Positions 1 through 44,612 of a stretch of 44,612 nt of DNA are shown in pieces. The translations under genes were made by a program, and so were the position numbers. The notes beneath the pieces were generated by a model that did no database searches, was not told where the DNA came from, and saw only the letters and a list, made by a program, of their open reading frames with translations. This DNA is from Tabrizicola sp. (GTDB lineage: Bacteria > Pseudomonadota > Alphaproteobacteria > Rhodobacterales > Rhodobacteraceae), in the NCBI RefSeq assembly GCF_016793705.1, contig NZ_JAEULO010000009.1, forward strand, positions 1 through 44,612. Direction: 5' to 3'. Within the stretch, counting starts at the first letter, position 1. Every line of letters begins with the position of its first letter.

Positions 1-608
1 CAGGCCGCGCCATCCGTTTCTCGACCACCGAGATCCGCGTCTTCAAGTCGCGCGGCTCGACCGGCGTGCGCGGCATCCGTCTGGCGGACGGAGACCACGT
101 CGTCTCCATGTCGATCATCCGCCACTTCGAGGCCAGCCCCGAGGAACGCGCGGCCTATCTGAAACAGCGCCGCCTGATGGCCGGGATCACCGAAGACGAC
201 ACCGATGATGACGAGGATTCCGTTGCTGCAGGCCAACTTAGTACCGAACGTTACAGTGAGATGTCGGCAGCCGAGGACCTGATCCTGACCGTCACCAAGG
301 GCGGTTCGGGCAAGCTATCGTCCAGCCATGACTACCCGGTCCGGGGCCGTGGCGGCATGGGCGTCAAGGCGATCTCCCCCGGCCCGAGGGGCGGCCGCAT
401 CATCGCCTCCTTCCCGGTCGACCTCAGCGATCAGATCATGCTCGCCACCTCGACCGGCCAGTCGATCCGCACGCCGGTCGAGCAGGTCAGCTTCCGCTCG
501 CGCAGCGCGGGCGGCGTGAAGGTCTTCGCCATCGGTGCGGATGAGGAAGTGGTGTCGGTCGCGCGCGTGGCGGATCAGGGGGACGAGTCGGGCAATGACC
601 CCGCTTGA
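1..608 (+). CDS. gyrA: DNA gyrase subunit A, C-terminal part (5' truncated by window edge)
   Basis: GyrA is the DNA-breaking and DNA-wrapping subunit of gyrase, the type II topoisomerase that introduces negative supercoils. Only the last ~200 residues are present. The reading frame is already open at base 3 and runs to TGA at 606-608. The segment belongs to the C-terminal beta-pinwheel: repeated blades read GRAIRF, RGSTGVRGIRL, GRGGMGVKAI and SRSAGGVKVF, the usual basic DNA-wrapping turns. A short acidic stretch (DDTDDDED, encoded near 198-218) interrupts the pinwheel, as in many alphaproteobacterial GyrAs. The stop overlaps the start of the next gene by 14 bases, suggesting translational coupling. 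The catalytic tyrosine lies upstream of the window. Confidence 0.95.
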   Translation, partial: GRAIRFSTTEIRVFKSRGSTGVRGIRLADGDHVVSMSIIRHFEASPEERAAYLKQRRLMAGITEDDTDDDEDSVAAGQLSTERYSEMSAAEDLILTVTKGGSGKLSSSHDYPVRGRGGMGVKAISPGPRGGRIIASFPVDLSDQIMLATSTGQSIRTPVEQVSFRSRSAGGVKVFAIGADEEVVSVARVADQGDESGNDPA

Positions 609-909
609 GGCCCGCCTCGCCGCCCTCGCGGCTGCGGGGGAAACCATCGCCTACGGTCAGATCGCGCGCGATCTTGGCTGGACGATGGCGCAACTCACCT
701 CAAGCCTCGAAGCCCTGATGGAAGAGGACGCGGCCGCCGGAAAACCCTTCCGCGCCGCCCTCCTCCACCAGCGCCTCTCGCCCGACCAGCTCCCGGCGCC
801 CGGCTTCTTCCAGAAGGCCACCGAACTTGGCCGCCCCACCGACGACCCGATCGCCTTCACCAAAGCAGAACGAACGGCCCTTCATCTTTGCCCAAAAATC
901 CCGGGGTGA
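595..909 (+). CDS. small hypothetical protein, possible winged-helix-like fold
   Basis: I do not recognise a named function. The 104-residue product starts at ATG 595, inside the end of gyrA. A longer frame reading back to 535 is less likely because it would overlap gyrA further. The N-terminal half (about residues 1-50) looks helical, with a segment [20 protein letters not shown] that resembles a helix-turn-helix. The middle carries [15 protein letters not shown], which looks like a conserved family signature. The last ~11 residues ([11 protein letters not shown]) are encoded by a copy of a dispersed intergenic repeat (881-926), so the native C-terminus may have been replaced. It could be a small DNA-binding protein or a restriction-associated fragment; neither is demonstrated. 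Confidence 0.6.
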
Positions 910-926
910 AGGGGCAGCGCCCCTTC
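881..926 (+). repeat. REP-like intergenic repeat with hairpin, copy 1
   Basis: The 16-mer TTCATCTTTGCCCAAA at 881-896 recurs exactly at 38868-38883. Here it is followed by a perfect 8-bp hairpin, GAAGGGGC-AGC-GCCCCTTC, at 908-926. I recall similar CATCTTTGCCCAAA-plus-hairpin elements between genes in other Rhodobacteraceae genomes. The copy supplies the stop codon (907-909) and last codons of the upstream small gene. The hairpin lies between that gene and trmFO. It lacks a clean T-tract, so it is more likely a repeat or mRNA-end structure than a strong terminator. Confidence 0.6.
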
Positions 927-961
927 TTGCAACGCCCACCCCGCAAAGCTACATCCGGCGC

Positions 962-2293
962 ATGACAGACCCCCTCCACATCATCGGCGGCGGCATGGCA
1001 GGCTCCGAGGCCGCCTGGGCCGCCGCAAACCTCGGCGTGCCGGTCGTGTTGCACGAGATGCGGCCGAAGGTCGGAACCTTCGCGCACCGCACCGGCGATT
1101 TTGCCGAGATGGTCTGTTCCAACTCCTTCCGCTCCGACGACCACGAGCGCAATGCGGTTGGCCTGATCCACTGGGAAATGCGTCAGGCGGGCAGTCTGGT
1201 GATGGAAATGGCCGGGAAGCACCGGATTCCCGCAGGCGGCGCGCTGGCCGTCGACCGCGACCCTTTCGCGGCTGCCGTCACCGCCAAGCTGAGATCCCAC
1301 CCGCTGATTTCCACGTCCTATGAGGAGGTTACGACCCTTCCCTCATTCGGCCACTGGATCCTCGCCACCGGTCCGTTGACCAGCCCCGCGCTGGCGGAAA
1401 GTATCCGCGCCGCCACCGGCTCCGAGGCGCTGGCTTTCTTCGATGCCATCGCACCGATTGTATATACAGAGAGTATAGACATGTCGGTCGCCTGGCTGCA
1501 AAGCCGCTACGACAAGGGCGAGACCGAGGATGAGCAAAAGGCCTATATCAACTGCCCGATGACCCGTGAGCAGTACGAGGCCTTCATCGACGCCCTCCTC
1601 GCCGCCGAGAAGACCGAATTCCACGAAGGTGAAACAGCGGGCTACTTCGACGGCTGCCTGCCCATCGAGGTCATGGCCGAACGCGGCCGCGAGACACTGC
1701 GCCACGGCCCGATGAAGCCGGTGGGCCTGACCAATGCACACCAGCCGGACCAGAAGGCCTATGCCGTGGTCCAGCTCCGCCGCGACAACAAGCTTGGCAC
1801 CCTGTACAACATCGTCGGTTTCCAGACCAAGATGAAATACGGGGCGCAAACCGCTGTTTTCAAGCTTATTCCCGGGCTGGAGAACGCCAGTTTTGCCCGG
1901 CTGGGCGGCATCCACCGCAACACCTTCATCAACTCGCCCACACTTCTGGACGCACAGATGCGGCTGAAATCCCGCCCGTATATACGCTTCGCCGGGCAGA
2001 TCACCGGGGTCGAGGGCTATGTCGAATCCGCCGCGATGGGCCTCCTGGCCGGTCGAATGGCCGCGCACGATCTTCTCGGGCGCGAACTTTCCCCGCCGCC
2101 CCCGGAAACCGCGATGGGGGCGCTGGTCACCCACATCACCGGCGGGGCCGAGGCGAAGACCTTCCAGCCGATGAACGTCAACTTCGGCCTCTTCCCCCCG
2201 ATCGACGCGAAGGGCGGCCGCAAGGGCCGGAAAGACCGCTACAAGGCCTATACCGACCGGGCGAAGCAGGCCTTCACCGAATGGCTTTCGTAA
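962..2293 (+). CDS. trmFO: methylenetetrahydrofolate-tRNA-(uracil-5-)-methyltransferase TrmFO
   Basis: TrmFO makes 5-methyluridine at position 54 of the tRNA T-loop, taking carbon from methylene-THF and using FAD. The product is 443 residues, normal for the family. An FAD-binding Rossmann motif ([13 protein letters not shown], residues 7-19) opens the protein. Family blocks [14 protein letters not shown] and [13 protein letters not shown] follow. I chose ATG 962 because the FAD motif then starts within the first ten residues; the open frame extends back to 827 only through unrelated repeat sequence. The last 13 bases overlap gluQ, so two tRNA-modifying enzymes are probably co-translated. Dependence on this folate enzyme rather than the SAM-dependent TrmA is usual in many alphaproteobacteria. 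Confidence 0.95.
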
Positions 2294-3288
2294 CCCGCTT
2301 CGCCCCCTCGCCGACCGGCCCCCTGCATCTGGGGCACGCTTACTCGGCGATGCTCGGCTTCGATTTGGCTATGCGCGAAGGGGGAGATTGGCTGCTCAGG
2401 ATCGAAGATATCGACCGACAAAGATCGCGCCCCGAATGGGAAGCCGCAATCTATCGCGACCTCGAATGGCTGGGTCTCTGGTGGCCAGAGCCGGTGATGC
2501 GACAGTCCGAACGGATCAATACCTATTCCGATGGACTTCGCCGCCTCAATGCCGTTGGGGATATACTCTATCGCTGCGATTGTCGGCGATCGGACATCGC
2601 GGCTGCCCTCGACGCCCCCCAAGAGGGTGCCCCGCTGTTCGGTCCCGACGGGCCGATCTATCCTGGCACCTGCCGAACGCGCAAACTGCCTTTCCGAGTG
2701 CCCGCCGAAACACATTCGGAAGACGCGGAAGCGCTTGAACTGATCAGGCGCGGAATCGAGGACATGGCAATTGTCCAACGCTTCTACGAGCGGCTGGAAG
2801 CTCTCCCTGAAATCGAATTGCAGCATGCGCTTCGCTTGCGAATGGATCGGGCCTTCGAAGTTGCTGCACAACGGCGTCCCGGCGAGGCGCCGTTCTTGGA
2901 GTTTCGGGAGAATGGACACGGCCCCGCCGGGGAGCACGGCACCATCCCCTTACATTTGGAGGAGATGATTGACACGGTCGGCGACGTGGTCTTGGCACGC
3001 CGAGACATGGGAACATCCTATCATCTTTCTGTCGTGCTGGACGATGCCGCGCAGGGCGTTACCCATGTGGTGCGCGGAGAAGACCTGTTCGAGGCCACGC
3101 GAATCCATGTGCTATTGCAGCACCTCTTCGACCTGCCGACCCCCATCTACCACCACCACCGCCTGATCCGAGACGAAGCGGGCAAACGGCTGGCCAAGCG
3201 CGACGACGCCCGCGCGATCGCGAAATACCGGGCCGAGGGCGCGACCGCTGCCGATATCCGGCGGATGGTCGGGTTACCAAATCCTTAA
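2281..3288 (+). CDS. gluQ: glutamyl-Q tRNA(Asp) synthetase, with an internal insertion
   Basis: GluQ is a paralogue of glutamyl-tRNA synthetase without the anticodon-binding domain. It attaches glutamate to the queuine base of tRNA(Asp). Class I signatures are present: [14 protein letters not shown] (HLGH at 16-19) and a KMSKS-like [10 protein letters not shown] near the C-terminus. The zinc ligands C99, C101, Y127 and C131 are intact. At 335 residues it is longer than the usual ~290-300. The excess is an apparent insertion at about residues 135-182, between the zinc site and the LRLRMDRA strand. Codon use across about 2340-3130 looks less GC-rich than in its neighbours, which may reflect transfer or recombination. 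Start ATG 2281 overlaps the trmFO stop. A functional enzyme is likely; the role of the insertion is unknown. Confidence 0.9.
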
Positions 3289-3323
3289 CGCCAGAAAGCA
3301 AGTCTTTGAAAATTCAGGAGACT

Positions 3324-3695
3324 TCAGCCTTGTCCACCGTGGACAGGCTGCATGATCTCGACCTCCTCGCCCTCCCGGACCGCCGTATAGAAGCACGACC
3401 TCCGGTTGGTGTGACAGGCCGGCCCCTCCTGCTCGACCAGTGCCAGCAGGCAGTCCCGGTCGCAATCGACCCGCAGCTCGATCAGGCGCTGATGGTGCCC
3501 CGAGGTCTCCCCCTTGATCCAGAACGCCCCGCGCGAGCGCGACCAATAGGTGACCTTGCCCGTCTCCAGCGTCCGCGCAACCGAGGCCGCATTCATCCAG
3601 GCGACCATCAGCACCTCGCCCGACGCCGCATCCTGTGCAACACAAGGGATCAGCCCTGCGGCATCATACTTCAGTGTAGCCGGGTCGAAGGGCAT
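3324..3695 (-). CDS. hisI: phosphoribosyl-AMP cyclohydrolase
   Basis: HisI opens the purine ring of phosphoribosyl-AMP, the third step of histidine synthesis. The 123-residue product is the stand-alone form without a fused HisE domain. Metal and zinc ligands are visible: the DCDRD run (D77, C78, D79, D81), C94 in GPACHTNRRSC, and C101. The core motif YWSRSRGAFWIKGETSGH matches the family. I placed the start at the ATG whose complement is 3693-3695; the open frame continues to 3779 but would overlap the divergent gene's start. The gene is convergent with gluQ (35 bp between stops) and divergent from the IscU-like gene. Its last codons form a strong palindrome (3325-3350). Confidence 0.93.
   Translation of the reverse strand: MPFDPATLKYDAAGLIPCVAQDAASGEVLMVAWMNAASVARTLETGKVTYWSRSRGAFWIKGETSGHHQRLIELRVDCDRDCLLALVEQEGPACHTNRRSCFYTAVREGEEVEIMQPVHGGQG
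3325..3350. repeat. palindrome TGTCCAC-C-GTGGACA extended by CAGCC/GGCTG
   Basis: A 7-bp perfect inverted repeat with a one-base centre (3331-3345) is extended by CAGCC and GGCTG arms with one bulged T. It covers the last codons and the stop of hisI, in the short convergent space after gluQ. The core recurs with the other central base at 43553-43567. It may act as a terminator or mRNA-end structure for either gene. No T-run follows on either strand, so factor-independent termination is doubtful. Confidence 0.5.
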
Positions 3696-3756
3696 GGGCT
3701 TCTCCTTGGCAGGCGCGCCGCGCGGGTCTAAATAAGGGGTCACTCGGGAAAAGACC

Positions 3757-4200
3757 ATGAGCGACAGCGACCTCATCAAGCTCTACTCCGGACGCATCCT
3801 GGCGCTCGCCGCCGATATCCCCCATCTCGGGAGGCTCTCCGCGCCGCAAGCCAGCGCCCGCCGCCGCTCTCCGTTGTGCGGATCGACGGTGACGGCGGAC
3901 GTGGTGGTGAAGGACGGCCGCGTGGCCGAGTTCGCCCAGGACGTGAAGGCCTGCGCCCTGGGTCAGGCCTCGGCTGCCGTGCTGGGTCAGGTCGTCATCG
4001 GTCGCACGCTGCCCGAACTGGAAGCCGCCCGCGAGGCCCTGCAGGCCATGCTGAAGGACGGCGGCCAGGTTCCCCCCGCCCCGTTCGACGGCTACGAAGT
4101 CCTCCTCCCGGCCCGCGACTACAAGAACCGCCACCCGTCGATCCTGCTCGCGCTGGAGGCCGCTTGCGAGGCCATGGAGGCGGCCCAGGCCGCAGCCTGA
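3757..4200 (+). CDS. IscU/NifU-N-like iron-sulfur cluster scaffold protein
   Basis: The 147-residue product has the layout of the IscU/NifU N-terminal family, which hold nascent Fe-S clusters before transfer. Three cysteines sit where the family needs them: C41 in PLCGSTVTADV, C66 in VKACALGQASAA, and C137 in LALEAACEAM. The loop around residues 30-40 (SAPQASARRRSP) is unusual: the canonical scaffold has an aspartate next to the first cysteine region, so this is a divergent relative rather than classical IscU. No isc genes are adjacent. The gene is divergent from hisI, with 61 bp between start codons. Suf-type genes lie about 30 kb away in the same window. I am fairly sure of the family and unsure whether it is a true scaffold. 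Confidence 0.8.
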   Translation: MSDSDLIKLYSGRILALAADIPHLGRLSAPQASARRRSPLCGSTVTADVVVKDGRVAEFAQDVKACALGQASAAVLGQVVIGRTLPELEAAREALQAMLKDGGQVPPAPFDGYEVLLPARDYKNRHPSILLALEAACEAMEAAQAAA

Positions 4201-4210
4201 ACGTCCAAAT

Positions 4211-4245
4211 AAAAAACCGCCGCACATCCAAAGGGATGGCGGCGG
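4211..4245 (-). terminator. intrinsic terminator of the SOS-box peptide gene
   Basis: Read on the minus strand, a 12-bp stem (4217-4229 with 4234-4245, one bulged base, 4-nt loop) is followed immediately by six T's (complement of A 4211-4216). This is a textbook intrinsic terminator. It lies about 80 bp after the stop of the 40-residue peptide gene. On the plus strand no T-run follows, so it serves the minus-strand gene, though the hairpin could also protect the 3' end of the IscU-like mRNA. Confidence 0.85.
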
Positions 4246-4327
4246 CAGTGGCGCGTCTGGAAACGGCGGACGGTGGGCCAGGCAAGGCGGACCGTCATCC
4301 TCGGGGGACAGAGCGCGGGGCAGAAAC

Positions 4328-4450
4328 TCAGGCCATGCCGGGCAGCGACAGCACGGCGAACAGGATCACGAACAGCGCGGCGAGCCCGACCATATCTTCG
4401 ACAGCGCCCTTCGGCGTGCGGGTCAGCAGGGTCTTCATGGCGTCTTTCAT
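4328..4450 (-). CDS. 40-residue single-pass membrane peptide, probably SOS-induced
   Basis: No homologue is recognised. The predicted product has a basic, amphipathic N-terminus (MKDAMKTLLTRTPKGAVED) followed by one hydrophobic helix at about residues 21-37. I chose the ATG ending at 4450 because GGAGG lies five bases before it. In-frame ATGs at 4462 and 4531 lack as good a ribosome site, and the longest (67 aa) would start inside the operator. A perfect alphaproteobacterial SOS box lies 54 bp upstream and an intrinsic terminator downstream, so it is an independent unit just after recG. Size, topology and control resemble Caulobacter SidA, an SOS-induced membrane peptide that blocks division. 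No sequence homology to SidA is claimed. Confidence 0.7.
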   Translation of the reverse strand: MKDAMKTLLTRTPKGAVEDMVGLAALFVILFAVLSLPGMA

Positions 4451-4504
4451 CGCGTCCTCCATGATTGTTGCTGGATTGTTCCCACATCCGCAGCGCCATG
4501 TAAA

Positions 4505-4529
4505 GAACTTTTTAAGAACATTAGCGAAC
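4505..4529 (-). promoter_or_regulatory. SOS box (LexA operator), GTTC-N7-GTTC plus a third half-site
   Basis: On the minus strand GTTC-TTAAAAA-GTTC (4519 down to 4505) matches the LexA operator described for Rhodobacter, Caulobacter and rhizobia. A further GTTC half-site (4526-4529) lies six bases upstream, giving three half-sites about one helical turn apart. The site is between the recG stop and the start of the 40-residue peptide, where it would overlap that gene's promoter. I saw no second match in the upstream regions I checked, including that of ssb. Confidence 0.75.
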
Positions 4530-4554
4530 AAAACGCGACAGGACCGATTCGGCC

Positions 4555-8807
<4,253 letters not shown>

Positions 8808-9515
8808 TCAGGCACTGGCCGCGAGGCGGGCCTGCCCGGCGGATGGATCGCGCAGCACATAGCCGCGGCCCCAGACGGTTTCGATGTAGTTGTCGCCACC
8901 CGTCGCCTCGGCCAGTTTCTTGCGCAACTTGCAGATGAAGACGTCGATGATCTTCAATTCGGGTTCATCCATCCCGCCGTAAAGATGATTGAGGAACATC
9001 TCCTTGGTGAGTGTCGTCCCCTTGCGCAGGGAAAGCAGTTCCAGCATCTGATATTCCTTGCCGGTCAGATGCACCGCCTTGCCGTCCACATCCACCGTCT
9101 TGGCATCCAGATTCACCGAGACCCGCCCGGTCTTGATCATCGACTGGCTGTGCCCCTTCGACCGGCGGATGATCGCATGGATGCGCGCCACCAGCTCCTC
9201 GCGGTGGAAGGGCTTGGTCAGGTAGTCGTCGGCGCCGAAACCGAAGCCTTTCAGCTTGTTTTCCGTATCATCCGCGCCGGAGAGGATCAGGATCGGCGTT
9301 TCCACCCGCGCTTGGCGCACCTGGCGCAGCACTTCATGTCCGCTCATGTCCGGGAGGTTCAGGTCGAGCAGGATCAGGTCGTAGTCGTAAAGCTTCGCCA
9401 GGTCGATCCCGTCTTCGCCCATGTCAGTGCAATAGACGTTGAGGTTGGCATGGGTCAGCATCAGTTCGATGCTGCGCGAGGTGGTGGGATCGTCCTCAAC
9501 AAGCAGAATGCGCAT
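8808..9515 (-). CDS. ctrA: cell-cycle response regulator CtrA
   Basis: CtrA is the OmpR-type transcription factor that, in Caulobacter, silences oriC and drives cell-cycle genes. In Rhodobacterales it mainly controls motility, competence and gene transfer agents. The receiver domain begins MRILLVEDD with the phospho-acceptor D51 in [10 protein letters not shown] and the conserved K in DDYLTKPF. The winged-helix domain (about residues 125-225) contains the CtrA-typical recognition region [16 protein letters not shown]. The product is 235 residues. The C-terminus ends QARLAASA; an Ala-Ala-type tail is used for ClpXP turnover in Caulobacter. The upstream region carries a TTAACCAT CtrA half-site, suggesting autoregulation. 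sciP, encoding the CtrA inhibitor family, is immediately upstream in the same direction. Confidence 0.96.
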
Positions 9516-9540
9516 TCTTCAAAACTCCGCTCCGGTGGTT

Positions 9541-9614
9541 CATCGTTAACAACCTTGGCGATCAATGGTTAACGGACGGTTACTATGCCAGAGGGAGAGT
9601 ATTAATCCATTTAA
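9541..9614. promoter_or_regulatory. ctrA upstream region with CtrA-type half-sites
   Basis: Between sciP and ctrA lies an AT-richer 95-bp region. It holds a minus-strand TTAACCAT (complement of 9565-9572), a GTTAAC at 9545-9550, and TTAA words at 9602-9605 and 9611-9614 (the last contains the sciP stop). CtrA binds TTAA-N7-TTAA in Caulobacter, and TTAACCAT-like half-sites are reported for Rhodobacterales. No pair here has exact N7 spacing, so these would be half-sites. Autoregulation of ctrA is inferred. Confidence 0.5.
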
Positions 9615-9889
9615 AGTTGTCTGTATTTCTGGATCGCTGTGACTTTCAGGCCAGCGTCGCCATGCTTCGCGACCGCCGTGCGCCAGAGGCCGAACTCCTC
9701 CTCCGACAGGGCGTAGCGGTCCAGCGCTTCCTTCTCGGTGATCAGGCCATAGACCACCGCACGGACGACCACCGCCTTGCGGCTGGCAACCCATCGGCGG
9801 GTGTCGGCCGGGGGCAGATCCGCCCGGGAAAGAATGCTGCCGTCCGGCAGCGAAACCTGCCGCGGCCCGTCGACACGCTTGAGAAACAT
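9611..9889 (-). CDS. sciP: SciP-like CtrA inhibitor (DUF1153 family)
   Basis: SciP is a small helix-turn-helix protein that in Caulobacter binds CtrA and blocks its recruitment of RNA polymerase. The 92-residue product has the family core LPDGSILSRADLPPADTRRW, then RRKAVVVRAV-type helices, a GLITEKEALDRYALSEEEF helix-turn-helix, and the closing TAIQKYRQ. An ATG ending at 9889 follows AGGGA with seven-base spacing. A GTG directly before it (9892) would add one residue. The gene sits 95 bp upstream of ctrA on the same strand, so regulator and inhibitor may be co-transcribed. In Caulobacter, as I recall, the two genes are far apart. Family assignment is confident; inhibition of CtrA here is inferred. 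Confidence 0.85.
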   Translation of the reverse strand: MFLKRVDGPRQVSLPDGSILSRADLPPADTRRWVASRKAVVVRAVVYGLITEKEALDRYALSEEEFGLWRTAVAKHGDAGLKVTAIQKYRQL

Positions 9890-9935
9890 CACCGTTCCCT
9901 CGTTGGTTTGGGGCAGGATGACGGAACAGGCTTAA

Positions 9936-9958
9936 TCAATCCTGAAACGGGGGATTGA
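9936..9958. promoter_or_regulatory. inverted repeat between sciP and mnmA
   Basis: TCAATCC (9936-9942) and GGATTGA (9952-9958) form a perfect 7-bp inverted repeat with nine bases between. It lies in the 126-bp divergent region, about 45 bp before the sciP start and 58 bp before mnmA. It could be an operator for either gene. The rest of the region shows no clear -35/-10 pair. Confidence 0.35.
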
Positions 9959-10015
9959 GAGTGCACGGCATTTTCATATATTCCCCATCATTCCCGTAAC
10001 CCGGACATTCGACCC

Positions 10016-11152
10016 ATGCCGCGCGACGTCGCCCTCAACTCCCTCGGCTTTGCCAAGCCCCCGTCAGAGACGCGGGTCGTCGTCGCCATGTCGGGTGGCG
10101 TCGATTCCAGCGTCGTGGCCGCGATGCTGGCCGAGGAAGGCTATGAGGTCGTCGGCGTCACCCTGCAGCTTTACGACCACGGCGCGGCGCTCGCCAAGAA
10201 AGGCGCCTGCTGCGCGGGTCGCGACATCCACGACGCGCGCCGGGTGGCCGAGACAATGGGGTTCCCGCATTACGTCCTCGACTACGAGAACACCTTCCGC
10301 CAGGCGGTGATCGAGGAATTCGCCGATGCCTATCTGGCGGGGGCGACCCCGGTGCCCTGCATCCGCTGCAACGAACGGGTGAAGTTCAAGGACCTGCTGG
10401 CCACGGCGAAGGACCTCGACGCCGATTGCATGGCGACCGGGCACTACATCCAGCGGAAAGTCGGACCAGGCGGGCCGGAACTGCACCAGGCGGCCGACCC
10501 TGCGCGCGACCAGTCGTATTTCCTGTTCTCGACCACGCCCGAGCAGCTCGACTACCTGCGCTTCCCGCTTGGCCATCTGGCCTCCAAGGCCGAAACCCGC
10601 GCGCTGGCGGCGAAATATGGCCTGCCGGTCGCCGACAAACCCGACAGCCAGGACATCTGCTTCGTCCCGAACGGCGATTACGCCGCGGTGATCGAGAAGC
10701 TGCGCCCCGGTGCGGCCGATCCGGGCGAGATCGTCGATCTGGACGGCAATGTGCTGGGCGACCACCGTGGGGTGATCCACTACACCATCGGCCAGCGCAA
10801 GGGCCTGGGCATCGGTGGCCTCGGTGAGCCTCTCTATGTCGTAAAGCTCGACCCGGACACCCGTCGGGTCATCGTCGGACCCAAGGCCGCGCTCTCGACC
10901 CGGATCATCCCGGTGCGCGAGATCAACTGGCTGGGCGACGCCCCCTTTGACTCGCGCCCGGAGTGGCATCTGAAGGTCAAGGTCCGCTCGACTCGCCCCC
11001 CGCGCGAGGCGATCCTGCGACCGACCGGCCCGACGACCGCAGAGGTCGAGCTTCTGGCCCCCGAGGACGGGGTCAGCGCCGGGCAGGCCTGCGTCTTCTA
11101 CGCTCCCGAAGGCAGCCGCATTTTCGGCGGCGGCTGGATCTGGAAAGGATGA
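10016..11152 (+). CDS. mnmA: tRNA-specific 2-thiouridylase MnmA
   Basis: MnmA puts the 2-thio group on the wobble uridine of Lys, Glu and Gln tRNAs, using ATP and sulfur relayed from a cysteine desulfurase. The 378-residue product has the PP-loop SGGVDSS at 26-32. The first catalytic cysteine region is PCIRCN (C115, C118) and the second is C215 in SQDICFV. The C-terminal beta-barrel contains [10 protein letters not shown]. The length is normal with a short N-terminal extension. ATG 10016 is the first start in frame. The upstream region is shared with divergent sciP. A small exported-protein gene starts five bases after the stop and is probably co-transcribed. Confidence 0.96.
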
Positions 11153-11156
11153 CCCG

Positions 11157-11651
11157 TTGAGACCCCTCCTTCTGGCGGCCCTGCTGGCGCTGCCCCTCCC
11201 CGCCCTGGCCGAAACCCGCGATGAGCGGGTGGCGGTCGCGTCGGAATATGTCGAGCTTGCCCTGCAAGGCTTCGACATGGCGGCGATGATCGAAACGATG
11301 TATCAGCCGATCCTGCAACAGGTGGCGGCGGGTGGTGCCACGCTGACCGAGGCGCAGGTGGCGCAGATCCGCCAGCTCTACCTCGACACCTTCACCGAGC
11401 CGCTGGCCAAGCTGATGCGCGATCAGGCCGGGATCATGGCCGACATGATGACGCTGGCCGAGATCACCGCGCTGCGCGACTTTTACGCCACGCCCGAAGG
11501 CCGGTCGGTGATGGCCAAGCTGCCGCAACTGACCGCAGCGCAGCAGCCGGGGATGATGGCGCTGATCAACGACAAGATGACCGGGCTGATGCCGCAGGTC
11601 CTTGCCATCGTCAACGGCGAAGCGCCCCCAGCACCGACCGCGCAGCCCTGA
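11157..11651 (+). CDS. exported DUF2059 domain protein
   Basis: The 164-residue product starts at TTG 11157, preceded by GGAAAGGA. No ATG gives a complete signal peptide, so the TTG start is favoured. Residues 1-19 form a Sec signal peptide (hydrophobic LLLAALLALPLPALA, cleavage likely after ALA). The remainder is helical and matches the DUF2059 pattern, with a conserved block LRDFYATPEGRSVMAKLP. DUF2059 proteins are periplasmic with no settled function. The last 41 bp overlap the 3' end of lpxB on the other strand, a tail-to-tail overlap encoding the Pro/Ala-rich end of this protein. It probably shares a transcript with mnmA. Confidence 0.85.
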   Translation: MRPLLLAALLALPLPALAETRDERVAVASEYVELALQGFDMAAMIETMYQPILQQVAAGGATLTEAQVAQIRQLYLDTFTEPLAKLMRDQAGIMADMMTLAEITALRDFYATPEGRSVMAKLPQLTAAQQPGMMALINDKMTGLMPQVLAIVNGEAPPAPTAQP

Positions 11652-12741
11652 GCCCGGGGGGCTCGCCGCCCTGCCCGAGCCGCTCCATCGTCAGCGCCAT
11701 CGCCGCGCGCTGCGCCGAGGGATCCGCCAGCAGGGCCTCCAGCGCCGGGGCAATCTTCTCCGCCCGGCAGTCCGGCCCGATGAACTCCGGCACCACCCGG
11801 GTTTCGCTGACGAGGTTGACCAGCGTCACCGTGTCGATCAACGCCGCCCGGCGCATGAGCCACAGGGTCAGCGGATGCATGTCATAGGCGATGACCATCG
11901 GGCAGCCATTCGCCGCCAGTTCCAGCGAGACGGTGCCCGAGGCCGCCAGCGCGACATCGGCAGCGGCGAAGACCCCGCGCTTGGCGGCGGCATCCTCGAT
12001 GATCTCTGGCGCGACCTGCCAGCCCGCCGTCAGCTCTCGGACGAGACCCGCCACGCCCCGCACCGTGGGCAAAGCGACCCGCAGGTCGGAGTGCCGGGCC
12101 TTCAGCCGCGCCACCACCTCACCGAAGACCGGGGCCAGCCGTGTGACCTCCCCCTTGCGCGACCCTGGCAGAGCGAGAAGAAGCGGCCCCTGCCCCGCGA
12201 AACCCGCTTTCTCGGCGTCGGATGCCAAAGGCTCCGCCACCACCGGATGCCCGACGAAATCGCAGGTCATGCCCGCCGCCGTCATGTAGGGCGGCTCGAA
12301 GGGCAAAAGGGCGAGTACATGGTCGATGACCTTGGCCATCTTCGCTGCCCGCCCTGGCCGCCAGGCCCAGACCGAGGGCGCGACATAGTGGATGATGCGG
12401 AACCCCGGTCGCGCCGCCTTGACCAGCGCCGCCACGCGCAGGCAGAAATCGGGGCTGTCTATCGTGACCAGCGCCTCGGCCCCGCTGGCCAGCACCGCAT
12501 CGGCCGCCTGCCGGATACGCCGCTTCAAGGGAAGGTATTTCGGCAGCACCTCGGCGATGCCCATGACCGACAACTCTTCCATCGGGAAGAGGCTTGTTAG
12601 CCCCTCGGTCTGCATCAGCGGCCCGCCCACGCCGGTGAATTCCACCTGCGTCAGGGACTTGAGCCCCGCCATGAGCGCCGCCCCCAGCCGGTCGCCCGAG
12701 GGTTCGCCCGCGATGAGGAAGAGTTTCAGCGAACCGCTCAT
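11611..12741 (-). CDS. lpxB: lipid-A-disaccharide synthase
   Basis: LpxB joins lipid X and UDP-2,3-diacylglucosamine to give the disaccharide core of lipid A at the inner membrane surface. The 376-residue product is a GT19 glycosyltransferase. It begins LFLIAGEPSGDRLGAALM and contains the family signatures GVGGPLM, YVAPSVWAWRPGRA, FVGHPV and LLALPGSRKGEV. It is the last gene of the envelope operon, 64 bp after lpxI. Its end overlaps the convergent DUF2059 gene. Length and motifs are normal. Confidence 0.96.
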   Translation of the reverse strand: MSGSLKLFLIAGEPSGDRLGAALMAGLKSLTQVEFTGVGGPLMQTEGLTSLFPMEELSVMGIAEVLPKYLPLKRRIRQAADAVLASGAEALVTIDSPDFCLRVAALVKAARPGFRIIHYVAPSVWAWRPGRAAKMAKVIDHVLALLPFEPPYMTAAGMTCDFVGHPVVAEPLASDAEKAGFAGQGPLLLALPGSRKGEVTRLAPVFGEVVARLKARHSDLRVALPTVRGVAGLVRELTAGWQVAPEIIEDAAAKRGVFAAADVALAASGTVSLELAANGCPMVIAYDMHPLTLWLMRRAALIDTVTLVNLVSETRVVPEFIGPDCRAEKIAPALEALLADPSAQRAAMALTMERLGQGGEPPGLRAARSVLGALRR

Positions 12742-12805
12742 CGCCTGTCTTCGACCGTTCTTCGCTGCGGCGCGCCCCGCGAAGCAAGCGATGAGCCCCG
12801 GCGCG

Positions 12806-13624
12806 TCATCCCCTCGCCCAGAGGAAAAGCTCCAGTTCGCCCGCCAGCCGCCGCATCTCCTCCAGGTCCAGACAGATCACCGACCCGGCCTCGAAGACGA
12901 CCCCCGCCAACCCAGCCGCCGCCACGCCGCGCAGGGTCTCGGGCCCGATGGTCGGCAGGTCGATCCGCCGGTCCTGACCCGGCTTCGCGGCCTTGTAGAA
13001 CACCCCGCGCCCCCGCGCCGGGTCGGGCCGTAGGCCAGGCTTCAGCCCGGAAACCGCCTCAAGCAAGGCATCCGTCCCCGGCAGCGCCTCAACCCCCAGG
13101 CACAAGCCCTGCGCCACCACCGCGCCCTGCCCCACGTCCACCGCGCCGAGCGCCGCGACGATGGCTGCCGCGCGGGCCGCATCCGCCTCGTCGCGGGGCG
13201 TCACCGAACCCGCCAGCACTCCCGCGCCGGGCAGCAGTGCCGGGGCCACCGCCTCGACCCCCACCACCGAGAAACCGGACTCCTCGAACAGGTCGATCAC
13301 CACCCGCAACGTCGCGTCGTCGCCCTGCGCCATCGCCGCCATCAGCCGCGGCAGCAGGTTCGCGGTGGCCTCGTCCAAGAGCGCCGGGTCGAGACGCGGC
13401 CGCGTCACGGCGCCGGCGAAGATCACCTGCCCCACCCCGTCACGTTCCAGCGCGCGCAGGAAGGGCACCAGCCGCTCCACCCGGAAGCGCAGGTCTACCG
13501 TCAGCCCCTCGGGCGCTGATCCGTCCAACGCGGCGACCAGCGGCGGCTCGGCCATCCGCGCGGCCAGAGCGGCGGGCAGACGGCCCTGCCCGGCGATGAT
13601 CGCCGTCCTCATGCCACCAGTCAT
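12806..13624 (-). CDS. lpxI: UDP-2,3-diacylglucosamine pyrophosphatase LpxI
   Basis: LpxI hydrolyses UDP-2,3-diacylglucosamine to lipid X, replacing LpxH in alphaproteobacteria. The 272-residue product has the LpxI-N start TAIIAGQGRLPAALA, the GAVTRP motif, and the C-terminal catalytic region with KAAKPGQDRRIDLPTIGP. The start overlaps the lpxA stop (ATGA at 13621-13624), so the two are coupled. An internal ATG four codons in (MRTAII) is an alternative start. The order lpxA-lpxI-lpxB gives consecutive steps of lipid A synthesis. Confidence 0.94.
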   Translation of the reverse strand: MTGGMRTAIIAGQGRLPAALAARMAEPPLVAALDGSAPEGLTVDLRFRVERLVPFLRALERDGVGQVIFAGAVTRPRLDPALLDEATANLLPRLMAAMAQGDDATLRVVIDLFEESGFSVVGVEAVAPALLPGAGVLAGSVTPRDEADAARAAAIVAALGAVDVGQGAVVAQGLCLGVEALPGTDALLEAVSGLKPGLRPDPARGRGVFYKAAKPGQDRRIDLPTIGPETLRGVAAAGLAGVVFEAGSVICLDLEEMRRLAGELELFLWARG

Positions 13625-14427
13625 CTGCCGCCCTTCGGGGTGAGGAAGCTGCGGTCGGATTTCGACAGGATGAAATCGGCGATCTCGCGGACGAGCGGCG
13701 AGTCGCTCTCCTCGGCCAGTTTCCGCGCGCGGTCGAGGAAACTGCCGTCCTCCTGCGCGAGCGTCTGGTAGGCGGCGCGGAGCGCGGTGATCCCGGCCCG
13801 GTCCACGCCCCGGCGCTTCAGCCCGACCAGGTTCAACCCGTCCAGTTCGCCCCGCGGCGCCTGCACCAGCCCATAGGGTATCACATCATTCGTCACCATC
13901 GTGACCGCGCCGATGATCGCCCCCTGCCCGATCCGCACCCATTGGTGCACACCCGAGAGGCCGCCGACGATCACGTCGTCGCCCAGCACGCAATGGCCCG
14001 CGATGGCCACATGGTTCACCAGGATCACCCGGTCGCCGATCTGCGCGTCATGGCCAACATGGGCGCCCGTCATGATCAGGCAATCCTCGCCCACCCGCGT
14101 GATCCCACCGCCGCCCTCGGTTCCGGTGTTCAGCGTGGCAGCCTCGCGGATGCGGGTGCGGGCGCCCACGACCAGCCGGGTGCGTTCCCCCTGATATTTC
14201 AGGTCCTGCGGCACCTCGCCGACGCAGGCGAAGGGCCAGATGGTGCAGTCGTCACCAAGCTCGGTCCAGCCGGTGATCACGGCATGGGATTTCACCGTGA
14301 CGCGCGCACCCAGGACCACCTCCGGCCCGATCACCGCGAAGGGTCCGATGTAGCAGTCTTCGCCGACAACCGCGCCTTCCTCGACAAAAGCCGAAGGATG
14401 GACGACCGCCGTACCGTGAACTGCCAT
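13621..14427 (-). CDS. lpxA: acyl-ACP-UDP-N-acetylglucosamine O-acyltransferase
   Basis: LpxA transfers a 3-hydroxyacyl chain to UDP-GlcNAc, the first step of lipid A synthesis. The 268-residue product is a left-handed beta-helix built from hexapeptide repeats, followed by a C-terminal helical region (from about residue 190). Family blocks include GTAVVHPSAFVEEGAVVGED and the active-site histidine region LIMTGAHVGHDAQIGD. It starts three bases after the fabZ stop and overlaps lpxI, so it is tightly embedded in the operon. FabZ next door uses the same 3-hydroxyacyl-ACP pool. Confidence 0.96.
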   Translation of the reverse strand: MAVHGTAVVHPSAFVEEGAVVGEDCYIGPFAVIGPEVVLGARVTVKSHAVITGWTELGDDCTIWPFACVGEVPQDLKYQGERTRLVVGARTRIREAATLNTGTEGGGGITRVGEDCLIMTGAHVGHDAQIGDRVILVNHVAIAGHCVLGDDVIVGGLSGVHQWVRIGQGAIIGAVTMVTNDVIPYGLVQAPRGELDGLNLVGLKRRGVDRAGITALRAAYQTLAQEDGSFLDRARKLAEESDSPLVREIADFILSKSDRSFLTPKGGR

Positions 14428-14430
14428 CGC

Positions 14431-14892
14431 TCAGGCCTTCGCCACGTCGAACATCGCCATGAAGGTCGCCTCGCAGGCCAGCTCCCCCTCGACCATTGCG
14501 CGGCCCTCGAATTTCCAGACCCTTCCCCCGCCGCGCAGCGCCTTGACGTGCAGCTCCATCACGTCGCCCGGCACCACCTTGCGGCGGAACTTCACCCCGT
14601 CGACGCCCATGAAGAAGACCTTGGCGTTCTTGTCGACCAGATCCATCGACAGCCCGACCAGCACTCCGCTCGTCTGCGCCATCGCCTCGATGATCATCAC
14701 GCCGGGAAAGATCGGCATCCCGGGGAAATGCCCCTGGAACTGCGGCTCGTTCAGGGTAATGCACTTGATGCCGACGCAAGAGTCGTTGACGATGATGTCG
14801 CGCACCTTGTCGATCAGCAGGAACGGATAGCGGTGCGGGATGATCCGCTGGATCAGCTCCAGATCGGCGGTCGTGACAGCGGTGGCGTTCAT
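14431..14892 (-). CDS. fabZ: 3-hydroxyacyl-[acyl-carrier-protein] dehydratase FabZ
   Basis: FabZ dehydrates 3-hydroxyacyl-ACP in fatty acid elongation and competes with LpxA for that substrate. The 153-residue hot-dog-fold protein shows [14 protein letters not shown] near the start. The catalytic histidine is in [22 protein letters not shown]-type sequence, with the glutamate in the same helix. The gene lies between skp (86 bp upstream) and lpxA (3 bp downstream). In many proteobacteria lpxD occupies the place just before fabZ; it is absent here. Confidence 0.96.
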
Positions 14893-14978
14893 CTTTCTTC
14901 CCCTGAAAGTCCCGGGCTAACCGGCCCTTCGGTGTTGCTAGCAAGTCGCGCCGGTCGAGACAAGTTGACGCGCCGCCC

Positions 14979-15539
14979 TCACGGCGCGGGCGCGGGCTTC
15001 CCGGCGAGCGCCTTGTTCACCGCGGCGATCGCCTCGTCCGTCACGTCGATGGCGGCCAGAGAGACGATGATCATGTTCTTGTCCAGGATCGCCGCGGCCT
15101 GCTTCTGGCCCAGAAGGTCGCCCAGCACCGGCAGCGCCGCCTGGAGGAATTCCCGGCGGTCGCGGTCGCGCGCCTCGGTCAGTTGCCGAGACTTCGCGTC
15201 CTGTTCGTCGCGGATGCGTTCGACCTTCTGGTCGAAGTCCTGGGCCCGGGCCGAGAACTCCTCGGCCGGCAGGGTCTTGCGCAGATCGGTCAGCGCCTGT
15301 TCCTCGGCCACAAGCCCGGCCTCGATCCGCTTGTTCTCCTGCTCCAGCGCCGCCGCCGCCTGGCGTTCCCGTTCGATCACCGCCCGGCCGAATTCGGATT
15401 CCAGGAAGAAGCGGTCCTGATCCAGGATCAGCAGTGGTGCAGGGGTCTCCTGCGCCTGCACCTGCGTCGCCAGCGCCAGCACGACCGCGATCAGCCGAAG
15501 CCCGGACCAGGGGCGGGCTGCTATGCGCCGCCCTGCCAT
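14979..15539 (-). CDS. skp: OmpH/Skp-family periplasmic chaperone
   Basis: Skp-type chaperones hold unfolded outer-membrane proteins in the periplasm and deliver them to the BAM complex. The 186-residue product has a signal peptide in about the first 29 residues (GLRLIAVVLALATQVQAQ). The body is long and charged (about residues 45-140, rich in E, R, Q) and forms the coiled-coil tentacles. The conserved ILDQDRFFLESEFG strand precedes it. It begins two bases after the bamA stop, consistent with joint expression of chaperone and receptor. Confidence 0.88.
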   Translation of the reverse strand: MAGRRIAARPWSGLRLIAVVLALATQVQAQETPAPLLILDQDRFFLESEFGRAVIERERQAAAALEQENKRIEAGLVAEEQALTDLRKTLPAEEFSARAQDFDQKVERIRDEQDAKSRQLTEARDRDRREFLQAALPVLGDLLGQKQAAAILDKNMIIVSLAAIDVTDEAIAAVNKALAGKPAPAP

Positions 15540-15541
15540 GA

Positions 15542-17878
15542 TCAGAACTTCGTCGAGATCGTCAGATCGAAGCTCTGCTCCTTGTCGTAGTCTTCCTTCT
15601 TCACCGCATGGCTGAAGTTGAAGCGCAACGGTCCGATCGGCGTATTCCAGAAGATCGACACCCCCACCGTGGCGCGCGGGATGAAGCTGTCGTCGACCGC
15701 GCCGCCATTGGTGTCGTTCAGGCTCCAGACCGACCCCACGTCCATGAAGGCGCCGCCGGTGATGCCGTATTCCTCGGGCAGGCCCAGCGGGAAATCGGCC
15801 TCGAACCGCGCCACCGCGAACATGTTGCCGCCAAGCGCGTCGTCGTCGGTCGCCGCCAGATCGCGCGGGCCGATGCCGTTCGGCTCGAAGCCGCGGATCT
15901 TGCTGTTGCCGAAGAAGCGGTCGGTCACGCGCGTCTGGCTGTCGCCGAGCGAACTGATCGCCCCGCCCTCGAAGATCGCCCGCAGGGTGACTTCCTCGTG
16001 CCAGACTTTCGTCTCGGCCAGGGCGAGCGCGGTGGTCTTGATGTATTCGTTGTCGCCGCCGAGCCCCGCGAAATCCTGACCGAAGCGCAAAAGCACGCCG
16101 CCCTTCGGATTCAGGCCGGTGATCCGGTTGTCGTATTCGTAGGTATAGCCCAGCGAGATGGTGGACAGCGCGCCCTGCGCCTCTTCCGCCGCGATGATCG
16201 TGGAATCGCCGGTGTAGTTGTAGAGCTTGTCCTCGGCGACGCCGAAGCGCAGGTCGAGCGAGGACTGCTCGCCCAGCGGGAAGCCTATCCCGGTGGTGAA
16301 TCCGATGTTGCGCGTGTCATAGACCGAATAGTCGGATTCGCTCGTGCGGTAGAAGGCGCCGACCGTAAAACTCAGGTCGCGGCCCAGGAGCGCCGGTTCG
16401 GTGAAGCTGAAGCTGGAACTCTGGTTCGCCGAGGCGGTGGAGATGCTCAGCGCCAGTTTCTGTCCCCTGCCCAGGAAGTTGGTTTCGGAGAAGGCGACGT
16501 TCACCCCGACGCCACTCGCGACCGAATAGGCCAGGCCGAAGCTCAAAGACCCGGTCGGCTGTTCCTCGACATCGACGTTCACCACCACCTGATCCGGGTC
16601 GCTGCCCTGGTCGGCGTTGACCCGGGCATCGGCAAAGAAGCCGAGCGCCCGGATGCGTTCGGCCGCCTGACGGACTTCGCGCGGATTGAAGGGGTCGCCT
16701 TCCACAGTACGGAACTGGCGGCGGACGACCTGATCCAGCGTCGTGGTGTTACCCTCGATGTCGATTCGCTCGACAAAGACCTTCTCGCCGCGGACGATGG
16801 CGAATTCCACGTCGACGACCTGGCCGCGCTGGTTCCTGGTCAGGCGCGGCTCGATGCGGATGAAGTTCAGCCCCTTCTTCAGGGCCAATGTCTCCATCCG
16901 GGTGATGTTGTTGTCGATCAGGAGCGGGCTGTAGGTCTGACCCGGACGGATCTTCTGCACCGCCTCGAACTCGGCGGCGTCAAGTCCCTCGACCTCGGAG
17001 ACCGTCGTCACATTGCCGATGTTGTAGGACAGGCCCTCGCGCACCGTGAAGGTGACGAAGGTCGCGTCCCGCTCGCGGCTCACCTCGGCGCTGGCGTCGA
17101 GCACCTGGAAATCGATGAAACCGCGCGACAGGTAGAAATCGGTCAAGAGCTTCTTGTCCAGCTCCAGTCGTTCGGGAACATAGGTATCGCGCTGGATCAG
17201 GTTGCGCAGCATGCCGGCCTGCTTGGTCTCCAGAACCTGCCGCAGGCGACGGTCGGAGAAGGCCTTGTTGCCGACGAAGGACAGCCGCTCGATCTCGACC
17301 ACCTTGCCTTCGGTGATCTCGAACACCAGGTCGACGCGGTTGCCGTCGCGGCGGATGATCTTCGGCGTCACCGTCGCAGCCAACCGCCCGGCGACGCGAT
17401 AGGCCTCGGCGATCGCCGCTGCATCGGCCTCGGCCTGGCTGGGAGAGTAGATCCGGCGCGGCTGCGACTGGATCAGTTCGGACAGTTTCTCGTCCTTCAG
17501 CCGATTGTTGCCCTCGATGCTGATGACGTTGACGATGGGATACTCCACCACCTTGATCACCAGGGTCGAGCCCTGCGGCACCAGCTCCACCGTCTCGAAC
17601 AGATTCGAGTTCATGATCCGCTGATAGGCGTCGTTCAGCTGGGCGGCGGAAACCTCCTCGCCGCGGCTGATTCCGGCATAGCTGAGGATGGTCGCGACAT
17701 CGACCCGCTCGTTGCCCTGAATCTCGACGTTCGAAAACGAAAAGACCTGCGCGATGGCCGGAGTGAGGAAGGGAGCCGAAACCGTTGCGGCCCCAAGGAA
17801 AACCGCAGTGGCGTAAAGACGCGCCCTAGACCTGGCCCCGAACGACCGCCCTTTGGTCGCGCTTTGGGTCATCCGCAT
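15542..17878 (-). CDS. bamA: outer membrane protein assembly factor BamA
   Basis: BamA is the essential Omp85 barrel that folds and inserts outer-membrane proteins. The 778-residue product has a signal peptide with a basic start (cleavage near AIA-QVFSF, about residue 43). POTRA domains follow from VEIQGNERVD through GEKVFVERIDIEGN to about residue 420. A 16-strand barrel ends in a C-terminal phenylalanine (TISTKF), the outer-membrane insertion signal. The lid motif region IRGFEPNGIGPRD carries the conserved (V/I)RG(F/Y) of loop 6. It lies between rseP and skp in the envelope operon. The 151-bp upstream gap contains a perfect DnaA box and could hold its own promoter. Confidence 0.97.
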   Translation of the reverse strand: MRMTQSATKGRSFGARSRARLYATAVFLGAATVSAPFLTPAIAQVFSFSNVEIQGNERVDVATILSYAGISRGEEVSAAQLNDAYQRIMNSNLFETVELVPQGSTLVIKVVEYPIVNVISIEGNNRLKDEKLSELIQSQPRRIYSPSQAEADAAAIAEAYRVAGRLAATVTPKIIRRDGNRVDLVFEITEGKVVEIERLSFVGNKAFSDRRLRQVLETKQAGMLRNLIQRDTYVPERLELDKKLLTDFYLSRGFIDFQVLDASAEVSRERDATFVTFTVREGLSYNIGNVTTVSEVEGLDAAEFEAVQKIRPGQTYSPLLIDNNITRMETLALKKGLNFIRIEPRLTRNQRGQVVDVEFAIVRGEKVFVERIDIEGNTTTLDQVVRRQFRTVEGDPFNPREVRQAAERIRALGFFADARVNADQGSDPDQVVVNVDVEEQPTGSLSFGLAYSVASGVGVNVAFSETNFLGRGQKLALSISTASANQSSSFSFTEPALLGRDLSFTVGAFYRTSESDYSVYDTRNIGFTTGIGFPLGEQSSLDLRFGVAEDKLYNYTGDSTIIAAEEAQGALSTISLGYTYEYDNRITGLNPKGGVLLRFGQDFAGLGGDNEYIKTTALALAETKVWHEEVTLRAIFEGGAISSLGDSQTRVTDRFFGNSKIRGFEPNGIGPRDLAATDDDALGGNMFAVARFEADFPLGLPEEYGITGGAFMDVGSVWSLNDTNGGAVDDSFIPRATVGVSIFWNTPIGPLRFNFSHAVKKEDYDKEQSFDLTISTKF

Positions 17879-17954
17879 TTTGCATCCTCGCCGTATTATA
17901 TGTTTCCCGGATAGCTAGCGGGAAAGCCAAGCTTTGTCAAAAGCCTGCGGTCGC

Positions 17955-17963
17955 TGTGGATAA
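17955..17963 (-). promoter_or_regulatory. perfect DnaA box upstream of bamA
   Basis: TGTGGATAA (plus strand) is the exact complement of the consensus DnaA box TTATCCACA. It lies 77 bp upstream of the bamA start in the 151-bp gap after rseP. A second exact box occurs at 24536-24544. No cluster of boxes or AT-rich unwinding region accompanies it, so it is not an origin. DnaA also acts as a transcription factor, which is the only plausible role here. The rest of the gap holds no gene. Confidence 0.4.
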
Positions 17964-18029
17964 CTTTGCAAGATGTTGTGGCATCAGGGCAAAGCGGGTG
18001 GGGTCAGGGATTTCCGAGCTTGCGAGAGC

Positions 18030-19361
18030 CTACTGACACAAGAGGTCGCGGCTGAGGCCGAAGATCATGATCGACAGGACCAGCGACAGCCCCACCGTCA
18101 TCAACACCCGCAGGGCCCGCTCCGAGGGCTGGCGCCGTGTCACCGCCTCGTAAGCGTAGAACACCAGATGGCCGCCATCCAGCACCGGAATCGGGAAGAG
18201 GTTCAGGATACCGACGCCCAGCGACAGGATTGCAAGCATGCCGACAAAGCTCTCTGCCCCATTGCGCGCCGCATCGCCCGCCACCTCGGCCATGCCGATG
18301 GCACCTGACAGGTTGCAGCTCGAGATCGCGCCCTGGATCATGTGCCACAGGCCCGAAAAGGTGGTCGTCGTCATCGCCCACATGCTGCCGGCCGCGTTCG
18401 TGACAGCCTCCCAAGGGCCGACCGTGCGGGTCGCGGGTTCGAAGAACATCCCTGAATAGAGGCCCAGAAGATAGCGCTCGGCAAAGCCGCCGTTGCCGTC
18501 GTCGACCGTGCGGATACGCGGGGACAGCGACAGATCGAAGGTCTTGCCCGCGCGCCAGATCGTGAGCGCGACCGGCTCGCCCTTGCTGGCGGCAACGATG
18601 TCGGGCAGTTCGTCGAAGTAGCGGACATCCTGCCCACCCACCTTCAGGATGATATCACCCTCCTGAATCCCGGCGTCCATCGCGGCAGAGCGGAGCTGCA
18701 CGTCGCCCACGACCGGAGCCTGCGGATGCGGGCCGCTCACCACAAGTTCTTCGTCGCCCCGCTGAACCGTGTAGGCCAGCGTCATCTTGCCCTTCAGCGT
18801 GTCGGTCACGTCTGCGAACGTCTTCCAGTCCGGCGTCGGCTGGCCTTCGACAGCGCGGATCACATCGCCTTCCTGCAAGGATGGCCCTTCGAACGGGAAG
18901 GCCCGCATCGCGCCAACCGTCGGTTCTTCCCGCGGCACGCCAAGCGCCAGCGACAGACCCGCAAGCAGGATGAACGTGAGGATGAAGTTGAACACCGGCC
19001 CCGCCGCAACTGTCGCCGTTCTGGCCCAAAGCGGTGCCCCGGCCATCGTGTGCCGCCGCTCCTCCACCGACAGGCCCGAGACATCGGTCTTCCGGACCGA
19101 CGACGCATCGGCATCGCCAAGAAACTTGACATAGCCGCCGAACGGGATCGCCGCGACCTGCCAGCGGGTTCCGCGCCGGTCCGTCCGGCTGAACAGGACC
19201 GGGCCGAAGCCGATGGAGAACACCTCGGAATGGATACCCGACCAGCGACCGACGATATAGTGGCCGTATTCGTGCACGAAGACGATTACCGACAGCGCCA
19301 GCACGAAGAACGCAACCGTCCAGACCGTGCCGCCAAGGGCCGCTACAACCGCTTCCATCAA
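18030..19361 (-). CDS. rseP: site-2 zinc metalloprotease RseP
   Basis: RseP cleaves membrane-embedded anti-sigma factors after a first cut, releasing envelope-stress sigma factors. The 443-residue product has the zinc motif HEYGH (residues 30-34) in its first transmembrane helix. Two PDZ-like regions follow (around GPSLQEGDVIRAVEG and AAMDAGIQEGDIILKVGG). The second catalytic motif is LDG in LFPIPVLDGGHL near the C-terminus, followed by two more membrane helices. The start overlaps the dxr stop (ATGA, 19358-19361). Its position before bamA and skp ties stress sensing to outer-membrane assembly. Confidence 0.95.
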   Translation of the reverse strand: MMEAVVAALGGTVWTVAFFVLALSVIVFVHEYGHYIVGRWSGIHSEVFSIGFGPVLFSRTDRRGTRWQVAAIPFGGYVKFLGDADASSVRKTDVSGLSVEERRHTMAGAPLWARTATVAAGPVFNFILTFILLAGLSLALGVPREEPTVGAMRAFPFEGPSLQEGDVIRAVEGQPTPDWKTFADVTDTLKGKMTLAYTVQRGDEELVVSGPHPQAPVVGDVQLRSAAMDAGIQEGDIILKVGGQDVRYFDELPDIVAASKGEPVALTIWRAGKTFDLSLSPRIRTVDDGNGGFAERYLLGLYSGMFFEPATRTVGPWEAVTNAAGSMWAMTTTTFSGLWHMIQGAISSCNLSGAIGMAEVAGDAARNGAESFVGMLAILSLGVGILNLFPIPVLDGGHLVFYAYEAVTRRQPSERALRVLMTVGLSLVLSIMIFGLSRDLLCQ

Positions 19362-20542
19362 TCTGCTCCTGCCCTGCCGCGTGCTGCTTCGCCCGCCCTC
19401 ACCCGTGCCAGATGGTCCATGGCCAGCACATCCTCAAGGGTCATCGGGGCATTTTCGCGGCCCAGATCGGCGTCCGTTGCTTCCAGCACCGCCTCGACGA
19501 CGCTGGCCATCTGCATGAACCCGATCTGCCCGGCCAGGAACCGGTCCAGCGCCACTTCCTTCGCAGCGTTGAACGCCGCCCCCGCCAGTCCCCGCCGGTC
19601 CATCACGTCGCGCGCGAGCCGAAGCGCCGGATAGCGCGCAAGGTCCGGGGCGCGGAAGGTGAGCGTGGCAATCTGCGCAAGGTCGAGCCGCGCCACCGGC
19701 AGATGCGACCGCTCGGGCCAGTTCAGCGCATAGCCGATGGAATGGCGCATGTCCGGCGCGCCGAGATGCGCCATGATCGCCCCGTCGCGATAGCCGACCA
19801 TCGAATGGATCAGGCTTTCAGGGTGGATGATGACCTCGATCTGGTGGGGCGAGACCCCGAAGAACTCCCGCGTCTCGATCACTTCCAGCGCCTTGTTGAA
19901 CATGCTGGCCGAATCGATGGTGATCCGCTGCCCCATCGCCCAGTTCGGATGCGCCAGCGCGTCCTTGACCGTCGCCTTCGCCAAATTCTCCAGCGGCCAG
20001 TCGCGCAAGGCGCCCCCGCTCGCGGTCAGGATGATCCTTTCGACCGAGCCGATATCCTCGCCCACCAGCGCCTGGAAGATCGCCGAATGCTCGCTGTCCA
20101 CCGGCAGGATGCGCGCGCCGTGCCGCGCCGCCTCGGCCATCAGCAACGGCCCCGCCGTGACCAGCGATTCCTTGTTGGCCAGGGCCAGAACTGCACCATG
20201 GCGAAGCGCCCTGAACCCTGGCACCAGTCCCGCCGCGCCGACGATGGCGCTCATCACCCAGTCGGCAGGCCGGTCCGCCGTCTCGGCAATCGCCTCCGGC
20301 CCTGCCGCTGCCGCGACGCCAGAGCCCGCCAGCCGCTCGCGCAGCTCCGCCAGGCCCGAGGGGTCGGCAGAGACCGCCACCTCCGCCCGCAGCTCCCGCG
20401 CCATCTCGGCCAGCCGGACGATGTTCCGGCCCCCGGTCAGCGCGACCACCCGGAACACCTCGGCTCCGCCCGCCCGGCGCAGCAGATCCACCGTCTGCTC
20501 GCCGACAGACCCGGTCGCGCCGAAGATCGACAGGCTGCGCAA
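19358..20542 (-). CDS. dxr: 1-deoxy-D-xylulose 5-phosphate reductoisomerase
   Basis: Dxr converts DXP to 2-C-methylerythritol 4-phosphate with NADPH, the first committed step of the non-mevalonate isoprenoid pathway. The 394-residue product starts SIFGATGSVGEQTVDLL (NADPH site). It contains the metal and substrate blocks LPVDSEHSAIFQ and TASGGALRD, and the flexible-loop region ALAHPNWAMGQRITIDSA. It is three bases from cdsA and coupled to rseP. With uppS upstream, two isoprenoid steps needed for the lipid carrier sit in one operon. Confidence 0.96.
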   Translation of the reverse strand: MRSLSIFGATGSVGEQTVDLLRRAGGAEVFRVVALTGGRNIVRLAEMARELRAEVAVSADPSGLAELRERLAGSGVAAAAGPEAIAETADRPADWVMSAIVGAAGLVPGFRALRHGAVLALANKESLVTAGPLLMAEAARHGARILPVDSEHSAIFQALVGEDIGSVERIILTASGGALRDWPLENLAKATVKDALAHPNWAMGQRITIDSASMFNKALEVIETREFFGVSPHQIEVIIHPESLIHSMVGYRDGAIMAHLGAPDMRHSIGYALNWPERSHLPVARLDLAQIATLTFRAPDLARYPALRLARDVMDRRGLAGAAFNAAKEVALDRFLAGQIGFMQMASVVEAVLEATDADLGRENAPMTLEDVLAMDHLARVRAGEAARGRAGAD

Positions 20543-20545
20543 CCC

Positions 20546-21352
20546 TCAGCCCCCGAACAGCCCGGCGACCGGCGCCACCAGCCCCAGCGCCATCACCAGA
20601 ACCACCGCCCCGATGAGCGCGTCGAAGCGGTCCAGCACCCCGCCATGGCCGGGGATCAGGGCCGAGGCATCCTTCACCCCCGCCCGCCGCTTGACCCAGC
20701 TTTCCGCGATGTCGCCCATCTGCCCGGCAAAGGCCACCAGCGCCGACAAGGGCACCAGCGCCCAGCCTGCCCCGGTCGTCAGCACCACGACCAGCCCGAC
20801 CAGCGCCGCGCCGATCCAGCCCGCCACCGTGCCCGACCAGGTCTTCTTCGGGCTGATCGCAGGCCAGAATTTCGGCCCCCCCAGCATCCGCCCGGTGAAA
20901 TAGCCGAGTACGTCCGAGGCCACGACCACCGCCACCAGCCAGAGGATCACCGTGGTCCCCCCGGCATCCCGCAAGATGACCAGCCCATAGCCCGCCAGCA
21001 GGATCGCCAGCGCATAGATCCCCGAAAGCCAGCGGTCCCGCCGAGGCGTCAGGACGAGTACCGCCGAAGGCACGGCAAGGAAGAGCACGGCAACTTGGGT
21101 TTTCAGCGCCAGCGCCGCCACCAGCGCCACGCCCGTCACCGCCGCAACCACAAGCGCCGACCGCCGCTCAAGCGGTTGGGTCATCCCCGCCAGTTCCCAG
21201 ACCATCACCCCGGTCAGGACCACCACCAGGACGGCAAAGGCCGTGCCGCCCAGCCAGATTTCCACAGCGCCAACCGTCACCATGACGATGGCCGACAGGA
21301 TGCGCGTGCGCAGATCAGTCCATTTGCCGGACGGCGCCGGCGCAGGGTCCAT
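20546..21352 (-). CDS. cdsA: phosphatidate cytidylyltransferase
   Basis: CdsA makes CDP-diacylglycerol from phosphatidate and CTP, the branch point for all membrane phospholipids. The 268-residue product is almost entirely transmembrane helices. The C-terminal family signature is visible: SDVLGYFTGRMLGG, then SPKKTWSG, then IPGHGGVLDRFDAL. I placed the start at the ATG ending at 21352, which overlaps the uppS stop as ATGA; an open frame runs further back inside uppS. It is the fourth gene of the operon. Confidence 0.95.
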   Translation of the reverse strand: MDPAPAPSGKWTDLRTRILSAIVMVTVGAVEIWLGGTAFAVLVVVLTGVMVWELAGMTQPLERRSALVVAAVTGVALVAALALKTQVAVLFLAVPSAVLVLTPRRDRWLSGIYALAILLAGYGLVILRDAGGTTVILWLVAVVVASDVLGYFTGRMLGGPKFWPAISPKKTWSGTVAGWIGAALVGLVVVLTTGAGWALVPLSALVAFAGQMGDIAESWVKRRAGVKDASALIPGHGGVLDRFDALIGAVVLVMALGLVAPVAGLFGG

Positions 21353-22086
21353 CACCTCAGCACCCCGCCGAAGCGCCGCTCGCGGTTGGAGAAGCGCCGG
21401 ACGATGGCCGCCAGTTCTTCGGGCCCGAAGTCCGGCCACAGCGTCTCGGTAAATTCGTACTCGGCATAGGCCGCCTGCCAGGGCAGGAAATTGCTGGTCC
21501 GCGTCTCTCCGCTGGTGCGGATCACCAGGTCAGGATCAGGCAGGCCGCCGGTGTCCAGCCGTTCGGCAAAGGCGGCTTCCGTCACATGGCGCGGGTCGAG
21601 GATGCCCTGCGCCGCCGCCTCGGCAATCTTGCGGACCGCGCGGACGATCTCGTCCCGCCCGCCATAGTTGATCGCCACCGTCAGGTTCAGCCGGTCCAGC
21701 CCCGCTGTCCGCGCCTCGATTCCGGCCATCATGCGTTGCAGCTTCGGGTCCAGACGGCTGCGGTCGCCGATGAAGCGCATCCGCACGCCCGCCTTGGCCA
21801 GGCGGTCGGCCTCACGCTCGATGTAGCGGGCGAAGATCGCCATCAGGCCGAGGACCTCTTCCGTCGACCGCTTCCAGTTCTCGGTCGAGAAGGCGTAGAG
21901 CGTCAGCCACTTGATCCCCAGGTCCGGTGCGGCCTTGACGATCTCGCGCACCCGCTCGGCGCCCTTGCGATGCCCGACCAGACGGGCCCAGCCGCGGTTG
22001 GTGGCCCAGCGACCGTTGCCATCCATGATGATCGCCAGGTGGTTCACCGGACGTGCCGCAATACCCACCTGCAAGTCTTTAGACAA
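21352..22086 (-). CDS. uppS: isoprenyl transferase (undecaprenyl diphosphate synthase family)
   Basis: UppS condenses isopentenyl units onto farnesyl diphosphate to form the C55 carrier used for peptidoglycan and LPS O-chains. The 244-residue cis-prenyltransferase has the signature HLAIIMDGNGRWA (catalytic Asp at about 22). YAFSTENWKR (substrate-binding) and the late PDLVIRTSGETRTSNFLPWQ block follow. It lies 20 bp after frr and overlaps cdsA. Length and motifs are standard. Confidence 0.96.
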   Translation of the reverse strand: MSKDLQVGIAARPVNHLAIIMDGNGRWATNRGWARLVGHRKGAERVREIVKAAPDLGIKWLTLYAFSTENWKRSTEEVLGLMAIFARYIEREADRLAKAGVRMRFIGDRSRLDPKLQRMMAGIEARTAGLDRLNLTVAINYGGRDEIVRAVRKIAEAAAQGILDPRHVTEAAFAERLDTGGLPDPDLVIRTSGETRTSNFLPWQAAYAEYEFTETLWPDFGPEELAAIVRRFSNRERRFGGVLR

Positions 22087-22106
22087 ACCCGTTCTCCTGC
22101 CGCCGA

Positions 22107-22673
22107 TCAGACGTGCATGATCTCTGCCTGCTTGGCTTCCAACGCCCGGTCGACCGCGGCAATCGCCTTGTCGGTCAGCTCCTGCACCTCGTCGGACCAG
22201 AACTTCTGGTCGTCCTCGCCCATGCCTTGCGCCTTCGCCTTCTTGATCTGGTCCATGCCGTCGCGCCGCACGTTTCGAATCGCGACCTTGGCCTGCTCGG
22301 CATACTGCGCGGCAACTTTGGTCAATTCGCGGCGGCGCTCCTCGTTGAGTTCCGGGATCGGCAGGCGGATCAAGGGGCCGTCGGTCACCGGGTTGATACC
22401 GATGCCCGACTCGCGGATCGCCTTCTCCACCTTGGAAATCATCCCCTTGTCCCAGACGTTGATCACCACCATCCGGGGTTCGGGCACATTGACGGTGCCC
22501 AGCTGGTTGATCGGGGTCATCTGACCATAGGCGTCGACCTGTATCGGCTCCACGATCGAGGCACTGGCCCGCCCCGTCCGCAGGCTGGCGAATTCCGTCT
22601 TCAACGCCGCCATAGCCCCGTCCATCCGGCGCTGGATTGCATCGGTGTCGATCTCGATCTCTTCATGTGCCAT
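22107..22673 (-). CDS. frr: ribosome recycling factor
   Basis: RRF works with EF-G to split the post-termination ribosome. The 188-residue product has the expected three-helix bundle and small beta domain. Visible blocks are [31 protein letters not shown] and [19 protein letters not shown]. It follows pyrH by 155 bp and precedes uppS. The pyrH-frr-uppS-cdsA order is the common bacterial arrangement. Confidence 0.97.
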
Positions 22674-22828
22674 GCGACTGGTCCTTCACTTCCCCGGCAG
22701 GGCTTCCCCTGCGATTTCGCGCTCTATAGCAGAGGCGCAGGGAGCGGGTATAGGCCAAAGCTCCTGACCCTCCCGCCACCCCATGCCTAGCGCAATTCAG
22801 GCGCGGGGCTGCGAGCGACCGCGAGGAA
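22674..22828 (-). other. pyrH-frr intergenic region, no feature seen
   Basis: This 155-bp gap between pyrH and frr on the minus strand holds no open frame with coding character and no clear hairpin-plus-T-tract. It may contain a secondary promoter for frr and downstream genes, but no convincing -35/-10 pair is visible. Confidence 0.4.
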
Positions 22829-23551
22829 TCAGCCCTGGACCCGTGTATAGGTCCCCTGACCCGCCAGAATTCCCCGGAACCCGCCGGGCTCATCCAGTGA
22901 AAAGACGATGATCGGCAGGTCGTTGTCGCGGGCCAGCGCAATCGCCGTCGCGTCCATCACGCCAAGGTGCTTCTCCAGCACCTCGTCATAGCTGACATGG
23001 TCGTAACGTTTCGCATCTGCATGCTTCTTCGGGTCCTTGTCATAGACACCGTCCACCTTGGTGCCCTTGAAGATCGCCTCGCAGGCCATCTCGTTTGCGC
23101 GCAGCGTCGCCGCCGTATCCGTGGTGAAATAGGGGTTCCCGGTCCCGGCGGCAAAGATGCAGACCCGCTTCTTCTCCAGATGGCGGACGGCCCGGCGTCG
23201 GATGTAGGGCTCGCAGACCTGATCCATCGGGATCGCGCTGATGACGCGGGTGAAGACGCCGATCGCCTCCAGCGCCGACTGCATGGCAAGGGCGTTCATC
23301 ACCGTCGCCAGCATGCCCATGTAATCCGCCGTCGTCCGCTCCATCCCCTGAGCGCTGCCCTGCAAGCCCCGGAAAATGTTGCCGCCGCCGATGACCATGC
23401 AGATTTCGACCCCCATGTCGCGGACCGATTTCACCTCCTCGGCGATGCGGTTCACCGTCGGCGGATGCAGGCCATAGCCCTGGTCGCCCATCAGCGCCTC
23501 GCCCGAGATCTTCAGCATCACGCGGCTGTATTTGGTGGCCGTTGCGGACAT
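22829..23551 (-). CDS. pyrH: UMP kinase
   Basis: PyrH phosphorylates UMP to UDP for pyrimidine nucleotide synthesis. The 240-residue amino-acid-kinase-fold protein begins with [20 protein letters not shown]. It carries [11 protein letters not shown] (phosphate binding) and a late block [17 protein letters not shown] with the catalytic Asp/Lys. I chose the ATG ending at 23551, just before the conserved first strand. It heads the envelope operon; the rpsB-tsf genes that often precede it are not in the window. miaA starts 82 bp away on the other strand, so the two share a divergent promoter region. Confidence 0.97.
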
Positions 23552-23632
23552 GGCACCCCCTGCATATCGTTTTCTGTTTGGACTGCGCCGCAAAATGTCG
23601 CAAAACCGCGTCGGGTTCAACGGGGGATCGCG

Positions 23633-24499
23633 GTGCGGATCGACGGCATATCGCGCGAGGCGCCGGTGCTGGTCGCCGGGCCGACCGCCAGCGGGAAGTC
23701 CGCCCTGGCGATGGAACTTGCGGCGCGCGACGGGCGCGTGATCGTGAACGCCGACGCGCTTCAGGTCTATGCCAACTGGCGCGTCCTGACCGCGCGCCCT
23801 TCGCCCGCCGACGAGGCCGCCCTGCCCCATGCGCTGTACGGCCACATCGGCCCCGACCAGCCCTACTCGGTCGGTCACTGGCTGCGCGAGGTGGCGCCGC
23901 TTCTGGATCGCCCGGTGGTGATCGTTGGTGGAACAGGTTTGAGTTTCAATGCCTTGACCAGGGGGCTGGCGGAGATTCCCGAGACCCCGCCTGCCATTCG
24001 CCGCGAAGCCGACACACGCCGCGCCGCCGAGGGGCACGAGGCGCTGCTTGCCGAACTCGACCCCACAACCGCGGCCCGGATCGACCGGATGAACCCCATC
24101 CGCATCCAGCGGGCCTGGGAGGTGCAGCGCGCCACCGGCCGGGGCCTCGCCGCCTGGCAATCCGAAACCCCCACGCCCCTCCTGCCCCTGACCCGGGCCG
24201 AAGCCTTCGTCCTGGTCCCGGATGTCGACTGGCTCAACACCCGCATCGACCGCCGTTTCCAGCAGATGCTGACCCTCGGCGCGCTGGAGGAAGCGCGGGC
24301 GAACCTTGCAGGCTGGGACCCGAAGCGCCCGTCCGCAAAGGCCATTGGCGGGCCGGAACTGATTGCGCATCTGCGCGGGGAGCTAACCCTTGCCGAGGCC
24401 ACTGAAGCGGCGACGCTCGCCAGCCGCCAATACGCCAAACGGCAGCGAACCTGGTTCAGATCGAACATGAAGCCTTGGACTAAACTTTCCTTGCCTTGA
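23633..24499 (+). CDS. miaA: tRNA dimethylallyltransferase MiaA
   Basis: MiaA adds the dimethylallyl group to N6 of adenosine 37 in tRNAs that read U-starting codons. The 288-residue product has the P-loop [11 protein letters not shown] near residue 15 and the conserved NADALQVY (substrate Asp). [17 protein letters not shown] and IGGPEL follow, with a basic C-terminal [14 protein letters not shown] chose GTG 23633: GGGGG lies upstream, the P-loop follows closely, and no ATG fits. The longer open frame back to 22967 is the shadow of pyrH. The C-terminus ends in SLP just before the region upstream of the AraC gene. Confidence 0.93.
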
Positions 24500-24535
24500 C
24501 GCAGGTTGCGGCGCGAAGCTTCAGCGGATTGCTGC

Positions 24536-24544
24536 TTATCCACA
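24536..24544 (+). promoter_or_regulatory. perfect DnaA box between miaA and the AraC-type gene
   Basis: TTATCCACA is an exact consensus DnaA box in the 175-bp gap after miaA, about 130 bp before the start of the AraC-type regulator. Related GGTTATACCC and TGGGTAAC words follow within 40 bp, making the stretch look regulatory. No other exact box is nearby. The remainder of the gap holds no gene. Confidence 0.4.
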
Positions 24545-24674
24545 GGGTTATACCCATAATAATGGAACATTTGTGGGTAACTGGCTCGGGAATGCACGAA
24601 AATCGCTTGGGTTGGCCCCCGCGCCCTGCTTTACTTCGGTCTGCCAGCGCCTCTGCCACAGGAACTGCCTCGAA

Positions 24675-25475
24675 ATGCTGAAGTCCGCGCCCGTTTCCCA
24701 ACTGCGTCTTGTCGCCATTCCCCGCCTCGCCGCAGGCGGTCGCTGGCGGGTCGAGGCGATGCGCTCGCTCTCCGAACCCTGTCTCCTCTGGTTCACCAAG
24801 GGACAGGGCCGCATCACGATCTCGGGGGTGACGCGCGGCTACACGGCACATAATGCGGTCTTCATCCCCGCAGGCGTCATGCACGGCTTCGAAGCAGGAG
24901 CCCAGGTCTTCGGCACCGCAGTCTTCTTCGGACGCGATCCGAAGGTAACTCTGCCAAAGATTCCGCTGCACCTGCGCATCCGCGAAGTCCATGCCCAGCA
25001 GGAGGTGAACGTCCTGCTTGATTCGATTCTGCGCGAGTTGGAAAGTGACACCCCCGCCCATGATCGCGCGACCGAAGCCTATGTTGGCCTGCTCGGCGTC
25101 TGGCTTGAACGTCAGGCCCGCAAAGCCGACCCGCTGGAAAGCCCGCGGCAGGATGCGACCCGGCGCCTGGTGGCCCGCTATACCGCGCTTCTGGAGCGGA
25201 ACTTCCGGACCGGCATGAACGTCGCCGATTTTGCAGCCGCCCTCGGAGTGACGCCGACCCACCTGACCCGCTGCTGCAACACGGCCTGCGGCCGCCCAGC
25301 ATCGGCGCTCTTGCAGGACCGCCGAATCTTCGAGGCGCGCAAGCTTCTGGCCGAAACCCGCATCCCCGTCGGCAAGATCGCCGAGCAGTTGGGCTTCAAC
25401 TCGCCCGCCTACTTCACCCGCGCCTTTCAACATCTGACCGGGAAATCGCCCTCGGCCTTCCGACGCGCCGGATAG
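24675..25475 (+). CDS. AraC-family transcriptional regulator
   Basis: The 266-residue product has an N-terminal cupin-like sensing half (about 1-110; FTKGQGRITISGV and VFIPAGVMHGFEAGAQ are typical). The C-terminal AraC double helix-turn-helix covers about 165-265: DFAAALGVTPTHLTRCCNTA, then KIAEQLGFNSPAYFTRAFQHLTG-type sequence ending KSPSAFRR. I chose ATG 24675; the frame is open back to 24573 but that part looks non-coding. It lies 224 bp upstream of the ABC importer on the same strand and is a good candidate for its regulator. The ligand is unknown. Confidence 0.88.
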   Translation: MLKSAPVSQLRLVAIPRLAAGGRWRVEAMRSLSEPCLLWFTKGQGRITISGVTRGYTAHNAVFIPAGVMHGFEAGAQVFGTAVFFGRDPKVTLPKIPLHLRIREVHAQQEVNVLLDSILRELESDTPAHDRATEAYVGLLGVWLERQARKADPLESPRQDATRRLVARYTALLERNFRTGMNVADFAAALGVTPTHLTRCCNTACGRPASALLQDRRIFEARKLLAETRIPVGKIAEQLGFNSPAYFTRAFQHLTGKSPSAFRRAG

Positions 25476-25501
25476 AGCTTTTGTCCGGACGGTAAAGGAA
25501 T

Positions 25502-25522
25502 CGACACGTCGATGTCGTTTTT
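25502..25522 (+). terminator. possible weak terminator after the AraC-type gene
   Basis: CGACA (25502-25506) and TGTCG (25513-25517) form a short stem with a six-base loop followed by TTTTT (25518-25522). The stem is only five pairs, so efficiency would be low. It would separate the regulator from the importer operon. Confidence 0.35.
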
Positions 25523-25547
25523 GTCTCTCAACCGTCGAAACCAGCCG

Positions 25548-25576
25548 TTGACGCAAGGTCCAAAAAGGTGCGCAAT
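25548..25576 (+). promoter_or_regulatory. possible promoter of the ABC importer operon
   Basis: TTGACG at 25548-25553 matches a sigma-70 -35 box. A weak -10 (CGCAAT, or GCAATA one base later) follows at 17-18 bp spacing. The start codon is about 120 bp downstream, leaving a long leader. This is the best candidate in the 224-bp gap between the AraC-type gene and the binding-protein gene; nothing else in the gap looks like a gene. Confidence 0.3.
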
Positions 25577-25699
25577 AGGCGCGGGGAAGCGCTGTTCGCG
25601 CAGGCTGTCGGGGTGTCCTGGCCATGGCCAGTTCGTTCCAGCGGCATGGGGTTCGGTGCTGCCAGATAACCAACTAAAAAACCTGACAGGGAGACCAGA

Positions 25700-27334
25700 A
25701 TGAAAGACACGACCCATGAAGGCGGCCTGCATTCCGCCGCGCGGATGTATGCCTCGGAATATGCCGACGGCAAGCTCAGCCGTCGCGAGTTTCTGACCCG
25801 CACGACGGCGCTAGGCGTCTCGGCCGCCGCCGCCTATGGGCTGATCGGCCTGCCCGCCCCGGCTCAGGCCCAAGAGGCCAAAGCCGGCGGCATGATCCGC
25901 GTCGCGATGGAAGTGAAGGGCACCAAGGACCCGCGCCTGGCCGACTGGCCGCAGATCGCCAACATCTACCGCGGCTGGCTGGAATATCTGATCCAGTACA
26001 ACAACGACGGCACCTTCGAAGGCCGCCTGCTGGAAAGCTGGGAAGCCAACGAGGACGCGACCCAGTACACGCTGAAAATCCGCCCCGGCGTGACCTGGAA
26101 CAACGGCGAACCCTTCACCGCCGATGACGTGGTGCGCAATTTCGGTCGCTGGACCGACGGCAATGTCGAGGGCAACGCGATGGCCTCGCGCTTCCCGGGC
26201 CTCGTGGACGAGGCGACCAAGACCTTGCGCGAGGGCGCGGTGGTCAAGGTCGACGACACGACCGTTCAGTTGAACCTCACCATCTCCGACATCGCCGTGG
26301 TGCCGAACCTGGCCGACTACCCGGCTGCGGTGGTGCACTCCTCGTTCAAGGACGGCGAGGATCCGTCCACCAACCCGATCGGCACCGGACCGTATATCCC
26401 GCAGGAAGTTTCTGTCGGGCAGAAGGTCGTCCTGGTCCGCGCGCCGAACCACACCTGGTGGGGCGGCACCTCGCCGCTGGACGAAATCCACTACATCGAC
26501 TTCGGCACCGACCCGGCGGCGATGGTTGCGCTCTTCTCGTCTGACGAGGTCGACAAGAACTACGAATCGGTGGGCGAATTCATCGACATCCTTGATGGCA
26601 TGGGCCTGGTGAAGGAAGAGCTTGTCACCGCCTCGACCATCGTGGTGCGGATGAACTCGTTGTCGGACCTGTACAAGGACAAGGCGGTTCGATCGGCGGT
26701 GCAGCTGGCGGTCGATCCGGCCGTGGTGCTGGAGCTTGGCTACAACAACCTCGGCAAGACCGGCGAAAACCACCACATGTTCCCGATCCATCCGGAATAT
26801 CCGACGCTGCCGCCGCAGGTGATCAACCCCGCGGGGCTGATGCCGGCGCTGGAAGCAGCGGGGCTGAAGGATGCCGAGTTCGAGGTGATCTCGCTGGATG
26901 ACGGCTGGGAGGCTGCGACCACTGCTGCGGTGCAGGCCCAGCTCAAGGACGCGGGCATGAATATCAAGCATACGGTCATGCCGGGCTCGACCTTCTGGAA
27001 CGACTGGCAGAAGTATCCCTTCTCCTCGACGACCTGGAACCACCGCCCGCTTGCGGTGCAGAACATGAGCCTTGCCTACACCTCGACCGGTTCTTGGAAC
27101 GAGACGGCGATGGCAAACCCAGAGTTCGACACGCTGATGGCTCAGGCCCTTTCCCTGGCCGATGCCGACAAGCGGCGCGAACTGGCGGCGCGGATGGGCA
27201 CGATCCTGCAAGAGGAAGGCTACATCATCAATCCGTTCTCGCGGTCGCTCTTCAGCCACCACAAGGAAGGCTTCCTGGGGCTGGAGCAACACCCGGCTTT
27301 CGAACATCACCACTACAAGTGGTCTATCGCCTGA
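25700..27334 (+). CDS. ABC importer substrate-binding protein (SBP family 5), Tat-exported
   Basis: The 544-residue protein belongs to the peptide/opine/nickel-binding family 5, which captures ligand in the periplasm. A twin-arginine signal (SRREFLTRTTALGV, about residues 28-41) is followed by a hydrophobic stretch and an AQA-type cleavage site near residue 52. Export by Tat suggests it folds before export. Family blocks include LLESWEANEDATQYTLKIRP and PFTADDVVRNFGRW. The start ATG follows a CAGGGAGA ribosome site. It heads a four-gene operon with permeases and a fused ATPase. Substrate is not predictable; di- or oligopeptides are the usual guess. The hairpin after the gene probably keeps its mRNA more abundant. 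Confidence 0.9.
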   Translation: MKDTTHEGGLHSAARMYASEYADGKLSRREFLTRTTALGVSAAAAYGLIGLPAPAQAQEAKAGGMIRVAMEVKGTKDPRLADWPQIANIYRGWLEYLIQYNNDGTFEGRLLESWEANEDATQYTLKIRPGVTWNNGEPFTADDVVRNFGRWTDGNVEGNAMASRFPGLVDEATKTLREGAVVKVDDTTVQLNLTISDIAVVPNLADYPAAVVHSSFKDGEDPSTNPIGTGPYIPQEVSVGQKVVLVRAPNHTWWGGTSPLDEIHYIDFGTDPAAMVALFSSDEVDKNYESVGEFIDILDGMGLVKEELVTASTIVVRMNSLSDLYKDKAVRSAVQLAVDPAVVLELGYNNLGKTGENHHMFPIHPEYPTLPPQVINPAGLMPALEAAGLKDAEFEVISLDDGWEAATTAAVQAQLKDAGMNIKHTVMPGSTFWNDWQKYPFSSTTWNHRPLAVQNMSLAYTSTGSWNETAMANPEFDTLMAQALSLADADKRRELAARMGTILQEEGYIINPFSRSLFSHHKEGFLGLEQHPAFEHHHYKWSIA

Positions 27335-27363
27335 TCGTTCCGATCAGCTGAATCCAGCAAAAA

Positions 27364-27384
27364 GGGGCGCGCGATGCGCGCCCC
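27364..27384 (+). promoter_or_regulatory. strong intercistronic hairpin after the binding-protein gene
   Basis: GGGGCGCGC-GAT-GCGCGCCCC is a perfect 9-bp, all-GC stem in the 80-bp gap between the binding-protein gene and the first permease gene. No T-tract follows, so read-through is expected. Such hairpins after binding-protein genes protect the upstream mRNA from 3' exonucleases and give excess binding protein over permease. Confidence 0.75.
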
Positions 27385-27414
27385 TGCCAGAGACGCTTTA
27401 GCAAGAGGACCGGC

Positions 27415-28503
27415 ATGGGAAAGTTCGTGCTGCGGCGGCTGGGGGTCATGCTCCTTACAGCCATTGCCTTGACCTTTGTGGTCTTCTACCTGACCAACCT
27501 GCCCCCTAATCTTGAGAAACTGGCCCGCACCGAGGGCTCGGTCCGCATGACCGAAGAGGCGGTGCAGGACTGGATCGAACAGAACGGCCATTCCGGGTCG
27601 GTGATCGGCCGCTACGGACAATGGCTGGGTGTCGTTCCCGGCTGGACCTACACCGACGAGAAGGGTGACACCCGCGGCCGATGCTTCGCCATCGGCGAGG
27701 ACGCCGCCAATGCCCCCCGCTATTGCGGCCTGTTGCAGGGTGACTGGGGCTACTCCACCTTCTTCAAGAAACCCGTCGTCGACTCGCTGGGCGAGAAACT
27801 TGCCGCGACCGGCTGGCTGATGCTTGCGGTGATGCTGGTCATGGTGCCGACCTCGCTGTTTCTCGGCGTGCTGTCGGGAATGCGTGAAGGCTCGGCCACT
27901 GACCGGACGCTCTCGACCTTCTCCATCGCCTCGACCGCCACGCCGGAATATGTGTCCGGTGTGGTGCTGGTCGCGCTTTTTGCCACCGCAGCCACCGGCA
28001 TCTCGCCGCTGCTGGCCGAATACGGGCTGATCGAGCCGAAGAAGACTCTGTTCCTTGCCTCGGCCACCTCGGCGATGGACGACATCACCTTCTGGAACTT
28101 CGCCCTGCCGGTGATGACCATCGCGCTTTACGGCATCGGCTACATCGCCCGGATGACCCGCGCGAGCATGACCGAGGTGATGACCCAGCAATACATCCGC
28201 ACCGCCCGGCTGAAGGGGGTCCCGTTCCGCACGGTCGTGATGAAACACGCGCTCAGGAATGCGCTGATCGCGCCCTTCACGGTGATCATGCTGCAGTTCC
28301 CCTGGCTCCTGAACGGTGTCGTCATCGTCGAAAGCCTGTTCAACTACAAAGGCTTCGGCTGGACGCTGGTCCAGGCGGCCTCGAACAACGACATTCCGCT
28401 CCTGCTTGCCTGTTCCTGCGTGGCGGTGGTCGTCGTCCTGCTGACACAGCTGATCTCGGACATCGGCTATGTCTTCCTGAACCCCCGCATCCGGCTGGCC
28501 TGA
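27415..28503 (+). CDS. ABC importer permease, DppB-like
   Basis: This 362-residue inner-membrane protein has one N-terminal helix (about 10-30). A ~95-residue periplasmic loop follows, containing two cysteines (in GRCFAIGED and PRYCGLLQGDWGYS). Five further helices follow. The cytoplasmic coupling loop is visible as EVMTQQYIRTARLKGVPF (EAA-type motif). It follows the intercistronic hairpin and ends 13 bp before the second permease gene. The long first periplasmic loop is normal for DppB-type subunits; the possible disulfide is an inference. Confidence 0.9.
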   Translation: MGKFVLRRLGVMLLTAIALTFVVFYLTNLPPNLEKLARTEGSVRMTEEAVQDWIEQNGHSGSVIGRYGQWLGVVPGWTYTDEKGDTRGRCFAIGEDAANAPRYCGLLQGDWGYSTFFKKPVVDSLGEKLAATGWLMLAVMLVMVPTSLFLGVLSGMREGSATDRTLSTFSIASTATPEYVSGVVLVALFATAATGISPLLAEYGLIEPKKTLFLASATSAMDDITFWNFALPVMTIALYGIGYIARMTRASMTEVMTQQYIRTARLKGVPFRTVVMKHALRNALIAPFTVIMLQFPWLLNGVVIVESLFNYKGFGWTLVQAASNNDIPLLLACSCVAVVVVLLTQLISDIGYVFLNPRIRLA

Positions 28504-28516
28504 GGGAGGGCGCGCG

Positions 28517-29929
28517 ATGGATTTCCTCACCTGGACCGGAACCGCCGGCACAACCCTGCTCCCCGTCCTGCAACTGGCCGTCGTCGCACTGGCGCTGGCG
28601 CTTCTGGCGAAGCTGATCTTTGTGCTCGCGGGCCTCGACACCCCCCGCCTGCCGGGCCCCGATGGTGCCACGACCGGCCGTTCCCCCGGTGACATGGCCG
28701 GCATCGCGGCGCGCTACAGCTTCTACGCCGCACTTGCCGCCATTCTCTGCATCCTTGCCGCCGGGGCCGTGATGCCCTCGCCGGTCGAGGCGGGAATCCT
28801 TGGCGCCATGGCAGTCCGGTTCTGGCCGGTCTGGCTGGCCTTGATCGCGACCTTCGTCCTGTCGATCCGCTTCCGGCGCAAGCTCGGCCTTTATGGCAAG
28901 CTCTTCGATTCCACTGTGGGCATGATCGGCTTCGCCATCGTGATGTTCTGGATCTTCACCGCGATCTTCGCGGGGATGATCGCCACCTATGACCCGTTTT
29001 CCCAGATCGCCGGACTGAAGAACGACGCGCCGGGCGTCGCTGTGCCCGATGGCGTCGGCTATGGCTGGTATCTCCTAGGCGGCGACCACCTGGGCCGCGA
29101 CGTCTTCTCCCGCATGGTGATGGGCGCACGCGAAGTTCTCAAGATCGCCCCCGCCGCCACGCTCTTTGCCTTCATGGTCGGCATCACGCTCGGTCTGCCC
29201 GCGGGCTATTTCGGCGGCAAGCTGGACACGGTGATCTCGTTCCTCGCAAACCTCGTCCTCGCCTTCCCGGTGATCCTGCTGTTCTACCTGCTCGTCACAC
29301 CGGAAATCCGCGACACCGGCATCCCGATTGTCCTGGCAGCACTCCTGTTCATCTTCCCGATCATCTTCCTCTGCACGCTCTGGAACAGCCGCTACTACAC
29401 CAACCCGCCACGCCGGAACCTCTACGTCGGGATCACCCTCTTGATCGGCCTCTGGGCCTACTCGGGCCTGGCCTTCAACATGGACCCGCTCGGCATCTGG
29501 TCGATGGAGCCGAACATGCTGAATGTCTTCGTCTCGGTCGTGTTCGTGAACTCGCCCGGCGTGTTCCGCATCGTCCGGGGCCTGGTGATGGACATCAAGG
29601 CACGCGACTATGTGGCGGCAGGCCAGACCCGGGGGGAAGGCCCCTGGTACATCATGCTGTGGGAAATCCTGCCCAACGCCCGCGGACCGCTGATCGTCGA
29701 CTTCTGCCTTCGTATCGGCTACACCACGATCCTCCTTGGTACGCTCGGCTTCTTCGGCCTTGGCGTCTCGCCCGACAGCCCGGACTGGGGTTCAACCATC
29801 GACGATGGCCGCAAACTCCTGAACCTCTACCCGCACCCTGCCCTTGCGCCAGCCCTCGCCCTCATGAGCCTCGTCCTCGGCCTGAATCTCCTCGCCGACG
29901 GATTGCGCGAAGAAAGCCTGAAGGATTGA
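28517..29929 (+). CDS. ABC importer permease, DppC-like, with extra membrane segments
   Basis: At 470 residues this is far longer than a usual DppC (~300). About 130 residues with four hydrophobic stretches precede the family's conserved N-terminal helix region. A further insertion of about 80 residues, with two likely helices, separates YFGGKLDTVISFLANLVLAF from the coupling loop VRGLVMDIKARDYVAAGQTR. The C-terminal core GTLGFFGLGVSPDSPDWG is typical. It partners the DppB-like protein and the fused ATPase, whose gene starts four bases after its stop. The reason for the enlargement is unknown; it may bring an extra regulatory or lipid-facing element. Confidence 0.88.
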   Translation: MDFLTWTGTAGTTLLPVLQLAVVALALALLAKLIFVLAGLDTPRLPGPDGATTGRSPGDMAGIAARYSFYAALAAILCILAAGAVMPSPVEAGILGAMAVRFWPVWLALIATFVLSIRFRRKLGLYGKLFDSTVGMIGFAIVMFWIFTAIFAGMIATYDPFSQIAGLKNDAPGVAVPDGVGYGWYLLGGDHLGRDVFSRMVMGAREVLKIAPAATLFAFMVGITLGLPAGYFGGKLDTVISFLANLVLAFPVILLFYLLVTPEIRDTGIPIVLAALLFIFPIIFLCTLWNSRYYTNPPRRNLYVGITLLIGLWAYSGLAFNMDPLGIWSMEPNMLNVFVSVVFVNSPGVFRIVRGLVMDIKARDYVAAGQTRGEGPWYIMLWEILPNARGPLIVDFCLRIGYTTILLGTLGFFGLGVSPDSPDWGSTIDDGRKLLNLYPHPALAPALALMSLVLGLNLLADGLREESLKD

Positions 29930-29933
29930 TGCC

Positions 29934-32027
29934 ATGACAGCCTCCGACACCTGGGACCCGTCACAACCGATCCTGGAAATCGAGCATCTCTCGATCTCGT
30001 TCTTCACCCGGCTGCGGGAAATCCCGGCGGTGATGGACTTCTCCTGCACAGTCATGGCCGGTGAGGCGATGGGCCTCGTCGGCGAAAGCGGTTGCGGCAA
30101 GTCCACCGTCGCGCTGGCAGTGATGCGAGAGCTGGGCAAGACGGGCCGGATCGTCGCCGGGTCGATGAAGTTCAAGGGCCGCGACCTGGCGCAGATGGAC
30201 GACGAGGAGCTGCGGCATATCCGCGGCTCCGAGATCGCGATGATCTACCAGGAGCCGATGGCCTCGCTCAACCCCGCGATGAAAGTCGGCGCGCAACTGG
30301 CCGAAGTGCCGATGCTGCATTCCGGCATGTCCAAGGCCGACGCCTGGGCGCTGGCCCGCCAGATCGTCGCCGACGTGCGGCTCCCCGACCCCGACCGCAT
30401 CATCAACTCCTACCCGCACCAGCTATCGGGCGGCCAGCAGCAGCGCATCGTCATCGCGATGGCGCTGATGGCCAAGCCCGCGCTTCTGATCCTTGACGAA
30501 CCGACCACCGCGCTGGACGTGACGGTCGAGGCCGGGATCGTCGATCTGGTCAAGGACTTGGGCGAAAAATACGGCACCTCGATGCTGTTCATCAGCCACA
30601 ACCTCGGCCTGGTGATGGATGTCTGCGACCGGATCTGCGTGATGTATTCCGGCGAGGCGGTCGAGACCGGCAATGTCACCGAAGTCTTCGACAAGATGCG
30701 CCACCCCTACACCCAGGCGCTGTTCCGCTCGATCCCGCTGCCCGGCGCCGACAAGAACGCCCGGCCCCTGATTTCCATCCCCGGCAACTTCCCCCTGCCC
30801 CATGAACGCCCCAAGGGCTGCAACTTCGGCCCGCGCTGCGACTATTTCCAGCATGGCCGCTGCGACGAGACCGATGTGCCGATGTCGCATATCCCGGGCG
30901 ATGACCGGCACGACAGCCGCTGCCTGCGCTGGCAGGAAATCGACTGGTCCGCGCCCTCCGCCGCGCGCGAGGTGAAGGAGAAGGCCGAGATCGGACAGGT
31001 CGTACTTAAGATGGAGGACCTGCGGAAGTACTACAACGTCTCGACCGGCGCCTTCGGGGGCGGCGCGTCGAAGGTGGTGAAGGCGAACGAGACGCTCTCC
31101 TTCGAGGCCCGCGAGGGCGAGACGCTGGCCATCGTCGGCGAATCGGGCTGTGGCAAGTCGACCTTCGCCAAGGTGCTGATGGGGCTGGAAACCGCGACCT
31201 CCGGCTCGATCATGCTGTTTGACGAAAACGTTCAGTCGACCCCGATCCAGAAGCGCAACACCGACACCGTCTCCCAGGTGCAGATGGTGTTCCAGAACCC
31301 GTTCGACACGCTGAACCCGTCGATGTCGGTCGGCCGCCAGATCATCCGGGCGCTGGAGATCTTCAACTACGGCGCGTCCGACGCCGACCGTCACCAGCGG
31401 ATGCTGGAACTCCTCGACCTGGTGAAACTGCCCCGGGCCTTCGCCGACCGGATGCCGCGCCAGCTCAGCGGCGGGCAGAAGCAACGCGTCGGCATCGCAC
31501 GGGCCTTCGCCGGCGGAGCCAAAGTGGTGGTAGCGGACGAGCCCGTCTCGGCGCTGGACGTCAGCGTGCAGGCCGCCGTCACCGACCTTCTCATGGACAT
31601 CCAGCGCGAGAACCGGACCACGCTTCTCTTCATCAGCCACGACCTCTCCATCGTCCGCTACCTCTCGGACCGGGTGATGGTCATGTATCTCGGTCACGTT
31701 GTGGAAATGGGCACGACCGACCAGGTCTTCGCGCCCCCCTACCACCCCTATACCGAGGCACTGCTCTCGGCCGTCCCGATTGCCGACACCAAGGTGGAAC
31801 GCAAGCGCATCGTGCTGGAAGGCGACATCCCCTCGGCGGTGAACCCGCCGCCCGGCTGCCCGTTCCAGACCCGCTGCCGCTGGAAGTCGCAGGTGACGCC
31901 CGCGGGCCTCTGCGACCGCGAAGTGCCGCCGGTGCAGATGCTGGAGGGCGGTCATCAGATCAAGTGCCATCTCTCGCGCGAGGTGCTGGCGACGATGGAA
32001 CCGGTGATCAAGATCGCAGCGGAGTGA
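29934..32027 (+). CDS. ABC importer ATP-binding protein, fused DppD-DppF type
   Basis: This 697-residue protein carries both ATPase halves of a family-5 importer in one chain. First half: Walker A GESGCGKS at 50-57, signature LSGGQQQR, Walker B ALLILDEPT. Second half: Walker A at 402-409, signature LSGGQKQR, Walker B VVVADEP. After each half comes the oligopeptide-transporter C-terminal extension with cysteines (GCNFGPRCDYFQHGRC and GCPFQTRCRW), which in some homologues bind an Fe-S cluster. Fusion removes the need for two ATPase genes. It is the last gene of the operon; the next gene is convergent. Confidence 0.93.
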   Translation: MTASDTWDPSQPILEIEHLSISFFTRLREIPAVMDFSCTVMAGEAMGLVGESGCGKSTVALAVMRELGKTGRIVAGSMKFKGRDLAQMDDEELRHIRGSEIAMIYQEPMASLNPAMKVGAQLAEVPMLHSGMSKADAWALARQIVADVRLPDPDRIINSYPHQLSGGQQQRIVIAMALMAKPALLILDEPTTALDVTVEAGIVDLVKDLGEKYGTSMLFISHNLGLVMDVCDRICVMYSGEAVETGNVTEVFDKMRHPYTQALFRSIPLPGADKNARPLISIPGNFPLPHERPKGCNFGPRCDYFQHGRCDETDVPMSHIPGDDRHDSRCLRWQEIDWSAPSAAREVKEKAEIGQVVLKMEDLRKYYNVSTGAFGGGASKVVKANETLSFEAREGETLAIVGESGCGKSTFAKVLMGLETATSGSIMLFDENVQSTPIQKRNTDTVSQVQMVFQNPFDTLNPSMSVGRQIIRALEIFNYGASDADRHQRMLELLDLVKLPRAFADRMPRQLSGGQKQRVGIARAFAGGAKVVVADEPVSALDVSVQAAVTDLLMDIQRENRTTLLFISHDLSIVRYLSDRVMVMYLGHVVEMGTTDQVFAPPYHPYTEALLSAVPIADTKVERKRIVLEGDIPSAVNPPPGCPFQTRCRWKSQVTPAGLCDREVPPVQMLEGGHQIKCHLSREVLATMEPVIKIAAE

Positions 32028-32088
32028 GGGCGACCCGCAGGGCGGGCAAATCTGCCATCGTTCACGGGCCGGTGGGCAGGTTGCCACT

Positions 32089-32694
32089 CTACCCCAGGAT
32101 CGCCTTCACATAGCTTTCCGTCTCGGCGAAGGGCGGGATGCCGTCATGCTCTTCCACCGCTGCCGGGCCCGCGTTGTAGGCGGCCAGTGCCAGTTCCCAG
32201 GTGCCGAACTTGTCGTACATCATCCGAAGGTAGCGCGCGCCGCCTTCCAGGTTTTCCTCGGCAACGTCGATGTCGACCCCCAGGTGCTTCGCCGTCTCCG
32301 GCATCAGTTGCGCAAGCCCCGTCGCGCCCTTGACCGAGACCGCGACCGGGTTCCAGCCGCTTTCCTGCTGCACGAGGCGCAGGAACAGGTCTTCCGGCAC
32401 GCCATGCTTGCGCGCGGCGGCCTTGGCGACCTCGAGATACTCACCCTTGTAACTGCCGCGATAGGCGGGAATGCCCTCTGCTGCGGCCGTCTCCTCGCCC
32501 TTCTTGTACTTGGGCGTGAGCTTGACCGAGCCGGAGTATTGTTTCTTCAGCTTTTTGTCGATCAGGTCGGCCTGCGACTTGAAGATCGCCGTGCGCGATT
32601 TGGTCGAACCCGTCAGGTTCAGTCCTTCGGCCAGGGCGCCGACCGGCGCACCCGCCAGCAGCACCGCAACCGCCATCTGGCCAACGATCCGCAT
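32089..32694 (-). CDS. lytic transglycosylase (SLT domain)
   Basis: The product cleaves the MurNAc-GlcNAc bond of peptidoglycan. About 22 N-terminal residues form a signal peptide (MAVAVLLAGAPVGALA). A basic linker follows (about 30-70). The SLT domain has catalytic glutamate in VQQESGWNP, then KGATGLAQLMPETAKHLGVD and ALAAYNAGPAAV. I chose the ATG ending at 32694, preceded by GGAAAAG; a GTG four codons earlier (32706) is possible. It is convergent with the importer operon and divergent from ssb, with a 200-bp gap between. At ~201 residues it is a minimal SLT enzyme. Confidence 0.9.
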   Translation of the reverse strand: MRIVGQMAVAVLLAGAPVGALAEGLNLTGSTKSRTAIFKSQADLIDKKLKKQYSGSVKLTPKYKKGEETAAAEGIPAYRGSYKGEYLEVAKAAARKHGVPEDLFLRLVQQESGWNPVAVSVKGATGLAQLMPETAKHLGVDIDVAEENLEGGARYLRMMYDKFGTWELALAAYNAGPAAVEEHDGIPPFAETESYVKAILG

Positions 32695-32844
32695 GAGCTT
32701 TTCCACACCGTCCCTTGCGCACCCGTCGGGTGCGACCCGGGCCGACTATAGCCATTCCGCCCGGATTTTCCAGACCGCTCATGACAGGTATTCCCCACCT
32801 GCCGTAGTCTGGTTGCGGCGGGCTGAAAGGACGCTATAGGTTTG

Positions 32845-32852
32845 TTAACCAT
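32845..32852 (+). promoter_or_regulatory. CtrA-type half-site TTAACCAT upstream of ssb
   Basis: An exact TTAACCAT lies 42 bp before the ssb start, in the 200-bp divergent region between the lytic transglycosylase gene and ssb. It matches the half-site seen upstream of ctrA in this window. If used, CtrA would sit over the ssb promoter. No SOS box was found in this gap. The rest of the region shows no gene. Confidence 0.4.
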
Positions 32853-32894
32853 CCGAGGGCCAAGCTGCCCCGGACAGCTGCAAGGGAGATTCGC

Positions 32895-33428
32895 ATGGCG
32901 GGGTCGGTCAACAAGGTCATTCTCATCGGCAACCTCGGCCGCGACCCCGAGGTGCGCAGTTTCCAGAACGGCGGCAAGGTGGTGAACCTGCGCATCGCCA
33001 CCTCGGAAACCTGGCGCGACCGCAACTCGGGCGAACGCAAGGAACGCACCGAATGGCACTCGGTCGCGATCTTCAGCGAACCTCTCGCCAAGATCGCCGA
33101 GCAGTATCTCAAGAAAGGGAGCACGGTCTACATCGAGGGCTCGCTCGAAACCCGCAAATGGCAGGACCAGTCGGGGCAGGACCGCTACACGACGGAAGTC
33201 GTCCTGCGGCCCTATTCCGGCAACCTGACCCTGCTCGGCGGCCGTGGTGACGGCGGTTCGGGTGGCGGCAGTGGCGGCTATGATGACCGGGGCGGCTATG
33301 ACGAGGGTGGCCAGGGTGGTGGCGGGTCTTCCGGCGGCGGCCGTGGCAGCTATGGCGGCGGTTCGGGCGGCAGCGGCTCGGGCGGTGGCGGCAGCCGGTC
33401 CGACATGGACGACGAGATCCCCTTCTGA
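32895..33428 (+). CDS. ssb: single-stranded DNA-binding protein
   Basis: SSB coats single-stranded DNA during replication, repair and recombination and recruits partners through its tail. The 177-residue product has an OB-fold (about 5-110) with [20 protein letters not shown] and [21 protein letters not shown] glycine-rich disordered linker (about 115-168) follows. The canonical acidic tip DMDDEIPF closes the protein. Start ATG 32895 follows AAGGGAG. It stands alone in a plus-strand unit; the downstream gap before the DUF59 gene contains its own operator-like repeats. Confidence 0.97.
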
Positions 33429-33458
33429 TCGGTCGGATCGTCGCACCGCCCGCAACCA

Positions 33459-33508
33459 TGACCGGCGCCACTGGACCTTGACCGGCCAATCCCTATATAA
33501 TCGGTCAA
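33459..33508. promoter_or_regulatory. operator-like repeats and -10 box upstream of the DUF59 gene
   Basis: TTGACCG (33478-33484) and CGGTCAA (33502-33508) form a perfect 7-bp inverted repeat with 17 bases between. The spacer ends in TATAAT (33496-33501). A direct repeat TGACCGGC occurs at 33459 and again at 33479, exactly 20 bp apart. A regulator bound here would cover the -10 box. The start codon of the DUF59 gene is 26 bp downstream of the repeat. The binding protein is unknown; an Fe-S-sensing regulator would fit the gene's role. Confidence 0.5.
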
Positions 33509-33533
33509 CATCCCTTGGCACCGAGACGAAGAC

Positions 33534-33911
33534 ATGCAGGACCAGACCGAGGTGAGGCCCGAATCCAGAGTCGAGGGCCAGCCGCTCATCAAGCCCTCCA
33601 CCACCGACCATCCGCTCTATCCGCAGATCGTCGAGGCCTGCCGCACGGTCTTCGACCCCGAGATTCCTGTGAACATCTACGACCTGGGCCTCGTCTACAC
33701 GATCGAGATCGGGCAGGAGAACGCGGTCGAGATCACCATGACCCTGACCGCCCCCGGCTGCCCGGTGGCGGGCGAGATGCCCGGCTGGGTCGCCAATGCG
33801 GTGGAGCCTCTGCCGGGGGTGAAGCAGGTCGACGTCCAGATGACCTTCGACCCGCCTTGGGGCATGGACATGATGTCCGACGAGGCCCGGCTGGAACTGG
33901 GGTTCATGTAA
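33534..33911 (+). CDS. sufT: DUF59 / SufT-like iron-sulfur cluster assembly factor
   Basis: DUF59 (MIP18) proteins help mature Fe-S proteins, often at the end of suf operons. The 125-residue product has the family core VEACRTVFDPEIPVNIYDLGLVY. The conserved cysteine C76 lies in LTAPGCPVAGEMP, and PPWGMDMMSDEARLELG follows. The N-terminal 25 residues are poorly conserved. In related genomes, as I recall, an A-type carrier gene follows directly. Here 1.6 kb holding the SatD-like/DUF3307 pair separates them. Its own promoter region has a strong inverted repeat. Confidence 0.88.
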   Translation: MQDQTEVRPESRVEGQPLIKPSTTDHPLYPQIVEACRTVFDPEIPVNIYDLGLVYTIEIGQENAVEITMTLTAPGCPVAGEMPGWVANAVEPLPGVKQVDVQMTFDPPWGMDMMSDEARLELGFM

Positions 33912-34018
33912 GGCAAGGCAATGGCTTTGCGTTGTCGTAATGCAAGCCTATTAATTTGCTTTCTGGTATAGCAAAAGAAAATCCTTGCATTTCTTGCTGG
34001 CAAGGCAAATCATTTGCC
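33912..34018. promoter_or_regulatory. GCAA/TTGC half-site array, likely operator of the SatD-like gene
   Basis: Eleven GCAA or TTGC tetramers fall within 107 bp of AT-richer sequence. Two near-identical 19-20 bp elements bound the array: GGCAAGGCAATGGCTTTGC (33912-33930) and GGCAAGGCAAATCATTTGCC (33999-34018). The second contains the perfect palindrome GGCAAA-TCA-TTTGCC and overlaps the TTG start of the next gene. The downstream product ends in a helix-turn-helix, so autoregulation is plausible. Confidence 0.55.
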
Positions 34019-34673
34019 CGTGTCGCGCATCGTAGCCATCCTGACCGGCGATCTGATCGGATCGACCAGTGCCCGCCCGGGAATTGTGGACGGCACAATG
34101 GCGCTTATCCAACACTGCGCGACTCAGATTGAAGGGCCAACAGATTTCACGCGTTTTCGCGGTGATGGCTGGCAGATGCGTCTGGTGCAACCGGGCGATT
34201 GTCTCTGGGCCTGCCTGCTGATCCTGGCACGGCTGCGCGCTCAAGAAGGTGCGCTGGGCACCCGCATTGCCGTCGGCATCGGCGAGGAATACCCCACGGA
34301 TGCAAGCGATCTGTCCACCGCAATGGGCCCCGCCTTCACCGCTTCGGGCCGGGCGCTGGAACAGATGAAGCCGGACCGGCTTTTGACGCTCGACGGTCCG
34401 AAAGGCAGCATCGACGCCTTTCGCAAGCTGGCCTTCGTGATCGCCGGAGACCTAGCAGGCCGCTGGAGCGTCAGCCAGGCGGAAGCGATGGCGCTGAAAC
34501 TGGATGTCGACAGCCCGGCCGGCGACCGCGAATCCAACGACAGGATCGCCCGGCAGCTGGGCATTACCCGTCAGGCGGTCGACGCCAGGTTGAAGGCAGC
34601 GGACTACCCGATCCTGAACGATGCAATCGAAGCCTTCCTCCAGGCCTACAACGGTGAGGCGAAGCATGCCTGA
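34014..34673 (+). CDS. SatD-like protein: class III cyclase-like domain plus C-terminal HTH
   Basis: The 219-residue product (TTG 34014; a GTG two codons on is an alternative start) resembles the SatD family. Read against class III nucleotidyl cyclases, residues 8-115 align well. ILTGDLIGST gives a first metal Asp (D13). FRGDGWQ gives a second (D51), with Arg three residues before the Gly-Asp pair, near where these cyclases place a base-selecting Lys. RIAVGIGEE matches the next strand. GPAFTASGR (105-113) keeps the catalytic Arg (R113) at the right spacing but has Thr109 in place of the usual Asn. Residues 170-200 form a helix-turn-helix (IARQLGITRQAVDARL). It overlaps the DUF3307 gene by 8 bp. 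Enzymatic activity is not established; it may only bind nucleotide and DNA. Confidence 0.72.
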   Translation: MPVSRIVAILTGDLIGSTSARPGIVDGTMALIQHCATQIEGPTDFTRFRGDGWQMRLVQPGDCLWACLLILARLRAQEGALGTRIAVGIGEEYPTDASDLSTAMGPAFTASGRALEQMKPDRLLTLDGPKGSIDAFRKLAFVIAGDLAGRWSVSQAEAMALKLDVDSPAGDRESNDRIARQLGITRQAVDARLKAADYPILNDAIEAFLQAYNGEAKHA

Positions 34674-35481
34674 AACCTTCGCAGCCCTCCTCTTTGCCCA
34701 CACGCTCGCCGATTTCGTCTTCCAGACCAACTGGATGGTGGTGAACAAGCGCAACCCCCTCGCGCTGGGCCTGCATGGGCTGATCGTCTACGCCACCGCT
34801 GTGGCGGCCACCGGCTCGGTCCACCCGATGCTGCTGGCCCTCGCCCTGATCCACGTCGGCATAGACGTCGGCAAGCTTGTCCTGTCCGCCGTCTGGAAGA
34901 CCTCCGGCGGCTTCGGCCCCTTCATGATCGACCAGGCGCTGCATCTTGCCAGCCTCGTTGCCCTGACGCTCTGGCTGCCCGACCTCTGGGAGCAGGGCCT
35001 CTGGACGCCCGGAGCCCTTGTCACCGGCGATGACAGCGGCATCCTCGGGACCGGTCTCTGGTCAAGCGAAACCGCGCTACCCGTCAGCCACCTGCCTGCG
35101 CTGATGGTGCTCCTGACCGGCCTGATTCTGGCCACCCGCGCCGGCGGCTTCGCGGTCGGCCTTCTGATGGAGCCCTTCGCCCCCCATCTCGGCAAGGGCG
35201 ATGCCGGGAAAAGCCTGCCCGGCGCGGGCCGCGTCATCGGCCATCTGGAGCGCGGGCTGATCTTCGCCCTGGTCATGTTCGGCCAGGCGCAGGGCGTGGG
35301 CCTTCTGATCGCCGCGAAATCCATCCTGCGCTTCGGCGCGGTCAAGGATGATCGCCGCCTGTCGGAATATGTCATCATCGGCACGCTCGCCTCGTTCGGC
35401 TGGGCGCTGATCGTCGCCTACGCCACGCTTGTCGGCCTTGCCGCATTCCCCCCGCTTGGAATCCCAGCCGCGACACCCTAA
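34666..35481 (+). CDS. DUF3307 multi-pass membrane protein
   Basis: This 271-residue integral membrane protein has about six to seven hydrophobic segments. Polar residues recur inside or beside the helices: H12xxxD16 (AHTLADF), H63xxxD67xxK70 (HVGIDVGK), and D89xxxH93 (DQALH). Near the C-terminus come GRVIGHLERG, AAKSILRF and SEYVIIGTLASF. Such paired His/Asp residues suggest metal binding or intramembrane catalysis rather than a plain pore. DUF3307 has no assigned function; I recall it often paired with SatD-like genes. ATG 34666 lies within the end of the SatD-like gene, so the two are translationally coupled. The A-type Fe-S carrier gene follows after 24 bp. Confidence 0.75.
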   Translation: MPETFAALLFAHTLADFVFQTNWMVVNKRNPLALGLHGLIVYATAVAATGSVHPMLLALALIHVGIDVGKLVLSAVWKTSGGFGPFMIDQALHLASLVALTLWLPDLWEQGLWTPGALVTGDDSGILGTGLWSSETALPVSHLPALMVLLTGLILATRAGGFAVGLLMEPFAPHLGKGDAGKSLPGAGRVIGHLERGLIFALVMFGQAQGVGLLIAAKSILRFGAVKDDRRLSEYVIIGTLASFGWALIVAYATLVGLAAFPPLGIPAATP

Positions 35482-35505
35482 GTTATCGCCAAAGGAGCCA
35501 CCCCC

Positions 35506-35865
35506 ATGTTCGGCATTCCCGGCAAAGCCGCTGTCACCCTGACCCCCGCCGCCAGCCGCCAGATCACGCGGCTGATGCAGCGCGAGGGGTCGCAGGGTCT
35601 GCGCATCGGCGTCAAGAAGGGCGGCTGCGCGGGCATGGAATACACCATGGAATATGTCGACTCGGTCAATCCGCTGGACGAGGTTGTCGACCAGGACGGT
35701 GCCCGGGTGATGATCGCGCCCATGGCGCAGATGTTCCTTTTCGGGACCGAGATCGACTATGAAACCGGCCTCGTCGAAAGCGGCTTCAAGTTCCGCAACC
35801 CCAACGTGGTCGAGGCCTGCGGTTGCGGCGAGTCGATCAAGTTCCGCGATACGCCCGCCGTCTGA
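35506..35865 (+). CDS. sufA: A-type iron-sulfur carrier (SufA/IscA/HesB family)
   Basis: A-type carriers accept Fe-S clusters from scaffolds and pass them to target enzymes. The 119-residue product has the three conserved cysteines: C41 in KKGGCAGMEY, and C105 and C107 in EACGCGESI. The start ATG follows AAAGGAG. It sits 24 bp after the DUF3307 gene and so is probably on the same transcript. It more likely belonged originally with the DUF59 gene upstream. SufA or IscA/ErpA cannot be decided from sequence alone. Confidence 0.9.
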   Translation: MFGIPGKAAVTLTPAASRQITRLMQREGSQGLRIGVKKGGCAGMEYTMEYVDSVNPLDEVVDQDGARVMIAPMAQMFLFGTEIDYETGLVESGFKFRNPNVVEACGCGESIKFRDTPAV

Positions 35866-35970
35866 TCGACGATAAATCCCCTGCCAACGACAGATTGTTC
35901 GCGATCGGAAGCCTTTTCCTTTCGCCCCATACACGCTAGGCGTGTCCGGAAGCGCAAAAGGAAACGCAGC

Positions 35971-36714
35971 ATGAAGAAACTCGCCGCCGGGAACTGGAAG
36001 ATGAATGGCACCAAGGCCTCGCTGGCCGAGGTCACGGCGCTTCTCGCCGCGCACCCTGCCCCGGCCTGCGAGATGCTCCTCTGCCCCCCCGCCACGCTGA
36101 TCGCCCGGATGGCTGAGGCCGCGAAAGGCTCGGCCCTGAAGGTCGGCGCGCAGGATTGCCATGCGAAACCGCAGGGCGCCCACACCGGGGACATCTCTGT
36201 GTCCATGCTGAAGGACGCGGGCGCGACCTACGTGATTCTTGGCCACTCCGAACGCCGCACCGATCACGGCGAGACCGACGCCCAGGTCCGCGCCAAGGCC
36301 GAGGCGGTGGTCGAAGCCGGTCTCGTGGCCATCGTCTGCATCGGCGAAACCGAGGCCGAGCATGATGCGGGCAAGACGCTGGCAGTGATCGGCAACCAGA
36401 TCGACGGCTCCATCCCCATGGGTGCGACAGCGGCGAACCTTGTGGTGGCCTATGAACCCGTCTGGGCCATCGGGACCGGGCGCACGCCGACGCTGGCGGA
36501 AATCGGGGAAGTGCACAGTTTCCTGCGGGGTCGGCTGCGCGGCCTGATCGGGGACGAGGCCGCGGGCGTCCGCATCCTTTACGGCGGCTCGGTCAAGCCC
36601 TCGAACGCCACCGAGATCTTCGCCGTGCCGCATGTCGATGGCGCGCTGGTGGGCGGCGCAAGCCTAAAGGCCACCGATTTCGGCGCCATCGTCGCGGCAC
36701 TCTCGGCCGCCTGA
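35971..36714 (+). CDS. tpiA: triosephosphate isomerase
   Basis: TpiA interconverts dihydroxyacetone phosphate and glyceraldehyde 3-phosphate. The 247-residue TIM barrel has the substrate lysine in GNWKMNG, the catalytic histidine in VILGHSERR, and the catalytic glutamate in [16 protein letters not shown]. The late phosphate loop ILYGGSVKP is present. Start ATG 35971 follows AAAGGAA. In the 105-bp gap upstream lies a perfect ACACGC-TAG-GCGTGT dyad (35931-35945), possibly regulatory. Normal length; the gene appears monocistronic. Confidence 0.97.
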
Positions 36715-36774
36715 CGACCTCTCCCTGTCGCTGACGGGCCAGCCGAGCCCGCCCTGCCCGCCTAGGCTGGCCCG

Positions 36775-37692
36775 ATGACAACTTTCGATACGACGACGCG
36801 TGGCAACCTGATCGCGTCAAACCTGATCTGCCTGGCCTCGATGGTGATCTGGGCCAGCGGCCTGCCTGCAGCCGATCTGATCATCCCGCACATGCCGCCG
36901 GTGGCGCTGACCGCCGCTCGTGCGCTGCTGGCGGCGGCGGTGCTGCTGCCGGTCTGGTGGATCGTCGAGGGCAAGGCGGTCGTGCTGGGCGCCAACTGGA
37001 TGAAGGGTGCGTGGGTCGGTTTTGTCACCCTCGGGCTCGCCTCGTTCTTCGTCATCATCGCGCTGCGCTACAACGATCCCGTCACCGTCGCCATCGTCAG
37101 TGCGATCATGCCGGTGATTGGCATCCTGCTGGAATGCGTGGCCGACCACCGCCCATTCACCCGCGCACTGGCTGCCGGGCTGGTCCTGTCGGTGGCCGGC
37201 GGCCTCATCGCCGTCAACGGAGCAGAGGGCGAGGTCAGCTTGGGCATCGGCGTCCTCGCCGCTCTCATTTCGGTCGCGCTTTACACCTGGGGCTCGCGCG
37301 AGACGGTGAAGGCATTTCCCGACCTCACCCCTCTCGGCCGCAGCACGATCACCATCGCCGGGGGCGCGATCGTCGCCACCCTTGCCGCTCTCGCCGACGG
37401 GGTGTTGCGCGGCGAGTGGCCAGACTGGGGCGCCATAGGCTGGCCGGAGTTCGGTGGACTTGCTGCCTTCGGGATCGGTTCGATGGCCATCGCCCAGCTT
37501 CTCTGGATACTCTCGGTCGGCAGGATCGGAATCGGCGCGGCCTCGATGCACATGAACGCGGTGCCGTTCTACGTCATGCTCATCGTCTTCCTCGCGGGCG
37601 GCCCCTGGAACTGGTGGCAGACGCTCGGCGCCGCCATCGTTGTGACCGGTGCGGCCATCGCGCAAGGTCTCCTGGGCGGGACACGGCGATGA
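36775..37692 (+). CDS. DMT-family (EamA) membrane transporter
   Basis: The 305-residue product is a ten-helix drug/metabolite transporter made of two EamA repeats (about 15-145 and 160-300). Sequences such as LICLASMVIWASGLPAADLI and VALTAARALLAAAVLLPVWW are typical first-repeat helices. The family includes amino-acid and metabolite exporters; the substrate cannot be told. Its stop overlaps the start of the P450 gene (ATGA, 37689-37692), so the two are coupled. A joint role, such as export of a P450 product or of its substrate, is an inference. Confidence 0.88.
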   Translation: MTTFDTTTRGNLIASNLICLASMVIWASGLPAADLIIPHMPPVALTAARALLAAAVLLPVWWIVEGKAVVLGANWMKGAWVGFVTLGLASFFVIIALRYNDPVTVAIVSAIMPVIGILLECVADHRPFTRALAAGLVLSVAGGLIAVNGAEGEVSLGIGVLAALISVALYTWGSRETVKAFPDLTPLGRSTITIAGGAIVATLAALADGVLRGEWPDWGAIGWPEFGGLAAFGIGSMAIAQLLWILSVGRIGIGAASMHMNAVPFYVMLIVFLAGGPWNWWQTLGAAIVVTGAAIAQGLLGGTRR

Positions 37693-38864
37693 TCGAGCTT
37701 GCGCAATCGCCCAAGGACCCGGCCTTCGTCCAGGATCCCTATCCGTTCTACGAACGCGCCCGCGCCGCCGGCCCCTTCTTCCGCTGGGCCGACTACGACC
37801 TGACCTGCACCGGCAATTCGGCGGCGGTGAATGCCATCTTCCGCGACCGCCGCTTCGGCCGCGAGCCGGTGGAGCCCCCCGTCATCCCGCCGCATCTCGC
37901 CCCGTTCTACGCCGTTGAGGCGCATTCCATGCTGGAGCTGGAGCCGCCCCGCCACACCCGCCTGCGCAACCTCGTCCTGCGCGCCTTCACCTCGCGCCGG
38001 ATCGCTGGCCTTGCGCCCGACATCACCGCGCTGGCGACCGAACTCGTCGAAGCCCTCCCTGAAGGCGAGTTCGACCTCCTGCAAGCCTTCGCCCAACCGC
38101 TCCCCGTCCGCATCATCGCCCGCCTCCTCGGCGTTCCGGAAGAGATGGCCCCCGACCTCCTGCGCTGGTCGAACGCGATGGTCGGCATGTACATGGCCGG
38201 CCGCACCCGCGCGATGGAGGACCGCGCCGTCGCCGCCACCGAAGCCTTCGTCGCCTTCCTGCGCGCCTATGTCGAGGACCGCCGCGCCCGCCCCGCCGAC
38301 GACCTGATCACCCAGCTCATCGCCGCCGAAAGCGAGGGTGAGAAGCTTTCGACCGACGAGTTGATCGCCACCTGCATCCTCCTCCTCAACGCGGGCCACG
38401 AGGCCACTGTTCACACCATCGGCAACGGGGTGAAGACGCTCGTGGAAACCCGGACGTCCCTGACCGCCCTCGCCCCCGACAGCGCGGAAGGAACCGTCGA
38501 GGAAATCCTCCGCTACGACCCCGCGCTGCATATGTTCACCCGCTGGGCCTATGAGGATATCGAGGTCATGGGCCACAGATTCCGCCGTGGCGACCGGGTT
38601 GGCCTCCTCCTCGCCGCTGCCAACCGCGACCCCGGGGTCTGGGATCAGCCCGCCCGCTTCAACCCCTCACGCCCGATCAAACCGCTCGCCACCTTCGGCG
38701 CCGGGCTCCACTTCTGCGTCGGCGCCCCCCTCGCCCGGCTGGAATTGCAGATCGCCCTGCCGATCCTCTTCCAGTACCACCCGAACCTCGCTCTCGCCGC
38801 CAAGCCCGAATACGCCGACGTCTACCACTTCCACGGCCTCAGTGAGTTGCGCGTCACCGCCTGA
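37689..38864 (+). CDS. cytochrome P450
   Basis: A soluble bacterial P450 monooxygenase of 391 residues. The I-helix oxygen-activation motif is AGHEAT at 235-240. The K-helix ExxR is in EEILRYDP. The haem loop FGAGLHFCVGAPLARLE has the axial cysteine at 343. No ferredoxin or reductase gene is adjacent; the ferredoxin-NADP reductase of the cys cluster lies 4 kb away. Substrate unknown. The start is the only ATG consistent with the conserved N-terminus (KDPAFVQDPYPFYERARAAG) and overlaps the transporter stop. A dispersed-repeat copy begins four bases after the stop. Confidence 0.93.
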   Translation: MIELAQSPKDPAFVQDPYPFYERARAAGPFFRWADYDLTCTGNSAAVNAIFRDRRFGREPVEPPVIPPHLAPFYAVEAHSMLELEPPRHTRLRNLVLRAFTSRRIAGLAPDITALATELVEALPEGEFDLLQAFAQPLPVRIIARLLGVPEEMAPDLLRWSNAMVGMYMAGRTRAMEDRAVAATEAFVAFLRAYVEDRRARPADDLITQLIAAESEGEKLSTDELIATCILLLNAGHEATVHTIGNGVKTLVETRTSLTALAPDSAEGTVEEILRYDPALHMFTRWAYEDIEVMGHRFRRGDRVGLLLAAANRDPGVWDQPARFNPSRPIKPLATFGAGLHFCVGAPLARLELQIALPILFQYHPNLALAAKPEYADVYHFHGLSELRVTA

Positions 38865-38867
38865 ACT

Positions 38868-38883
38868 TTCATCTTTGCCCAAA
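38868..38883 (+). repeat. REP-like intergenic repeat, copy 2
   Basis: Exact second copy of TTCATCTTTGCCCAAA (first at 881-896), in the 43-bp convergent gap between the P450 gene and the Lrp/AsnC gene. The hairpin seen in copy 1 is replaced here by a run of C's and GCCGGAGG. Its position between convergent ends is typical of extragenic repeats. Confidence 0.6.
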
Positions 38884-38907
38884 TACCCCCGCCGGAGGTT
38901 CCTGCCC

Positions 38908-39369
38908 TCATACCGGCAGTACGGTCGTCGACTTGATCTCCTCCATGCTCAGAAGCGCCGTCACGTTGTAGATGCGCACCTCCGAGATCAGCGCCTGGTA
39001 GAACGTGTCATAGGCCCGCGCGTTCTTCACCCGCACTTTCAGGATATAGTCGATGTCCCCCGCCAGCCGGTGCGCCTCCAGCACCTCAGGCCGCTCGCGC
39101 AAGGCCTTCAGGAACCGCCGCTGCCATTCTGCCTCATGCTCCGAAGTGCGGATCAACACGAAGAAACAGGCCTCCAGCCCCAAGGCCTCGGCATCCAGGA
39201 TCGCGGTCGTCCGGGTGATCACCCCCTGCTCGCGCATCCGCCGGATCCGGTTCCACACGGGGGTCTTCGACGACCCCACCTTCCGTGCGATCTCGTCCAG
39301 CGACTGTTCGGCATCCTGTTGCAGTTCGGACAGGATTTTCCGGTCCAGATCGTCCAGCGCGGCGGTCAT
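38908..39369 (-). CDS. Lrp/AsnC-family regulator of the sulfate assimilation cluster
   Basis: The 153-residue product has an N-terminal helix-turn-helix (DRKILSELQQDAEQSLDEIA, then VGSSKTPVWNRIRRMREQGVI). The C-terminal RAM ligand domain contains HRLAGDIDYILKVRVKNARAYDTF-type sequence. I placed the start at the ATG ending at 39369; the frame is open further into the divergent genes but that is non-coding. It is divergent from DUF2849-cysI with 144 bp between. This is a conserved arrangement in Rhodobacterales and other alphaproteobacteria, so control of cys genes by this protein is likely but inferred. The effector may be cysteine or a sulfur intermediate. Confidence 0.9.
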   Translation of the reverse strand: MTAALDDLDRKILSELQQDAEQSLDEIARKVGSSKTPVWNRIRRMREQGVITRTTAILDAEALGLEACFFVLIRTSEHEAEWQRRFLKALRERPEVLEAHRLAGDIDYILKVRVKNARAYDTFYQALISEVRIYNVTALLSMEEIKSTTVLPV

Positions 39370-39438
39370 TCCTGATTTCCCCCATATCCCGGAACAGCGG
39401 TTTTCATCCCCGCCAGTATCGGAACACGCATCCTTATC

Positions 39439-39504
39439 TGCAAGGGCCACTGGTCCTTTGCAGGGAAAATATTCTATATTCCAGGGAACATTCCTTGGCC
39501 AAGG
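39439..39504. promoter_or_regulatory. dyad symmetries in the cys divergent promoter region
   Basis: Three symmetric elements lie between the Lrp/AsnC gene and the DUF2849 gene. They are an imperfect 24-bp dyad (39439-39462, outer arms TGCAA/TTGCA), GGAACATTCC (39485-39494), and the perfect palindrome CCTTGGCCAAGG (39493-39504), which ends nine bases before the start codon. GGAACA recurs three times across the 144-bp region. These are good candidate sites for the Lrp/AsnC regulator. Confidence 0.5.
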
Positions 39505-39513
39505 ATCCCGAAG

Positions 39514-39819
39514 ATGAGCCGCCGCTTCACGCCCAAGATCGTGACCGCAAACCGCCTGCGCGAAGGCGATGTGGTCTATCTGACCGCCGACGACCGCTGG
39601 TCCGCCTTCCACAACGAGGCCGAGCTGATCGAGGACGAGGCCCATGCCCAGCTTCGCCTCCTCCATGCGGCGGCGCAGAAACTGCTTGTGGTCGGCCCCT
39701 ATCTGGCCGATGCAAAGCCGGGCGCGAATGGCCCCGAGCCCACGCATTTCCGCGAGGAATTCCGCACCCGCGGCCCCTCGAACTACAACCACGGCAAGCA
39801 AGCCGACCTCGCGAGCTGA
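39514..39819 (+). CDS. DUF2849 protein of the sulfite reductase operon
   Basis: This 101-residue soluble protein precedes cysI in many alphaproteobacteria and belongs to DUF2849. It begins RRFTPKIVTANRLREGDVVYLT and contains WSAFHNEAELIEDEAHAQ, typical of the family. Its biochemical role is unknown; the fixed position before sulfite reductase suggests assistance with assembly or siroheme supply. The cysI start follows after five bases. ATG 39514 is preceded by AAGGATC. Confidence 0.88.
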   Translation: MSRRFTPKIVTANRLREGDVVYLTADDRWSAFHNEAELIEDEAHAQLRLLHAAAQKLLVVGPYLADAKPGANGPEPTHFREEFRTRGPSNYNHGKQADLAS

Positions 39820-39824
39820 CCTGC

Positions 39825-41495
39825 ATGTATTCCTACTCCGACTTCGACGAAGCCTTCGTCCGCACCCGCGTCGCGCAGTTCACCAATCAGGTCGAACGTC
39901 GGCTGGACGGCTCGCTGACCGAGGATGAGTTCCGCCCGCTGCGACTGATGAACGGGCTCTACCTTCAACTGCATGCCTACATGCTGCGGATCGCGATCCC
40001 CTATGGCTCGCTGAACCCGGGCCAGATGCGCCAGCTCGCCCATATCGCCGACACCTGGGACAAGGGCTACGGCCATTTCACCACCCGGCAGAACATCCAG
40101 TTCAACTGGCCGAAACTGCCCGACGTGCCCGCGATCCTTGGGGCGCTGGCCGATGTCGAGATGCACGCGATCCAGACGAGCGGAAACTGCGTCAGGAACG
40201 TCACCGCCGACCATTTCGCCGGAGCCGCCGCAGACGAGATCGCAGATCCGCGTCCTTATGCTGAGCTGCTGCGCCAGTGGTCGATGGACCACCCGGAATT
40301 CCAGTTCCTGCCGCGCAAGTTCAAGATCGCCATCACCGGCAGCCCGAACGACCGCGCCGTGACCCGCGCGCATGACATCGGCCTGCGCATGGTCCGCAAT
40401 GCCGCCGGTGAGCCCGGCTTCGAGGTGATCGTCGGCGGGGGTCTCGGTCGTACACCCATGGTCGGAATGACCGTCCGCGATTTCCTGCCCGAAGCCGACC
40501 TTCTGCCGTATGTCGAGGCGGTGCTCAGCGTCTACAACACGCTCGGCCGCCGCGACAACAAGTACAAGGCGCGGATCAAGATCACCCTGCACGAGACCGG
40601 CAAGGACGAGATCACCCGCATGGTCGAGGCGGAATTCGCCCGCCTGCGCCCGCTCTTCGGCGGCAACGACCAGAAGCTTCTGGCCGACATCCGCGAAGCC
40701 TTCGCCCCCCCCGCCTTTCGCGACGCTCCGATCGATGCCTATGACGCCTTCTACTCCGCCGACCCGGTGTTCCGGGCCTGGGCAGACACCAACCTCACCC
40801 GGCATCGCAACGACCAGTATGCCATCGTCACCGTCAGCCTGAAGGCCCATGGCAAGACCCCGGGCGATGCGACCTCTGCCCAGATGCGCCTTCTGGCCGA
40901 TCTGGCCGAGCGCTACGGCCACAGCGACCTGCGCATCAGCCATGAGCAGAACGTCATCCTGCCGCATGTCCACAAGTCCGACCTGCCCACGCTGCACGCC
41001 GCACTGGTGCAGGCGGGCCTTGGCACCGCCAATGTCGGGCTCCTCTCCGACATCATCGCCTGCCCCGGCATGGATTATTGCGCGCTGGCCACCGCCCGGT
41101 CGATTCCGGTCGCGCAGGAGCTGGCCAGCCATTTCGAGGCGCTCAAGCTGGAGCATGAGATCGGTCCGCTGAAGATCAAGATTTCCGGCTGCATCAACGC
41201 CTGCGGACACCACCATGTCGGGCATATCGGCATCCTCGGCCTCGACCGGGCGGGGGTGGAGAACTACCAGATCACCCTCGGCGGCGACGGCACCGAGGAT
41301 GCGGTGATCGGCGAGAAGACCGGGCCGGGCTTTGCCTATGATGAGATCGTGCCCGCCATCGAACGCATCCTGCGCGCCTATCTCGGGTTGCGGCTGGAAC
41401 CGTCCGAGACCTTCCTGCAAGCCTTCAAGCGGGTCGGGATGGACCCGTTCAAGGCGGCACTCTACGAGACGGAAGGCGCGCAACATGCCGCGTGA
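39825..41495 (+). CDS. cysI: assimilatory sulfite reductase (nitrite/sulfite reductase haemoprotein)
   Basis: CysI reduces sulfite to sulfide with six electrons, using siroheme coupled to a 4Fe-4S cluster. The 556-residue product has the four cluster cysteines: C413 and C419 in CPGMDYC, and C456 and C460 in CINACGHHH. Two ferredoxin-like half-domains are visible, the first around FTTRQNIQFNWPKLPD. Nitrite reductases of the same family share these motifs; the neighbouring cysH argues for sulfite. Electrons probably come from ferredoxin via the reductase encoded downstream, because no CysJ flavoprotein is present. The stop overlaps the cysH start by 11 bp. Confidence 0.93.
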   Translation: MYSYSDFDEAFVRTRVAQFTNQVERRLDGSLTEDEFRPLRLMNGLYLQLHAYMLRIAIPYGSLNPGQMRQLAHIADTWDKGYGHFTTRQNIQFNWPKLPDVPAILGALADVEMHAIQTSGNCVRNVTADHFAGAAADEIADPRPYAELLRQWSMDHPEFQFLPRKFKIAITGSPNDRAVTRAHDIGLRMVRNAAGEPGFEVIVGGGLGRTPMVGMTVRDFLPEADLLPYVEAVLSVYNTLGRRDNKYKARIKITLHETGKDEITRMVEAEFARLRPLFGGNDQKLLADIREAFAPPAFRDAPIDAYDAFYSADPVFRAWADTNLTRHRNDQYAIVTVSLKAHGKTPGDATSAQMRLLADLAERYGHSDLRISHEQNVILPHVHKSDLPTLHAALVQAGLGTANVGLLSDIIACPGMDYCALATARSIPVAQELASHFEALKLEHEIGPLKIKISGCINACGHHHVGHIGILGLDRAGVENYQITLGGDGTEDAVIGEKTGPGFAYDEIVPAIERILRAYLGLRLEPSETFLQAFKRVGMDPFKAALYETEGAQHAA

Positions 41496-42237
41496 CGGGC
41501 GCCACGAAGGCCCCGTCGCCGACCGGGTCGCCACGCTGAACGCGCGCTACAAGCACCATTCCGCGACGGCGGTGCTGGAGCACGCGCTGGGGGACGAGGA
41601 CCTGGGCCGGGTGGCGCTGGTCTCCTCCTTCGGGGCGGAATCGGTGGTGCTTCTGCACCTCGTCAGCGTCATCGCACCCGAGACGCCGGTCCTCTTCATC
41701 GACACAAGGATGCTCTTCCAGGAAACGCTCGACTACCAGCGCGACCTGGCCGAGAAGCTGCATCTCTGCGACATCCGCACCATCCGCGCCAACCCCGCCC
41801 GGGTGAATTTCGAGGACCCGGACGGCACGCTGCACCAGTTCTCGACCGACAGCTGCTGCAACATCCGCAAGGTCGAACCCCTGGAACGCGCGCTCTCGAA
41901 GTTCGACGGCTGGATCACCGGCCGCAAGCGGTTCCAGAACGCCGACCGCGGCACGATCGACTTTTTCGAGAACGAGGGCGACTTCCGCATCAAGGTCAAC
42001 CCACTGGCGCACTGGGGTCGCGAGGACCTTGAGGAATACATGGTGGAAAACCGCCTGCCGCGGCACCCGCTGGTTGCCAAGGGCTACCCTTCCATCGGCT
42101 GCGCGCCCTGCACCAGCCCGGTGAAGCCGGGTGAAGATCCCCGCGCGGGCCGTTGGCGCGGGCAGTCCAAGACCGAGTGCGGCATCCATTTCATCGACGG
42201 CAAGGCCGTGCGTGCACCGAAGGAGAACGCGGCATGA
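41485..42237 (+). CDS. cysH: adenylyl-sulfate (APS) reductase CysH
   Basis: CysH reduces activated sulfate to sulfite using thioredoxin. The 250-residue product has the PP-loop-like SSFGAESVVLLH near residue 47. The catalytic cysteine is C232 in ECGIH. The presence of C124-C125 (DSCCNIRK) and C206/C209 (GCAPC) marks the 4Fe-4S APS-reductase type rather than the PAPS type. APS would be taken directly, without a kinase step. The ATG at 41485 lies inside the end of cysI; the next gene overlaps its stop as ATGA. Sulfate transport and ATP sulfurylase genes are not in the window. Confidence 0.93.
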   Translation: MPRDGRHEGPVADRVATLNARYKHHSATAVLEHALGDEDLGRVALVSSFGAESVVLLHLVSVIAPETPVLFIDTRMLFQETLDYQRDLAEKLHLCDIRTIRANPARVNFEDPDGTLHQFSTDSCCNIRKVEPLERALSKFDGWITGRKRFQNADRGTIDFFENEGDFRIKVNPLAHWGREDLEEYMVENRLPRHPLVAKGYPSIGCAPCTSPVKPGEDPRAGRWRGQSKTECGIHFIDGKAVRAPKENAA

Positions 42238-42653
42238 GCGAGCCCTCCACCACCATCATCGTGACCGACGCGGGCTTCACTCCCGCCCCCGCGCGTGAGA
42301 TCGTCGCGCTGGCCGACCTGGCCGACCAGACCTCGGTCGACCTGTCGAACACCGACGACCCCGAGGCGCTGGTCGGGCGGCTGGATCAGTTGACCCTGAT
42401 CCGGGTGGCCTTCCCGGCCTTCAACGACGGCCGCGCCTTCACCATCGCCCGGAAGCTTAGGATGCTGGGCTACACCGGCCAGCTTCTGGCCCTTGGCCCG
42501 GTCATCGCCGACCAGTACGCCATGCTGCGCCGGGTCGGCTTCGACGGCGCCGAGATTCCGGCCGAGATCGCCGCGCGCCAGCCCGCCGAACAGTGGCAGT
42601 TCCGGGCCGCCGACTGGCAGGCGAACCACTACCAGGCCCGGCTCCGCGCCTGA
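42234..42653 (+). CDS. DUF934 protein of the sulfate assimilation operon
   Basis: The 139-residue product belongs to DUF934, found after cysH in many proteobacteria. Recognisable family blocks are LTLIRVAFPAFNDGRAFTIA, LRMLGYTGQLLALGPVIADQ and QYAMLRRVGFDGAEIP. Its function is unsettled; it is often annotated simply as an oxidoreductase-associated or sulfur-assimilation protein. The start codon overlaps the cysH stop (ATGA), so it is translated with CysH. It ends 74 bp before the ferredoxin-NADP reductase gene. Confidence 0.88.
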   Translation: MSEPSTTIIVTDAGFTPAPAREIVALADLADQTSVDLSNTDDPEALVGRLDQLTLIRVAFPAFNDGRAFTIARKLRMLGYTGQLLALGPVIADQYAMLRRVGFDGAEIPAEIAARQPAEQWQFRAADWQANHYQARLRA

Positions 42654-42727
42654 TCTCCCGCGATCCAATTCGCCGCAGCGGGAAGGCTTCCCTTGCCGCC
42701 GCCGCTCGCCTATGGAGGGGCGAAACG

Positions 42728-43549
42728 ATGAACGAGACCGTGACGATGGACACCGCCGCAGCGAAACCCCACCTGCCCGACGCGCAGACCGTGACTTCCG
42801 TCACCCACTGGACCGACCGGCTGTTCTCGTTCCGGGTCACGCGCCCGGCATCCCTGCGCTTCCGCTCGGGCGAGTTCGTGATGATCGGACTTCTGGGCGA
42901 CACCGGGAAGCCGCTGCTCAGGGCCTATTCCATCGCCTCGCCCAGCTGGGACGAAGAGCTGGAGTTCTACTCGATCAAGGTGCCGGACGGGCCGCTGACC
43001 TCGAAGCTCCAGCATATCAAGGTGGGGGACGAGATCATCCTGCGGCCGAAGCCGGTGGGGACGCTGGTCCATGATGCCCTGCTGCCGGGAAGCCGGATCT
43101 GGTTCCTCGCGACCGGGACCGGGATCGCGCCCTTTGCCAGCCTGATGCGCGACCCGGAGACCTACGACAAGTATGACCAGGTCATCATGATGCACACCTG
43201 CCGCGAGGTGGCGGAGCTGGAGTATGGGCGGCGGCTGGTGGAGAGCCTGAAGGATGATCCGCTGATCGGCGAGATGGTGGGGGAGAAGCTGCTCTACTAT
43301 CCGACGACGACCCGCGAGGCTTCGGAGCGGATGGGGCGGATCACCGACAACCTGACCAGCGGCAAGGTCTTCGCCGACCTTGGCCTCGCCCCGATGGACC
43401 CCGAGGAAGACCGGGCCATGGTCTGCGGGAGCCTGGCCTTCAACCACGACGTCAAGGCGGTGCTGGAGAAGTTCGGGCTGCGGGAGGGGGCCAATTCGGA
43501 GCCCTTGGAATATGTGGTCGAGAAGGCCTTCGTGGGCGACGGAATCTGA
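42728..43549 (+). CDS. fpr: ferredoxin-NADP reductase
   Basis: This FAD enzyme moves electrons between NADPH and ferredoxin or flavodoxin. The 273-residue product has the FAD-binding LRAYSIASPSW and the NADPH-binding GTGIAPFASLMRDPETYDKY-type block. The C-terminal CGSLAFNHDVKAVLEKFG follows, and the final VEKAFVGD matches the bacterial subclass. It is the last gene of the cys cluster and probably supplies reduced ferredoxin to sulfite reductase; it may also serve oxidative stress defence. A short hairpin with T's follows the stop by three bases. Start ATG 42728 follows GGAGGGG. Confidence 0.94.
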   Translation: MNETVTMDTAAAKPHLPDAQTVTSVTHWTDRLFSFRVTRPASLRFRSGEFVMIGLLGDTGKPLLRAYSIASPSWDEELEFYSIKVPDGPLTSKLQHIKVGDEIILRPKPVGTLVHDALLPGSRIWFLATGTGIAPFASLMRDPETYDKYDQVIMMHTCREVAELEYGRRLVESLKDDPLIGEMVGEKLLYYPTTTREASERMGRITDNLTSGKVFADLGLAPMDPEEDRAMVCGSLAFNHDVKAVLEKFGLREGANSEPLEYVVEKAFVGDGI

Positions 43550-43552
43550 CTC

Positions 43553-43571
43553 TGTCCACGGTGGACATTTT
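43553..43571 (+). terminator. short hairpin terminator after fpr
   Basis: TGTCCAC-G-GTGGACA (43553-43567) is a perfect 7-bp inverted repeat three bases after the fpr stop, followed by TTTT. The one-base centre means the real loop is larger and the stem shorter. It could be a weak terminator or a protein-binding palindrome; its core also occurs at 3331-3345. Confidence 0.5.
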
Positions 43572-43640
43572 CAGAGTATATAGCGCCTACAAAGACTTAC
43601 GAAATTCCGTTAGGGTGGTCTTAACTTTTGATTTCGAAGC
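43572..43640 (+). ncRNA. possible small RNA between fpr and the next terminator
   Basis: An AT-rich 69-bp stretch lies between the hairpin after fpr and a second, much stronger plus-strand terminator at 43641-43666. A second terminator so soon after the first suggests a separate short transcript. No promoter matching consensus is obvious, and the sequence could simply be an untranslated tail of the cys mRNA. Tentative. Confidence 0.25.
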
Positions 43641-43666
43641 GCCGCGGGCAAGTCCCGCGGCCTTTT
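43641..43666 (+). terminator. strong intrinsic terminator (plus strand)
   Basis: GCCGCGGG (43641-43648), a five-base loop CAAGT, and CCCGCGGC (43654-43661) are followed by C and TTTT. This is an all-GC 8-bp stem with a T-run and is the main candidate for ending transcription of the cys-fpr operon or of a small RNA upstream. Confidence 0.8.
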
Positions 43667-43696
43667 GCATGGCGCTGCGAAACTCCGACCGCGCGC

Positions 43697-43733
43697 AAAG
43701 GAAAAGGCCGCAAGGGTTCCCCCTCGCGGCCTT
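43697..43733 (-). terminator. intrinsic terminator of the alanine-rich protein gene
   Basis: On the minus strand AAGGCCGC and GCGGCCTT (43704-43711 with 43726-43733) form an 8-bp stem with a partly paired inner loop, followed by TTTTCCTTT. It lies 24 bp after the stop of the alanine-rich gene and pairs convergently with the terminator at 43641-43666. Confidence 0.75.
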
Positions 43734-43756
43734 CAGGTTTCGACGGACGCCGAAGA

Positions 43757-44284
43757 TCACATGCCGAGTGCGGTCTTGACCTGCGCGATGGTGTCGGCAA
43801 CCAGCGCCGGGTTGGCCTTGGCGGCATCCACGGCGGTCTTCAGCGTGGCCTTGGTCGCGTCGTCGAGCGTCGAGCCGTCGATCAGCGCCACGACGGCGTC
43901 GGCGTTGAAGTTCGCCGGATCAAGCGCGGCAGCGGCATCGGTCGCAGCGGCGGCAGCGTCGGTGGCAGCTTCGGTGGTGGCGGCAGCTGCGTCGGTTGCA
44001 GCTTCGGTTGCCTCCGTCGCGGCTTCGGTCGCAGCCTCGGTGGTGGCCGCGGCAGCATCGGTCGCGGCTTCGGTCGTCGCAGCGGCAGCGGCGGCGGCCT
44101 CGTCAGCCGCCTTCTGGGCAGCAGCAGCGTCTTCAGCGGCCTTCGCGGCGGCAGCCTCTTCGGCAGCCTTGGCGGCGGCGGCCTGCTCGGCAGCAGCCTC
44201 CTGGTTCGGCTTGTAGCTGAACTGGTACCAGCCGCCCGCAGCCAGAAGGACGACGATGGCGCCGATGATAACGGTTCTGTTCAT
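43757..44284 (-). CDS. alanine-rich repeat protein with N-terminal membrane anchor
   Basis: The 175-residue product has one N-terminal membrane helix ([14 protein letters not shown], residues 6-19). A low-complexity region follows (about 28-125), made only of A, T, E, D, K and Q. It is built from repeats of the type [11 protein letters not shown], preceded by [14 protein letters not shown]-like coiled coil. A distinct C-terminal domain of about 50 residues ([20 protein letters not shown] to KTALGM) closes it. It probably spans from the inner membrane into the periplasm. I chose the ATG ending at 44284 (GGGAG upstream); an open frame back to 44395 is unlikely. Function unknown; a spacer or TolA-like stalk is conceivable but unproven. 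Confidence 0.8.
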
Positions 44285-44492
44285 GTCATATACTCCCATG
44301 ACCGGAGCTAGCGCCCGGATGCGGGTCATATGGCAGCTTGGCCGGGAAATGAAAAGGGTGCTGCGATGCAGCACGACGAAAAACGCCGGAAACATGCGGA
44401 ATTCTGGACCTCAGGCGGCGCAGCCGGGTTGCAGAGCAGCACGCCCGCGTCTAGATTGCCGCCGCACATTGAACCATCAAAGGACGACTACC
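44285..44492. other. divergent intergenic region, alanine-rich gene and infC
   Basis: This 208-bp region carries the promoters of the two divergent genes. No clear -35/-10 pair, terminator, tRNA or small open frame is visible apart from the infC ribosome site AAAGGA at 44479-44484. Confidence 0.4.
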
Positions 44493-44612
44493 ATAGCCCG
44501 CAGACCGCACAATGCCCCGCCGCAACGCGAAACCGGTCCCCGCATCAACGACCGCATCCGCGCTCCGGAAATCCGCCTGATCGGTGCGGATGGCGAGAAT
44601 GTCGGGGTCGTG
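44493..44612 (+). CDS. infC: translation initiation factor IF-3, 5' part, probable ATA start
   Basis: IF-3 binds the 30S subunit, prevents premature 50S joining and rejects wrong start codons. The first 40 codons are present and run off the window edge. The reading [20 protein letters not shown] followed by [19 protein letters not shown] is clearly the IF-3 N-terminal domain. There is no ATG, GTG or CTG in frame near the start. ATA at 44493 is eight bases after AAAGGA (44479-44484), the expected spacing; a TTG at 44469 lacks a ribosome site. infC using a non-canonical codon (AUU in E. coli) is a known autoregulatory device, and AUA would serve the same end. Confidence 0.88.

Follow-up and report, generated by a model that had tools for sequence, protein, structure and literature searches.

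TisB and DinQ of E. coli are SOS membrane peptides that belong to the type I toxins. Dual-function RNAs are exemplified by SgrS/SgrT and staphylococcal RNAIII, and sponge RNAs of the CsrB/RsmZ type bind CsrA by means of several GGA loops. In the alphaproteobacterium Caulobacter, the 29-residue SidA is described as an SOS-induced inner-membrane inhibitor of cell division acting on FtsW, and DidA as SOS-independent and acting on FtsN (PMC4211646). EcpR1, a stress sRNA of Sinorhizobium, is described as repressing dnaA and gcrA (PMC4414408).

The unit analysed here lies on the minus strand of the window, the whole stretch of 44,612 nucleotides of Tabrizicola sp. DNA, between recG (4555-6639) and a convergent gene with a NifU_N domain (3757-4200). 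We propose that it is a LexA-repressed, self-contained, dual-function transcript after recG, which would give a membrane peptide and an RNA acting through its loops, the peptide most likely restraining division. We assign this reading a probability of about 45%. Control, coding, and RNA structure are argued from sequence comparison, while the functions of the peptide and the RNA are what we infer. The first-pass annotation had described a GTTC-N7-GTTC box with a third half-site, a GGAGG ribosome site, a 40-codon hydrophobic frame, and a terminator after recG, and all of them were found where it had placed them on the minus strand. To these parts we add a mirror-oriented near-box (4467-4481) and a conserved RNA before the terminator. 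The order along the transcript is three GTTC half-sites, TTTACA, AACAAT, GGAGG, ATG, 40 codons, TGA, 81 nt, and the terminator, as follows:

4555..6639, minus strand: recG, directly upstream on the same strand (Pfam RecG_dom3_C; found at 114 of the 117 operator-selected loci listed)
4526..4529, minus strand: third GTTC half-site, N6 upstream of operator 1 (61/75 loci by script)
4505..4519, minus strand: operator 1, LexA-type box GTTC-N7-GTTC with half-sites 4505-4508 and 4516-4519 (74/75 peptide-selected loci)
4475..4504, minus strand: promoter-like TTTACA-18-AACAAT between both operators (promoter scan)
4467..4481, minus strand: operator 2, mirror-oriented near-box GAAC-N7-CAAC overlapping the -10 (66/75 loci by script)
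4456..4460, minus strand: Shine-Dalgarno GGAGG, 5 nt 5′ of the ATG (sequence)
4448-4450, minus strand: start codon ATG (sequence)
4328..4450, minus strand: predicted CDS of the 40-residue single-span membrane peptide MKDAMKTLLTRTPKGAVEDMVGLAALFVILFAVLSLPGMA, including the stop (profile, dN/dS, length conservation)
4328-4330, minus strand: stop codon TGA (sequence)
4247..4330, minus strand: putative 3′ RNA domain from the stop codon onward, a reduced form of the family RNA (leader conservation in the genus; full form in relatives)
4326-4319, minus strand: UUUCUGCC in the 3′ RNA (window sequence)
4316-4309 with 4259-4251, minus strand: outer stem of the 3′ RNA (window sequence)
4311-4304, minus strand: CUGUCCCC in the 3′ RNA (window sequence)
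4285-4280, minus strand: hairpin loop UUGCCU of the 3′ RNA (window sequence)
4211..4246, minus strand: intrinsic terminator of the unit, hairpin plus T run (sequence, folds, stem pairing in the genus)

From the putative transcription start, the transcript would measure about 255 nt, of which about 20 nt form the leader. An upstream in-frame ATG at 4460-4462, 6-7 nt from that start, would extend the peptide to 44 aa; the version recurring across the family is the one with the 40-aa start, not the 44-aa upstream start. Upstream of recG on the same strand (6636-9515) are genes for an NAD-dependent DNA ligase and for a response regulator with receiver and Trans_reg_C domains (Pfam), which presumably resembles CtrA. 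The SOS-type unit thus sits in a repair and cell-cycle neighbourhood.

The GTTC-N7-GTTC box taken by itself, as evidence of control, was rejected, since it does not exceed chance. In the window 1.23 copies are expected, at least one occurred in 70 of 100 shuffles, and in the own genome the pattern matches 93 times and its reversed control 66 times. One of these matches, at C57:118-132 (the same at C56:118-132), resembles the T-arm end of a tRNA gene; it is probably not an operator and is a warning for box counts. The box becomes significant because it is conserved upstream of the peptide across loci. We compared 75 distinct peptide-selected loci (85 with duplicates collapsed), which represent the best-scoring peptide matches and not all of them. 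The box lies within 150 bp upstream of the peptide in 74 of the 75, 71 by script and three (L011, L053, L083) recovered on inspection; L004 is the sole locus having no perfect box. The remaining DNA of the same loci holds 6 same-strand boxes in 213,502 bp. By script, the full array GTTC-N6-GTTC-N7-GTTC is present in 61/75 loci, and the second operator reads GAAC-N7-CAAC in 66/75 and GAAC-N7-GAAC in 3/75. The third half-site is absent in L005, L012, L018, and L022, of which L012, L018, and L022 carry the perfect GAAC-N7-GAAC; lineages thus seem to differ in how strong their operators are. TTTACA-18-AACAAT is the only promoter-like pair in 4150-4650 (1 found, 0.1 expected in shuffles); TTTACA starts right after the last GTTC half-site and AACAAT sits inside operator 2.

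In the reverse test, the genome collection was scanned with the 23-nt operator pattern alone, which returned at least 117 stretches; some genomes are common to this set and the peptide-selected one. Just after recG lie 114 of the 117 listed (78/80 and 36/37 by batch). The exceptions are L158 and L214, where the operator falls at the recG-side end of the locus, and L121, a Muribaculaceae MAG contig that has the exact pattern and neither recG nor the peptide, and that appears to match by chance. A complete or partial peptide occurs in 115 of the 117 listed (76/80 and 33/37 by scripts, the remainder by eye). It is cut by the locus end in L155 and L218, the sequence of L168 is cut before the frame, and L217 and L223 have a whole peptide that falls outside the D..G rule of the script. 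L141 (Paracoccus saliphilus) and L208 keep the operator and the recG context with a shortened peptide of 31 aa, which is a natural reduced version.

The own genome encodes LexA (TIGR00498 match above cut-off), and a box of the same type, GAACACGGGCAGAAC, lies 36 bp upstream of the LexA-matched region. Considering this together with an operator at the unit in nearly all loci, we regard LexA action on the unit as the best reading. Elsewhere in this genome (C15:12700-14900, L033), positions 1054-1079 contain GAAC-N7-GAAC-N7-GAAC with 11-bp spacing before a long frame, which may be a further LexA target. Motifs of Rhodobacterales have been reported, in a paper whose main text does not mention recG (PMC8632094). 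Among the literature matches listed, no title or opening of an abstract pointed to a paper on the peptide or the RNA.

Performing profile searches, we checked how far the peptide is spread. A profile of 30 members found the peptide at E 0.01 in 176 of the 198 family genomes sampled (165 below 1e-5). In the order draw it matched 145/149 genomes, all 149 of the same family (135 below 1e-5), and in the class draw, with at most 25 first-look candidates scored per genome, 5/289, of which four are in the family and the fifth, outside it, is weak (E 0.005). The single peptide matched 31/32 genomes of the genus at E 0.001 and, with E up to 1, 156/198 of the family; many of the latter matches are weak, and some sit in long frames and are probably due to chance. 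By script, 69 of the 75 distinct loci encode a peptide of 40 aa and 3 one of 39 aa, the other 3 being mislocated. M1, D19, and G22 are invariant in 30 aligned peptides; single exceptions occur among operator-selected loci (L217, L223). The conservation of peptide and box after recG, which the first-pass annotation had offered as a check, is borne out by these counts together with those for box and recG given above.

The same annotation had named the lack of synonymous bias in relatives as grounds to abandon the frame, and that test left the frame standing. In 104 close family pairs the median dN/dS was 0.24 (1.09 and 2.71 in the other frames), and over 300 genus pairs it was 0.216 (1.05 and 3.47), the pairs in both cases not being independent. 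This pattern indicates that the peptide frame, unlike the other frames, is under purifying selection. No family for the peptide was found in Pfam, NCBIfam, PHROGs, or the PDB sequences searched; the best matches, E 0.025 in Pfam and E 0.064 in NCBIfam, came from 1 of 30 members each and are taken as chance. The claim of LexA-type control over a conserved small membrane peptide having no Pfam or NCBIfam family is supported at the level of prediction.

The stretch from stop codon to terminator was compared in 72 distinct loci, three of the 75 being dropped for mislocated frames. CTGTCCC occurs there in 60/72 and CTGCCTG in 59/72, while the best 7-mer in 20 shuffled sets reached 15. Structural alignment of 61 of these 3′ regions and of two subsets by MAFFT/RNAalifold was rejected for misaligned stems. 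An alignment-free flank test placed hairpin P2 above the maximum of 500 permutations (4.32 vs 4.04, n = 57) and did not place P3 or P4 above it. Because the stems were misaligned and the flank test supported only P2, we used covariance models. The first, R1, was built from 8 sequences, whose MAFFT alignment with a hand-set structure exceeds shuffles in four of five covariation measures; further pair types do not.

At E 1, R1 was found in place, that is, on the same strand and downstream of the operator by coordinates, in 54 of the 72 loci selected by peptide, and at E 0.01 in 46, the training set making up 8 of them. Among the operator-selected loci listed, it is in place in 85 of 117 at E 1 (58/80 and 27/37) and in 70 at E 0.01 (47 and 23). 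L152 repeats the training sequence L078 and L210, judged by equal score and peptide, repeats L077; without them, the counts are 83/115 and 68/115. Some weak matches are short, and off-place matches occur in L017 and L163 only. We aligned 70 of the 74 R1 matches at E 1e-4 (alignment A7; L092, L098, L148, and L159 left out). As A7 holds strong matches only and is fitted to the structure, its counts are inflated and give an upper view of the effect: two-sided changes at 31/31 modelled pairs, 430 two-sided cells vs 112.8 in shuffles (0/500 as high; slid versions at most 106), and a covariation score of 0.522 vs 0.170 (slid at most 0.097).

The predicted architecture comprises a leader UUUCUGCCUGCG, a long outer stem P1, hairpins P2-P4, a joint GGGUCCCACA, and the terminator. 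The hairpin loops read CCUGUCCCA in P2, GACCUGCCUGUCC in P3, and UGCCUC in P4; P3 is the weakest, 72% paired. In the 64 3′ regions with a script-recognised terminator, UGCCU/UGUCC occurs 267 times, 4.17 copies each vs 0.68 in shuffles, and at least three copies are present in 59/64. In MFE structures, 205 of the 267 copies are mostly unpaired, vs 36% of all 5-mers. Over 64 loci, the core without the terminator has a mean folding z of -2.23. The first-pass annotation had seen a terminator in the 3′ region; the terminator is present, and the part from the stop codon up to it appears to be a conserved RNA as well, structured in relatives.

A second model, R2, was built from the 70 sequences of A7. 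It is in place in 62/72 and 66/80 loci, 70 of these being training sequences, with three off-place matches in the same loci (E 0.76-0.87). Searching whole genomes with strict filters that scored part of the candidates, we obtained matches in 13 of 41 family genomes at E 0.1 and none in 28. In a set of 61 genomes, half of them from the window's genus, R2 matched seven times at E 1, in three cases in place and in four off place (E 0.014-0.62). Weak off-locus matches in this genus (E 0.014-0.44) lie at G621:C76:3366-3543, G603:C22:11243-11370, and G622:C13:69049-69175, and may reflect chance or a diverged second copy. Of 142 genomes from the class, one matched, that one in the family and none outside it. 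Rfam gave nothing above gathering for window positions 4150-4600 and 10 of the 75 loci. Matches to Ysr141 in 4 loci (E 4.6e-6 to 0.07, far below gathering) do not overlap the unit, and in L015 and L027 the match lies inside recG. We consider the predicted 3′ RNA a well-supported family absent from Rfam.

Such an RNA may serve the transcript that carries it and nothing else. The unit would then be an SOS peptide mRNA in which the 3′ RNA acts in cis on stability, processing, or termination and the peptide is the sole functional product. This fits an RNA that begins right at the stop codon and ends in a terminator, and also the R2 matches (E 0.1, 41 family genomes), 12/13 of which coincide with the listed place of the peptide; the 13th genome had no listed peptide place. 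Nevertheless, a single loop motif repeated about four times, on stems that vary in sequence, goes beyond what a stability hairpin would require. The idea that the 3′ RNA sequesters the ribosome site of its own transcript found no support: own pairing is no better than pairing swapped between genomes (-19.97 vs -20.38 kcal/mol). We regard cis action alone as unlikely. Under the dual-function reading, the recurrence of one loop motif points to a sponge for a protein or to pairing at several sites. Perfect matches to the 11-mer loop complement GGGACAGGCAG were not enriched in 61 genomes (181 vs 210 for the reversed control).

The predicted form of the peptide bears on its mode of action. AlphaFold2 gives helices at 2-10 and 14-39 with a mean pLDDT of 81 (72-74 across the first 20 residues). 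Residues 21-40 are free of K, R, D, and E in 69/69 peptides, and conserved positions within 18-37 fall on one face of the helix (permutation p 0.027); for the hydrophobic moment of the N-terminus there is a trend only (p 0.062). The charge-free span and the conserved face suggest a partner, and the model fits a short N-terminal helix followed by one predicted span that would bind it. This speaks against a peptide of the TisB/DinQ kind that would depolarise the membrane and bring on dormancy, itself controlled by the RNA. Such toxins and the peptide described here are both small, single-span, and under SOS-type control; however, the comparison of own and swapped pairing gave no sign that the 3′ RNA pairs with the leader in cis, and plasmid and phage collections held no match to the peptide. 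We consider such a toxin quite improbable.

The window's own RNA is a reduced one. R2 scores 11.8 bits on the window with filters off, and its whole-genome search gave no match in the own genome; by comparison with relatives, the window's genus carries a shortened form of the family RNA. Of 30 genus loci examined, 25 could be compared (5 not parsed), and pairs were counted on 24 (alignment A8). The outer stem P1 is 100% paired in the 24 sequences, nearly invariant, and devoid of covariation. The middle stem and the terminator together show 13 two-sided cells vs 4.5 in shuffles (0/500), although two of the five covariation measures do not exceed shuffles, namely pairs with two-sided changes (103/500) and pair types (500/500). 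The terminator hairpin is present in folds, and its stem, which holds one unpaired base, is 99.3% paired in the 24 sequences; a simple terminator scan of the region reported none, against 0.5 expected from shuffled sequence. Folding stability of the full transcript is unremarkable (z -0.71), and the core of the window without the terminator has a z of -1.83.

In the 25 genus loci, the 26-nt RNA leader is 0.933 identical, while in the frame identity is 0.548 for fourfold sites and 0.832 for codon positions 1-2. The leader being so well conserved would suit an RNA that is the main product, with the peptide minor or coupling translation to RNA processing. Against this reading, which we hold to be very unlikely, stand the dN/dS (about 0.2) and a peptide that keeps to 39-40 aa in 72/75 loci. 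A chance frame beside a chance box, which the expectation of the box alone in the window would allow, is already contradicted by the way box, frame, recG context, and RNA are conserved together across the sampled family, and we dismiss it.

According to the dual-function reading, DNA damage would lead to LexA cleavage and thereby induce the transcript. The peptide would insert in the inner membrane, its N-in orientation being a guess, and would bind a membrane partner via the conserved face D19, G22, L26, L30, L34, and P37. This partner would most likely be the FtsW/FtsI/FtsN complex, so that division is delayed in a SidA-like manner. The 3′ RNA, whole or processed, would act in trans via its repeated UGCCU/UGUCC loops, which would pair with mRNAs or titrate a partner. 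Tentatively, we extend this to most sampled Rhodobacteraceae: there the unit may be a novel type of SOS effector combining a divisome-checkpoint peptide with a multi-loop RNA (sponge or multi-target sRNA) on one transcript, which would then arrest division through its peptide and alter gene expression through its RNA.

If true, Rhodobacteraceae would gain a candidate SOS checkpoint gene, where a search of the own genome gave no match to SulA, and an RNA layer would be added to a response to damage that is commonly regarded as the work of proteins alone. The repeated loop motif means that the RNA partner can be sought directly. The case also illustrates that a widely conserved gene can escape annotation because it has only 40 codons.

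By prediction and description, the unit resembles SidA and DidA in being a tiny single-span membrane peptide of alphaproteobacteria, and SidA in its SOS-type control. Unlike them, its peptide has 40 residues, a constant place after recG, and a conserved RNA attached. With TisB and DinQ it shares SOS-type control and a small hydrophobic peptide; it differs in its presence in most sampled genomes of one family, in a span lacking K, R, D, and E, and in giving no hint of an antitoxin RNA that acts in cis. As far as the sequences can tell, it has what marks a dual-function RNA, an ORF under selection and a conserved, structured non-coding part. As in SgrS/SgrT and RNAIII, one transcript combines a short ORF that is conserved with a structured part that has repeated C-rich loops and looks regulatory, here with LexA-type control, a non-Rfam RNA, and the UGCCU/UGUCC loop motif. 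Like CsrB/RsmZ, it displays one motif in several hairpin loops, but this motif is UGCCU/UGUCC and not GGA, and the transcript is protein-coding. EcpR1 is likewise an alphaproteobacterial stress RNA with a conserved GC-rich loop, whereas it belongs to Rhizobiales, lies downstream of divK-pleD, and has another loop sequence. SOS membrane peptides and dual-function RNAs are already known; their union under LexA-type control, family-wide and with a non-Rfam RNA, appears to be a novel variation on them.
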